This document shows positions 1-64,000 of a stretch of 64,000 nucleotides of DNA, piece after piece. Position numbers and translations under genes: made by a program. Numbering within the stretch: position 1 is the first letter of the stretch; the number at the start of each line of letters is the position of its first letter. Origin of the DNA: Parelaphostrongylus tenuis (Eukaryota; Nematoda; Chromadorea; Rhabditida; Metastrongylidae); assembly GCA_019055375.1 (NCBI GenBank), contig JAHQIW010005468.1:1-64000 (forward strand), written 5' to 3'. The notes under the pieces are model-generated. The model was not told the origin of the DNA. It saw only the letters and a list, made by a program, of their open reading frames with translations, and ran no database searches.

Positions 1-600
1 AGTCTACGAAAAAATTTTTTTCCACCAAGAGAGGCCTCTATAAACTTGCGTATCTTTACAGATGCACGCCATTCGGAAAGGGTCGAACAACAGCAGCAGC
101 CGAAGCAACGCCATCAGCTGACGCTGAAATTTTTAACCGCAGTGGCTTCAGATACCGTAGCGGTTTCGCCTCAGGATCACCATGATTCAGGGAAATTCAA
201 GATAACAGCAAGACAAGACTCGATCACAAGGTTGTCATCACTATTACTATGGCGATCAAGAACACCTCAAAAAATATTCAAAGATCATTGCCGAGGACGA
301 GGACGGGGGTTAGCCCTTTGGAGACGATGAGGGCCTTTTGATACTCACCGCGCGACGTCAAATCTCATTCAGCCACTGAGAAGACGGCGTCGCGTCCCGT
401 GGAAAAGCAGGCACACAGCCAGACATGCAAACGCCGCCACTCTGATTGTCGCGCAAGCGACGGCGCGACGCCGCCTGCCTATCGACGCTGGTCTTCAAGG
501 GGTTAATACGACGAAACAAGACGAATGTAGGAAGCGCTGCGATCTGCCGCAGTAAACTGTGATGGCCGGGCAGTGTGAGGAAAAAAAATTTCTAATTTTA
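1..600. other. Left-edge segment, no supported gene
   Basis: The segment is richer in G+C than the rest of the window and contains CAG-like runs (about 91-106) and palindromic GC-rich stretches (about 360-480). A 94-codon open frame at 46-330 has no recognisable domain and I do not accept it as a gene. The segment could hold an upstream exon or promoter of a neighbouring gene, but nothing in it decides this. Confidence 0.3.
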
Positions 601-609
601 TTTGGTCTG

Positions 610-845
610 TCATCATCGTGCTTTTTTTCACTGTGGAGATCCCAGTACTTCTAGCAATCGATTCGTTTTTCCTCTTCTTCTTAAACGCCGTAGAATATGG
701 TTGAGCGAATCTCCTTGCAATCTCGAGGATAGTCCGGCTGTGGCGTTTCATAGGACGTTCGATGTTGAATGCCGGAGAGGGGGGGGGGGGGGTGGAACCC
801 GGCTCCACACGCGCCGCGACGAGCATCACAACCACTAAGCCACGG
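610..845 (-). repeat. tRNA-derived SINE, family 2
   Basis: Read on the minus strand the element starts with a tRNA-like head (GGC-GTGGCTTAGTGG-TTGTGATGCTCGTCG) followed by a body. The same head and body recur at 25496-25700 (+), 36165-36402 (-) and 49492-49645 (+). The body includes 'atcccagtacttctagca' on the plus strand, matching 'atccctgtacttctagca' near 36188. A run of 13 G at 780-792 lies inside this copy. The head and the multi-copy state point to a pol III SINE; the family name is mine. Confidence 0.65.
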
Positions 846-1067
846 CGCGCACGAAAATAGAAGAATATAGAAAAAGCGGGCAAAAGTGGTAATTTTGTGG
901 GAGAGAAGTTTTGATAGGGAAATACGGAAGACATAATAACTATTCAAAGGACCAATTCTTCATAAATCATGGCACTTGCCCATTTGGGTGTTTCATTTTT
1001 ACCGGTTTTTTTCGAACTCAGTTGGTGAAAGCTACAATAGGATATATCGAAGAAATAGTGGTAGCAA

Positions 1068-1155
1068 AGAGGTGGTATCGGTGGTGTAGTGGTAGTACGA
1101 GCACCTCGGTAAGAGTGCAACGCGGTTTCGACTTCCGTCCGGGGTTGAATCGTTT
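1068..1155 (+). repeat. tRNA-like SINE head (family 4)
   Basis: An A-box-like segment (TGGTGTAGTGGTAGTA) and a degenerate B-box (GGTTTCGACTTCC) are spaced as in a tRNA gene. Related sequences lie at 6205, 12841, 16735, 24205, 24500, 27530 and 38880. No intact cloverleaf can be drawn, so this is a tRNA-derived repeat rather than a functional tRNA. Confidence 0.5.
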
Positions 1156-1477
1156 GCAAGCCGCTCGACACTTCTGGCAATAAATTCCAAGGTATTCTTC
1201 TCTTCATCGACGAGAGGTTGTCAGCTGTGGGAGAAGGAATCGACAAAATAAAAGAAATCCTCAAATATTTAAAAATAGCGGAGGGAAGTGGGGGCGGGAG
1301 ACTCAGTGGCCCGCCAGGTGGTGGACGAGTTTCACTTAGCATGTTGTCATTGGCGCATTAGTCTCGATTGGTCCACGGAATCCTATTGTCCCTTAGAAAT
1401 AGTCCCAAACTATCGCAGGTAGCCCCAATATTTCCTTGGAGGTGGACTTCTTCTGCTCCAGGTAGCCCTCCAGAACA

Positions 1478-2136
1478 ATGATCCGTCGTGAAAATCGTCT
1501 TCGACGAGAGTATATCTATCGTAAAAGCTTGGAGGAAAAGCAACGTGCTATCGAGGAGAAACGAGAGAAAATCAGGGACGCTCTGGAAAATAACAAGTGA
1601 GTTTTTTTTCCTTTACGATTTTATCGACATTTTTAGAAATGAAGGCGATACACCTTGATCGATTCATCCATAAAAATCAGATCTGACCCGAACTAAAAGA
1701 AAACCCCAAGTCTCTGAGCAAATCAAGTTTAAAACCAAAGTTGTCTATCTTATCGATTGTTTTTAAGCCTCGTTATAAGCATTAAATATAGCCTATAAGA
1801 ATGCTCGAAGCCTTTTGTGGTTCCTACATCAGAGCCATACGTACCCTGCGAAGGTCTCGCCCACGCTGTCAGTGGCCCACGCCCCACCTTAAACCCTACT
1901 CTTTAGCGGGGATGCGGAGGCGTTGTTTTGGTGATGACACATGATATGGTGTTATAACCGTTTTTTTTTAGGAAGACTATGAATCAAGGTCAAGGTAAGT
2001 CTTTGCAGCTTACATATATTCATTATTAACTCCGTTTTCTTGCTGTATTCATGTACATACACATGAATGTTTATGTATATGCAGGTGTGCACATACATAT
2101 ATACATATATATACACACCCATATCTAAGTGCGTAC

Positions 2137-2184
<48 letters not shown>

Positions 2185-5100
2185 GCATATGTACACATAA
2201 TCTGACAATGTGTTTTGAGCCCTTCACGAGGTCTGTCATGGCATTTATACATTACAAAGCCCGTGTTTCGGACTTCCAACGTCATCAGTTGCGTAGTGCC
2301 TTTTCTCTCAATCAGTTCCTCGGGGATCTAGCCTTATATAGAGTATTCGGCGACAGCCTTAACACACCCGATATACGGTGAAACAGTTACCGTGGCGTTT
2401 TTCTAGAGTATCGAGTGCGACTGATTGTCACTGTGTAAGTGCCCTTAACACCACATGAAAGGCTCGAAAGACATTGTCAGATTATACTGTTCTGGAGCGA
2501 GGCTCCAAAATAGTCGATTGCAATGTTCCTCACATACATAGGTAAGTGTATTTATATTATTATTATTATATATATATATATATATTATTGAACATGTATA
2601 TGTATACATGTATATATATGTATATGTACATATATGTATACATGTATATTTGATTGCCGGAGAGTGTTAGGGGAAGCAGAGTGGGTGAGGGACAGGTGAT
2701 GGGGGATCGACTTTGCACCGAACATCATTAGCCACTCGGCCATTGGCCCCTCGTATATAGAGCGCATGTGGCGCAGTGGTTAGAGGTGCCCTGCGTCGCA
2801 TACGAGGTCACTGATTCGATCTCGCGCTCATGGCTCACCAAGCCATCCATCCCTCCGTGGTCGGTAAATTGGTACCATACAGGTCCCAGACTTGTCTGGG
2901 AGGATAAGCAGCACTGACTCGGTTCAGCGGTAGGCCACCGCGAGTCATTGTAAAGGCCAGATGTGCATTCAATCACCTCAAACGAAGTAAAAAATTGAAG
3001 TCGAATGCATGGCGCATCCCTCAGGGATTGATCAACGTCGAGAGCTTTATTCTTAGAGCTTTTATACATGTATATATATGCGCATATACATATGTATATA
3101 TATATACATATATATATATTATATCGCTCAATCGCTGAGAGATGGCCTGCATTCGTCATCAATTTTTAACTTCGTTTGAGGTGATTAAGTGCATATCTGG
3201 CCTTTACAATGACTCGCGGTGGCCTAGCGCTGAACCGAGTCAGTGCTGCTTATCTTGCCAGACTAGTCTGGTACCAATTTACCGACCTTAGAGGGACGTG
3301 TGGCTTAGTGAGCCATGAGCGCGAGATTGAACCTCCGGTCTTGTTTGCGGCGCTGAGCACCACTAACCACTGCGCCACGTGCTCTCCTGTACATATATAT
3401 ATATATATATTTATTTATTTATTTATTCATTTGCGTATATGTATATTTCAAAGGCTTAATTAAGCTTTTCACGAGGTTTAGTATTGCAACTTAGTGGCAT
3501 AAACACGTTTCGAAGTTTCAATACGTGATATTTCGCTTGACGAGCAAGCTGGCATCTTCCCCCCTTTATTACTTTTGGTATGGTGGCTTATGATACTGAT
3601 AAAGCGGGCGAAACCGTCGAAACGTGCGTATATCATTGAGGTGTAACTCAGAACCTCGTAAAAGGCTGAGGAAAAAGTCTTTGAAAATATATCACCTGTA
3701 TCACCTGTCGTCCCGTTGATCGTCGAGTGACTCGAGCGGGTACCAGCAACTCTTCCATTTTTCCCTATCGCGTGCAAGAGTAGCCCAGTGGGTCCTCCTT
3801 GCTCTAGGAATTCGCTGAGCATCATATCTTTCTTCCATCGCTTTCGTGAAGAAATCGGACCAACGGGTCAGTGGTCTTCCTTTAGAGCGCTTGACGTCCC
3901 GAGGGAACCAGTCGGTAACGGCTCTCGTCCATCGGTTGTCGTTGAAGCGCATCACGTGTCCGGCCCACCTTATTTTCGATATCCTGGCGTGTAGAACGGC
4001 GTCTCTGATTTTCGATCGTTGACGTAGGTCGGAAGTTCGGATCCTTTGTCTCATTTGCGAAATACGAGATACTCCTAGCATCGACCTTTCGACTGCGCGT
4101 TCGATAACGGCAAGTAATCTTTCATCCTGCTTACGTAGCGACCAGGTTTCTGCTGCATACGTTAGGGCAGGGATAATTGTCGAGTCGAAAAGGTGGGCAC
4201 GGAGTCGGATGTTCTTTGTCCTCTTCACTACATCTTCGATGCTCTTTAACGTTCCCCAAGCCGCTCGTTTCCTCCTGCTCAACTCTGGGGCTAGGTCGTT
4301 CATCATGTTGATTTCACGACCTAGATAGATGTAACTGGAGCATTCGGAAATTGTCGTTCCGTTGAGCGTGAATGGGGCATTAGAAACCCATCCGTTCCTC
4401 ATGAACATTGTTTTCGTTAGATTCAGTTGAAGACCGATCTTTCCACAGGCGTTATCGAAATCAGTCAACATTCGTTCCGCTTGGCTGATGTTTGGTGTTA
4501 TGAGAACGATATCGTCAGCAAAGCGAAGATGGTTTAATTGTCGACCGTCAATTTTCACTCCCATTTCGTCCCATTCTAATGTTCGCATGACGTTTTGTAG
4601 GGTGGCAGTGAATAGTTTTGGCGATATTGTATCGCCTTGTCGAACCCCTCTTCTTACGTCAATGGTGATATTGTTGTAGAATGGAGATATTTCGGTCGTG
4701 AAATCTTTATAAAGCTCACGAAGGATCATTATGTACCGAGTAGGGACGCCCTGGTTATCCAGAGCCTCTATAACCGCTTCTGTTTCCACTGAATCAAAGG
4801 CTTTTTTCAGATCGATGAAAGTGAGACAGAGTGGTTGTTTGTACTCTCGCGAAACTTCAATGAGTCTTGTGATCGTGTGGATGTGGTCCATGGTACTAAA
4901 TCCTTTTCTGAACCCTGCTTGTTCGCATGGCTGTCCTTCGTCCAGTGTTCTGTCAATCCTGTTCAGGATGACTCGAGTAAAGAGTTTATAGACAACGGAC
5001 AGCAAGCAGATTGGGCGATAATTGCCTATGTCGTGAAGGTCTCCCTTTTTGAACAACAATACGGTCTTGCTGGTTTTCCATTTAATAGGGACCTTGCATT

Positions 5101-8100
5101 CTGACAGGTAGCGAGTGAAGAGCCGAGCCAGGGTGTTGATGAGAACTGGCGGCAGGTTCTTCAGGTGTTCTGGTCTAATCCTGTCTGGACCGGGTGTTGT
5201 TCTGTTTTTTCACCGACGATATAGCATGTCGGATTTCGGAAGGAAGGACCGGTGGAACGACATATTCGTCCTCTTTCATTTATATGACGGTAAGAGAACA
5301 TGGCTAGCGAAGAGATCCGAGTAGTACTGGTGGATGATTTTCTCCATAGCCCTTCTGGAAGCTGTAAGTGTCCCGTCAGGGTATCGGAGTGCAATCATCT
5401 TGGTCTTATAGTTGGCGAAGCCTCGCTGGGCTTTGCGAATGCTCTTCCCAGCTTCTGCAGCTTCTGCCATAACTGCTGCTCTTCTCTCTTTAAGGTCTTC
5501 TTTTATCGCTTCTCTGCATCGTTTCGCAAGTTCGGACGTAAGGTTTCGGTTGCCTGCGGCTCGTGCGATTCCACGTTGACGTATCAGCTCGAGTGTCTGC
5601 GGAGACAAGCGTCTCTTCGTGACCTTAGGACTTTCGGCTTTTTTAGCGCCAACGTGAAGATATTAACGAGTCGATCGTATTCTTCGTCGATGTTGTCGAC
5701 AACGGTATCTTCCCAAGAGCCGACTAATGATTTGAATACATCCAAGTTTATGGTAGTTCTGGGACTTCGTTGTTTTGAATTTAGCGGCTTTCTCTCCTCT
5801 CCTCGAAAATCGGAACGTTGCGCGAAGGAGGCGATGGTCTGATCCCGTGTAGAACTTGGGAACAACAGCGACGTCGGTCAGGCAAAACCTTCGATTTACT
5901 ATGATGTGATGAAAATATATATATATATATATTATATATATATATATATATCATATTTGAAGATCCTGCGAGGTTTGAAATCGGTGGAATGAAAAGCAGT
6001 GTATTTAAATAGTTCTATCTGCCTTTATAGTACATTATTTTCCAGTAATATTCCTTGGTCATGAAGGCTCTAGTCAATGAGAGTAAATTCTTCCTTGATT
6101 ATTTTCCCAAGTCCTCAAGGACTTCTTATTCTGTTCCTCCTATAGGTTGTATCATGATGTTAGATTTGTATATCCAAAGATGCTGAGTATATATGCAAAA
6201 TTGCCGACCTCAGACGGGAGTTGAACCCGTGTTTTACCTGTGGGGGCGGCGTGTGTAACTACTACACCACCGAGGCCATCGTTCTGTTATCGAGATTCCT
6301 TCTGTGACATGAGCCATCGTATCTGTCAGGTTTCAACTCGCGCTCTGGGTCTATAGTTTTACGAATCTCTCAGTATTTTGGAATAAAGTTTTCTAAGTAT
6401 TTTTAGTAGATTATCAGTTGAAAGAAATCCTTAGCGTCTTTTTTTGCTTTGTACGAATATTTTCACATAGACGAAGCGGGGAGTCTCATAGAATAATGCT
6501 TTTCTAATGAGAAAATTCATTTTTTTTTCTTTAGGAAAATCGATAGCGCTCTGCGGAAAGATGCTGTGGAACTTGCCAAAGGGGCTGAATGGGGAGGCCA
6601 AGTAAGTTATTGAGTTGACGAGGAATTTCCCCGGATTTTTTCGTTTTTGTTGATTAGTTTTCATACATTTAAGTCTTTGTTTCTGCTAGCGCTCTTAGCA
6701 GCTTCTTGCGATTATTTTCATATATAACACTTGTACATTTGTTTCTAGGTGGAACTGGTCCGAGAGCAAAAGCGATTATTGATGCTAGACGAGTATTGTT
6801 TAGGTTCAGGTGCTGCTTTGGCATGCAGAAATACTTGTGTAGCATCGACGATGATTGTGGACTCGAGACAATTCCATTTTAAAACAAACATCCAGCTATT
6901 TTATATAGAAATGACCGCAGGAAGCTGCTCTAAGCGATAGTAGAAGCAAAAACGTAGATGTGTCAAAAATATCCAATAGAAACGAAAAAATCCGGGAAAT
7001 TCTTCAGCACCCCAATATATGGTTCTTTTATTGTTAATATCTTGGCTGTTATTGAAGCTGTAATAGTTACATTAGAAACGAATTTCAATTGAGTATAGAT
7101 CTTATCGATCGATGATGAGTATCGTTGGGCTGGTACAAAGGATCCGAAGATCGTCATCACTACTAGCCGAGATCCATCAAGCAAGTTGAAAACGTTTGTT
7201 AAGGTGATTCGTATTTCCTAATAATATGTTTTTTTCCAAAGTAATCTCCTTTCTTAAGTGTTATTTCCAACTTCAGGAAATGAATTGGTTTTCCCGAATG
7301 CGCAGAGATTAAACAGAGGACACTACGATGTCAAACAACTTGTTCAAGCTTGTCGAGCTAACGATGTTAGTTGAAACGAGGTTTTCTTTCTGCAGAAAAA
7401 AGCTGTTTCGTTACATTCCCGTCATCTCAAACCATTTTGTAGCCCTTTGAGGAAGGCCTTTTCCGCTATTCTCAGACTCTACGCGCACCGTTTTTCGCTT
7501 TATCCTCAGACTTTCAGTAATCGTTCGAGAAATTAAATCTCATTGATTTCGAGTACTATGCTTATCTCTCAAAGTCTATTTATTGCGCTATCGCGCGAAA
7601 ATCAAGTTGAGTTTTACACTTTGTAGGCAGTTTTCTTGGCTAATACAAGTGGATGTCGTTTACAACAGCCTGAGAATGTGATCTCATTTTCGCTGTCACA
7701 GTGCTTTAAGAGAGATTTTTTCAAAGAAAACTATAGTACTAGAATCGCCGAAATTTAAGCTATCGAATGTTTGCTAAAAGTCTGAAGAAAACGATAAAGG
7801 TTCCCTCCTACAAGGGTTAAAGAATGCTTCCGACTAATGGAATTGTACCGCTCTCTCTTTATCCCCTAGTGACTATGGTCTCGTAATTTCGCTAGGGTTT
7901 TTTTTTTATTCTGAATAAAGTAGACTTTTGAGTTACCTTAAAACCTCATAATTTTCTGAAATCTATCTCCCATGTTCTTTGTGCATGTGGGACTGTTGAG
8001 GGCTGTCATGTATATATCTAACTCAAGTGTAAAACAGTATTATTTTGCTCTCACGGCGCTTTATGAAGAATTTTTTGTAAAGCAAACACATTTTGAGAAT

Positions 8101-10974
8101 CAACGAGATTCAAGAAATTTAAGCTGACGAATGAGGTCTGAAATTCTATGAAAACCCAAGCACAGACGGCAGCCATGCAAAAAATGCGCGTCGAAGGTTA
8201 AACGTGGTTTTCTAAAGGCTGCTACAGCACACTAAAAAGGTCTTTCCAGAAACCAAGCACAATCATAGAATTGCAGTTTTCTGCGCTATCGAATGACATA
8301 TAAACGTTTAGTGGAAAAGCTCTGTTCAGCGAAAAGGGCATCAAACTATTTCGGGACGGAGTATATCGAAAAAAACGCACGAATTTCTGGAGGCCTTTCT
8401 CGCTGGTAAAAAAAATCCCCCTGGAAATTCAGTAACTATACGAGAGATCTAGTCTCGGCAATTTCAATAATGTGCTTGGTTTCTAGAAAGGCTTTTTTAT
8501 TGCGTTGTAGCAACATAATGAATATTATGTACCACATTCGCTTTGTTTTGCATCCTCGGGTGAGTGGGGTCTGTGGAGGCTTTTCACTAAGATTTTGGTA
8601 GTCATTCGACAGCTCAGTTCCCTGTGGTGCTGGGGTTAAAATCGGTTTTAAAGAGATTTTCACAGGGCGCTGTAATAGCGAAGAAGACTGCGTTTTGCAC
8701 TCGGATTTTCTTTGTACACAAGAGCTTCACATGCAGAAAAACCACATGGACATGTAGAGAAAATCATAGAGTATCAGGAAAATACGGGAAATCTAATGTT
8801 TTTCTTTTCAAAACAGAAGGAAACCTCAATTAAATAACGAAAATCGCATGACGCTTGAAAATCGTGCAGTGCAATCGATCAAGCGCCGTTTTGAAAGGGT
8901 GAAATATGTGTGTATTATATATTAGATACATAGCTAGGTGAGCCCTACAAGACGCGAGATGTGTGTTTTATTATGTGGATAGTCTTCTAGTCTCTTCTTA
9001 TCAGGTGACCGACTTTATCATGTTGACCGAAACACGAGGTAATCCCGATGGAATGGTCGTCTGTCACCTACCGTTTGGTCCAACGGCTTATTTCACTATG
9101 TCAAATGTGGTAATGCGACATGATATTCCTGAGAGAGAGCCAATGAGTGAGCAGTATCCTCACCTGATCTTCCATAACCTCGGAAGTCGCTTAGGACAAA
9201 GGGTGAGTTTGTATCTTGAGAGCCGAATGTCGTTAACAAGTTGTACACCTAAGAATGTTGAGCGGTATGCGCAACATTCTATCCCAAGCGGCAGTTGAAC
9301 TCGTGTTTTCACCCATACCGGGTGCGCCCTGGTTCAACTCCCGTCCGGGATCGAATGTTCTGCTTACCTTTAAACTTTCTTAGACGTAAATTTAGTACAC
9401 AATTACATCGCCAAGAAAGTGGTAAAAACAATTCAAGATTTAGCAATTAGTTTGTCCTTTGTGTCTTTTGGTTCTTCTCTATGCTTTTGACTTAACTGCA
9501 AGCTTGACATTATTTGCTCTTTTTTTTCCTGAGTGGCGAGTTTCCAAACTTTCTTAAACTGCATTCGTCAGAGTCTAACTGTGCAACAGATTTAAAGTTT
9601 TCAAATGCCCTGCATTCCCGAAACATTTTCAGTTTACATCGATTCTCAAGTATCTTTTTCCTGTTCCTAAGGAAAGCTCGAAAAGAGTGATCACATTCGC
9701 TAACAACGACGACTTTATATCGTTCCGACATCATACTTATTCAGTGAGTTGGCTCAAATCTTTCGATTAATGGCGGTTTTCCTGCACAACTGTGATCCCA
9801 GGGCACATTAAATTTTTCTCATTTTTAGTTAGTCAAAGGAGAAGTTGAACTGAAGGAAGTTGGGCCACGATTTGAATTAAGGCGTAAGTAGGGTCATGTT
9901 GCGTTTCCATTGCAAGACTTGGTCCTTTTCCGTCATCGGATCTCATTTTTTCGCATTTGAGAAGGCTCTTTCTGGTTCCTCTTCGGGCTTTTGTAATCGT
10001 TCGATAGCTCAAATCTAGGACATTTCAAACTACAGTTTTTCAAAGACCTTTAGAGTGCTGTAGCAGCAAGAATATAGTTGAGTCATCATTCGGAGTGCTC
10101 AAAGTGCTTTACTTGCACGGCTAAACTTTGTAGATATTTTTAAATCGTGAATCTAATTTTGATTCCGATAAAGTTTATAGAGCGCTTTAAGAGCGAAAGA
10201 ACATGACGTTCAACACTCGGAGTCGTTACTTTTCGCGATGGCTTGATTGATGGCGTAGCGCGATTCACATGTGACGCGCGGTTTCTATTATCTAGTTTAG
10301 AGTTTTTTCTCCGCTTTGAAAAAAAAGACTACATATGAAACGTTTGATTGTGGTACCTATCGATTTTTTCTACACGCTCATATACTCTTCTTGCATAGGT
10401 TTATGATGCTTAGGCTCAGGCTCAGTAGGGGTTTGTTTGACACTGTAAAATGAAAATGGAAAGCCTAAGCCTATGAAACAATATGACAGAGTTTCTTCTG
10501 CAATTGCAAAGATACCTAGGAATTTCCACAAAACGGAGAGAAGATTTTTGAGTAAAGAACGGAAATACACGCGATAACGCGCACCGCATGTGAAAGGCAA
10601 TCTTATTTTCACAGTCACAGCGCTGTAAGAAGTTCTTAAGAATACAAGATTCTTACTGAAATAACCATGATTTCAGCTTTCGACTGATATTAAGAGTTCA
10701 GTGGAAAATTGCTATACAATTTCAAAGCTCTAAAGAAAGGGCCTCGATAACGGAAAAGAACCCAAGAATTTCATAAGATGTGTTATTTCTAGTGATCGGA
10801 CCTAAATTTGTACAGACTTCTGAAGAATTCTTTTTAGCATACGCAATAAAATTGGGAACGCTGGAAAATATTGCTGCTGCAGAAGATGAATGGGTTCTAC
10901 GGGCATTTACGAACACTTCTAGGAAGCGACAATTATTGAGCAGTAAAGAGGACGAAAGTGAGGACGACGAATAA
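1478..10974 (+). CDS. imp-4: IMP4, U3 snoRNP / SSU processome Brix-domain protein
   Basis: IMP4 belongs to the U3 snoRNP and is needed for early 18S pre-rRNA cleavage in the nucleolus. Nine exons can be read: 1478-1596, 6535-6601, 6749-6792, 7099-7203, 7277-7365, 9005-9202, 9633-9743, 9829-9883 and 10838-10974. The start gives [20 protein letters not shown], the classic IMP4 N-terminus. Brix-domain landmarks follow: DDEYRWAG and [10 protein letters not shown] (exon 4), [14 protein letters not shown] (exon 5), [20 protein letters not shown] (exon 6), LFPVPK and [17 protein letters not shown] (exon 7), EVGPRFEL (exon 8), [16 protein letters not shown] and an acidic tail (exon 9). Length is about 308 aa, close to the family. 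Splice signals are canonical, but the joins of exons 3-4 and 4-5 are each one base short of frame: exon 5 GAAATGAATTGG needs one more base to give the expected K-E-M-x-L-V-F-P. AATAAA overlaps the stop at 10970. Identity is near certain; intactness is not. Confidence 0.93.
1803..1935 (+). repeat. Dispersed repeat also present near 58.1 kb
   Basis: The stretch with 'gagccatacgt', 'gtcagtggcccacgc' and 'aaaccctactcttta' recurs in diverged form at about 58097-58200 ('gagccatatgtcc', 'agtggctcacgc', 'aaaccctaccttatta'). It lies in IMP4 intron 1. I cannot assign it to a class. Confidence 0.4.
2100..2190. repeat. AT-rich dinucleotide microsatellite
   Basis: Tandem AT/TA with interspersed AC and GT steps. 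Similar tracts at 2565-2650 and 3062-3122 separate the repeats in IMP4 intron 1. Confidence 0.85.
2196..2495. mobile_element. Inverted hammerhead-bearing element, decayed
   Basis: The outer ends form an imperfect inverted repeat: 2196-2262 reads 'cataatctgacaatgtg' then 'gagcccttcacgaggt', and its inverse appears at about 2434-2493 ('catgaaaggctcg', 'gacattgtcagattat'). On the minus strand 2265-2288 carries CTGATGA, a 12-nt stem II remnant and GAAAC in hammerhead order. The right partner core ('gactgattgtcactg', about 2418) is decayed. The plan matches the better preserved elements at 42.7, 52.2 and 54.4 kb. Confidence 0.5.
2763..3055 (+). repeat. tRNA-derived SINE, family 1 (best copy)
   Basis: The head has an A-box-like TGGCGCAGTGGTTAGAGG and a B-box-like GATTCGATCTC. 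The body contains 'cggtaaattggtacca', 'ataagcagcactgactcgg', 'gagtcattgtaaaggcc' and ends near 'gagagctttattc'. Copies occur at 3170-3388 (-), 11181-11445 (+), 16258-16520 (+), 25230-25500 (-), 28535-28650 (-), 53600-53760 (-) and 62860-63135 (-). Confidence 0.8.
3062..3122. repeat. AT microsatellite at SINE 3' end
   Basis: Alternating TA tract with CATATG steps directly after the family 1 SINE. It may be an expanded tail of that SINE. Confidence 0.75.
3170..3388 (-). repeat. tRNA-derived SINE, family 1
   Basis: This is the inverted counterpart of the copy at 2763-3055: 'ggcctttacaatgactcgcg' near 3199, 'tcagtgctgcttatc' near 3239 and the head 'aaccactgcgccacgtg' near 3363. The two facing copies could pair in the IMP4 pre-mRNA. 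Confidence 0.8.
3455..3675. mobile_element. Inverted hammerhead-bearing element next to RTE 3' end
   Basis: The left end 'aagcttttcacgaggttt' (about 3462) is the inverse of 'acctcgtaaaaggct' (about 3654). A remnant of a left, minus-strand ribozyme (GTTTCGAAG near 3508) faces a right, plus-strand one at 3590-3636. The right end resembles that of the element at 56.3 kb ('cctcgtaaaagcctta'). The RTE 3' terminus begins directly after it. Confidence 0.55.
3590..3636 (+). ncRNA. Hammerhead ribozyme, core mutated
   Basis: Stem I pairs ATGATA (3590-3595) with TATCAT (3631-3636) perfectly. The core is CTGATAA (expected CTGANGA; the essential G is lost), followed by a stem II remnant and GAAAC at 3619-3623. 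Stem III is minimal (AC/GT around a 4-nt loop) and the predicted cleavage site is GTA^TAT after 3630. The architecture is convincing; activity is unlikely. Confidence 0.6.
3685..5915 (-). mobile_element. RTE-clade non-LTR retrotransposon, 5'-truncated
   Basis: A 452-codon frame (5059-3701) encodes most of a reverse transcriptase: [12 protein letters not shown] (first catalytic Asp, residue 83), [15 protein letters not shown] (residues 136-150) and the catalytic [13 protein letters not shown] (FADD at 180-183), then the RTE-type C-terminal region ([15 protein letters not shown]). Upstream, frameshifts near 5200 and 5590 separate earlier RT and linker pieces. At about 5820-5915 only the end of an apurinic-type endonuclease remains ([12 protein letters not shown], the SDH motif). 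The 5' break abuts an AT microsatellite. The 3' end carries tandem 'ggtgata' units (3692-3708) shared with copies at 22.9 and 62.1 kb. It lies antisense in IMP4 intron 1. The RT core could still fold, but the element cannot move on its own. Confidence 0.9.
5915..5952. repeat. AT microsatellite
   Basis: A nearly pure (AT)n tract at the 5' break of the RTE copy. Confidence 0.85.
6205..6280 (-). repeat. tRNA-like SINE head (family 4), well preserved
   Basis: The minus strand reads GGCCTCG-GTGGTGTAGTAGTTA ... GGGTTCAACTCCC-GTCTGAGGTC. The acceptor ends pair over seven positions with G-U wobbles, and the A and B boxes are clear. The anticodon arm does not fold well and there are many copies, so I call it a SINE head rather than a tRNA gene. 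It lies in IMP4 intron 1. Confidence 0.6.
7400..8900. repeat. Cluster of ~150-bp-unit repeats in IMP4 intron 5
   Basis: Diverged copies of the window's commonest repeat appear in both orientations. Typical words are 'cgctgtcacagtgcttta' (7694), 'ctcacggcgctttat' (8050), 'gctgctacagcac' (8218-8230) and 'gacagctcagtt' (8609). I see no coding exon here. Confidence 0.5.
9270..9352. repeat. tRNA-like repeat fragments
   Basis: Two B-box-like words in opposite orientation, 'gttgaactcgtg' (about 9295) and 'ggttcaactcccgtcc' (about 9332), mark fused fragments of the family 4 tRNA-like repeat in IMP4 intron 6. Confidence 0.4.
9990..10720. repeat. Repeat cluster in IMP4 intron 8 with short TTAGGC-like units
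   Basis: The segment contains the ~150-bp-unit repeat ('gagtgctgtagcagcaag' near 10050) and a segment shared with 32750-32850 ('gcgcggtttctattatctag'). Between 10410 and 10475 lie short telomere-like words in opposite orientation (TTAGGCTCAGGCTCAG and GCCTAAGCCTA). Confidence 0.4.
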
Positions 10975-11180
10975 AATCCAAATTGATTTGATAGTTTGTC
11001 AACTGATGCACAGTTACCATTCTTGTTGTTACCATTGTTATTGTTTTATGTTGATGTTTAAGAGTGTGGCTATGTATGTTTTGAAGACGAACATGAATTC
11101 ACGTCGACTTTTGTGTTCCACGAAAAAGCTGAATTCTATTGAGCGGGAGTCAAATTTTGTCTAGTTCAGTTTCAAAATTA

Positions 11181-11445
11181 GGAGGCGAGCGGAACAGTGG
11201 TTAAAGGCGCTCTGTGATACACACGTGGTCGACGGTCTATCTGGCTAGAATCACTGAGCCTTCCATCCCTCTGGGATCCGGCAAATTGGTGCCAATCTTG
11301 TCTGGGAGAACAGCAGCACTGGCTTTATACATCGCTGAGCCATTTTGAGTCACTGTATTGGGCAAATAATCATTTAATCAGCTCTGACGATGCCTAATGG
11401 GATCGAATGGATGACGCGTCCCTCACGGATAGATCAGTAGTTCTA
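11181..11445 (+). repeat. tRNA-derived SINE, family 1
   Basis: The head GGCGAGCGGAACAGTGGTTA and the body words 'cggcaaattggtgcca' and 'gagtcactgtattgg' match the consensus in diverged form. It lies just 3' of IMP4. Confidence 0.65.
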
Positions 11446-11449
11446 TCCA

Positions 11450-12230
11450 TTTTTTCCTCTTTAATTTTGATAATTTTACATTTTGCAAACAGTACTGAAA
11501 AGCCTTTAACTGTGTCGAAGGAGAAAATGTGCTTGTTTAAGGCGTATGCCGTTCCTTCAAAGTTACTTATTTGATTATACATTTTGATCATGTGTAGATG
11601 ACGTATGGAAAAGGTTTATGGACGAATAATTTAAGGAGAACTTGTGGAGTATTCCACAGTTATTCTAAACCAAACAATCGACGATTCTCTGTCGTCTAAT
11701 GGTTCTATATTAGCTCATTTATGAGAGACAATGGTCGTTATCCATAACTGGGAGCATATATGTCAATTTCAATATGAAAGGGAGAGATAGCATTTTCCCT
11801 GGAAGCAAGTAAAAATGAAAGTTACGGTCGGTAGTTCTTTTAAGAACTGATTTGTAAGTCTTAAAAACAAGTTGGATCTCAATAAGTGCATTTGGGGATT
11901 TATGAATGTGAGTCTATATTTTGTTACTTTTCATGTCGACATTTTACATGAATTACATGACTATTCAGTGTTTTTTCCAACAAATAGAATCTGTTTGCTC
12001 TCGAAGAACCAAACAAGATACCCTTAGGCATACTGGGATCCATAACGTAGCACGCTTCCCAAAAGCACTTGAAATAATGTTTTTTTTCATTCTAAAAAAC
12101 CGTGTCTCCAAAAGAACCCTGGTGATGTACCTGAATAAGTCCTAATGCTTTCCATAAATGTGTGGCAAACAATAGAGAGATATGAGATAAAAGTGACGGT
12201 ACTTTTCCGTCAGACGACACAGGATGAAAA
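11450..12230. other. Intergenic, nothing recognised
   Basis: This is AT-rich sequence with short open frames on both strands. I see no family motif, splice-linked exon or RNA gene. Confidence 0.4.
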
Positions 12231-12800
12231 CCAATCCCTTTTGCTGGAGAAGAGGTTTTTCGTGAGAGTCTCAATAGTAATTCCAAAGGTCAAATCTTTG
12301 GCTAAAGGCTTACATAGCCGATTTTTATAAGGGTCTTTTTATAGTGCTGTAGCATCGAGAATAAAATTATGTTTCATACAGTCGCGGTTTTTTTCTTCTC
12401 TTGCTTAAATTTCGCGAGACAAAGCTCCTTCCTTAGACTGCTAATACTCTTTCGTTAGCACAAGTCTCGAGTAACTCAAAAATGTGTTCGTTTTTCGGAA
12501 AAGCTCTTTTCGTAGTGCTTTAGGAGAAGGAAGGCATTTGTGTTTTCCATCGCGGCGAAGAGAGCTCATTATTCAGACTATTAGTAATCATTTGATAGCG
12601 CCAATTTCAATGATTTCAACGCTGTGCTTATTTTCTGGGAAGATCGTTTCACTGCAGTGTATCAGGGTAAATAAGACCAAATTCACATATTCGGCGCAAC
12701 TGTTTAGTGACTAATCGGCGGCGCTTAGACAGGTCTCAGGTAAGGTGCAACTTTTATTATTCAATTAGAAATACTCTCTTTGCTTCGAAAGAAACTTTAA
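12230..12800 (+). repeat. Composite of three ~150-bp repeat units
   Basis: Three units follow one another near 12290, 12450 and 12590. Each has a 'tagcgc/tagcac ... tcaaat/agtctc ... tgtttgtttt ... gctgtagc' motif order. The order and the sequence 3' of it (from about 12680) match 30650-31240 in the LACT intron, so the two are copies of one larger element. Class unknown. Confidence 0.55.
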
Positions 12801-12840
12801 GTGAAATTATTACTTCGGAGAATTGACTGGTGAGCAAAAC

Positions 12841-12917
12841 ACGGCCTCAGGCGGGAGTCGAACCCGCATTTCATCCATGCCGGGGACACGTGCTACTACT
12901 ACCACACCACAGAGGCA
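12841..12917 (-). repeat. tRNA-like SINE head (family 4)
   Basis: The minus strand reads GCCTCTGTGGTGTGGTAGTA ... GCGGGTTCGACTCCCGC-CTGAGGC. The B-box and T-arm are perfect and the acceptor ends pair. It sits next to a hairpin and a hammerhead element. An active tRNA is unlikely because the anticodon arm is poor. Confidence 0.55.
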
Positions 12918-12919
12918 CA

Positions 12920-13037
12920 GTTGCACCACCACTCATTCTTCGACATCTCTATGTTATCTATCAGCCACCAACCTTCTAACAGGATTGGTCGGGTATGATG
13001 GCTAACATAGAGACGTAGAAGAATGAGTGGTGGTGCA
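12920..13037. repeat. Long hairpin (inverted repeat)
   Basis: 'gcaccaccactcattcttc' (12922) and the following 'tctatgtta' pair with 'taacatagaga' and 'gaagaatgagtggtggtgc' (13003-13037), giving a stem of about 33 bp around a loop of about 48 bp. It abuts the left ribozyme of the next element. Confidence 0.8.
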
Positions 13038-13051
13038 AACGTGCCACACGT

Positions 13052-13081
13052 GTTTCGATCTTGCGATCTCGTCAGTCGGGC
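13052..13081 (-). ncRNA. Hammerhead ribozyme, 3' part truncated
   Basis: The minus strand reads GCCCGA, CTGACGA (13075-13069), a perfect GATC-GCAA-GATC stem II (13068-13057) and GAAAC (13056-13052). The catalytic core is intact. The stem I partner strand (TTGGGC in the sister copy) is replaced by hairpin sequence, so this copy should not cleave by itself. Confidence 0.75.
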
Positions 13082-13488
13082 AGTCACCCTTTCTCGTCTT
13101 TTGCCAATCCTGTGTAGGAGCTCCAGTCCCCCACGCTAAGAGTTAGAGACGACGGACGTTTTACACTCTATGTTCAGTGAAATTCTCACTGAACATAAAG
13201 TGTTAATAAGCCCTAGTCATAAGAAAGCTCTCCTTGACAGACCACTGACATGCGTGGCTCAAAAAATGATTATCAGCATATTGAATTTTGAGCTGTGGTC
13301 TTGAGAAAACACTCGAATCGAAAGATATGATATTTTGAATATATCAGCTAAGAGCAATCGAGTGTGCAACACCTTATGTTCGGTGAGATTTCCACTGGAC
13401 GTAGAGTGTAAAACGTACGTCGTCGCTAACTCTTATTGTAGGAACTGGAGCACCCAAAGAGATTAGCAAAGGACGAGAAAGGGTAACT

Positions 13489-13530
13489 GCCCGACGGACG
13501 AGATCGCAAGATCGAAACCGTGTATTGGGC
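13489..13530 (+). ncRNA. Hammerhead ribozyme, one core substitution
   Basis: Stem I pairs GCCCGA (13489-13494) with TTGGGC (13525-13530), including one G-U pair; outer sequence GGGTAACT can pair with AGTCAGCCC around an internal loop. The core is CGGACGA (13495-13501; the U of CUGACGA is changed), stem II is GATC-GCAA-GATC, then GAAAC (13514-13518), a very short stem III, and GTA^TT with predicted cleavage after 13524. The fold is clear; the core change probably abolishes activity. Confidence 0.75.
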
Positions 13531-13669
13531 TCTATAAGTCAGCCCTTCCTGACAGACCAGTGACATGCGTAGCTCAAAAAATGATTATCAGGCATATTGA
13601 AATATAAGCTGTGGTCTCAAGAGAACACTGGAATCGAAAGGTATGATATTATCAACTACTCACAAATTC

Positions 13670-14740
13670 AAGGTCTTCTTTTTTCCCTGAAATCCAGCAT
13701 TGGGATCCTTATCATCAGGTTCTGTGTTCATTTCTCATTTATCAACTTCACAAGGGAAAATATCGGTGGAAGAGAAATGCAAACAGAGTGCAAAAGGACA
13801 AAGGCTATATGACCATCGAATGGAATGGTTGCGTAAACTTTTCCCCCTCGCCATTAGGTGCGTCTTTTCTATCGGATGGCTATAGAAAATGCTATATTTG
13901 AGCCCGATTATATTCGAATATGCCAAGTTCTGTCCAGTGAATAAAAAATAATGCGTAGATGTTCATAGTAATTAGACCATAAAAATTCTAAAATCTTTAT
14001 TTCTTGCAAGTATCATTAATGACAATGATTTTGTAGTTACAGAATTCTTCTTTTCTAATAGCTTTCATGATTTTCCTGAAAATTTTTGTATTCTTTCTAT
14101 GTGCTTCTCGTCTTTAATCATTCATTGGTTAAATTTAGAAGTTTTCTTTTGTGATACATTTTCAAATTTTGTCGTCTCTACATTATTTACGCGATAATTT
14201 CAGGTTCGAAGAAACTTCCGATGTACTTTGAAGTCTTTTTATACACTCAGCATATGACTAGCATTAAATTGCCGATATAATTGCTACATTTTGTAAAAGT
14301 TGACTACGGGATACTAACAAAGCAGTAGTTGGAAATGTTGTGAAATGATACGTGCTTGGTGGGTGGTCAAACAGTGCCGCAGGCCAACGACACCTTCCAT
14401 CTTTTTGCAAGCAGTAAACCTAAAGCATCGTTGTCAAAAGCTCCCCATTAGTGGCCGGTGACTGGTCCTTTGGTCAAGAGTTGGGAGCACTTTAATAAAG
14501 AGATCATCTGTATATCAAAATTCAAAGGAGAATAAGCTCGACCAAAATTCCAAATCTTCAGCTAAGAGAGCAAAATCATAGAGTGGAACCTTACTCATAC
14601 GCAAATCTGAATACCTAGGTGATGTACGGAGGCGGAATAACCAAGCAAATAACGAATGAGCTGGAGTCCACATAACATGTGATTTCTAGTCATGAAAATT
14701 CGTGGGTTATCAATCCAAAACGAGGATGATTAAAAAACAT
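13670..14740. other. Intergenic, nothing recognised
   Basis: I see no exon with a family motif. Three short overlapping frames near 13600-13930 lie at the edge of the hammerhead element and are not supported as genes. Confidence 0.35.
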
Positions 14741-14744
14741 TTAT

Positions 14745-15192
14745 TTGGGTGACGCTTCGACATCTTCATCTTGTTCAGAATCAGATTGGTACGACTCGAT
14801 TGTTCACAGGTTGTCGTCCTCTCAATGTGAGTGTTCGTTGTCGCATAAGGTCAATTCCAGTGAAATGGAGCACCACTCGAGTAAATAACCTTTCCTGTCA
14901 GCGGCGCTAATTTGCTCAGGATAAGTCCATATCATCTGCTTTTCTTGGCGAAATGTATCGTTTAGCAATCGGTTTTATATCAGCTTGTACATATGCAATC
15001 AAGATATTTCTATCCGTCCTATTTGAAAAGGTCTCGAAAGAAGAGGTTCCGGATGGTGATCCACTTTACTGGATTCGACTCGATGCTACGAAGAACATCC
15101 GCATCATGAGGACAATCGCCCGTGTACCTTCGACTGAGATCGAGTCCGAATCTGAAGAAGACGAAAACGTCGAAACGTTAGCCGAATAAATC
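14745..15192. mobile_element. Inverted pair of Penelope-type hammerhead-like motifs
   Basis: The right end (15152-15176) reads CTGAAGA, a spare A, GACG-AAAA-CGTC and GAAAC on the plus strand. The left end (14778-14751) carries the decayed inverse, CTGAACA ... GTCGAAGC. Flanking sequence is also inverted ('atttatttgggtgacg' against 'cgttagccgaataaat'). The extra base between core and stem II is shared with the motifs in the Penelope-like pair at 58.2-60.2 kb. Confidence 0.45.
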
Positions 15193-15253
15193 ATTCTCAC
15201 TGACCTCGTTGCAGTATGATAATCCATGAAGTTACATAAGCCTTTGCTATACC

Positions 15254-18197
15254 TCAAACCTTTTTCTTTTTCTTATGTTTTTTTGCTGTGTATTCATCCA
15301 GTAGTCCGTGTGCGTTGAATCCCTTGTGCGATAACATTTTTCGGATTTCTTTAGCTTCTTTGGATCCAGCTTTTATATCAAAACCCTGAATAAACTACTA
15401 ATCATATGTGTATTTACAGAGAAAGTGCATAAAATGAACTCGTGTTATATCTACTTCATTAATTTCGTTCAATTTTTTGTTGAGGAAGTTGTTGGCTGGC
15501 CATGTTTTAGTGACTTTGGTAATTCTCCAATACTGTTCTATTATGGCGGCGCCACTTAAGGCCTCCGGTAAAAACATATTTTTGCTTTTGCAAAACCTTA
15601 GTGTAGTTCATCGATAGCTCAAATCAAATGAATTTCAATGACATGTTTTCTTTCTCAAATAGCTTACTTTTAGTGTCGTCTCACTGGGTAAAAGTTTCGT
15701 TTCAATGAACTTATAATCGTTAGATGGATTAAATTTTTCGTATTGTGATGGTATATTTAGCCTGCGGAAAGAACTTTTTCGAGCTTTGTAACGACCGAAA
15801 GAATATTGAGTTTCACACTCAATGAGCACTGCTAGTCGACTAGAGTGTGTATACACCTGTTATATCAAAGAGCAAACACATTTTCTTATTCAAAAACATA
15901 TGCTCTATCTAATGGTTAGAATTTTCCTATAAAAAAATCTTTTATCAGGCGGCAAATCTCCAAATGTGAAACAAGATCTCATTTTGACCGGTACGGCGTT
16001 AAAAACAAGCAATACGAGAAATAAAATATGTCTTCAAAATTGCGTTGATTTGGGCTATTGATAAACTAAAGAATTGTTATGCAAAAGCGTAAAATACGTC
16101 ATTACCGAAGGTCTCTTGTAGCACCGCGGTAATAGAACAGTACCAATTCTCTTTTACTATATGTTGACTCAAAGTTATTTCTGGATTCTCTGTTATAGAA
16201 GATTTTGTACAGATTCACGGCATGGAAGTCTGCTTAATCTTTCCAAACTGTCTTATATCTGAGGGTGTGTGGAGTGATTTAGAGGTGCCATGCGACGCGC
16301 ACGGAAGCGATCCTATCTCGCGCTCGAGGCTCATCTGCCATATCCCGGGGTTCGACGGAGTGGTATCATATCTATTTGAGAGGTTAGCAGCACTGACTTG
16401 ATACATCTTTGGGCTACCGTTGTAAAGGCTAGATGTGAATTTGATCGCCTCAAACGTCGCTTAATGATGTTGAATGAATAGCTCATCCCTTGAGGATTGG
16501 CCAAAGCGGGGAGCTATTTTGTTTCATCCTCATGCTAAGAGTATACGAACTTATAATGGACCTTCAGTGTTGATCAGTCATTGGGCATGACCCATCAAGC
16601 TGGGGACCATCAAAATCTTCGCAATGGAGTTGAATGCATATATGGCTCATAAAATTGTGCGTAATTGGTGGTTTTATCCTCTCAGATAAACACGATATCA
16701 GTTCGTGGGCACCGGAAATATTAAAGGTTTGATTTGCCTGGAACGCGGGATCAAACCTGCGTTGACGACGTAGTACAAAGCGAATCTAGCCGCTGCGGTA
16801 GAAGAACTTGTAAGACGATTACAAACTAAACTAATTTTCATACCTCGGCATGAAGCATACTTACACGCTTGGCGATATCATTCCAAGCAGCAGCGCTGGA
16901 TGTCGCTCGCTTCTTTGTACACCAAAGCCACGAATGCGCTGATAGAACAATCGTCTTGAGGTTTACCACAAATTCTTCCTGAAACTAATAAAAGAAATAA
17001 CAAAATTACCTAAGATAGGCAAAGAATTGGGCTTAGAAAGTTGATTAAGTGAAGAAGTACTCTTTCCACTTGACATGAGATGATTTTGCTGCAGACAAGA
17101 AATAAAGGATTCAAAATGGGAATCAGTCGTGGTGTGTTAGGTCGAGAAAGAAGTTCCCTAATACTCGATGAAATGACAAAGTTCATACACAAATACTGCT
17201 TGAAATAAACATGAATTTTGAAATACTCGCGGGTTTAAGAAAATTTTTCCTCAAACAAGCATAATAGACGGTCGTAAAAGCAAGTATGAGCAATATGAAT
17301 TACACGAAAGTTGCATTTCATCGTATTTTCAGCTGAACTAGTTCTTTATTAGTTGGACAAGATTAATGGTTTGAAGCCTTTGTGAACCTGGAAGAGAATT
17401 CCAGTCTTATTACCACGTAACTGCCGAAGCTATGACTAATGTCTCAGTCGAGATTCGATCGTATTTGGGTTTACAAGTTAGACAAATCAGTTTTAAGTTC
17501 TAATCAGTCAGCGGAGAAGTCAGTACTTTTCTGTTCGATACTTTGTCTGCTGTAATCTGGTTGATTTAAATGGATTAGGATATCTTGGACGATCAGTAAG
17601 CGCGGATGTGGAAGCGGAGGTCAAGTGAACGACCAAACGTCTGTGAATGGGACATGACGTTTGCGTGATATAAAAAAAAAGTTTTCCGAACTCCATCGCC
17701 TACGTCAATCATTCTCCTTACCGTTGGTTCACCTTTGAAATCTAACACGTATCGAACATTGGCGTTATTTTCTGACATTTCTGGTATATTCGGTGAGGGT
17801 GGGGTTTCTGATATTTTTTCTTGAGGTGTCATTTCCATCTTCTGTTGCGGATCCATTTCTTGTATATTTTGCAAAGGGTTCTCTACATATACGCTAAATT
17901 TACTGAATGATTCGACTGGTTCTATTCCATTTTGGTCCTGAAAAACACCACTGATTAACAAAATTTATTTAAGATCGATTATAATAGATCGATTCTAATG
18001 AATCTGAATTAAGATTTCATAATACACAGCGCAGCAGTCCCAAAATACGCTTTCACTCTTACCACTTTCAAAATCCATTGATCCTTATTTTTCCACCGTA
18101 TTTTCTTAAACACTGTTCCACAAGTTTTGGTTCCACTTTTACAGTCTTCTCTTGTCTTAGCTTTAGAGGAGTTTCTTAACAATGTTGCCTTATTCAT
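15254..18197 (-). CDS. Five-exon gene, function unknown, basic C-terminus
   Basis: Exons on the minus strand: 18197-18063 (MNKATLLRNSSKAKTREDCK ...), 17937-17722, 17088-17010, 16978-16865 and 15385-15254. Exons 1-2 and 4-5 join in phase with canonical GT/AG sites; the 3-4 join is off by one base, so exon 3 is provisional. The product is about 224 aa: a basic N-terminus, an acidic Met/Pro/Glu/Gln-rich stretch (exon 2), a Ser-rich linker, a compact segment with HSWLWCTKK and AAAWNDIAKR, then GFDIKAGSKEAKEIRKMLSH and a lysine-rich end (KKHKKKKKV) that could be a nuclear signal. There is no signal peptide or membrane segment. The last intron (15386-16864) contains a SINE, a tRNA-like repeat and ~150-bp-unit repeats. 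I do not recognise the family. Four good splice joins with open frames are the main support. Confidence 0.6.
16258..16520 (+). repeat. tRNA-derived SINE, family 1
   Basis: The head 'tgtggagtgatttagaggtg' and the body ('gaggttagcagcactgact', 'gttgtaaaggctagatgtg') match the family. It lies antisense in the last intron of the 15.3-18.2 kb gene. Confidence 0.65.
16735..16800 (-). repeat. tRNA-like repeat fragment
   Basis: 'acgcgggatcaaacctgcg' on the plus strand is an inverted T-arm with the B-box GGTTTGATCCCGCG. The 5' half is decayed. Confidence 0.4.
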
Positions 18198-18269
18198 GAG
18201 GCACTATCAAACATCTTAGTAATAAATGCTACGTTATAACAAGTGAAGGGGTAGTGCAATGAGCATTGA

Positions 18270-19480
18270 TGTAATGTGTCACAAAGCAAGGTGATAAGCA
18301 AGGCGTTAATGCAGTCATCTTCCCATATAGCTTTTCGCATCAGTCAACTGAATGCCTTGGTTCGTCTTCCTCTGAGACTGTACGAAAAATCGTCTCGACG
18401 AACATTCTCTGTCATTTTTAAAAGTAATCCTAAAGCGGTAGCAAAATCCGACGATCTTTGCGCAGAATGAATGCGAGGAAGTGAATCGAATGGAGGAAGT
18501 GCTGAAAATCGTCCAGAAAATTGTGACAGCACAAAATTTCTTTTCCTTTTGCATAAAAGATGTAGCACAAGTACGGCTGTTTCAGATCATGAGTGTTCTG
18601 CATCTACGAATACTGAAAACGCTATGCATAGTTATGTGATAAAAGCAGCACATTCCTCATTTGGTGGTGATCTGTGGAAAGTGGACGTTCCCAATCGACT
18701 GAGTTCATTCAAAGTCGTTTGCGTTTTTTTCGGTACAGTTTCGTTAACGAGATGGGTTTTTTGAAGTAATCTTTTTGTGCTGGACGAAGAACTTCCAATA
18801 GGCTGTTGGTAAGCTTTCGAAAGCTCAAATCATTAAGAATCCGCAAACGTACTCTTTTTGCAAAGAGCTTATATATATATATATATATCTATATATATAT
18901 ATATAGCGCTTCAGCATTGAAAACAAAATTATGTTCCACACGTGCTGCGAGCTTCTATAATCATAACGCCTATATTTTACTGGAAGCACGAAGAGCATGT
19001 GAACATACAGAGAGGGTTTATTTGAGTATCAAAGCCAATGAAATATTTTGAATTGGATACTAAAACGCACTCCACGTGTGAATCGCGCTATTGATTTACA
19101 TCCACCACACACCCTGCTGACCTGCAATGCGCGACTTGTTCGGAGCTCAATCTTGTCGTCCCTCCTACAGTTTAGTTAAACGGCCTTTTCAGAAAACAAG
19201 CACATTTTTGAAATCGGCGAGACTTGCGTTGTCAAACGACTACCAATTCTTTGTCGAATCAGGCGTATCCTGCTAATAATACACGTGTGTGAAACACAAC
19301 TCCATCTTCTTTGCTAAAGCGTTGCTAGCTGACCGTTCATGAAAGCAAGTAGGTTTTGAGAATGCCGAGTTTCACGCTATCCTTGTCATTGTTTGAGAAA
19401 AGTACTCTGTTCAATGACAACGAAGTGTCATTTTCTATCGCTACAGCGCTATAAAAAGGCCTTTTTTAAAACAAGTACAT
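18270..19480. repeat. ~150-bp-unit repeat cluster with AT microsatellite
   Basis: Motif words of the abundant repeat recur in both orientations, for example 'gtaagctttcgaaagctcaaatc' near 18808, 'agcgcttcagcattgaaaac' near 18905 and 'cgctacagcgctataaaaag' near 19440. A (TA)n tract lies at 18868-18905. The overlapping frames here (18276-18764 and their antisense) are not supported as genes. Confidence 0.45.
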
Positions 19481-19945
19481 TTTTTGATTCACAATGGTTT
19501 GAGTCTTCGAATGGCTCTTGAAGATTAAAAAAAAACTCTTGTCCAGCAAAAATGGTGGTTTCTTAAAAGAACCCTTTTCGATAACGGAATTGCACCTTTT
19601 TTCTTCACGGCCGAATTTGAATGAGCTTCTACAAGTTTAAAAATGATCTGATTTTCTGATATCAGCTGACGAACGATACGTTTGCAGCGACGTAGTGGTT
19701 TTGCAGATCGAGTAACATTAACGAGAGCGCACAAATAGACATACTTCTTTGCCATCTTCCTGGAAAACAGCAAGATTATTGTGTTACTGTTTTCACTGTA
19801 GAACATGGAGTTGTCCCTAATTATTTATTATAGTCAAAATAATATGTGTCAATTGATGGGATAAAGGACAAAAAGTGACACAGTGCGTGGTATGCGTATT
19901 GACTTGTTCAATAATTTCTAATTTCAATAAAATTTCTATAGGCTG

Positions 19946-20172
19946 AACTTTCTAACATATGCGCGACTAACCCGTTTTTGCACAGTGATCGCGTGGGACG
20001 ATGCCTAATCTTTTGCGGTTCTGAGATCTGTGCATGCGGCCCACTCGGCCCCCTTATATGCATTGATATCAATACACACGATCACGCTTACGCTCCTAAT
20101 GGAATGATTCATAACTGTCGGGATGTTTGTTGTACAAATGAGGATAATGTTGTTCTGTGTAACAGGCTTTGA
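19946..20172 (+). CDS. Possible terminal exon, cysteine-rich peptide
   Basis: After an acceptor-like 'aaaatttctatag' the plus strand stays open for about 75 codons to the stop at 20170, with 11 cysteines (NICATN, CLIFCGSEICAC, NCRDVCCTNEDN, VLCNRL). Spaced cysteines including a CC pair suggest the disulphide-rich part of a secreted protein. No upstream exon with a signal peptide was found, so this may be an orphan exon, a decayed gene or chance. Family not recognised. Confidence 0.3.
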
Positions 20173-20934
20173 TTAATCCATAGAAGGAAAGGCACTGATT
20201 GACCTGCAGTGTATAAATTCTCTGAAGATAGAACATAAACTCACATCCTTATTCCTAGAACATGTTGCTATAGATATTGTTGATAAGCCAATAATGAATA
20301 TAGTTTGGCACAGTGATCATCACAATAAGAAACATCTCATCGGGAAATATTGCTAAATTACCGCTATAAAACTGTTAACATTTGAAAGTTATTTTGTGAG
20401 CTTGATAATTCAGTAAGACGGCATGAGTGTGTAACGCTCATGCCCTCCAAGTGGTTTTGCCACACCAGAGAGACTATCAAAGTTCTTTGATGTAAGTCAG
20501 TGCAGGTAACACTCTCCCACTTGACAGTGGCAAATCTTGGATCAGTAATTGCGTAACCTGGCTAGTAATCTGCTCATTTCTGACCTAGCAAGAGCATTGA
20601 ATTTGTAGTACTCAAATTCAGCAACTATTCACAAATGAAAAAGTAGATGATCATTAGGCTTCGCGGGCTATAAGGAACGGTAATAATACGACCATATATG
20701 ATAATGCAATTTGTAGTGCATAAGAAACAAATGAATCGGTCGGTTGTGGAACGTTTCGAGTGATTACAATATTGTTGTCTTTGCAAAACGCCTTTTAGAT
20801 GTTGATTACTGCGGAGTAGTACTAGTATTGTTAGGTAATACTTATAAAGTAATATGGGACGCTGTGTGGTCAGATATAGCGATACATGACAAAAATTTTC
20901 ATGTATTTGAAACACAGTGCGCAGCAGTTAGCAG

Positions 20935-21215
20935 ATAGTCTTGCAGCGTGCCAGGAAGCAAGGTGAAAATCAAGGTGCTGGATCGATCCCAATCTTCACC
21001 ACCTCTTGCAGCCAATTAACGAACGTCTTAGCTCGGCTATGTGACATTGGAAGGAGGATCGTCAGGACCAGTAATCTACGACATTTTTATAGAAAGCGTA
21101 TTTCTCAAGGAGTAGCCGAAGCAACACGTGTGGACCAATGTGGCGTATGAATGCGAGAAAACGAAACGATTGCAAAATGTTGGATCCGCACAACAAGTTG
21201 TGATATCGTGTTGTG
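20935..21215 (+). repeat. tRNA-derived SINE, family 3
   Basis: It shares 'caggaagcaaggtgaa', 'tggatcgatccc' (B-box), 'aacgtcttagct' and 'cgaagcaacacgtgtgg' with the copy at 28857-29150. The spacing of the head and the B-box suggests a tRNA origin. Confidence 0.6.
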
Positions 21216-21539
21216 TATAAGTAAAAGCTCTACAATTACAAGAAATAATACTTGAGCTGATAAACTTACCTTATTTAAATACTTCTTATTGTTCAAATGT
21301 TATTGAGTTCAAATTTGAGTAAGACCTTTGCTAATCCGTTCTTTATCGTAATGGAGCGACACTGTGTCCTTTCTTCACTGAACATATTCTATATGATTAC
21401 GTAGAAAACTGAGAATTATGTGGAAGACGAAATTTGCGACATATCAAGTGATTTTCTGCGTAAATCGTCTTGATTTCTGGAGATTGCATTGTTCCAGAGT
21501 TAGTGAATGTTTAGTATTGAAACTGGAAAAAAACAAGCC

Positions 21540-22215
21540 AGATGAAGTCGGTATCACGAACGACAATGGGAAGAGCAGCCTTTAAACGTTTGGAAAATAA
21601 TGGACGGTTTGAATTTCTTGATGTAATGGCAAGCCGTTCATGATACTCCATGAATGTTGGAGAAGTTTGATGAGGGGATTTTGAAAGCACGACCAACCTC
21701 ACCGCTCGGCAGACAACAGGCAATTGAACTGTAGGCGTTGATGTAGTAAGTATGCACTGATTTATCATATCAATGATGCAAGAATAAGAAAACTTTTTAT
21801 GTAAGTCACGTATAAGGCTCTACACATTATATGCAACATTAAGAGCTGTGAGAAAGGCTAAGTTGTTACGTAGTACTTGAATATCTATGTACAACTGTCT
21901 TGATTTCTTCTGATCACGTCTTCTTAGATCATTGAATGTTATCAAGAAAAGTATGAATAAAGTATCCAAAAAATTTAGTATAATAAAAGACAATCGGAAA
22001 AAAGTAACCTTGATCGTTTTGAAAATAGTGTACGACTTATTCGCTGATGCAAAGGTAAGCCGTTTATGATACGTAAGAAATGTTCGGGGAGGTTTCGATG
22101 AGGAGCCAACCTCAGCGCTCGGCATACAGTAGGCAACCGAACAGTAGACGATAGTGTAGTAAATTTAGATTAGTTTATCTAATCAATAATATACGAAAGT
22201 CGAAAACATTTTATG
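21540..22215 (+). repeat. Direct repeat, two ~260-bp copies
   Basis: Copy 1 (about 21540-21805) and copy 2 (about 21985-22215) share 'gcaagccgttcatgata' / 'gtaagccgtttatgata', 'caacctcaccgctcggcaga' / 'caacctcagcgctcggcata' and a common end ('aaaactttttatgta' / 'aaaacattttatgta'). The offset is about 440 bp. Class not recognised. Confidence 0.6.
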
Positions 22216-22489
22216 TATTTGTGTATCACTTGTCACTTCATAATATAGGTGACGTTTTCTTCAGATTTCAAACTCTTTTTCTGTGCTTGCCATGAAAGCA
22301 TCCGTCACATCCTCAAATCGAGTAAGGAAACAATGAACAATGCAAGTCCTTGCCCATCTCTTTTGACACAACGGTTATCCTTGCCTCAGCCTATGTTTCA
22401 GAAGCCTATGCACTACGTAATCATGGTAAAAGACCAAGTGATATTTTGAACGTGTAGTCAGAAGATTGATATCAGAAGTTATCCGTATG

Positions 22490-22885
22490 TCGCAAGTGAA
22501 AGGAAGGATCCAAATATCTGAATTTGTCAGCGATTGAAAGTCAGAGATACCGTTTTACACGCCATGCCATCGAAGATAAGCTGTGTTGGACAGTAGCGCG
22601 CTTTAGCGATAACCGATGGAGGAAAGCCGTTACCTCCCTTTTCTCCCTTACCTGCCGTAGATTCTACGGGATGACAAGCACACCACAGAAAGACCATCGA
22701 CCCAGTGGCGCGACTTTTTCATGGAAAGCTTGAAGGAAAGATATGATGGCTAAACAAATTTCTAAAGCGAGGAGGTCCCCTGGGCTGCTCTTCCATGCGA
22801 TAGGGAAAAATGGAAGTATTGGTGGTGACCGCTCGAGTAATCGACGACCGACGGAATAACAGGTGATATAGGTGATAGTTGACGA
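22490..22885 (+). mobile_element. RTE retrotransposon 3' fragment
   Basis: The broken frame reads LCWTVARFSDNRWRKAVTSL, matching [20 protein letters not shown] in the 3.7-5.9 kb element, and then the REKW-like end. It finishes with 'aggtgatataggtgata', the same short 3' repeat. It is too decayed to code. Confidence 0.75.
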
Positions 22886-24204
22886 ATAAACATATTTTCA
22901 TGGATTATTGATAAACACAAGAATTGTATAGAGCATTACTCGGGTAACGTTTTGAATTCTTTGCCTTTTCTAAAGCCAGATTAATCGAGGTGGTGACCTA
23001 TAGGTGGACGTTCTTACAAAATGAGATCGCTGGCGTATCAAGTCGAATTCAGTGAACTGAATCACAGCTCGAGTTAGGTTTTCTCACTCGTCAGTGCCCT
23101 TCTATAAAGGACGGATATTCGTTCACTACTGCAGCCATTCAGCACAATCTGTTTTTTAGAGAGGTAGTCAATTTTATACTGTAGAAGATCTTGTTAGTTT
23201 CGAAATCTAAAATATTCAGAAATTCCAGAGTTATTCAACGAACATGTGGTATTCCTCGATTGTGAAAGCTCCTTAGTTGATCATTTATGTTGGGAAAGAT
23301 TGTTTCCAGTGTGTTTGAGTCATATACGACTTGCCATGGTCGTAATTTCCTGTAGAATAACAGTAGTTTCTGTCTACTAATGAAGTAGACTTCAAGCCAC
23401 CGAAAGCGAGAACTAGATTGAACAAAAGTAGAGAAAACGACGGAAGCATCAAAGAGGAACCACCATTAATTTATGAAGGCGTGATAAGCTTCCTCGGCGG
23501 TGATGCTAATATGGATTAACGAGATGCCTGTCATACTTGATTCAAGATTTTTTCCAGTGTGTGCCCTGTTAACGTTCTCACATGCTTTTGCTACCCTGTC
23601 ATACGAAACTTTCACGACAGTTATAGAAGGGCATTTTGATATCAACAATAAGTTAACGTAAATCTAGTCAGAGAAGGACTGTTGTGCTATATTGCAAACT
23701 GCACGGACTTGATGTTCAGCATTTCGTCATGCTATTCTTTGGTTCTGCAGCTGAAGATGGAAAGGAAATCAATTGTCGATGTGATAGGATCTTTTATGAG
23801 ATATTATCGGCGTTATGAGTAGTGAATGGTTGTATAATTACAGCATTTTGTCAAGGGATTTTTTTGACGAGTGACACAAAATGTATGATCTAATTGATGT
23901 ACGCTGACGTTATTGCTATTGGTCTTCTTCGGAGCATTAATTTTGGTCTTATCTCACGTTTGTAAGAACAATGAAGTACGTTCTCATATCAAACAATTAG
24001 TGCTGAATATGAAAACGAAGAAAGGTCGTGATGACTGATGACCGTCTCCGAGCAAAATTAATTGGAGTGTTCAAAATGTGAAGATATGTTTATTTTCGAG
24101 TATCTCTAAGTGTTGCTCCTTACGCGCTTCATTGCAAGCATAGGTAAACAAGTAATTATTTTGGATATACCTAGTGATGTGAAGTGATGTGTAAAACTTT
24201 ATCG

Positions 24205-24280
24205 TCAGGCACTATTCGAACTCGCATCTCACTCTATTCGGGAGCGAGTGCACTAAACCATTGCACTACTGGCGCCCATT
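24205..24280 (-). repeat. tRNA-like repeat (family 4)
   Basis: The minus strand has GGGCGCCAGTAGTGCAATGG as the head and GCGAGTTCGAATAG as the B-box arm. A related copy is at 24500-24572 (-). Confidence 0.5.
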
Positions 24281-24499
24281 TTGCCTACTACTCTTTCTAG
24301 GCTATAACGCATCTATCTGTCCGCAACCAACCGTCAGCGGTCTGACCCAGGCTGTAGGGAATCGACATTGGACTCAGTCACGCTGACAGCTACCAGGTAT
24401 TAGATGATCAAATCGAACTTTTTTATTCAGCCACTTTTGGCGGTGGTATGATGTTAATGATAAATCCAGTGATTTATAGTGATGTGAATAACTTTCGCT

Positions 24500-24572
24500 C
24501 CAGGCGCGACTCGAAATCACATTTCATTCTATCCGGAAGAGCGTGCTCTAACCCATTGCACTGCTGATGCCC
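24500..24572 (-). repeat. tRNA-like repeat (family 4)
   Basis: It contains 'gcattgcactgctgatgc' style head and 'gactcgaaatcacat' B-box sequence, a diverged sister of the copy at 24205-24280. Confidence 0.45.
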
Positions 24573-25229
24573 GAGTAATTTTAATGTGAAATTAATACAA
24601 AGTTCAAGTTATGAAACATACGAGAGTAATTTTAATTTATGTTACTCTTCGTATGGATGAGGTACAAAATTGCTTTTTATTTGATAAAAGTAAATGTGTC
24701 ATAGATTTTTGACATTCGTTTTGTTATCATTAATATTTGTGCAGCATTCAGAACTCAATTTTTTGGTTGTACGTTAAAAAAATATGCTTTTCGTAAAGCG
24801 ATCGTAATGACTTTAGAACGTACTTGTCGGGCTCCATTCTCCGACCGGCAACTGTGAGACTACGACTCTTCCGTATCTCGATGCATTCAGATCACTTTGC
24901 AGGCAAATCAAGCCGGCATATTCAAACTTCCGGATGTATTTTTTCGTACACTTTCGACAAAGAAGAACGTTTGATTACTGGTATTGCTACGTTTTCGCTA
25001 GCTGGTTGCTCAAGAAATTTGATGACTTACAAAAGAAACCATTTCCTGAAGCTTTAAAGGTTTTTGCAGATATGAATTTAATTTTGAACTTACTCAGTAC
25101 CTTCACCAAAAAGTTGTTACTCATAGCTAGATCGTTACAGATACTTGAGAAGCTGATATTTTGACGTACATATAGAAGACCTTTTCTTTGTAATTTCAAT
25201 ATTTACATTGAATATAAAGAGGATAAAGG

Positions 25230-25500
25230 ATAAGGCTCTTGATGTTGATTAATCTCTGAGAGATGCGACATGCTCTCAATCTCGTCTAATATTATTGAAT
25301 GCATACACGTCCTTTACAATGACTCGCCGTAGCCTCTCGCTGTATTGAGTCAGTGCTGCTTATCCTCCTAGAAAAGTTTGAGACGTGTGGTACCAATTTA
25401 CCGCTTCCACAGGGATGGATGGCTTGGTGAGCCATAGGCGCTAGATCGAATCATCGACCTTGTGTGCGACGCTGCGCACTTAACCACTGCGTCGCAGTCT
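25230..25500 (-). repeat. tRNA-derived SINE, family 1
   Basis: Plus-strand words 'cctttacaatgactcgcc', 'gagtcagtgctgcttatcc', 'tggtaccaatttaccg' and 'aaccactgcgtcgca' give the inverted consensus from tail to head. A family 2 SINE in plus orientation follows directly. Confidence 0.75.
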
Positions 25501-25700
25501 CCGTGGACGAATGGTTGTGATGCTCCTCGCGGCTCGTGGGGAGCCGAGCCCCACCCACAGCTCTCTCTGGTAGTTGATAACAGCACGTTATGCAACGCCG
25601 CAGCCAGGCTATCCTCAAGACTGCAAAAACACGTGCTCAGGCATAATTATAAGACGTTCAAGAAGAATAGGAAAAAGCGAACTGAATACTAGAAGTACTG
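25496..25700 (+). repeat. tRNA-derived SINE, family 2
   Basis: The head 'gtggacgaatggttgtgatg' with 'ctcctcgcggctcgtgggga' matches the other family 2 copies. The tail includes 'actagaagtactggtatccg', the inverse of the plus-strand word near 645. Confidence 0.6.
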
Positions 25701-25756
25701 GTATCCGCACAGTAAAAAAAACACTGCGAAAACGGACAATAAAGTATCAATAAAGT

Positions 25757-25985
25757 GTGCATATATATACATGTACATGTAAATAGATATGTATAACATG
25801 TATATATTTTATATAACTAATTTTTTTGAATAAATATGTACATATGTATATTACTTATTTTTATATGTACATATGTATATATATATATGTGTAGATATGC
25901 ACAAATGTAATATGTATAAATATAAATGTAATATATATATATGCATACACATATTTATAAATATATATATTTATATATATCCAAA
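25757..25985. repeat. AT-rich microsatellite cluster
   Basis: Interrupted TATA, TACATGTA and TATGTA runs; low complexity. Confidence 0.8.
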
Positions 25986-26357
25986 GACTTTGAATGGTAT
26001 GCATCTGGTAGCCCATACGATGAGTCAGTCAGTCACATATTGGGTCATGTCAGCCACGGGAGCATCCCATCAAATAGCCTTGCCCTTTTGTTTTTCATCT
26101 CATGGTTCCTTTTCACGTGCGTTCCTGCTAAGTATTTTTTATGATATCCTACGCATCAGAGCAGTTCTCCTGATCTTTCAGTTTTATTGTGGAATGAATT
26201 CATTTTTGGTATGTGATGAAATAAAAACTCGTCCACCATTCAGTCACATTGCTATTGGTCTGACGAGATTTTCTTCCTTTGACCAATTTAACCAGTTTTT
26301 TTCTAAAAAAAGGTCTGCTGACGCTAGTGGAAAGTTGTCGTCCCATCAATTTTGCAG

Positions 26358-26401
26358 GCCTAAGCCTAAGCCTTAGCCTAAGCCAAAGCCTGAGCCTAAG
26401 C
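26358..26401 (-). repeat. Interstitial telomere-like repeat (TTAGGC type)
   Basis: Seven hexamers in a row: GCCTAA three times as perfect early or middle units, GCCTTA, GCCAAA, GCCTGA and a final GCCTAA. Four of the seven are exact. TTAGGC is the nematode telomere unit, so on the minus strand this is a short degenerate telomeric tract inside the chromosome. Confidence 0.75.
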
Positions 26402-27529
26402 GTGCTCTCGTGATTTCTTATTTGATGAAGCAATTTGTAACATATTTCAAAATTGATGGGACCACAACTTTCTATAGGGATCGTTCTACTTACTCTTTTA
26501 ACAGCTGGAGACATATTTGTATTCAAAAATCCATTATGATTTTTGTAAATCCATTATGATTTTTGACTTATTCCACTAAGGGTATTTTTCCATTTGATGC
26601 GATCGCGAAATGTGTGTGCTTGTGTTTCGGTGTGTATTTTGAGTGAGACCTGGAAAAAACCTGTTCAAATTGCGCCACACCAAACTTCCTTTCCATTTTT
26701 TCGTCTTACAACCGTAGTCAATTTTTAGTGGTACTCATATGAGACCGGCCCGCAGTTTCTTGCTTGCATCCCGCAACGTTCGTAAGTCATCTTCACCGGC
26801 AATCGTGCGATTGTACTGCAGCTAGGTTTCTTTTGGGCTTACAAAAATTTTTGTGATGGTGCTTAATTTCTTAGCGATGTGAATAGTTCAGAATTTTTTC
26901 GACAATGAAAGGATGAATGTCCAAAGGTCTTTTTTCACTTTCTGGGCTAAGGCACTAAACTCTATCAAAATCAGTGTTACTGGAAAGGAAAATGAGCGAC
27001 TAGTGACACTGATTAGTCATCTTTGAACAAATAACTGATAACTAGATTGACAACCAAACCACCGTCGCTGCCTTTGTCATATTATACTTATTTTTTATGA
27101 ATTGAATATCCGTGTACATAGGAATATCGACTTCATTTTTTTCATAAGGTGATTATCTTAAGCATCACCTGCAACAATTTTGTTAACTGGCCTTCATAAT
27201 TCTCTTTGTAAAAGGTTGCAAGCACTTTACTGAATTTTTTCTTGACAGCAAACAAAACACTTTCAAAACGATCCCGAAAGGAATGAAATGCGGCTGATTA
27301 GCTGGTGACATTCCATGTTTTGCATATCACTCGACATTAATGAATATGGATTTCTGACTTCACACCATTGCAAAAAACGGTCACTTAAAAAAATTCTTTT
27401 ATTAAAAATTCTTTTATTTTCCAAATTTTATTTTTTCAATGACTGTCCTTTTTCATGGCAGGGTACTATGTGAAAGACAACAATAAGAGGCCGAGGTATT
27501 AATAAAATAGAGTGATTTTGAGAACAGGA

Positions 27530-27600
27530 GCGTCGGTAGTGTAGTTAGTACACGCCCCGGAAACGGTGAATACGGGTTCGATTTCCTGTCTGAGAGTGAA
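27530..27600 (+). repeat. tRNA-like repeat (family 4)
   Basis: GCGTCGGTAGTGTAGTTAGTA (A-box side) and ACGGGTTCGATTTCC (B-box) are well spaced. Confidence 0.55.
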
Positions 27601-28534
27601 AATTTTGCACACCACTCAACATTATTGGATGTAATGCCATATGGAGTGCACGAAGTACATGCATTTCGTGGTGTCCACTTCTGAGGAAGTCGTTAATCAG
27701 TTTATGGTCCTGTAGCTGCGTCTCATTTCATCCTTTCTATCACCACTCGAACTTCTGATGACAGTATACCAGGCCGTATCTCTCCATCCGGTAATTCTGT
27801 GTCGAGGGCGGTGCTATGGGAGGGATTTGGAATAAAACTTCTCCATTATTAGCTTCCTGCTTTTTTATCTTTTGTAGAACATTTACATGGAATTTCACGC
27901 TACCAGCGGCTTCAAGAAGAACAAAACCGTTGGCGTACGACCGTCTTGGTGTTTAAGTGAAGAGCAAGAAGCAGCTTCCATGGCATGTCGTGGGAGTGCT
28001 CGCATGCATCGTTACAAATAACGTCTTGTTCTACCCGAGATCTGACTGCTCTCACCGATTGTTTTACAGTTGACGTCGTAGACGGGCAAACCCAGTGTGC
28101 AGAGTAGTGAGACAGAGAGTTTGCACATTTAGCTATTGTTGTTCATTGAAGCCCCGAATTCAGCCTAGACGTGGTCTGTCACAATGGCCACATATACCGG
28201 GGCCTTATCGAATTTTTTCTCGGCTGAGAGGTTTTGTAGAGACAATCTCGAAAAAATCTCATAACAAAATCTCTGCTAACCGTCGCATTCAAACACTCAG
28301 GAACCAAGTCACAGTAACGTGGATGTAGTAAATCTTAGAAAAAGTGATGCTGTTTATTGTATGGGGTCATGGTTCATTGCATAAAAACATTGGTGTCCAC
28401 ATGTGGAAATAGTTCCTAACCTGTGGGCCTTATCTCAGTATTTTCTATACCCATACACTCCATGAGACTGTAATAACTCGCAATAAAGAATCAAATGATA
28501 AAGATGTGTATCTCATTGATGTATCAAATCATTG

Positions 28535-28650
28535 CTTCTGTTCTCCCAGACAAGTGTGATTCTAATTTGCGGACCTCAGAGAGATGGAAAGTTTGGTGCC
28601 TTGCGCGCGTAATGTCATCGACCACGTGTGTGTCGTTAAGAACGGTTACA
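28535..28650 (-). repeat. tRNA-derived SINE, family 1, partial
   Basis: 'tctcccagacaagtgtga', 'aatttgcggacctcagaga' and 'gttaagaacggtta' are decayed pieces of the middle and head of the family. Confidence 0.4.
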
Positions 28651-28856
28651 CTATAATTTCATGTCAGAACAGAATAATTTTCTAAGCAGCGCCCAACACA
28701 ACATTTTATTCTAAAGGCTGTTGATTGACTACAAAATATAGTCCCAAACATGTAGCACTATGCAATGAAATCGGTGCACATGGTGTGAAAAGACTAAAAA
28801 AATCCACTAAGGAGGAAACAAATCTGTAGGACAGTATATCAGATCATTATCCAAAT

Positions 28857-29150
28857 TTTGGGATGGCCTAGCGGAATGGATAATGATACAGTATACCAGG
28901 AAGCAAGGTGAATAGAAAGCCGTTGGTTCGATCCTTTCACCGGCACTCTCTTGTAAGCAGTCAACGATCTCTGTAGGTAACGTCTTAGCTGGGCTACCTC
29001 AAAAACTGCACAGCAAATAGACTTGACCAGCATTTTTCGTCATTCATGGGCAAGGCGAAATCTCCAAGTAGCACTCGAAGCAAGACGTACAGATTTGGAG
29101 ACCACTGTGTAGTAGGTTTGCGTGGAAAAGAATCAAATTGAGAAATGCTG
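28857..29150 (+). repeat. tRNA-derived SINE, family 3
   Basis: GGGATGGCCTAGCGGAATGG (A-box side) and GTTGGTTCGATCC (B-box) are clear. The body shares 'aacgtcttagctgggcta' and 'gaagcaagacgtac' with 20935-21215. Confidence 0.65.
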
Positions 29151-29344
29151 CAATACCTCACAATAAATTGTGGTTAGAGGTCGTGTAGAGTCAATATGGA
29201 AATAAATCTACACAATCAATCATCAAACCTCTGTACTAATATTGTTGTTCTTGCAACGATACCTCAACAGTAAATTCACATTTTTTTGCCATCACTGCTT
29301 CTAGATGCGGATGTTAGTCGTAGTTCGCAACACGGCACTGGTTA

Positions 29345-29915
29345 TTAGGTTGACCAAGAAGTGCCCGAAAATTTCCTATTTTGATATTTTTGTGTCGTTT
29401 TTATTGACAGTTTTGTATACATTCATCTGTTTCGTTGATCTCAGCTCCAAAATGCCCAATGAACATCTGGTGTGTTCATTCGCCATTAATGGAGAGAAGT
29501 TTGACGCTTCTTGATGCCGTCGATGAGATAAATGAGGGTGAAAGTGCTGGTCGAGTAATTTAACTGTGGATGGATGGTTTGAGCGATTCAAGGGAAGAAA
29601 TTTTGATCTCGAAGGCATGTTTCGTTCTGACCGGCCAGCTGTTTTGGATAGAAGCGACTGCGAGCCGCTTTGGATGCTAAGCCTTCATCGAGCATTCGTG
29701 ATTTGCTTTGAGAGCTTGGTCCTTTGCACCGGACCGTTGTCAGCGCGTTGCACTAGTTTGATTTTCTCCACAAGAAGCCTTGTCAGGATCCGCATGAGCT
29801 CACAATGGCGGTCTACACTTTGAGCAAAAGGTATGATGGTTTTATTGTTAATTTGGGCATAAAAGCGGAGCTTTCAAAAATTTCCGCGAACTTTTTGTTT
29901 TGACGCCCAAGAGGC
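29345..29915 (+). mobile_element. mariner-type element, internally deleted
   Basis: It begins TTAGGTTGACCAAGAAGTG after a TA dinucleotide, a mariner-type terminal repeat, and ends with a decayed inverse near 29890-29915. Inside is the N-terminal helix-turn-helix part of a transposase (VDGWFERFKGRNFDLEGM, FRSDRPAVLD, then frameshifted LHRTVVSALH). The catalytic half is missing. The duplicated locus near 49.9 kb lacks the element and shows the empty site. Confidence 0.75.
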
Positions 29916-30050
29916 GTAGAATTACTTTGCCTATCTCTACCTATTACACTTTGTTACTTATCCTTCTTTTAGCATTGTTGTGACTTCGTGGTGAATCTTT
30001 GTAAAAATAAGGTTCTTTTTTCGGTGCCATCGAGTATAATAGCTATCACA

Positions 30051-30058
30051 ATTCCAGA
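30051..30058 (+). promoter_or_regulatory. Possible trans-splice acceptor before LACT start
   Basis: 'attccag' ends one base before the ATG at 30059, where a nematode spliced-leader acceptor would be expected. The broken paralogue has 'tctata' instead of an AG here. Confidence 0.4.
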
Positions 30059-33000
30059 ATGGGTCTACTACGTTATGCATTGATTTTCGGTGCTTTTGGT
30101 ATGGTTGCGCACATCATCAATAGTATGCTTTACACCAAATATCCTCTCCATTTCGATGGTGAAGCTGTGGAGGGATTTGACGGTGTTCGCAAGGCTTTTC
30201 AGTTAGTTTGACGATTTATTCCATGACAAAGTTTTTCGTGATTCTTGTGAACTCTACTGGAATATGCTGTACGCACAATGTTTTGAGCGATTGGATTTTT
30301 TTATATCACAAAAGAACTTCTGATATTGGTAAGCTAAGTCGTAAATCCTGTTCAGTCTGCCCTGTTACTTTCATACTGACACACTGAGTATTTAGACAGA
30401 ATTTCTTGAATCGTTGGGAAGCCGAAGGTGCTTCACTGGCTGTTTTTGTGAAAGGGCAAAAAGTGGTTGACATATGGGGCGGATACGCCGACAAACACGC
30501 GGACCGAAAATGGAAGGAGGTGATGGCTTTCGAGTATAGAATATTCGAATATTCGAGAATTACTAACTGAAGTGATAAAGTCGTACCTAATTGGGAGCTG
30601 GTTATTTTCGGGTTTTGTCTATCGCTTCTTTTCTGTTATCCGAGAGCAAATGAATTTTGGACCTCATTTGCTGGACAGAGATTTTTATAGGAGTGTTGGT
30701 AATCATTCGAAAGCTCAAATCTCTGGCTTGAGCCCTACGTGGCCTGATTCAAAAGACTTTTTATAACGCTGTAATATTCAAGATAAAATTATGTCTCATA
30801 CGACCACACATTTTTTTCCTAACCTCGCTTACATTTCGCTGGACAAAACTTCTTCCTTAGATTTCTTGCTCTCTTTCGACAGCGCAAGTTTCAAATAATT
30901 GAAAATGTGTTTGCCTTCAAAAAACCCTCTTGATAGCGATGTATGAGAACGAAAACATTGTGTTTTACACCTTGTCGGACAGAGATCTTCCTTTAGATCA
31001 ATAGTAATCATTCGATAGCGCAAGTTTCAATTATTCCAACGCTGTGTTTGTTCTTTGAAAAGACCGTTTTTTGTAGCAGTATAACAGAGAAAATAAGACT
31101 GCGTTTCATGTATACGGTGCGATCGTCTACCGGCCCACCTACAGGCCGGGGGTACGGGGCGAATGATCGATGCTCTGACGGGTTAGACGCCTGGGGTGAC
31201 TAGTTATCAATTGGGAGTTCTTTTTTTCTCTTTGAAAGAAGCTTCATATAGAACGATTGCCTCGTATACTGCGAGACTTTTCTTTTCGTGCTTCCCTGCG
31301 CTAGAATAATGAGAGCGTGTGGAAAGTGTGAAACATAATTTCATTTTAACTGCTAGAACGTTATAAAAAACTTTATCTAAAACCAGCTATGTATTGCTCT
31401 AGCCAGAGATTTAAGCTCTCGAATGATTATCAACACTCTTGTGAAAGATTTTTGTCCAACGAATGAGGTCAGAATATTGATTTGTCCCCGGATGACTGAA
31501 ATAAACCGTCTATCAAGGACTAATATGCAACTTTTGCGGTCTGTCAGTAAAAGCAGCTTCATGTCCTACGATATGTCAACAGGCCTCTCTTTCTCGTATT
31601 TTCACCTTCAAATATTTACAAATTTTGTATTTTGTAATCCATTATCTGTTAGAGCTTCAGATGACGTATTCGTTTCTGTGCAGAGACTCATTTAACAAGT
31701 CAAGGACGCTGAACAGTGATAGTAACTGTTTTCTTCTCAGGAACACTATTAGCGTAGCATTCTCAACTACGAAGGCAGTTGCAGCTATCTGTATAGCAAT
31801 TCTTGCCGACCGCGGACGTTTGAGTTACGATGACCGAGTTTCAAAGCATTGGCCTGGATTTGCGAAAAACGGCAAGGAAAACATCACTATCGAATGGGTA
31901 ATGTCGCACATGGTAAGTAGCTATTCTATTCGCAAGAAACATTAAAACTCTTGCGATGACGCCTAACTTTCGTTATGCTCTCTGTGACACCCGTGGAAGG
32001 CACATCAGCCACTTTAACAGTTTTTAGTGGTTCCGTCTCTTTCTATTGTGATCCCCCTTCTATAGATTCTTTTCTCTACATTTCAAAGAAATTTCTATGC
32101 CTCTTTCATACTTTGTGGGTTCCATGTAATTCTACATACAAACCCATGTTTTTGTAAATATTAACTTTTGTACGTGAAGGGAAAGTATACACTATGCAAC
32201 CATATCGCCTATCAGCATTTGATACAATTTTATGAATCTATAAGTAAGCTGAAGTTGTGCAAAATATATCCATAATTATCACTTTGGGGTCACCATATCC
32301 ACATTCTCATTCTGGGAACCCAAAAGTCGTCATAGCGATTAAAAGTTAGGAACACTAGAACAATTTATCTCACCTATCAGAATGCAATGTCTCGATGTGA
32401 TTCCTCTTCAAAAAAATTGAAAAATTCTCAGGTGAAACGGTTTGAACACAAAACTCTAGTCAGGTCTTCCCTACTTGGATGCGACGATTACTGAAGATAT
32501 GGCCTTTGATCATAACCTCATGAGAAGGGTTCTCGAAGAGGAGAAACCGAAATTCACACCGGGAGCCAGTAGCAGATACCACTTCCTCACATACGGTTGG
32601 TTGGTGGATCAGATCGTGAGACACACTGATGATAAACGACGTGGAATCGGACAATTCCTTAGAGAAGAAGTCACCGAACCAAACGGTCAGCTTAGGTTTT
32701 CATTTGTCTTTTATTAGCTTAATGTGCTTGATGCTTTCGGCCACAGTCAAAATCGCTGTGCGCAGTCCAATTCACAAGTGGGCGCGCGGTCTCTGCTATT
32801 TAAACAGGTTTTTTTCTGTTTTGGAAATAATTTGAGTTTCCTGCAAAACTTCAAAAATTTATGATCTCTTCTACATACCCGTTTGCCATTGGTTCAAATA
32901 TAGCACTTGCGGGTAAATAAAGTCTCTCTTTTCCAACGAAATTAAAGTTGCTGGAATACTGTCAACGAAATAAGTTGCACAAGGAATATCAGGAGATAAA

Positions 33001-36000
33001 GTCTATTGGTCTTGATATATTTTATCAAATACAATACTCGAAGGCTATCATAGCGACTAGAAATCAGAAAACAGTGTATAGTTCGTCAAAAATGATGTTA
33101 CACTGTGCACGTGATGCCAGTTCATCGATAACTCTCGCCACAACTAAGTTTAGAACTTTTTTGTTATTGAACAGCCATTTAAGACAAACCTTTTTCTTGA
33201 ACAAAGACTTTTTACCAAACTGTTAGTAATTTCTACAAGCTTCAATCGCGGAGATTTGAAAAGTGCATTTGTTCTAAAGGCCTTTTTATAGTGCTGCAGC
33301 ACTGAAAATAGTTTATGTTCCACGCTTGTCGCCCATTATCGTGCTCATATGTATTTGTCTGTACTGTTATACATTAACGAATATTGGCTCTGTCGGGGTT
33401 TTTTCTGGCTGCGCAATCGAAATCGTACCATATAGCTTCTTGGAAAGACTACACATTTTGAACTGCACTTTTACAACATCGTCAAAAAATAGACAATAAG
33501 AAATAGATGCGTTTATTTCCAACTGATGTGGTCTTCCTATTGAAAAGTGGGGATTTTCAGGGCACATGGGCGCTCTTTCTACTGATAGGGACCTTCATTT
33601 AGAAGGTTTTTTCAATTCTCTAATGCATGGACTTCACAATGCTAATGCCAATAGATCCGCTGCGAAGTTCAAAGGAGGCTAACTACTTAGAGTGTAAAAC
33701 CTGATCTTTTTTTGTTGCTACAGCGCACGAAGAGACTGTTGTAAAGTAATAGATTGACTGTTATAATTATTACTTTTCAAGCTAAGGAATGCCTACTAAA
33801 ATAGCACTGAAAAGCCAAGCGCAAACGATAGCGCAGAACACAGAACACTCCAAGGGCTAAACGTAACTTTTTCGTTGTCACTGCAGTGCAAAAAAAAAAG
33901 GTTTCTTCAAAAATAAGTTTGTGTTTAGAATTGCTGCTTCTCCAGCTACTATGATTGACCAAATGTCTACTCAAACTTCAGTAAAGAAACTTTGTTTGGT
34001 GAAAAAATACGAGGGTAAAATGCATTATACAGTCCGAAAAAAAATGTAAGATTAGTTATACTGTCATATAGTTTGGGCTGTCGAGTCTAGTGAAAAATCT
34101 GTGCTCGACAAGAAAATCACAAAAAGGCGCCTGTGACATTTTTGGTGCACACGGTTCCGAAAGGGTTAGGGGAGTTTTCTGCAATGTGGTTTTGAGACTG
34201 ATTTACAAATTTCCACTCGCTTATATTATATTGATACCGTCGTCTCAAGACTTTTTATAACGTCTAAAACGTTTTGAGTTGGATGATATAGTCCTTAGTG
34301 ATCTTTGTCTATCTCTTTCTCCTTTGAAAAACGACTGTCTCAGTTAGTAATTGCAATATAGGTGACTTTCCAGTTTTACACCGAATCAGAATTCAATTCA
34401 GGTAGAGAGACAAGCAGAATTATGAAAGATAAGGAGGCAAAAACAATTATATAAATTTTACGTTAGGTCATTTTGAAAACTTGACAACTTTCATCAACAT
34501 GAGATCGATTTCTTTTGTTCTTTTGTTCATTCTAATACACAAAGTTTCATTTCAATACAGCTACTTGTGGACAAATCATGTACAAATCGTTATCATAGTT
34601 AAGCTAAGTTCCAAACATCAAAATTTACGTGAACAGACATTTTTATGTCTAAAGGTCCTATCTCGATTTTTCTTTCCCCACTATACAGATGAAGTGTGAC
34701 AGAGATAATTGGTTCTGAGGAGCGTTCTAAACTATCTCTCTGCTTTGCTTGTACATCAAAGTCAAACAGTCTCGAACAATTCTAGTAATAATAGGTGGTA
34801 AATCTCCGGAAGACGTATTTGCTGCGACCTGTTTAAGAATTGTGATGTTCAGGGATCGACTTCCATATTGGTCTTAACCTTTCCCAAGAGTATCGCGTAG
34901 CGCGAATTTCGTTACCCGGAATCATGGACATGATCAGCGATATGTGGTCCAGTGCACGCGTGTTTTCCTTATTCTATCATTACGTGACGTCTGATAAGGT
35001 TTGAGTTTCGCCGTTAGTTTATTTGAATACACCTAACTATATCGTGAATTTGCAAGCTATGCAAACTGGAAAAAATTGGGAGTGATCAGAAAAAAAACTC
35101 TCTGTTTTTGACGTGAGTCATTCAATTTTGAGAAGTCGTTTTGATCATATCTGAAAGAAACGCCATCATTCGGCTTCACTAAGCATCATTAGAGGCGACT
35201 AAATTCAAATTCGATCCATGCAAGGACTTGTGGTGGCATAATGATGCATTAAATTAGTGTTACTTTGCTTTTAAAAAAGATTAGTGACAAATTTGCGGAC
35301 CCGAACAACGAGCTATTCCAGTGTACATTACGGGACATCTCTAACTATTGCTCTTCACGCGCCCACTAAGTACATGAGAAACAGCAAATGCTGAAGAACT
35401 TTGTGAAACGTAATGCTTCAATACTCGGATATTTTTGGCCAATATGACATCAGAGGGGCGTCGACTGAGAACTGCAATAGAAATAATAAATTACAAATTC
35501 GCTGCACGATTGATAGAGAATGAAAAAACATATCTTTCGTTCAGAGTGTTTTCTCAAATCCACAGCTCAAATTTTAATATGCCAAATAATCATTTTTGAG
35601 CCACGCATGTCAAATGGTATGTCAAAATGGGCTAAACATCCGGGCTCTATATGTCAGCTCATCTTTAACAGACCGCATGACATGCGTGGCTCAAAAATGA
35701 TTATTTGGCATATTGAGCTTTGAGCTTAAGGTCTTAAAAAAATCTAAACGAAAGATATGATGTATTAAATATACTAGCCAAGAGCAATCGAGTGTGTTCC
35801 GTGATAATTTCATTGCCCATAGAGTGTAAAAAATTTGTCGTCGCTAACTCTTAGTGTGGGGATGGAGCACCCACACAGGATTGGCAAAAGACGAGAAAGG
35901 GTAGCTGTCCGACTGACGAGATCGCAAGATCGAAACACGTCTATGGCTCTCTATAAGTCATCCCATTTTAGCAGACCACATGACATGCGTGGCTCAAAAA

Positions 36001-39000
36001 ATAATTTCGCGTAATGAAAGAATAAGTGGACTTCCAGTATATACGATATTTTACAGAATCGCTGTCGTGCCGTGAACTTTGCTCCTTCGATGTTGTAAAA
36101 TTCAAACTTTGCTTGTTTGGTCGAATATAGAAGCTTTATTTATTTATTTATTTGATCCGTAATCACAGTAATTTTTTCCACTGTGTGGATCCCTGTACTT
36201 CTAGCATTCAAGTCGTTTTTCGTCTTCTTCCTGTGCGGTGTAAAATTTTAGTTGAGCGAGCATCCTTACAATCTCGAGGATAGCTTGCTATGGCGTCCCA
36301 TAGGGCATTGTTGTTGACTGTCGCAGACAGTTGGGGAATGAAGCTCAGCTCCACGCGCGCGGCGACGAGCGTCACAATCACACGGCCACGGCGCCCCCAT
36401 TAGAAGTTAATGTATCGAAATACCCTTGAGTGTCATTTCTTTGGAGAAACACGCTCTCATTCACCTTTATGATGCTTATTAGAGTCGAATGCAATACACC
36501 TTGTGCTTTACTCATTAATACGACTACATTTATTATTGAAATAGTCTGAGTATAAAATAAATAAGGATGATTAGACGCGTTGGGAATTTCCTTTTTATTT
36601 CAATAAATTCTGCTTCAGAATAGCGATTTAAATCGAGCGATGACAAATCCTTCATGGATCGATGTGTGGTACAAGTGCACCGCGAATAATCCCGAGCAAC
36701 ATGCGATGGAGCAAGCAGCCGGTTTCGGTATCGGAAACGCCCGCTCACTTGGCACCATATTCAACTTGGTTGGCTTTACTCATATAATTCTTCTTCAAGT
36801 GAAAGCAGTTAAGGTTTCCCATTCGATTGGAAAAGTTTCCTAACTTCTGAGTCTCCCAAAGTGTACATGCCAACGATAGCTTATCATCGTGCACGGGCAC
36901 ATCGGGCAAAGGACAGTCCTTGCAAAGGGATGAGGTTGAGAGAATCTAGAAGAATTGTAGCCGCAAGATTGCCGAGATGAGAAAAAACTTAAATTTTGGG
37001 GCAGGAACGGTTACAAAGGACTTATTCTATCCAAACAGATAGAAGACGAATGGCCAAGTCGTCAAATAGTCTCTTTTATAGTTGTGTTTCACTGTGCACG
37101 CTTGAAGTGGCATGTCTAAATCGTGAATAAAATCTATCTAGGTACATAAAGAGCACAGGAGTCCATACTTGTTGTCAATGAGAAGATTTGTTTGATAATT
37201 TAGTGATTGAAAATCTGTGAGTTTTGGACCTAATGAAATCAATGATAGCAAATTCGCCTTCTGTTTGTACATAAAATTTTAAGTAGACAGGCTTAGAAAC
37301 TATCGGAGGGTTTGAAGAAGCATACGGTAGGTGGGAGATTTGGCAATGTGATAGATGAGGCAGAGCTTTTTAGCTCAGTTCGTTCAACTTTTATTGTCGG
37401 TAGTGTGACGTATGGCCGCGTTTCATTGTATAAACAAGGACCATTTGATTTACATTCATCGCCCATTTGTCGACAATCTTTAACTTTCCAGTTTTCTTCA
37501 TATGCTTTGAAACAACTGAAATTTTCACCTTTATTGGGGTTTTTGTAGAGCTGTGTTTTCAGCACACCTCAAATTCATAGTCGTCTGTCGCAAGGAGACG
37601 TCGATGAACTTTCCATTTCCATGTTCCAACACGACATGGTGAAATTTCTGAAGTCAACGTTCTTTTGCGCGTTCGTAAACAATTTGATAACCTTATATGA
37701 CTTTAATGTTTCGCATTATACGATCGAGTTCGATCTTGTGAAATGCTTTATCGATATCGCTTATTTGACGTCTCAACTGCACAAGCTCAAAATCTGTTCA
37801 GTTTACAAATCCTATTTTGAATCAAACATATGCTATCCAAATACCAAATTGAGTGTTACAATGAAATAATTAACATAGCATTCATATAAAATTCAGTGCT
37901 ATAGCATATACAGGAAAAGTGGGACTGCAAATCGATCATTATCTCCATATTAAGTAATAAGTTTGACTACATCTGCTACTCTTCTTCCACTAGCTCAGCT
38001 CTTTTGAGGGAGCAACGTTTAGTACATTCCGTTCCTTCTTTACTTTCGGGTAATTAGTTGATTTTTTTATTACTTATCTTCTCTGTTGCACTTTTGCAGC
38101 ATCTTCTTTTCTCAGTCCTCAGCGAAAAATTTTCAGCTCGTCACTGGTCATCTTGTCGGCAAGAAAATGCTCACATTTCTTGAAAACCCGGTTATTAACG
38201 AAACAGGCTATTTGACAGATGGAAATTTAGCTAAAGGTCATGGCTTTTTTTACGCTCCTGCACATGGAAAGGAAGTAAGTTATAATGTCGTGAATACATT
38301 TCTTGAGGTAGCTGTTGAACAGAAGCATTTGCAAAAAGAAGTCAGACCATAGGAGCGAACAAAACGCAAACAATGAAACGTTTCTGTATAGATAAATTTT
38401 AAAAAACAGAAAAGTCAAGCAGTTATGCAACGTGTCAAGGACTAGATTTCGACAATCCACATTATGAATGGTCTTTGAGTCACCGCTTCTTTTTCGGTTC
38501 GGAATAAATCAAAGGCAAAAAAGTGGAATCAATTCCAGCAAAATATCAAACAAAGCTGGAAATCCCAGGCTATGCGTTGTATAAAATCTTGTGCATTCAT
38601 ATCAACCATATTGTTCTAGTTTTTCATAGCTTCGACTAACTAGTAAAGAATAACGGAAATCAGTATCTACAAGGCGAAAGAAAATCAAGAGCAGAAAATT
38701 TCTTCACACATAATTTTTTTTGCGAAGGAATTCGAATACAAGTAAACTTTATTGATATTCTTGACACACAGTTTTTGGTCTTACATTCATGGCGCTTGTT
38801 GAATTACAAAGCTGCGAGAATAAAGAGTGATTTGAACCTTTGTTTCGCCCTTAACGTAGAAAGAGAGAAAGCAACACAATGGCCTCGATAGTGCAGTGGT
38901 CAGCACGTCATTCTGCAAGAGTAAAGCATAAGTTCGACTCCTGCCTGAGATTCAGAGTTTTGAATGTTACTCAGGAATCTTGGATAAACACCTATGAAAT

Positions 39001-40011
39001 CATAATTTTGCTAAAAAGCTGGTAAAGTAGAAGAATTCTTTGAAGGTTACTGGATTATTCAAGGAAAGTCGGAACTGTTGTGGTTCGAAAGAACCTTAAT
39101 CAAATTGTCTTTTCTCATTAACGTAATTCAAAGTTACAATATTTATTCTTTTGAAAAATCTGTAATGATCGGCTGATTTCAATACTAAAGTAGTCTTTTA
39201 GCCCATAATTTCTCCCAGAAGCTGTACTAGTGAATCTGATAACCAAAAAAAAAAATCGTCGCGCTAGATATTTGACTTTTTCATTTTTAGCACGACCCGC
39301 TATCACAATTTCATTACACCCATCCTTGTATTGTCATTCGATTCGTATTCTTCCATTTATCGTTTTAGTCCTCGAACATTTTGCGTGTTGCTTCGACTGC
39401 TACTTAGTGACTTCATCTTCATCATAAATCTCGCAGAATATGAATGGAGTCAATTGTCCTTGCAATCTTGAGCCCGCGCCTGTTCAACATGTTAATTGAA
39501 ATCTATTCAGCAACCTTATAACTATAAAGTGAACTGTTTTCTGACGCGTTCCACAGCTTTCGTTAGGTAAGAGCTGCCTAAAGCACAATGCCATCTTCGA
39601 CTAGACTGATATCATGACATTGGTCAGCTGAGCTTCTGGAAAAATATTTGAACCCTAAACCTGGGATTTTTTTCGTAGGGATAAACTCTGGCATAGATCA
39701 CTGTTCATAAATTTTTCAGCAACGGTGAAATGTAAAACAACTTGAGTGAACGAACAGCACTTGATTAGCAGTAATAATCTTGGCAGTGGTTACTAACTCA
39801 CACGATTCTTTGTAAAACCTGAACTTTTCAGGGAGGTGGTCTGATTCATCATCCTGGCCATGGATGTCAACAAATCACATTCGACATTCGTAACCAAATT
39901 GTCATTGCTTATGTGACTAATGCACTAAAAATGGGGTATTTTGATTGTTGCCGCAATTACTGGAGAATTCATCAGGCTGTTTATGATGCTCTAGGAGACT
40001 CCAAGTTCTAA
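30059..40011 (+). CDS. Serine beta-lactamase-like (LACT family) protein
   Basis: Eight exons: 30059-30201, 30396-30519, 31741-31912, 32460-32685, 34853-34998, 36619-36768, 38137-38274 and 39832-40011, about 426 aa, typical of nematode LACT proteins. Residues 1-23 are hydrophobic ([20 protein letters not shown]), a signal or anchor. [19 protein letters not shown] precedes the serine-hydrolase core. Exon 3 has the S-x-x-K nucleophile motif in [11 protein letters not shown]. Exon 4 has [16 protein letters not shown], the Tyr of the second motif. Exon 8 has HHPGHGCQQ, the H-x-G third motif, and ends [10 protein letters not shown]. All splice phases agree except that exon 3 starts with one surplus base (GAACAC; the paralogue has GACAC). 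The substrate is unknown; family members include esterase- and peptidase-like enzymes. Its introns hold repeats, a SINE and a hammerhead element. Confidence 0.88.
30650..31440. repeat. Three ~150-bp units plus one inverted unit in LACT intron 2
   Basis: Units start near 30712, 30870 and 31012 with 'cattcgaaagctcaaat', 'cgacagcgcaagtttcaa' and 'cattcgatagcgcaagttt'. An inverted unit lies at about 31330-31440. The same order of segments occurs at 12230-12800. The paralogous intron at 50518-50858 lacks all of it, so the insertion followed the duplication or was lost there. Confidence 0.6.
32730..34020. repeat. Dispersed repeats in LACT intron 4
   Basis: Abundant-repeat motifs ('tatagtgctgcagcactg' near 33285, 'gttgctacagcgcacga' near 33710) flank unrecognised AT-rich sequence. 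No exon is supported between 32685 and 34853. Confidence 0.4.
35576..36010. mobile_element. Hammerhead retrozyme-like element in LACT intron 5
   Basis: A perfect 36-bp inverted repeat (35576-35611 against 35679-35714, ending in gacatgcgtggctca) marks a minus-oriented partial copy facing a plus-oriented one. The word gacatgcgtggctcaaaa repeats directly at 35679 and about 35986, a monomer period of about 307 bp. The ribozyme lies at 35907-35947. It shares long stretches with the 13.0-13.7 kb element ('gaaagatatgat', 'gagcaatcgagtgtg', 'gtcgtcgctaactctta'). Confidence 0.8.
35907..35947 (+). ncRNA. Hammerhead ribozyme, intact core
   Basis: GTCCGA, then CTGACGA (35913-35919), a perfect GATC-GCAA-GATC stem II (35920-35931) and GAAAC (35932-35936). 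A very short stem III leads to GTC (35939-35941) as the predicted cleavage triplet. The stem I return strand TATGGC has mismatches relative to the TTGGGC of the sister copy at 13525, so folding efficiency is uncertain. Confidence 0.75.
36165..36402 (-). repeat. tRNA-derived SINE, family 2
   Basis: The tail word 'gatccctgtacttctagca' (about 36188), 'caatctcgaggatag' (about 36269) and the head 'ccacggcgccc' (about 36385) align with 610-845. It lies antisense in LACT intron 5. Confidence 0.7.
36850..38100. other. LACT intron 6, no exon supported
   Basis: Two overlapping antisense frames near 37293-37565 look protein-like in places (for example [18 protein letters not shown] on the minus strand) but have no recognised domain, start context or linked exon. 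Confidence 0.3.
38880..38955 (+). repeat. tRNA-like SINE head (family 4)
   Basis: GGCCTCGATAGTGCAGTGG and AAGTTCGACTCCTGCCTGAG mark the A-box and B-box halves. It lies in LACT intron 7. Confidence 0.6.
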
Positions 40012-42560
40012 GTTCCACCTGTTAAAGATGGTTCTGCAGGGAAGCTATGCTCATATTAGCTCAACAGTCGACTTTTCAATCACTTCTTCTAACGCTTTCA
40101 ATTGATTTCAGTTTTTTTTTTTCGATTGACTTGTCATGTGTTGAAAATATGATGATCTTGAAGGAGAATTCACCTAAATTATTTAACAATATAGTATGAT
40201 GATTGTGGTTTTTGTGTGTGCTAGCTCATACTGAAGTAATATTTCTACTTTATGATGGATTACACAGTTCTTTTGTAAGCGTCAACGCAATATTCACTTG
40301 TTTGCAAGGCATCTTTGAGTTTGAGTTTTGTCGAGCAATTCTCATAAATCACAGAGGTATGTGTGCTGTTTTCCGGTCACAATTCTGGCACAACAGCAGC
40401 TTATGCACTGTGGCAACGTTGAATTGAGAAATGAGCTTTCCGCCGTACTTACACAGTGAAATAATAACATTCTTAGGCGCCCCTCTCATGAAGTGAGCCA
40501 GTAAGTCTCTAAGAACTGATCACTGCAAAGTAGTATTGAAATGTAGGTGATGTTTTCGTAGAAGCTACGAAGAATGGGGGGAAGGCTTTCAACAAGAACG
40601 TTTTCCTCGTGAGATTTTCGTCTTGGAGCCTAAGTAAAGCACTCTCGCAAAACCTCCAATTCGACACTCTAACTACCTTTTAATCTGAAAATGAAGACAG
40701 TTTACAAACAGTCAAGAAGTGTTTATATAAGGAACATCTTCTTTGTTGGATTTCTATTAGGGAGCGGTGTAACAAGTAAACTTGTGTGGTCCGTTGCCGC
40801 TATGCTGTCACCATGATATGCTTGCATTTCGGTTGTCGTTTCGAGTGCAAACAGAACTTGGTGATATAATATCTGCTGTAAGCCAGTAGCACAAAGTTGA
40901 TAGAAGAGCCGATGTGCATAATCGTTTGTCCTCGTTGGGTTTCGTTTTCATTTGCTAGAATCGAATCTTCTTCGCTGGAGCACCATCAAATGAGGCACAT
41001 CACTCGACGATGTTACATATAGAGCGGTTGTTGACGATATCTATTGTGCGCTGACAGTATTTTGTTTTTAAACGAACAATGCATCGTTTATTTTCACATT
41101 GTCATTAGGCCAGTAGAGTGAAACATAATCTTTTTTGATTAAACCCTTGAGTCCCAAGGTGATTTTCCATCGGTAGGCGGCGGATTTGCACGGCTACGAC
41201 GGGCGGTACAACGACAATGTGGTTGTTTATATAATTTAGATTTTTATCATCACTGAAGAAGATCAAGTCGTTATAAAATGATTGAATATGATAGAAAAGG
41301 CCTTTACGAGGCTCCTCTTAGTTGGAATATGCCAAGACATTTACAAAGCAATGAATTTTGGTCTAAAATATTAGTGCATGTTGCAATACGATGCCACTTC
41401 ATGATAATTCGGATCAGGTTTTTATTATTAGTATAGTTCAGGAGTTAGATTTCTCTTCAGCTGTAGAAGATACTCCAATAAGGCTACTTTTATTTGATAC
41501 ATACCTGAGCAATTACAAATTGGAATCTAGTAGAATGTTTGAAGCTTCTTAGAGGTCTAGTACAGCATGTCTAGTGACTTACGCATACTTCGGCGTTCTC
41601 GCATGCTTCATTCAATAGCTCATGCCTTACGGCTTACCACCACAAGTAATAGCAACGGCTCCGATGATGTTTGAGTTCTAGACGAAGTGAAATAAATCAC
41701 TTGATGTTGCTGTGTAGACTGATTTTCAGTCGAGTCGATGGATGACGGCTGTTACGCAGGCATATAATAATGCCATCATTCTATCAGAATAGTTGATTTT
41801 CTAGCGAGATCTCAAGCATTGTCGATTGGAAGATAATCTATGTAAAGTATGCTTAGAATCAAAATTTTACTACGTGATATCAAAAAATCAACTGTGAAGT
41901 CGATTCAGTGCACCCTCTAAGGCAAAGCATCATCTTTTTACCTTAGTTCAACGTAGTATAAAGGTCATTTCACAAGCCAAACTGACTGTAAAAATCGGCA
42001 TTTCTCAAGCTAACGAATGATTGCTAGAGATGGACTAAAGAAGAAGAATACAAATGTTAATACAGATAAATGCAGATACAAAAACAGTTAGAAGTATGTT
42101 CTCCCCACAGTGAATGTTTTTTTCCATGAAACGAAGGAATCTTATTATTACATGAGCAAACTTTATACCAAAGGATCTCTAACGGAAGTGTCTTTTGTTG
42201 TATTCCAACATTCAGTAATGATTATGTCCCCTCAGAACCACAGTTCACCTATATTGTGTTCCATATCTCCGTTGCGGCGCGCAAAAATGCACAATGGTCG
42301 CCGCGCGCAGCGAGAAATTTAGCAGACGGTGGCACATAAGTGTGCCACTTGGGACTCAAGGGGTTGAGCGCGTCACGATGTTACAAAACTGAACGCGAGA
42401 ATAGTTTTGTAAAAGTGTATAGACAGCTGTCTTCAAAATTCATTCTAACAAGATACAAAAGATGCATATTTGTGCCTTGTTTCCTACGTTAGAACAGCTA
42501 TTTTTTGTTCGTTACAAGTGCTTTCTTATACCACGCTCAAATTTCGACATATCTCATGAT
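40012..42560. other. Intergenic 3' of LACT, nothing recognised
   Basis: Diffuse AT-rich sequence with a few abundant-repeat words (about 41940-42020). No exon or RNA gene is supported. Confidence 0.35.
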
Positions 42561-42604
42561 TATTAGTTGAGCCAATATGTCATTTGGTCTGTTATGGGCT
42601 CTTG

Positions 42605-42657
42605 TACAGCCCGACATACTTGTTTCGGCCTTGCAGCCTCGTCAGCCGTGCAGGCTC
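42605..42657 (-). ncRNA. Hammerhead core, minus strand
   Basis: CTGACGA (42645-42639), stem II GGCT-GCAA-GGCC (42638-42627) and GAAAC (42626-42622) are all present in order. A GTC triplet follows after a short stem III. Stem I pairing is poor in this copy. Confidence 0.7.
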
Positions 42658-42840
42658 TAAGAAAACCCTCGAAATAAACGGTATAATATTTCAAAAATAC
42701 CAGCCAAGAGCAATCGAGTGTCTAAAGTTGCCGATCTAGTTATCTTGCGCTTGACGGCAATTGTGTAAATCGTTCTTCGTCGCATACTCTTTACAGGAGA
42801 TGGAGGAGGTCCGAGAGGATTTGCTAAAAACAAAGGGCCT

Positions 42841-42883
42841 GTCCGACTGACGGGGCTGCAAGGCCGAAACGCGTGTATTGCGC
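42841..42883 (+). ncRNA. Hammerhead core, plus strand, one substitution
   Basis: GTCCGA, CTGACGG (last core A changed to G), stem II GGCT-GCAA-GGCC, GAAAC (42866-42870), then GTA^TTGCGC with cleavage expected after 42877. Stem I has one mismatch and two wobbles. Confidence 0.7.
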
Positions 42884-43014
42884 TGTACAAGAGCCCTAGC
42901 CAACCACATGGCATATTGGCTCAAATAATAAGTATGAAATAAAATTGTACCATTGAAAACTAGTGTATCATGCCATGAAGTGATTACAATTTTGTATCAG
43001 TTCTCTAAGAGAGT

Positions 43015-44740
43015 TCCTTGATATTAAATTGTAGAAGACCTTGTTAGTTTCGAAATGTGAAATATTTAGCAATCTTCAGAGTTATTCAACAAATGCGTCA
43101 TAGTTCCCAGATGTGAAACACTTCTTGACTGATCACCTGTCATGAGAAAAATTTCATCTAGTGCGCTTGTGCCATATACGACTTGTTGTTGTCGTTTTTT
43201 TCTTTCTTAATAAGAGCAGTTGTTTTGTACTCCTCAAGTAGACTTCAGGATACGAAAAGCGAGAACTAGAGTGAACACAGGGAAAGAAAAGGATGGCAGT
43301 ATTGTGGAGAGACCACCACTAGTTTATGAAGGTGTGATCGATCTCCTCGTCGGTGATGTTGTTTTGGAGCCTAACAAAATGCTACCATACTTATTTCGGC
43401 ATCTTTTTCGCAATGTGTACCCTATTATCGTTCTCACTGGCTTCTCCTATCTTGTTGAATGAATCATCCGCAGTAAAACTGTGGAAGAGAATTTCAGTGT
43501 CGATCATATGTGAACACACATCTAGACAGAATAGGAATTTCGAGCACTATTTTCAAATACACAGGCTTGGTGTTTGACATTTCGCCATGCTGTATTTTGG
43601 TGCTGTTAGTGAAAATGCAAAATCACCTGTCGATGAAAAAGTTTTCTTTTAAGTTAATGCTCACGAGTTGACTAATGAATGGTTGCGTAACTTCGGCATT
43701 TTCCATAAAGTTTTTTTCGAAGAGTGGCAATATCCTATGTATCAATTGATGCACACTGGCGTTTATTTCTCTTGGTTTTCCGTAGTACGTGAGACTCGAC
43801 GATATCTCAAGCTTGTGTGAAAGCATTAGATATTTTCATAATAAAACGATTAGTGCAGTAGATGAAAACGAGAGTAGATTCTGAGATCGACGATCGTCGT
43901 TGAGCGAAATATTTTGGTGTGTTTAAAGTGTTAAAACGGTCGTTTCCGAACATCCCTAGCCACTGCGCCATACACACAGGTAAAAGTATTTAATAAATTT
44001 CTAAATTGAAATCAAACAAACGTTAACTTGAGAAATATGCGAACTTGAATGTGATTGTTGTGGTATTTTCGCATTAATGAAGTCAAAAATTGTTTATTGT
44101 TTTATTATTTCTATGGTTTCTTGAAATTTTGTTAGCCCTTTTATCATTGCTATCATTTCTACAGGACTACAAAATTTGATAGTCGGATGTACGTTGAAAA
44201 AGAACGAAATGTACTTTGCATAAATCGATTGAACTGTTTTCAATGACGATAAAAAACCACTCATGTATTCTTTGTTCTTGCATGGGGTCGTCGGCGGCAC
44301 ATTATATCGCAGACCTTTCTTCTCCGACTGAACAAATGGGGATTACGACAAGGACTCCCCTTTTCTTACTAATGCATTTCAATTACCTTGTAGATGATTG
44401 AAACTACTCTTTGTAACATTTTGTATTTCTGTCTTTCGCCCTCTTTTTTCCTGACACTTACGATAATGACGAATTTTTGAATAAGTGATTCCCACATATT
44501 TTCCTTAACCAGTTTGCTTAAGGAATTCAACAACTTATAAAAGAAACCATTTTCTAAAGTCTTTAAGGCATTTTTGAATATTATTTCCGTTTCAAACCTG
44601 CCCAGTAGATTTGGCAAAATGGTTGTTCATTATGGACAGCTGATACAGTTGATTTTATTTGAGCCGCTAATGCTTGACATGACACTTCGGAAGCAGCAGA
44701 CAGTTTAACGTTCATATAGAAGACATTTTATTTCTCCATC
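43015..44740. repeat. Segmental duplication block, copy B
   Basis: Counterpart of 23180-25190. Copy B has an 80-codon open frame at 43220-43462 (ending RHLFRNVYPIIVLTGFSYLVE-like) that is disrupted in copy A, so it may be the trace of an exon, but no family is recognised. A later match links 26990 ('ggaaaatgagcgac') with 44960 ('ggaaaatgagcgat'). Confidence 0.65.
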
Positions 44741-45569
44741 CTACAACAGTAGTCCATGAAAAGAAAAGTGGGTAAACCCAGTCGCAGTTCCATGGGTCAG
44801 TCCTACAATCTTCCTAGGTCTTCTTCACAACACCTATAGGTAAATATTACGTAGCAACGAGATTCTTTCTCTTTTTTAAAGAAAAAATGAATTTTCAATA
44901 GCCTTCCCCACTATTTGCACTGGAGAACTATTTTTAGTCAATGTCATCAAAATTGAAAAGGAAAATGAGCGATGTTGACACTGGTCACGTTCACGAACCG
45001 AACCATCATCGCCACCTTTGTTGGACTTTATGTATGTTTGATGAACGGGGCTAAGAATAAAAGCAAAGTATCCCTATCACGTCATAATGTACTGCGTAAA
45101 GAATTTAGGGACTTAAAGCCTTTTTCGACAACAAACATAGCGCTTCTATATTTCAAATCTTATATTTGTATGCCGTCTATTGCTTTTCATAGAAGACACT
45201 ATCGTGAAATACATCCTTAATAATATGGAGATAGTAGTTAAGCTTGAACTAATTTTGTACTTACGATAGAATAACAATTTTTTGAACATATTCGCCGCAC
45301 AGTTGACGATGTCTTTGATATAATTATAAAACGAAAACAATATAGGGTAAATCGATAAAAAGCAAAATAATAAAATTCGCCTTGACAACAAAAACTTTCA
45401 ACAGTCTATGTTTCTCTGATCTGTTTTTGAGAATATCAATAATTCTTTGAAAAGTAACAGGTTTAAGTGGTTGTGCACATAATAGTGTTCTAGAAAATAC
45501 TTAACCTTATCGCTTCTAGTTACGAATATTGTGTGTAATGGATACTTATCCGTTATTTGAACGCCAATT

Positions 45570-46720
45570 CGTACCCTTCAGAAAACGATTACTTCGCGCT
45601 TGTTTAGACGATCAAAGTACCATTCGATAGCATAAATTAAAGAAATTTGAAAGGTGTTATTCATCTTGGAAAAGGCCGTGTTATTGCGCTGAAAAAGCAG
45701 AAATAATGTTTTGTTCCTCTTTGAAAGATTTCTCGCTGACCAAACATTTTCCTTCGGAGTTTCATCAATCATTCGATAAACCAAATCTTAAGAATTCCAA
45801 TAATTCATTTGATTTTTATGATGGACCATGTATAACGCTGTAACAACCAAAAGAAAATTGGGTTTTGCAAAAAATGGGTCATTCGAACTATCTTCTCTTC
45901 ACTTTGATCCACTGGGAAAAAACGTGTTTTTGATCGTTTCTAATGTTTAATTAATCAATCGATAGCTCAAATCAAAAGCATTTGAAGAATATATTTTGCC
46001 TTCAAAAGGACCTATTGTTGGGCTGAAAATATTAATTCATGTTGTGCATGTGCTTCGAAAAAGTCTTCTTGATTGAGACGTCCTGTGCGCCCGAGTGCGG
46101 AACTCAACATTCTCTTGGTTCTTATGAAGCATCAAGAAGTTTGTCAGAAACATCGAAGGTTTTTTGGAGATTCCTAAGATTTGCTCTATCGTTTGGTTCT
46201 TGAATCTCTAAAGAGAAGCCTTGGTCAGCGAAAAATCTCTTAATGAGAAGCAGAATATTATTTTTCCTCATTCAGCGCAATAACAAGGACTTTTTAAGCG
46301 GATTGCATCAATCAAATTTTTTGATTTAAGCTATCCATTGATCATTTAAACATCAAAAACAATAAAAAAACACGTCTTTCACAATGGATCAAATCAAAGA
46401 GAAGATAGTTCAATGAACCCACTTTTTGCGAAACCCAACAGTTTTTTGGCTGTTACGGCGTTATAGCAGGTCCGTCATAAAAAGCCAAACAAATCATTGA
46501 AAATCTTAAGATTTCATCTATTGATTGATTAATGGAACTCCAAGGACAAAGCTTTGGTTGGCAGAAAATCTTTCAATGAGGAACAAAATATTATTTATGC
46601 TCTTTCAGCGCAACAACAACTCCTTTTTCAAGATGGAATACACCGTTCAAATCGCTTTGATTTGTGATTTGGAACATGATGACATTCGTGGAGCCTGTTC
46701 TGTACTTCTCAAAACGTGAC
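45570..46720. repeat. Large inverted repeat built from ~330-bp tandem units
   Basis: The left arm (about 45570-46080) is the inverse of the right arm (about 46200-46720), for example 'tttgatccactggga' with 'acacgtgttttt' near 45905-45935 against 'aaaaacacgtctttcac' and 'tggatcaaat' near 46370. Within the right arm the segment at 46190-46320 repeats directly at 46520-46650 (period about 330). The units are related to the abundant dispersed repeat. Confidence 0.65.
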
Positions 46721-47034
46721 GTTAGCCACGAACCCGTCCTCTCATCGTTTGGATGGTTGTCCAAAAGGGCGCTTGCTTTCTCTTGGAGTGTACCTCATTG
46801 TTCTTTTCATCCATCTCTCATCTTTCCTTTTTCGAAATGCGACAAGCTCATCTGTGTTGCGCTATCGATGTATACTGATCTGGATCTCGAACACAGATTA
46901 GGTTACGAGGATTTGATCAGCGCATTTCGACTAGAGAGTTTTCCTTTGTGTATGTCTCAAAGAATTATCTTTTTTTTAGCCGACGCGAAATCGGTAGTGT
47001 AGTAGTAAGAGCAGTATTAGTAGTAAGAGTTTGA

Positions 47035-47170
47035 AAGCCGACGTTTTGCCCACTTCTCCTTCTTCAGAACCTGGAGTAGTCTGAGGACAATATAATCTAA
47101 TATCATGAAAGCATACGATGAAGAAAACATTGGCGAAACTGGTTGACCACTTTGTGTCGCTTTGACTAAA
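47035..47170. mobile_element. Penelope-like GIY-YIG fragment with hammerhead-like motif
   Basis: The plus strand near 47118-47160 decodes as EE-N-IGETG-stop-PLCV, a decayed version of the EEYIGETGRPL motif of Penelope-like GIY-YIG domains. Upstream, 47040-47077 on the minus strand has CTGAAGAAGG ... AAAACGTC, the hammerhead-like motif seen at other Penelope-like ends. Confidence 0.5.
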
Positions 47171-47249
47171 CAGGAGATGCCCTCAAGATTTACACATACT
47201 ACTGGGTCGAGAGAAAAGTCCTTGAAACCCGCAAAAAAATTTAAATTTC

Positions 47250-47690
47250 ATGCTCATTCCGCACACTATGGATATTATAAACTCAGGTGAATATCTCAGA
47301 AGTATATCTATATGAAACTCCCATGGCAGCGCTTGTTATAGTGCATGAAATTCTAATTTACTCTTTGGAGGGCACGCTTTTTCAGCAAGAAAATGCCAAA
47401 CCTCACAGTGCATTGAAAACTAAGGAAATTCTGATGATTAGAGGACTTTGAGGTCCTGCTGCACCCAACTTACAGTCTAGATGCTGCGCCATCTGATTAT
47501 AGTCCAGCTCCGCTCAATGAAGCACTTTCTACATGGACACCGATTCACGACGTTTGACATCTAGTTGAAGAGGCATGTCACAAGTTTTTGAATCAAAGCC
47601 TAAGGAGAGATACTTCGAGTAGATCCGGAAGCTTGAAGATCACTGGCAGAAGATCGTGGATAATGACGCCTTAATTTTAGAAAATAATTA
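47250..47690 (+). mobile_element. mariner transposase remnant
   Basis: Broken frames give QQENAKPHSALKTKEI, LLHPTYSLDAAPSDYSP and IRKLEDHWQKIVDNDA, which correspond to the second and third catalytic Asp regions and the C-terminus of mariner transposases. Frameshifts and stops make it inactive. Confidence 0.65.
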
Positions 47691-47917
47691 TTGCCTACAC
47701 TTTCGATGCAGTTTCTATCTCAAAACATTACTGTATCACGTGGATCTGTATTTCGTGTTCTCGATCTAAAACGTTTTTGTAGCCTCAGTTTACGTTAACC
47801 TCAAAACTCTGCCTTTCATGATGCGAATTTGAGCAACCCAACTCTTCCACTTGGATTTCGCATGGTCTAAGTCTTGGTTTATTTCTCGAGGTGTATAGTA
47901 TCTATCTCATTGAACTT

Positions 47918-47918
47918 C

Positions 47919-47952
<34 letters not shown>
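47918..47952. repeat. AT microsatellite
   Basis: Nearly pure (TA)n tract. Confidence 0.85.
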
Positions 47953-47954
<2 letters not shown>

Positions 47955-48761
47955 TGCATTGTCATCACTGTGCCTTTCAATTCGACTCAGAGGCAATTAC
48001 TGAAAGTCACACGTGAGAAACTCACTCAAACTGTCCATTACGAGCTGAGGTTTGATGTAAGCAGCTCAAATTGTACTCCCGACCCCATAATTTCTAGTGC
48101 ACCACCACATAGTGCACTTCTAACCTGCTGCACACAAATGGTCTATGATCCACTACTGCTATTAGAAAAATTGAAATGATAGTGTCACTCAATTCGCAAA
48201 ATAAAACTTTTCCTACCCAACAGCCAACACATTTGTTGATCCGTAAGCTATCGATTGACTGCAAAACACGGCCCGATTCAGGCAGTCGCGTATGCAACGA
48301 GATGGGTATACATGGTCGCAAAACAGTCAACACCTTCGCGACGGCAGGTGATCGACCGCACAGCGCAACCTGCAAGCGGCGCGATTTCATGATTTAATTA
48401 GAGTTTTTTTCCCCTATTACTAAAGGGAAAACTTCTGATCTTCTGTAGTTTTCCAATGCTTCATGATTTTCTCTACACGGTGATGTGATTTTCGTTTATA
48501 TTTAACGCTGATGTGCGAGGAAAACTCTATATGCTTAACACATCTTGTTTTTGCTCGTATGGCGTTCTATAAGAACATTTTCGAAGCCAATTTTAGTTTG
48601 AGAAAATTCGTGATTTGAGCTTTCAAACGATTCCCATTACCGACTATCGATCAACCTCGGCATTGATTGAACAACACCGTAATTTTCTTCTTCAGCAAAT
48701 ACGAAGTTGTTAAGTTGATGACTCATTCAGTACACATGAACAGTTCAATACACGTGATGAT

Positions 48762-48796
48762 GATGACTGACGTTTCGACTTTGTCACCTTCTTCAG
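48762..48796 (-). ncRNA. Penelope-type hammerhead-like motif
   Basis: The minus strand reads CTGAAGAAGGTGACAAAGTC then GAAACGTC. GAC/GTC can pair as a short stem II, but spare bases lie between the core and the stem, as in the other Penelope-type motifs here. Activity is doubtful. Confidence 0.4.
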
Positions 48797-49491
48797 AGCC
48801 TGAAAGAGTCAAATTGATATGCAACATATTCGAATCGTCAACTCAACAGCCTCATATTTCCTGAATAAAAAGATTACGGAGTTTGTCAAATGACTATTAA
48901 AAACTTAACAAAAGTCATTCACGGAGCCGAACCCAGCAAACAAAGTTAATCATGTGAAACATTTTTTATTTCCGTTGCTACAACGCATTAAGAAAGATTT
49001 TCCGGATAGTAAACACATTATTGAAATCATCGAGATTTAAGCTATTGTGCGAGTACTTAAAGCAGTAAGGAAATGTTTTACCAGGAGAGGAAAGCCTCGA
49101 GAAAGTCGTGCACTTCTGGATACAGTCCATCTCGAATGGCTTACAATGTGGTTAAAAGATAGCAAGACTGCATGGAAGTGATATCCAATCAATATCTGTG
49201 CGATTACTAATAAACTAAAAGAGCGGCTCTCAGTAAATCTCTTCATATAAAGTGTGAACTATCCGACAAATTATCCTCTTTGAAAATTTCGTGTGGAATT
49301 GGTATATCTTCTGCAAGATTTATGACTGCCGTTTCGGCAGCTTCGCTTTTCTCACGGTCGATCAATAACTATGCGGAAAGGTCACCTGCGTGTAATCTCA
49401 CACTGTAAAGAGAATAGTTATGTTGTAATAATAACAGAAATTTGAGAAAGTAATTGAAAAAAATATTGATCAAGTATTACATTGTTTGGAT

Positions 49492-49645
49492 AGGGGCGTC
49501 ATGGCCTAATGATTTTGATGCTCGTCGTGGCGTACGTGGAGCCGGGCTTCACCCTCCCCTCTCAACTCCAGACGATTAAATGGATTGAATGTTATAAATA
49601 CCGGGATCCGCACAGATTAAAACTCTGTGAAGACGGATCAGCAAG
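49492..49645 (+). repeat. tRNA-derived SINE, family 2
   Basis: The head 'ggggcgtcatggcctaatga' and 'gatgctcgtcgtggcgtacg' match the family. The tail retains 'ccgggatccgcacag'. Confidence 0.65.
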
Positions 49646-51979
49646 TGTCAAAAAGTGTCAGACCTAAAATTTAATTGCAAATGAATAATATGTAGTGTAT
49701 AATTGTGAGTGGCTATTCAAAGTGTGCGGAAAAAAAAGTTGCTCGCACGTCAATCGTCGCTTTTGGTCAAGATATACCAGTTTCGTGGAAGCTTCTAGAA
49801 AAGGACAGCTTACGAGAATGTTTATGTTGTGGTTATCAAATCTCTTGACTAATATTTTTATTTTGCAACGACACTTTAGGTAGTGATTTCACTTAGTTCA
49901 CAAACATATGTCAGTCGTAGTTCAGAATATGATCATTCTTCTCCTCTTTGTTATGTCTAACATTAATACTTATAGTTCTTCTATTATTGTTGTAAATCCG
50001 TAGTAGTTTTTGTGAAAATTCTAAATTACATTGATATTCCATACGATTAAGTCTAAGTTACTTCGACATTTTTCTATAATGGGTCTGTTAAGATATGCTT
50101 TATCTTTTGGAACTTTTGGAATAGCTACTCACATCGTCATCAATATACTCTACACCAAATATCCGCTTCATTTCGAAGGTGAAGCTGTAAAAGGATTCAA
50201 TGGTGTTCGCAATGCTTTTTTCGAATTTTGATTAACACAAAAATTTTGTGCAACAGTGATCATGTTTCTCATTATTGGTGAAACGGTATTCCTTTGAAGG
50301 TGCCCCGCAGACAAACTAAAATCATGCGTAAGTGCGATGATTGTTATGCGACAGCAAAACTTTCGAGTTGATCTACTAATCCTTAGCATTTAGACAGAAT
50401 TTCTTGGATGTCTGGGAAGCCGAAGGTGCTTCATTGGCGGTTTTCGTGAAAGGACGAAAAGTGGTTGACATATGGGGCGGATTAGCCGACAAACATGCGG
50501 ATCGGAAATGGAAGCAGGTGGTGCTCGTCGAGTGTCGATAGTCGAATATTTGAGAATATGGCATTCGATTAGAAAATTCGTGAAGAACTGAGTACTTCAA
50601 ATATTTGCGAATGTTGGAACTGGCTTTTTTTTGGTTCTAACCTGCTAAGACTAATCAAAGAGCTTCTGCATTGAAACGGTTTCGTGTCACTCAACATGTT
50701 GACTAATCATTTTCTTTTTGATATTTTCGCTTCGTAAATAAGCAAATGTAGCACTTCACCTATCTATTCAAGGTCCAGCAATATATCTGCTTTTCTGCGA
50801 AAATTGATATTTTCAGATTTGAAACACTGAACAGTGGTAAGGGCTGCCATGTTCTTAGGACACTCTCAGCATAGTGTTCTCAACTACGAAGGCGGTTGCA
50901 GCTGTTTGTATAGCAATTCTTGCCGACCGAGGTCGATTGAGCTACGATGACGGTATTTCATAGGATTGGCCCGAATTCGCGAAAAACGGCAAGGAAAACA
51001 TTACTAACGAATGGGTGGTGTCGCATATGATGAGTTGCACTTCTAATTACAAGAAACATCAGAATTCTTGCGGTGGCACCTAACTTTTTTCTGCTCTCTG
51101 TGACACCTATTGGGGTCACATCAGCTACTTTAGCACTTTTGAATTGGTTGCACTTCTTTCATTGTGATTTGTGTTCTATAAAATTGCTTGTTTCTGTGTT
51201 TCGGAAGAAAATTCTTTTTTTTGTCTTGTTATGCTCCATGTATTCCCATGCACTCTCTCATGTGATTGGTGCGTAGTAAATCTTCTTTTTTTCCTTACTC
51301 TTTTGCGTGGACGAAAACGCTCGTGCTCTGTGTAGTCGTATTGCTGTCAGCATTTAACGAAGTTATAGGAAAGGTTTAAGATTATTTTGATGAAATGGTG
51401 AAATCAAAAATGCTTCCAGTCAGGTCATCCCTACTTGGATACGACAATCACATCACTGAAGACATGGCTTTTGACCATAACCCCATGAGAAAAACACTTG
51501 AAGAAGAGATGCCAAAATTCACACCTGGAGTCAGTAGCGGATGCCATTTGCTTGCCTATGGATGGTTGGTAGATCGAATCGTGAGACACGCCGGCGATAA
51601 ACGACGTGGCATCGGACAGTTCTTTAGGGAAGAAGTCACCAAATCAACGGTCAGCTGACACATTTTCTTGTACTTCATCGACTTGAGATGCTTGATACGT
51701 TAAAATCAATAAAAACTCTGAGAACGCACCAAAATAAAGATAGAAATAAAGGTATCGGTCTCAATGCCTAAGCTGTAAGCCAACGTCTGACCTTTACCTG
51801 GATGACGTGCGAAACTTCATAGAAATAAATGTGACCGCCACAGGCGCAATTAAATAATCATATGGTTTTTCATTTCGTCACATGGACAGTAATCGACTTT
51901 TAGCTTCGGTTTTGAGCGTATTTTGTGTGATTTGGTTTTTTTAAAGGTCTTCGAACCCTCTCATAGCTTGTATTTAATC

Positions 51980-51991
51980 ACTGTCATTTCC
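51980..51991. repeat. Target-site duplication, left
   Basis: ACTGTCATTTCC, identical to 52554-52565 on the other side of the hammerhead element. Confidence 0.85.
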
Positions 51992-52071
51992 GCTATCGAC
52001 TGCTTTTTTACAGACCCGCTCAAAATGATTTAATCTGATAAGGATATGACTTATTTTGAGCCATAGGTCTA

Positions 52072-52119
52072 GTGCTATATAGGCGCCTATTTCGTCCTAT
52101 TGGGACTCATCAGTAGCAC
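52072..52119 (-). ncRNA. Hammerhead ribozyme, complete (copy 1)
   Basis: Inverse of copies 2 and 3: stem I GTGCTA/TAGCAC, core CTGATGA (52113-52107), stem II GTCC/GGAC, GAAA, and the self-complementary stem III ATAGGCGCCTAT. Confidence 0.9.
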
Positions 52120-52191
52120 CCTCCCTCGGTTCCGTCGATCCCTTGAGGTGAAACAATCCTCCAAAGGAACCGACGCCGACGAGGACGACGG

Positions 52192-52239
52192 GTGCTACTG
52201 ATGAGTCCCAATAGGACGAAATAGGCGCCTATATAGCAC
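52192..52239 (+). ncRNA. Hammerhead ribozyme, complete (copy 2)
   Basis: Stem I pairs GTGCTA (52192-52197) with TAGCAC (52234-52239). The core is CTGATGA (52198-52204), stem II GTCC/GGAC closes a 5-nt loop (52205-52217), GAAA is at 52218-52221, and stem III is the palindrome ATAGGCGCCTAT (52221-52232). Cleavage is predicted after A52233 (triplet ATA). Core and stem II are almost the same as those of the well-known schistosome satellite hammerhead. Confidence 0.92.
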
Positions 52240-52473
52240 TAGACCTATGGCTCAAAATAAGTCATATCCTTATCAGATTAAATCATTTTGAGCGGGTCTG
52301 TAAAAAAGCAGTCGATAGCAGAAGTATAGTTCATTTTAAAAGCCGTAAGCTCGACTGCCGGTCACCACAAGGTCAGGTAATAACATCATCCTACTTTGGG
52401 TGCTTAATTTTACTCGGCGTCGGTTCCTTTGGAGGATTGTTTCACCTCAAGGGATCGACGGAACCGAGGGAGG

Positions 52474-52521
52474 GTGCTACTGATGAGTCCCAATAGGACG
52501 AAATAGGCGCCTATATAGCAC
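52474..52521 (+). ncRNA. Hammerhead ribozyme, complete (copy 3)
   Basis: Identical to copy 2 in all ribozyme positions, offset by 282 bp; predicted cleavage after 52515. It has the longer upstream body, ending 'gaaccgagggagg'. Confidence 0.92.
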
Positions 52522-52553
52522 TAGACCTATGGCTCAAAATAAGTCATATCCTT

Positions 52554-52565
52554 ACTGTCATTTCC
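52554..52565. repeat. Target-site duplication, right
   Basis: ACTGTCATTTCC, identical to 51980-51991. Confidence 0.85.
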
Positions 52566-53599
52566 TGTACACAATTTTCTAATAGCTGAAAAGTTCTGTA
52601 TTTGACATAGACATGATTATCTATGTCCAACTCTGTCTTTCGTTTGGGAAACAGCTTTTGGCTAATCATTTCATTTTAGATAACTTCTTAGTACTACAGC
52701 AAACTATTTCGTACTTTTTCTGGGTTAGAGAGAAAAACAGAATTGTGGAAAAAAAGAAGAATTGCGCTTTCTACTATGTGCCTTTTTGGTAAATATAAAT
52801 ATTACAGTTAGTTATTTTGAAAGGGTGACATTATACATCAATTTTGCTGGATTTCCTTTCGTTCCATTCAATGCACCAATTTTGTGCTATGCCGTATAAA
52901 TCGCAGTTACCTCTACACAGATTGTCTACAAAACATAGTTGAAGAGTAGCAATTTTTCTATATCATGATTTACAAGAACAGTTATTGTAGTGTTTTCTGT
53001 ATTCTTGAGTGCCGACGCAATTCCTTTTAAATTGGACAGATGGACTGCCACAAAATCATTTGGTATTGAGGATATATGCAATATCTCGCTCTACTTGTGC
53101 ATCAGGGGCCTATAGAGTGGAGAACTTTTGAACCACTGTGAGGTTACAAATTATTCAAAAGGCATAAATAATTTATGTAAAATTTGTTCTCTAGATACTC
53201 AAACCCTGTTTTTTTCCGTAATCTATTTGAGGATCGGCTTTCATATCGGTCTAAATCTTTCCCAGGAGTACCGAGAGAAGCGAATTTCATTGCTCGGAGT
53301 CATGGATATGATCAGCGAAATGTGGTTTGGTACACACGTACTTTCAAGATTTTATCATTACATCACTTCCGATAAGGTATTAGTTTCCTACTGGTTCACT
53401 TTATTTACATAAACTTCATTTTTTGCTAAATCTTTTTGGTTACCCCTGGTCATAAGGGAAATGATAAACTACACAAATCTTAAGAGTCTGGAGATACATC
53501 GCAGGAAAACTTTATTTTACACATTTTTTTAAAACGATTTTATTTCGCTGTAGTTCTTTCTGTTAAGATAGTTTCGATTATCCATGAAGGAATAAGGAT

Positions 53600-53760
53600 A
53601 AAGCTCTCAATGTTGATCATCCATGCGAATGATGTCATGCATTCGCCTTCGATTTCTAGATACGTTTAAGGTTATTGTGCATATCTGGTCTATACAGTGA
53701 CTCACCATGACCTACCGATATTTCAAGTTAGCTGCTGCTTCTTCCCAAACAATTCACATT
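53600..53760 (-). repeat. tRNA-derived SINE, family 1, 3' part
   Basis: 'ataaagctctcaatgttgat', 'atgcattcgccttcgattt' and 'tacagtgactcaccatgacc' are the tail and body in inverted order. The tRNA head is absent. Confidence 0.6.
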
Positions 53761-53960
53761 AATCCATTCATCCGTCCATTTATTTATTCATCAGTTCTTT
53801 TATCCATTTATTCATCCAATCATTTATCCATCCATTCTTCCGTTCATTCATTCATCCTTCATTAAGCCGTCAACTCCTTCACTCAGTCATCAGTTCATTC
53901 CCTCATCCGATCGTTCGTTCATTCTCTCATCCAGTCGTTCGTTCATTCATTCATCTTTAC
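53760..53960. repeat. Tetranucleotide microsatellite (CATT/CATC)
   Basis: Long interrupted run of TCAT-type units with CGTTCATT variants. A shorter related tract lies at 54745-54825. Confidence 0.8.
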
Positions 53961-54356
53961 TTTGATTTAACTACGACTTCAGCTCAACTACACTTTATGC
54001 CAGTCTGTGTTCTTTTGAACATTTTCGTTGAGGCGGGATTGCTGACAGCCACCGATTAGCTTAAGGGCATGATCGCGAAAAAGGCAAAACGAAGGTCTCG
54101 ATTGTGTCACGCTAGCGCGTGGTGCCTCGCAAAGGCTTTGTGGCGGTTTTAGTCTGCGATATAATATCAGGTTCAAGGTTTCGCCCGTTCACAGTGGTAT
54201 TGTGATTATAACTCACGTCGTAACCTGCCGTTCAAAATGGAAATTCGATATTATGCCTTTCGTTTCGAGAGCTCCTTGTAAACACGTACAAATTTCAATA
54301 TGCGTAATAGTTAATAATGAGCCATGCATATGGTGCGTTATGGACACTTATACACT

Positions 54357-54380
54357 GTTTCGATCTTGCATCCTCGTCGG
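54357..54380 (-). ncRNA. Hammerhead core, decayed
   Basis: CCGACGA (one change from CTGACGA), stem II GGAT-GCAA-GATC with a mismatch, and GAAAC. Confidence 0.55.
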
Positions 54381-54546
54381 TGTCTTTAGTTCAGTTACTT
54401 CTTCAGGGATCTACTATCTACTCCTTACATAGAGTAGTCGACTACTGGCCGTTTGGTGATTTTATCACTTATCGGCACCTGTAAAACGTTCATCGTCAAC
54501 TCCTCTGAGTAAGGGGTAGATCTCGATGAAATGATTGAACGAAAAG

Positions 54547-54593
54547 GCAGCAACTGACGAGGCTGCAACGCCGAAATACGTGTTTTGCATTGC
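54547..54593 (+). ncRNA. Hammerhead ribozyme, intact core
   Basis: Inner stem I pairs GCAA (54550-54553) with TTGC (54585-54588), and an outer GCA/TGC continues past a 2-nt bulge. The core CTGACGA (54554-54560) is intact; stem II is GGC/GCC with a weak closing pair; GAAA is at 54573-54576; the minimal stem III leads to GTT^TT (cleavage after 54584). Confidence 0.7.
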
Positions 54594-55929
54594 ATAGGTG
54601 CTCATAACAGGCCACATGCTTGGCTCAAAAATAACTATCAGGCATATGGAAAATCAAAGTGAAATTAAAAGTCGAAAATTATAGCATTCAGGCATATGGA
54701 AAATCGAAGTAAAATAAAAAGTCAAATTATAGCATTCGTTTAATCACTCTGCGATCATTCATTCATTCGCTCATTAATTCGTTCTTTCGTTCGTTCAATC
54801 ACTCATTCATTGATTAAATGATTTATTACTTCACTCAGAAATCAATAAATTTACCCTGAAAATGATTTTCAGTTGGTGTTTTCCTGTGGGGAAGAAAATA
54901 CCTACTTGAATGCTTGGAGGGTCCGTCTTCACAAATTGTGCGAGCTTCAGCACATTTTCTGTTCGTTTCTTCTTGCGATAATCGTCCATGGTGATGGTCT
55001 GATTCGTGCATGACGACTTCGAGAATGAAAATCAACTCAAATAATGAATCGTAGTTTAAAAATATAAAAAATTTCATCGGGTTGTTTTTGATTGAAAAAA
55101 TAGGTTTCCCTTCATGGTTTTTTCTTTTTCTTTACATCAAACTGACAGCTCAGTGTGTGTGTGCTCAACATAGAGGCGCAAAGAGTACCACATTTTTTGT
55201 GAGGGATCCAGGATCACTTTTCAAAGCTTTCATAATAGCTTTAATTAGCTTTCCAAACTCTGCAATAAGTTTGATTTCATCCGATATCGTGAATCTAAAT
55301 AGCATACTGCTTCTCTGCTTCGAATGTTTCAATAGTGTAATGTACTCTAGCCGAACATGTTGTTTTGATTCAACTTTCAGGGATATTCTTAGCCATTATG
55401 ACACCAGAAAGCTGTAAATTGAGTACTGGAATGAAGTGGAGGATCTGAAAAATGCTCCACAAAAGGGAGAGGATGGAAAATTAGATGAACTTCAGTAATT
55501 GCTGGGTATTTGTAGAGTCGTCCACGTTCCGTTAACCTACTTCTTTGGAACTGAGAAAATTATACTTAGTTTGTCCCGTTGGAATTTTGGCGGAATATGC
55601 ACTCGTTCGCTTCCACGGAGCTTATTGAAGTCGAATTCACAGTCCATCTCTATAGGATTGACCAACATTTCACGCTATGAACTTTCATTCTTTATAAAAT
55701 AATTGCGTTTATTGTTGAAATTATTTTGAATTTGGAACGGTGAGAATGAGTAGATACTCTCTAGCTTTCTTCTTATTTTCTTTTGAACAAACTTCGCTCT
55801 AGAATAGCGTCATTATTCTAGCGAATTCGACTTCGTTGGCTCTACTCGTATGTAACAATACCTATCAATCAATTTTTTGAGATCCTGTCAAAAAATATCA
55901 ATGTGGTTTAATGAAATGTTCTATGCTTT

Positions 55930-56335
55930 TTATAAGATCTGGTAAGACACTTCTGATTCTGGACGTATCTTTTAGCTTCCTTGCAGACCTCATCAGTAGC
56001 GCATGCCATTAGGCTATCCGTTTTCTACTATTACAGGTAAACGACACCAAAGATTTTACACTCTTTGTCAGGTGCAAAGAGATAACCCAATGTAATGTTT
56101 TTTCAAAGTGTTCGTTCAGCCACACTGTCGGCAATCAGTCACTCTGAAGGAGCATCAATGAATGTTTCACTTTACGCAGAATGTAACCTATACGGCGTCC
56201 ATTCGCTATAATAATAGGGGCGAGTAGCCGGAAGGCGTGTGCTACTGATGAGGCTTGCGAGAAAGCCGAGATGCACGTCTAGCGCTAAAAGCGCCATATC
56301 AGACCTCGTAAAAGCCTTAGAACACTATATCAATC
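55930..56335. mobile_element. Hammerhead element, inverted pair
   Basis: A decayed minus-strand core (CTGATGAGG at 55996-55988) with 'gcgctactgatgagg' context faces the plus-strand ribozyme at 56239-56285. The left outer 'cttttataagatctgg' is roughly the inverse of the right outer 'cagacctcgtaaaagcctta'. The right end is shared with the element at 3.5 kb. Confidence 0.65.
56239..56285 (+). ncRNA. Hammerhead ribozyme, GAAA changed to GAGA
   Basis: Stem I pairs GTGCTA (56239-56244) with TAGCGC (56280-56285) with one wobble. The core is CTGATGA (56245-56251), stem II GGCT/AGCC closes an 8-nt loop (56252-56267), then GAGA (56268-56271) in place of GAAA, and GTC^TA with cleavage expected after 56279. 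The A-to-G change should cripple it. Confidence 0.7.
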
Positions 56336-56814
56336 TATTCGTTAATTCATTCTTCAACATGAAAGCAGTAGTGATTTCCCATAAGTGCACCACCTCTAAA
56401 GGTTCATGCTGCTTCCCATGAACGAATTCTGTAAATACTAATCAATTGTTACATGACAGCATAGAAACAAATATCATTCAACAAACATATTGTTATTCAA
56501 ATGTTGAATTAGAAATATATCTATCAGTGAGGAGCTAGTTTATTATTTTGATGGCCTGAAAACTGAGGCCCAGGGAGCGAAGACTCAGTTGATAGTAGTG
56601 GGCGCACTTTTATATTCGAAAAATTCCTAGCATAAAAACTTGCTGAATATGTTGGTAAACGTGTTGGCCTGTAGACGAGAAGTTGAGGGGTGCGGTAGGT
56701 TGCGAAGAGTTCGTGACGTCGGTAATGAGATGTGTGGCTACGTACTATTTGAAGAAGTTTCCATCGTTTGATAAAACATCCAAAATTTATGCATATATTC
56801 AGACAACAAACAAC

Positions 56815-57240
56815 AAACACAACAAGTATTCTTCAAAACACAACCCATCAATGTCCACTACTTTTTGCTATCGGTCCGCCAGATTTCGGATCTGATCGAA
56901 GTACCACTCCTTCGGCTTGAATTAAAGAACTCTTGACATGCTTCTTCAACTACATCGAAAGATTCAAATCGGCGACCTTCCAAAAAGTGTTGAATTGATC
57001 GGAAAAGGCCGTACTCAGATGGAGCAACGTTTGGACTACAGGGTGGTTGCGGTAGAGTCTTAACTCCGTCTAATTCCTCAAGTTTGCTTTGTTCTTTTGG
57101 CTGTGTCTGGTTTTGCGTTATGTTGCTGAAACAGAGTGCGACTTTCGAACATTCTGCAGCAAGCCATTTTGCAGCAGATATAGACAAATTATGTATCAAT
57201 AGATGCGCAAGAAGTAGACTTGTCAAATGATTCAAAAATC
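56815..57240 (-). mobile_element. mariner transposase remnant, C-terminal half
   Basis: The minus strand encodes LEELDGVKTLPQPPCSPNVA, PSEYGLFRSIQHFLEGRRFE and a frame-shifted C-terminus (DRstopQKVVDIDG, with the conserved Trp now a stop). PNVAPSEY corresponds to the PDLAPSDY third catalytic Asp motif, with the Asp replaced by Glu. Inactive. Confidence 0.75.
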
Positions 57241-57479
57241 ACACACGGTTCATGCGAGAAAACGCCATTCTCATCCAAACGATGGAAATTTTCTTTCCAA
57301 CCTAATACTATCGTTGAGAAGGACTGGTCGTCGACTAACGAGTTAAACGACCGCTGTAATTTCTGGTATGATTTGTCGGGATGCTGGTCCTACTTCTGCA
57401 CACTAATTTTCCACCCTCCCCCCTTCTTCCCAAATTCAAGCTCTGATGGGATCAAGCCCCCAGCAAATCACTGAACAGT

Positions 57480-58200
57480 CAGTCTGATTGTCTTCAGTGC
57501 AATTTCAGTTTGAGAAGTGTTGTGAAGCTTTCTAGCGATTCAATCAACGAGGTGTTCGTAGTCGATTGTCATAAAGTGACGTGTTTCTACGGCATTCCTA
57601 CTCTTCCATGAAAATCCGCCTAGTTAAGATACTTACACAAATTCATATGCAAGATATCGAATAATTGTGCTTGTATTTGCTCCCATGAAGTCCTTCAATC
57701 CGTCGCGGTCAATTGTAGAAGGACGTCTCCAACCTTTCTCAATCTTCAAAATCAAATCCGCCATGATGAATTTCTTGAGACCAACTTTGCATTATGCGAC
57801 CGTTAGCACTTTATACTCTAATACGAGTCCAATGATTCGCTGCGCATTGATGCGACCGAGTTCGATATCGTGAGATTTACTTTGTCGAAACAGCTGTTGT
57901 CATCTCAATTGTTATTGTATACAACTTGTTGGAAACCATAAGTTCCATTTTGATTCAGTTACACGCAAGCCACTTACCCAAAGTGAGTATTACAATGCGA
58001 TATAATAATATAGTATTAATGAAAGAGAATCACTGCTAAAAGATCTAAGCCAAAATAGTCAATGAGCATGTTTGAGCTTTTTCAAGGCTAGTACGTTGGA
58101 GCCATATGTCCGTTTGCGGCGGTGTCGTCCGCTTAATTAGTGGCTCACGCTTCACACTAAACCCTACCTTATTAGCAGAAATGGAAAGACGCTTTTCTAC
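57480..58200. other. Intergenic, nothing firm
   Basis: Only the diverged 58097-58200 copy of the 1.8-kb-region repeat is recognised. A frame at 57667-57873 has no supporting motif. Confidence 0.35.
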
Positions 58201-58214
58201 TTTCCCCTTATCCG

Positions 58215-59345
58215 CACCCATTTTCAGTCTCTTCTAAAAGGCACATTTTTGCTCTTTTCTGACCTTTGATAGTCATTCTATAGCTTAGATCTCGAGAATT
58301 TGAACGATTTATTCTATTTTTTGAATGGCTTTTCAATGCGCTTTAATTGTGAAAATAGAAATTTCATTTCATAGTCAAGCATTTTTCGCTGGTAAAGCTT
58401 TTCTTTCACACGAACTGTCTTTTTCTTTCTTCAAAACTTGCACGAGATTGGTACTTCTTTTTCCTCCAAATTTGATGACCAGCGTTTCGGCGGCAATGCC
58501 TTCGTCAGAGCCTAGACATATATATCATACCATATCTGATTACTGGGTTAATATTTCGCATGCATCAAAAATCCATTAGGAAAGAATTTAACAGTCTTGT
58601 CATTCTGAAAGAGTCTACCTTATTTAGAGTAATATGAGAGCGGTCACAGGTTTTGTGTGACACAATTTGAAAGTGAACCACACTCACATCAGAAACATGA
58701 ATCTGAGATATGGTGCCGTATTACTAGTTATATTCAGGCATTCTCCCATCCCTATTCATTTCTGGTCTTTTGCGGCTTATCCAGAAACTTTCAAGGTTTT
58801 CCGCTCCGATGTTTTCTTGACTCCTGCCCCAGGACCTTGACTACCACATAAAGTCTGTATCGTCATGTTTCTCTATTCTGTCGCCCAAGAAGGCTTTATT
58901 ATCTCGCTGTTGGCTTTCCCATCTAAGTGTTCTTTGATGCAATTCCAAAGTGGCCTTTCTGTATCACCAATGTATTCTTCACCGCATGTTGTGAATAAGA
59001 TCAGGTATATTGTAGCCGAACTCATACAATCTCCTTCTCTACCATTAGGGCATACCTTGCAATTTTCAATCTTACACAGACGGTCGGACAAGCGATTCCG
59101 AACCAATTGGCGACGTAAGTTATTAGTAGGAATTTCTATGATTCCTGCGAAGTTTTCCCACTGTTCTCAAACACCTTCAATATCTAAGCCTATTTCATTT
59201 GTTATAAGAGGTGGTTTCACAAATATCTTTCTTTCTAGGTTTGGAACAACGCCGTTTTCGTTATTAATGTTATGGGGCCTATCTCTCCTTATTAGCCTAA
59301 CTTCCATGGCCGCTCTTTCGTAGCCATTTGAGATGGCTATCCTTC
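58215..59345 (-). mobile_element. Penelope-like element 3' part, left inverted arm
   Basis: Reading leftward, frames give AAMEVRLIRRDRPHNINNEN and FVKPPLITNEIGLDIEGV (linker), LVRNRLSDRLCKIENCKVCP (CxxC zinc-finger-like), then TIYLILFTTCGEEYIGDTER, the GIY-YIG endonuclease motif typical of Penelope-like elements, and KEHLDGK. Further downstream are a hammerhead-like motif (CTGACGA ... GCCGCC-GAAACGC, 58508-58484) and terminal sequence of the abundant-repeat type. The reverse transcriptase is absent. It faces the right arm head to head. Confidence 0.75.
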
Positions 59346-60200
59346 GTTTCGCTTGCACGACCGTCTGTGTAAGGCTGGCAGTTGTAAAGTATGCCCTGAT
59401 GGTAGAGAAGGAGATTGCGTGAGGTCGGGTACAATATACCTGATCTCATGCACAACATGCGGTGAAGAGTACATTGGCAAAACGGGGAGACCACTTTGAG
59501 TCCGCATCAAAGAACACTTAGATGGGAAACCCAACAGCGAAACAAATAAGCCTTTGGAGGCCACGTAGTGAAAATCCTGAGGCAAGAATCAAGAACATTA
59601 GCGCGAAGAACCATTGAGGCTTTTTGGATAAACCGCAAACTACCGGAAATGAATAGGACGGAGAATGCCTTAACATAATATTTGATACATCACCTTATCT
59701 CTGATTCATCTTCTAATCTAAGTGTGGTTTATTTTTCAGATTTTTCAAATTGTGTCACACAAAACCTGTGACCGCTCTCATATGATCTAAATGAGGTGGG
59801 GTTTTTTAAATGATTAGACTATTAAGTTTTTTTTCTATTGGAATTTTGTTGCATGCAGAATATTAACCGAGTGATCAGATATGGTATGATATATATGTCT
59901 AGGGTGACGAAGGCATTTTCGCCGAAACGCTAGCCATCAAATTTTGGAGGGAAAAGAAATACCAACCTCGTACAAGTTTTAAAGAAGGAACAAGACAGTT
60001 CATGTGGAAGGAAAGCTTTGCCCTGCGAAAAATGCTTGAGTATGAAATAAATTTTTATTTTCACTGTTAAAGCGCATTGGAAAAGCCATTCAAGAAACTA
60101 AAATAATTTATTCAAATTTCTGAGATCTAGCTATGAAATGACTATCAAAAAGATCAGAAAAGAGCGAAAAATGCCCTTTTAAAAGAGACTGTGTTTTCAA
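59335..60200 (+). mobile_element. Penelope-like element 3' part, right inverted arm
   Basis: The plus strand decodes (with frameshifts) as RLCKAGSCKVCPDGREGDCV, GTIYLISCTTCGEEYIGKTG, RPL-stop-VRIKEHLDGK, closely matching the left arm. At 59904-59928 it carries GTGACGA ... GCC-GAAAC, the counterpart of the left hammerhead-like motif. The outer ends are inverted ('ttttaaaagagactg' at 60178 against 'cagtctcttctaaaag' at 58226). Head-to-head truncated copies are typical of Penelope-like insertions. Confidence 0.75.
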
Positions 60201-60714
60201 CTTTCCTTGAGTCAGAATCACGATTAGTGCAGATCAATATCAGTTTTCTGTTGTAGTATAATCTTTCAGAAATTTTGTGTGCTTTGTTGATAAGAAAACT
60301 GAGCTCCTTTTCGTGCACCTTTTCTTAGGAATGAAATCTCCTTTGTACAATTAGGTTCCTCGAAGCAACAGTACCCAATTACAAGACGGAGGTGCGATTC
60401 ACTGGGTATTACCGACAAAAATCAAGCTGAAAACATTTCTTGTGTCTGATTTACTTAGCTGAGTCACGATGTCACGTCTTCACTAGTTGTGTATACCCCA
60501 CGATATTTTCCACTCGCATCTTTCTTTCGAAGTAATCCTCCATGGTGGTGCTCTACTTCGTTCAGACAACGAGTATGAGTCCCGTATCGTGATCTGTAAG
60601 ACACGGGAGCTGGAAGTTAGGCTGATTCTATCATTAGGTCTTCTTATAAGTTTTGGCACTAGGGCATTGAACAAATATTAACCAGAAGTAATTAAAATTG
60701 CTAAACAACACTAT

Positions 60715-61130
60715 TCACAGTATTCACCGTCAGCCTGAACATACTTCTGCCATCTCTCAGGCAACAAATCAACACTGTTTTGTGCAGAATTTTCCGAGCT
60801 TTCTTTTGGTACTGAATCTGTCCCTACTTGCCGCATCGTGACCTCATGGCATCATGATGAAACTCAACAAGGAGCTGAGATGCTGTTTGCCTGGACACAA
60901 ATCTTTGAGCCAGTGCTGGTTAGTGTTCTCAAAGGCAGTCATTGCATCCCAATTCGTACTCTTAGAGCAGCGAATTGCGATAAAGGCTTCGTTGAGCGAC
61001 CATGATGTGGAAAGTAAGGACAAATGTGGTACCATAAGAGAGCTCAGAAAATCCTTCACAAAGAGGTTTTGATTTGTTGCCTGAGAGATGGCAAAAATTT
61101 GTTGAGGCTGATACGCCCATATTTTGAATA
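60715..61130. mobile_element. Two facing mariner C-terminal fragments
   Basis: The minus strand at about 60727-60790 reads SVDLLPERWQKYVQADGEYC. The plus strand at about 61060-61120 reads GFDLLPERWQKFVEADTPIF. Both are the mariner transposase C-terminus. The sequence between them is unassigned. Confidence 0.6.
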
Positions 61131-61164
61131 GAGTATTAAGCATCCAATTATTTCTGGTTGATGA

Positions 61165-62150
61165 ATTTGGTGTTCATTGCTCTAAGCCAAAACTCATGAG
61201 AACAATTAGCACCATAATTCTGTAACGATTTTACTCTCGACGTAAGAAGGAGTTCCCGACAAAGTGATACAATCTCGCCAAAATTGATGACTGGAACCCT
61301 CCAGAACGTCACGTGAGCATCAGAATGGGACGATATGGGGGTGAAAATCGACTGCGACAATTGAACCATCTTCACTTTACTGATGACAGCGTTCTCAGTA
61401 CGCCAAGTATCAGTTGTCCAGAACAAGTGTTGGCCAATCTCAACGAAAGCTGTGAAGAGATTGGTCTTCGAATAAGTCAAGCGAGAACGATTTTAATGAA
61501 AGACGGATTGGTTTTTGTTGCCACATTCACGCTCAACAGAGGCTGGACAGCCAACTTGATGAACGACGTAGCTCCAGCGTTGAGCAGGAGGAAACAGTGG
61601 CTTAGAGAGCGTTTGAGAGTATCGGGGATATCGTGAAGAGAACAAAGAGCACTTCTTTCGGTGCCCTCGTTCTTGATTTAATGGTTATATCTCCCCTAAT
61701 GTATGCTTTACAAGCCCGGTCGTTTGCTAAACAGGGTGGAAGATCACGAGGCATTATTGTACTCGCAGTCGAACCTTCGTTGCTAGTCCTCCGTATCTCG
61801 CAAGTGCGAAAAATTGTCCGCAATTATGACTTACATCAACCATCGAAAGTCAGGGATTCCGTTTGTTACGCCATCGAAGGTAAGATAAGCCAAAAGCGTA
61901 ATGCTCTTTAACGACAACCGACGGGCGAGATCCATCACCGACTGGATTTCTCGGGATGTCTAACGCATCAGAGGAAGTCCACCGAGATGATAGTCTGATT
62001 TCTTCGCACAAGCCTACGTGAAGGATATGAGGCTCAACAAATTTCTACAGCAAGGAGGATCCACTGTACTATTTTTGCATGCGGTAGGGAGAAATGGAGG
62101 CTTTACTGGTGCTTGCTTGAATAACTCGTACATAGCAAAATAACAGGTAT
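61165..62150 (+). mobile_element. RTE retrotransposon fragment, decayed
   Basis: Pieces in several frames follow the order of the 3.7-5.9 kb element: DTISPKLMTGTLQNV, MGVKIDC, LNHLHFTDDSVLSTPSIS (FADD now FTDD), NLMNDVAPALSRRKQ, VKRTKSTSFGALVLDLMVIS, LRISQVRKIVRNYDLHQPSK. It ends near 'aacaggtatataataacag', a decayed 3' repeat. No intact enzyme. Confidence 0.8.
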
Positions 62151-62769
62151 ATAATAACAGATGTATTACCATACAGGTGAGCCCTTACCGATTTTCCATT
62201 TGCTGCACCAATCAATTTTTTATCCAAACTTGATGTAGCTGAAAGGAGCGACTTTTGTCCATAACCTTTATGTATCCTAGAACCATTATTACAGTAGATT
62301 CAGCTGATTTGATTGACTTTTAGGTGAGATTAGTGAGTTCTTTTGCTCACTCATTCAGCCAAACGGAACTTTTTACTGTAATATTCGCTCTTCTTGTGTG
62401 AACGCGTTTGTTAGATAATCAGTTTATTTCAATAAATGAACAACCTTTTGATAATAACAATTATAAAATAACATTACATTGATACATACATACACAGTGA
62501 TATATAATGGACGATCGTGATAGAATCGGTGTTCGAAGAGGATCGGTGTTAGAGAAGACGATTACGGGAGCGATTTATGAGAAGATAACGATTGATATGA
62601 CGACATCATAAGGTTTTCGCTAAACGACTACTCAGCAGAGCTCTGGATACGCTATGCTGGCTCTCGAATACCACTAATTGGATTGGCGAGACTTGAATCT
62701 GAACGTAAAACACTGAGAAAGTATGGTAACGCGTTTGAGCCTGTTATGAGTTTGAATAAGGGCACTTAT

Positions 62770-62820
62770 ATAGTGCTGGACAGGCCCCTGCTTCGTCCTT
62801 TCAGACTCCTCAGTGCTCAA
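62770..62820 (-). ncRNA. Hammerhead remnant, 52-kb type
   Basis: The minus strand has CTGAGGA (62813-62807), stem II GTCT-GAAA-GGAC, GAAG (expected GAAA) and a stem III CAGGGGCCTG, then AGCAC as in stem I of the 52-kb copies. The stem I 5' strand no longer pairs. A relict of the same subfamily. Confidence 0.55.
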
Positions 62821-62859
62821 CAATGAAATAAGACAAAGATAGAGGAATATAGCCCTTGG

Positions 62860-63135
62860 CAATAATCAATTCTAAGGAAGTGTCATGCATTCGACTTCAT
62901 CAAGCATTGTTCGAGTTGAGAGTTTACTTTTCCTGGCCTTTACAATGACTCGAGGTGTCCTGCCGATGAGTTAATCAGTGCTGTTATTCTCTCAGACGAG
63001 CCTGCTAACAATTCGGCAACCCCGAAAGGATGAAGGCTTGTGAGTCATAAGCGCGGGATGGAACCATGGACCATCGATTAACTAAATACGTGTATATTGC
63101 AAGCATCTCTAACTACTGGGTTAAACGCGCTCAAT
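62860..63135 (-). repeat. tRNA-derived SINE, family 1
   Basis: 'atgcattcgacttcatcaag', 'ggcctttacaatgactcgag' and 'taatcagtgctgttattctc' identify the tail and body; the head is decayed at about 63100. Confidence 0.65.
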
Positions 63136-63382
63136 AAAAAATACTAGGAAAAAAATTAAAAAAAATTTTAAGAAGTTCCTTCTACAGTTCCACAAGTAGT
63201 AGCAATCAGAAAGCTCTAACCTCAAATGATAAGCCATGTCGAACGTATCGACGTCGGAGTACTCGACGCGACGGTGCTCTGCGTCGCGTCGTTAATCCAC
63301 AACACAGTCACCTATAAGAGATAATATGGAACAGAAGATAGGCAACTTCACTTCCTGGAAAATGAAATAGATAGCCAAGAGA

Positions 63383-63412
63383 AAGAGATAGAGAGAGAGA
63401 GAGAGAGAGATC
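63383..63412. repeat. GA microsatellite
   Basis: (GA)n with a single interruption, within a purine-rich stretch. Confidence 0.85.
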
Positions 63413-63526
63413 GAGAAAGGAAGAGATGTAAGAAATGTTCGTCCATTGAGTAACTAACCATAAGAGGGGTCGCGAGGCTTATTTAATGATCGGCTGCGGA
63501 TCGATACTCCTTTGCGGGTCACTTAC

Positions 63527-64000
63527 ACCACACAAGGTCCCCAACATGACGTTCTTTCCAATTTCTGGTATTCGCTTGCTGAAAACATGGAATATTTAAA
63601 GCGTTGATTCAACAACAGATTAGAAATGGACTGTTGGAGAAGTTGATAGTAAGTGTTAGCTCTGACTGCTTTTACTCTGCTCCTTCAACATATGGACAGA
63701 TTATATTCTTAGCGATACAACCCACCTCACTCAGCAACCTTAAGTTTCTTGCCTTTCCATGAAGATGTTCAGCACAGCCAACAACTAAAAAATAACAGTG
63801 GTGTGCCATTTTCGTTAATTTGCGATGCAGTTCATCCTCAAATTGGGGAAGTAAATGTTAAGGAAATCACTAACAGAATAACGTACTGATTTCGCTATTT
63901 GAAACAAAATTAGCAATAAAATACCCTAAGAGAAGGCTGATTTGAGCTTCCACTCGCACAAGTTGTTTCGCGGATGGCTTTCCCTCTCGCTCGAACACTT
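63527..64000 (-). CDS. Candidate exons of a gene entering from the right edge
   Basis: Three open segments with plausible splice sites: 64000-63925 (VFEREGKPSAKQLVRVEAQI), 63836-63726 (DELHRKLTKMAHHCYFLVVG then CAEHLHGKARNLRLLSE) and 63578-63527 (QANTRNWKERHVGDLVW). The second and third join in phase (GAG|GTGGGT and TTTTCAG|CAA). The first and second join one base out of phase, and the second uses a weak TTTGAG acceptor. No family is recognised. Supported only by open frames and splice-like signals. Confidence 0.35.

What the first reader, a model, noticed from the sequence alone, without database searches (positions are those of the whole stretch)
51980..52565. Recently mobile hammerhead element: three complete ribozymes and a 12-bp target-site duplication
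The 562-bp insert holds three near-identical full hammerheads (one inverted, two direct at exactly 282 bp) and sits between perfect ACTGTCATTTCC repeats. It encodes no protein and is missing from the paralogous LACT intron. Self-cleavage at 52233 and 52515 would release a 282-nt monomer that could be circularised. Together these features describe a non-autonomous retroelement that moves through a ribozyme-processed RNA. I am not aware of one described from a strongylid nematode, but I could not search.
Basis: partly seen in the sequence, partly recalled or inferred. Interest (0 to 1): 0.95.

Follow-up and report, generated by a model that had tools for sequence, protein, structure and literature searches.

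The report
Retrozyme carrying a Penelope insertion scar
A short RNA element without a recognisable gene, with three hammerhead motifs predicted to cut its own RNA, sits between matching 12-base repeats in what is apparently a roundworm genome, and its mirror-image copies with two fixed ends match those of Penelope retroelements in the same genome, whose enzymes therefore likely paste it into new sites.

Summary
In detail: a 562-bp insert (51992-52553) between perfect 12-bp repeats carries three identical type I hammerheads, one inverted and two direct, 282 bp apart. It is a metazoan-type retrozyme in an apparently strongylid genome, where the 48-nt hammerhead occurs 1,990 times (up to 3 mismatches). 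The inverted copy is the main clue. Of 40 loci examined, 37 have 10-15-bp target-site duplications (mode 12). All 30 two-armed loci point outward, with outer ends at two RNA positions about 50 nt apart (A about 39, B about 90); 24 of 27 independent two-armed loci with a duplication use one of each. A second sample of 20 loci agrees: 13 with duplications, 10 of 11 A/B. Penelope-like elements of the same genome show the same plan: outward arms, 11-14-bp duplications in 10 of 14 pairs, two 3' ends about 46 nt apart, and hammerhead-like motifs. A LINE control shows no such pairs (0 among 150 hits, against 16). Best reading: Penelope machinery likely inserts the retrozyme by reverse transcription primed from both sides of a staggered break. 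Self-cleavage, circular RNA and the enzyme itself are inferred, not shown.

The parts
51980..51991 (.). Left target-site duplication ACTGTCATTTCC
   Evidence: Exact repeat of 52554-52565
51992..52179 (-). Inverted arm: antisense copy of unit positions 181..282 and 1..86; its outer end (51992) is site B, unit 86
   Evidence: Exact match to the unit multimer; B ends in other loci
52072..52119 (-). Hammerhead ribozyme motif, type I (inverted arm)
   Evidence: Rfam RF00163 29.5 bits, below the cut-off of 34
52180..52189 (.). 10-nt junction filler CGAGGACGAC where the two arms meet
   Evidence: In neither arm
52190..52553 (+). Direct arm, 364 nt: unit positions 239..282, 1..282, 1..38 (1.29 units); its outer end (52553) is site A, unit 38
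   Evidence: Exact match to the unit multimer; A ends in other loci
52192..52239 (+). Hammerhead ribozyme motif, type I, first direct copy; predicted cleavage after 52233
   Evidence: Rfam RF00163 29.5 bits, below the cut-off of 34
52234..52515 (+). Predicted 282-nt monomer (unit 1-282), 44% G+C
   Evidence: Between the two predicted cleavage sites
52240..52258 (+). 5' strand of the predicted stem that holds site A in its loop (unit 7-25)
   Evidence: Folds; pairs across loci
52284..52300 (+). 3' strand of that stem (unit 51-67), between sites A and B
   Evidence: Folds; pairs across loci
52474..52521 (+). Hammerhead ribozyme motif, type I, second direct copy; predicted cleavage after 52515
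   Evidence: Rfam RF00163 29.5 bits, below the cut-off of 34
52554..52565 (.). Right target-site duplication ACTGTCATTTCC
58693..59346 (-). Decayed Penelope-like element, left arm (C-terminal part with endonuclease region); a neighbour, not part of the insert
   Evidence: tblastn of the L088 ORF, 47% identity, E 9e-47; no Pfam match for its 97-aa piece
59350..59713 (+). Decayed Penelope-like element, right arm, head to head with the left arm; a neighbour, not part of the insert
   Evidence: tblastn pieces at 59350-59556, 59565-59672 and 59660-59713

Best explanation
The insert is a hammerhead element without a recognisable gene (a retrozyme) that was likely placed here by the enzymes of a Penelope-like element of the same genome, by reverse transcription predicted to be primed from both ends of a staggered target break. 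Shown by sequence: a 12-bp duplication, two arms pointing outward, and outer ends at two unit positions (A about 39, B about 90), usually one of each, across retrozyme loci; a matching plan in Penelope-like elements of this genome. Inferred: transcripts are cut by the hammerheads into 282-nt RNA, which host ligase closes into circles. A GIY-YIG/RT protein of the Penelope kind makes a break with 12-nt 3' overhangs. One 3' end starts copying the RNA at site A, in the loop of a stem, and the other at site B, downstream of that stem. Each copies for a variable distance, often more than once round, and the two cDNAs are joined in the middle.
For: TSDs: 37 of 40 loci, 10-15 bp, 21 of them 12 bp; 0 of 200 mismatched locus pairs gave a perfect one of 11 or more. 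Orientation: 30 of 30 two-armed loci among those 40 are outward; 21 of 21 mixed-strand groups among the first 100 exact hammerheads listed (three groups there, C145, C320 and C403, are also among the 40); 13 of 13 two-armed loci in the first-20 sample. Ends: 25 of 28 two-armed loci with TSD are A/B, 3 A/A, 0 B/B (the same when ends are sought over the whole unit); with L030/L033 as one event 24 of 27, P about 2e-5 if the two ends were chosen independently. The first-20 sample, not overlapping the 40, gives 13 of 20 with TSD and 10 of 11 A/B. Priming: target ends share 1.37 nt with the RNA on average against 0.51 for reshuffled TSDs, 0 of 2,000 reshuffles reaching it, 65 ends. Penelope-like elements: 16 outward and 0 inward pairs within 5 kb among 150 endonuclease hits, against 0 pairs among 150 hits for a LINE of the same genome, counted by eye in the listings. 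TSDs of 11-14 bp in 10 of 14 pairs examined; flanks of mismatched pairs shared 11 or more in 0 of 56. Exactly one B end in 12 of 12 pairs with both ends mapped, the other at A in 7. One copy (L088) with an open 825-aa RT plus GIY-YIG frame has a 12-bp TSD, one inverted and two direct pseudo-LTRs, and three hammerhead-like motifs. In print, an Anolis Penelope protein cuts and extends both strands and starts at two internal RNA sites whose spacing is the 'tail' (PMC11167929, main text read).
Against: No RNA or protein evidence is available here. Retrozyme and Penelope-like element share no clear sequence at sites A and B. The likeness of stem geometry is weak on the Penelope side: the matching stem appeared in 1 of 3 Penelope stretches folded, and another partner was chosen in L062. 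Five of 12 mapped Penelope pairs have their second end upstream of A. Four of 14 Penelope pairs lack a clear 11-14-bp TSD; one of these has a 19-bp repeat beside duplicated flanks. In a few pairs up to about 10 nt lie between TSD and mapped B end. In vitro, the Anolis enzyme showed no difference in start site between strands, and hammerhead mutants did not affect insertion (PMC11167929), so the ribozyme may matter for template supply rather than insertion. Long arms could also come from linear multimers read out of existing arrays, so a circular template is not proved. Same-locus arms were more alike than arms of different loci in 24 of 29 comparisons, not in all. In the first-20 sample 7 of 20 loci had no clear TSD.
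Confidence: 0.82

Rival explanations
1. LINE-type target-primed insertion with ordinary twin priming: a LINE of the genome, for example the RTE-like one in the window, copied the RNA and the inverted arm is the usual 5' inversion.
For: TSDs, microhomology and inverted 5' segments also occur in LINE twin priming (established knowledge); LINE copies with 99% protein identity are abundant here.
Against: Both outer ends are fixed, at two sites, which LINE twin priming does not predict; TSD length is tight; the 3' end has no poly(A) or simple repeat; LINE hits show 0 close opposed pairs among 150.
Confidence: 0.08
2. Autonomous viroid-like RNA that replicates by RNA-to-RNA copying and only occasionally enters the genome.
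For: Hammerhead, small unit and a strongly self-paired RNA (circular fold -83.6 kcal/mol, z about -3.9); RNA-to-RNA copying of retrozymes is raised as possible in PMC7761336 (section 9 read).
Against: Rfam finds a hammerhead on one polarity of the unit only, at E up to 5; 1,990 genomic motif matches, many in copies with TSDs, are enough as sources.
Confidence: 0.06
3. Foldback DNA transposon with long inverted repeats and a 12-bp target duplication.
For: A large perfect inverted repeat and a TSD of near-constant length.
Against: The two outer ends are different unit positions (A and B), arm lengths vary from 39 to 3,875 nt over 25 A/B loci, the inner junction moves, and single-armed copies exist. 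Transposon termini would be inverted copies of each other.
Confidence: 0.02
4. Satellite DNA spread by recombination or extrachromosomal circular DNA.
For: Arrays of up to 13.7 units exist.
Against: 37 of 40 loci have TSDs, different between loci save one duplicated pair, and ends are fixed.
Confidence: 0.02

Closest known systems
Metazoan non-LTR retrozymes (Cervera and de la Pena 2020, PMC7229834; part 2 of the text, sections 14 and 17, and passages read)
   Same: Type I hammerhead, 282-bp unit in the 170-400-nt range, tandem copies, below 50% G+C, no LTR, no recognisable protein, TSD longer than 4 bp, self-paired RNA.
   Different: Apparently nematode host ('nematod' occurs 0 times in that paper, though its list of phyla ends 'among others'); outward two-armed copies, two fixed start sites and one-of-each pairing are not described in the parts read. 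That paper calls Penelope-like elements a strong candidate mobiliser because both have type I hammerheads, occur in tandem and co-exist; the 2020 review says the repeats show no conserved motif that would reveal the partner (PMC7761336, section 9).
EN-containing Penelope-like elements (PMC11167929 main text; PMC3846280 passages)
   Same: Outward inverted arm, optional 'tail' on one of the two inverted ends, short TSD, tandem direct copies, hammerhead. Adineta Pen2a has an inverted pLTR, a 31-bp tail and a 9-bp TSD.
   Different: The retrozyme has no RT/endonuclease ORF, has a hammerhead with a helix III, and shares no clear sequence with the local Penelope elements.
Plant LTR retrozymes (PMC4918200; search listing with the start of the abstract only)
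   Same: Non-autonomous hammerhead retroelements thought to move through circular RNA.
   Different: Type III hammerheads in LTRs with 4-bp TSDs and Gypsy partners (as summarised in PMC7229834).
LINE 5' inversions by twin priming (established knowledge)
   Same: Inverted 5' segment between TSDs.
   Different: Only one fixed end there; two fixed ends here.

Membership tests
Metazoan non-LTR retrozyme | Type I hammerhead with intact core | tested here: met
   RF00163 29.5 bits, below the 34-bit cut-off; catalytic fold within 0.1 kcal/mol of the minimum; 0.7% divergence in the hammerhead against 2.5% elsewhere, 152-159 unit copies per hammerhead position
Metazoan non-LTR retrozyme | Repeat unit of 150-450 bp, in dimers to long arrays, below 50% G+C | tested here: met
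   282 bp, 44% G+C; up to 13.7 units in one arm
Metazoan non-LTR retrozyme | No coding capacity and no LTR/PBS/PPT | tested here: inconclusive
   No Pfam family at cut-off for the longest open frame; direct copies are one 282-bp period, not LTRs around a body; PBS and PPT were not tested by a tool
Metazoan non-LTR retrozyme | Target-site duplication longer than 4 bp | tested here: met
   12 bp here; 10-16 bp in 50 of 60 loci (37 of 40, 13 of 20)
Metazoan non-LTR retrozyme | Self-cleavage and circular RNA in vivo | not testable with these tools
   No RNA data or bench
Penelope-like element (as a member) | ORF with RT and GIY-YIG endonuclease | tested here: not met
   The insert has none; so it is not a Penelope-like element, only likely moved by one
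Penelope-like element (as insertion mechanism) | Outward inverted arm, two 3' ends separated by a tail, short TSD | tested here: met
   Retrozymes; local Penelope elements: (with exceptions listed under evidence against)
LINE-dependent SINE | 3' end like that of a LINE, poly(A) or simple repeat; single 3' end | tested here: not met
   Two fixed ends, no poly(A); similarity to LINE 3' ends themselves was not tested
TIR DNA transposon | Both termini are inverted copies of each other | tested here: not met
   Termini are unit 86 and unit 38
Viroid-like replicon | Replication through both RNA polarities | not testable with these tools
   No RNA data

The most novel reading that the evidence does not exclude
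Retrozymes are the SINE-like parasites of Penelope-like elements: the circular RNA imitates the Penelope 'tail', with one start site in the loop of a stem and a second start site about 50 nt downstream, so that a Penelope protein dimer primes both strands of a 12-nt staggered break on the same small circle, one strand at each site, and rolls round it in both arms. If so, two-sided priming is the general way Penelope elements integrate, and the long-sought partner of animal retrozymes is identified.
Probability: 0.45. Interest if true: 0.86.

Novelty: new variant of a known kind. Interest (0 to 1): 0.78.

Why it matters
Which enzyme moves animal retrozymes is an open question; Penelope-like elements were named a strong candidate from shared hammerheads, tandem copies and co-existence (PMC7229834, section 17), with no motif pointing to the partner (PMC7761336, section 9). 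Here insertion scars point to it: retrozymes and Penelope elements of one genome share duplication size, outward arms and paired ends. It gives a ready test (starts at unit 36-49 and 83-97), a genome with 1,990 hammerhead matches to test it in, and a constraint on how Penelope elements integrate: the A/B pairing favours two coordinated primings over self-priming on an antisense template, the reading preferred in PMC3846280 (passages read).

Tried and rejected
Empty site in the paralogous LACT intron: not alignable at the insertion point. A MIR4239 hit (29.8 bits against a cut-off of 100) spans the head-to-head junction and is read as the inverted repeat, not a microRNA. A window search for further copies of the unit found only a decayed hammerhead at 62771-62814; its genome search did not complete. 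A fuzzy hammerhead regex timed out and was replaced by unit profiles. Equal total length (about 560 bp) of many early loci was judged a bias of the query; the first-20 sample shows varied lengths. Limits of the counts: the 39 loci behind one search are the best matches to a query that already held both arms, so the share of two-armed loci there (30 of 40) is biased; the sample needs one exact hammerhead and so favours young copies. sought ends only at unit 30-159; one search repeated it over the whole unit with the same result. L030 and L033 are one event. L016 (TSD in a T-run; an internal deletion; its left end looks like unit 102 by eye) and L031 were kept as A/A; L046's duplication is 10 bp with one mismatch. 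L041 was dropped from the arm comparison for too little overlap. The 10 Penelope pairs were picked because they were pairs; L058, L060, L088 and the C2112 pair were looked at as well, giving 14. Of the 16 outward pairs the C1187 and C3579 pairs and the second C3034 pair were not examined for TSDs; the two C3034 pairs look like mirror copies of one. Penelope pairs without a clear 11-14-bp TSD: C212, C4088, C2112, C3034; C212 and C4088 are also the two without both ends mapped. In one search the 40 long matches other than the query itself end at 337-349 of 391, but they come from the 40 best of 1,715 candidates. Penelope hammerheads were recognised by pattern and by likeness to the published minimal kind, not scored with Rfam. 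On rechecking I lowered the novel case from 0.5 to 0.45, because the tail-like stem appeared in only 1 of 3 Penelope folds. Whether nematodes were listed in the 2014 paper on Penelope hammerheads could not be checked (not held).

Full report
What is there. Between perfect 12-bp repeats (51980-51991 and 52554-52565) lies a 562-bp insert. It has an inverted arm (51992-52179, exact antisense copy of unit 181-282 and 1-86), 10 nt of filler, and a direct arm (52190-52553, exact copy of unit 239-282, 1-282 and 1-38). The unit is the 282 nt between the two predicted hammerhead cuts, 52234-52515. Three identical 48-nt hammerheads match Rfam RF00163 at 29.5 bits, below its 34-bit cut-off. The core pattern was found in 0 of 100 shuffles. 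The catalytic fold lies within 0.1 kcal/mol of the minimum with or without flanks, and stem III with its loop is a perfect 12-nt palindrome, so a dimeric ribozyme is possible. As a circle the unit folds to -83.6 kcal/mol, about 3.9 standard deviations below 200 shuffles.

The genome. The window lies in a 481.5-Mb assembly of 5,105 contigs. The 48-nt hammerhead with up to 3 mismatches occurs 1,990 times, 959 forward and 1,031 reverse; the reversed control pattern occurs 0 times. In a search with Rfam RF00163, 20 of the 31 places listed (74 of 119,811 candidates scored) reach the cut-off, while 0 of 14 control genomes respond. None of those 20 is in the window; they were not read and may be other families.

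The scar. I mapped 39 further loci and the window. Target-site duplications of 10 bp or more were found in 37 of 40 (10 bp once, 11 three times, 12 in 21, 13 in 8, 14 and 15 twice each; 33 perfect and 4 with one mismatch), and not in L017, L035 and L038; 0 of 200 mismatched pairs of loci gave a perfect one of 11 or more. Thirty of the 40 have two arms, and in all 30 the antisense arm is left and the sense arm right, 3' ends outward. In the first 100 exact matches listed there are 55 groups, 21 of mixed strand, and 21 of 21 are outward; three of the groups (C145, C320, C403) are also among the 40.

Two fixed ends. With duplications removed, outer ends fall into two clusters: A (unit 30-55, mostly 35-46) and B (unit 83-108, mostly 85-93). 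Of 28 two-armed loci with duplication 25 are A/B, 3 A/A and 0 B/B. That script sought ends at unit 30-159 only; over the whole unit the result is the same. The 9 single-armed loci with duplication end at A in 7 and at B in 2. L030 and L033 share duplication and flanks and count as one event, leaving 24 of 27 (P about 2e-5 for independent choice). To lessen selection by the query I took the first 20 loci in contig order, none among the 40: 13 of 20 have duplications of 12-16 bp, 13 of 13 two-armed loci are outward, and of 11 two-armed loci with duplication 10 are A/B and 1 (L103) has both ends on the A side. Target ends share on average 1.37 nt with the RNA beyond the end, against 0.51 after reshuffling (0 of 2,000; 65 ends), as expected if the target's 3' ends prime. 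Duplications of the two-armed loci are 77% A+T, the window 61%.

Template. Arms run from 39 to 3,875 nt; median 382 for A arms and 221 for B arms over 25 A/B loci. L021 holds 13.7 and 4.3 units; each arm is variable at 4 of 282 positions and the two arms have the same majority sequence over 282 positions. Same-locus arms were more alike than the mean of other loci in 24 of 29 comparisons, and not exceeded by any other locus in 12. This fits one RNA species copied from both sides, often more than once round; a linear multimer is not excluded. The hammerhead is better kept than the rest of the unit, 0.7% divergence against 2.5%.

The Penelope elements. A fragment at 58876-59166 (-) in the window gave 150 scored hits in the genome, with 16 outward pairs within 5 kb and no inward one (counted by eye). 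The window's own relic is head to head: 58693-59346 (-) and 59350-59713 (+). Of the 20 loci fetched, 15 carry a hammerhead-like core downstream of the endonuclease on the same strand and 2 more (L053, L054) only in an opposed arm; none was found in L051, L052 and L055. The type with GAAACGTC in place of a helix III resembles the minimal kind described for Penelope elements (PMC7761336, passages). Copies of one family end at two places about 46 nt apart, and 40 of 40 long matches other than the query end at 337-349 of a 391-nt query. Fourteen pairs were looked at: 10 have duplications of 11-14 bp, one (C3034) a 19-bp repeat beside duplicated flanks, and 3 none; 12 have both ends mapped, all 12 with exactly one B end, 7 with the other at A and 5 further upstream. 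A control with mismatched flanks gave 0 of 56 matches of 11 or more, against 8 of 8 for the true pairs with both ends mapped. Between duplication and B end a few pairs carry up to about 10 extra nt. One copy (L088) has a 12-bp duplication, one inverted and two direct pseudo-LTRs, three hammerhead-like motifs and an open 825-aa frame with RVT_1 (5e-10) and GIY-YIG (6e-7). It is the window insert's plan with a gene inside.

Control. The same kind of search with the last 97 residues of the RTE-like LINE at 3704-5209 gave 150 hits and no opposed pair within 5 kb; the whole ORF gave 85 hits and none; both counted by eye.

RNA geometry. In the retrozyme, unit 7-25 pairs with 51-67 and holds site A in its loop; B lies about 20 nt after the stem. 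The pairs are almost invariant across loci, which says little either way; one (25/52) changes from T-A to C-G in three arms. In the Penelope element AACCTCG can pair with CGAGGTT, with A between and B about 20 nt after, but that pairing appeared in 1 of 3 Penelope stretches folded. The likeness is an idea to test.

Literature. Animal retrozymes and the Penelope proposal: PMC7229834 (part 2, sections 14 and 17, passages) and PMC7761336 (passages, section 9). Two internal start sites, both strands extended, 'tail' between them: PMC11167929 (main text). Inverted pseudo-LTRs, a 31-bp tail on one of them, duplications of 8-10 bp, head-to-head copies: PMC3846280 (passages). Searches for a nematode retrozyme or a retrozyme footprint listed none by title or start of abstract; subscription papers are mostly not held and the 2014 Penelope-hammerhead paper was not available.

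Verdict. A real, apparently young retrozyme insertion of a known kind, in a host group not named in the parts read, with an insertion footprint that ties it to Penelope-like machinery. Shown: anatomy, copy counts, duplications, fixed paired ends, shared footprint, LINE control. Inferred: cleavage, circle, enzyme, two-sided priming.

Noticed in passing
window 62771-62814 (-): Decayed hammerhead-like motif, 78% identical over 45 nt to the retrozyme hammerhead; possibly a relic of an older retrozyme family.
   Followed up: partly
G000 C2799:362696, C4524:21339, C821:12500, C2944:151014(-)/151217(+) and others: Twenty places reach the Rfam RF00163 cut-off (best 45.8 bits), none of them in the window; the C2944 pair is outward, which suggests a second retrozyme family with the same scar.
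   Followed up: partly
window 3704-5209 (-): RTE-like LINE reverse transcriptase ORF with 84 other hits at 99% protein identity, so apparently a young or active family.
   Followed up: partly
L053:359 (-) and L054:2917 (+): A hammerhead-like motif with the same helix I (GTGCTA/TAGCAC) but another helix II, near Penelope copies.
   Followed up: no
L017:3576-3847: A divergent (68%) near-single unit of the retrozyme running from just after site A round to site A again.
   Followed up: partly
window 31505-31942, 32460-32714 and 51380-51655 (+): Beta-lactamase-domain (LACT-like) frames of two paralogous genes, the last one below the Pfam cut-off (22 bits against 27); the retrozyme's duplication starts 325 bp downstream of that last frame.
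   Followed up: partly
window 6206-6276 (-) and 12843-12916 (-): Two Rfam tRNA matches above cut-off.
   Followed up: no
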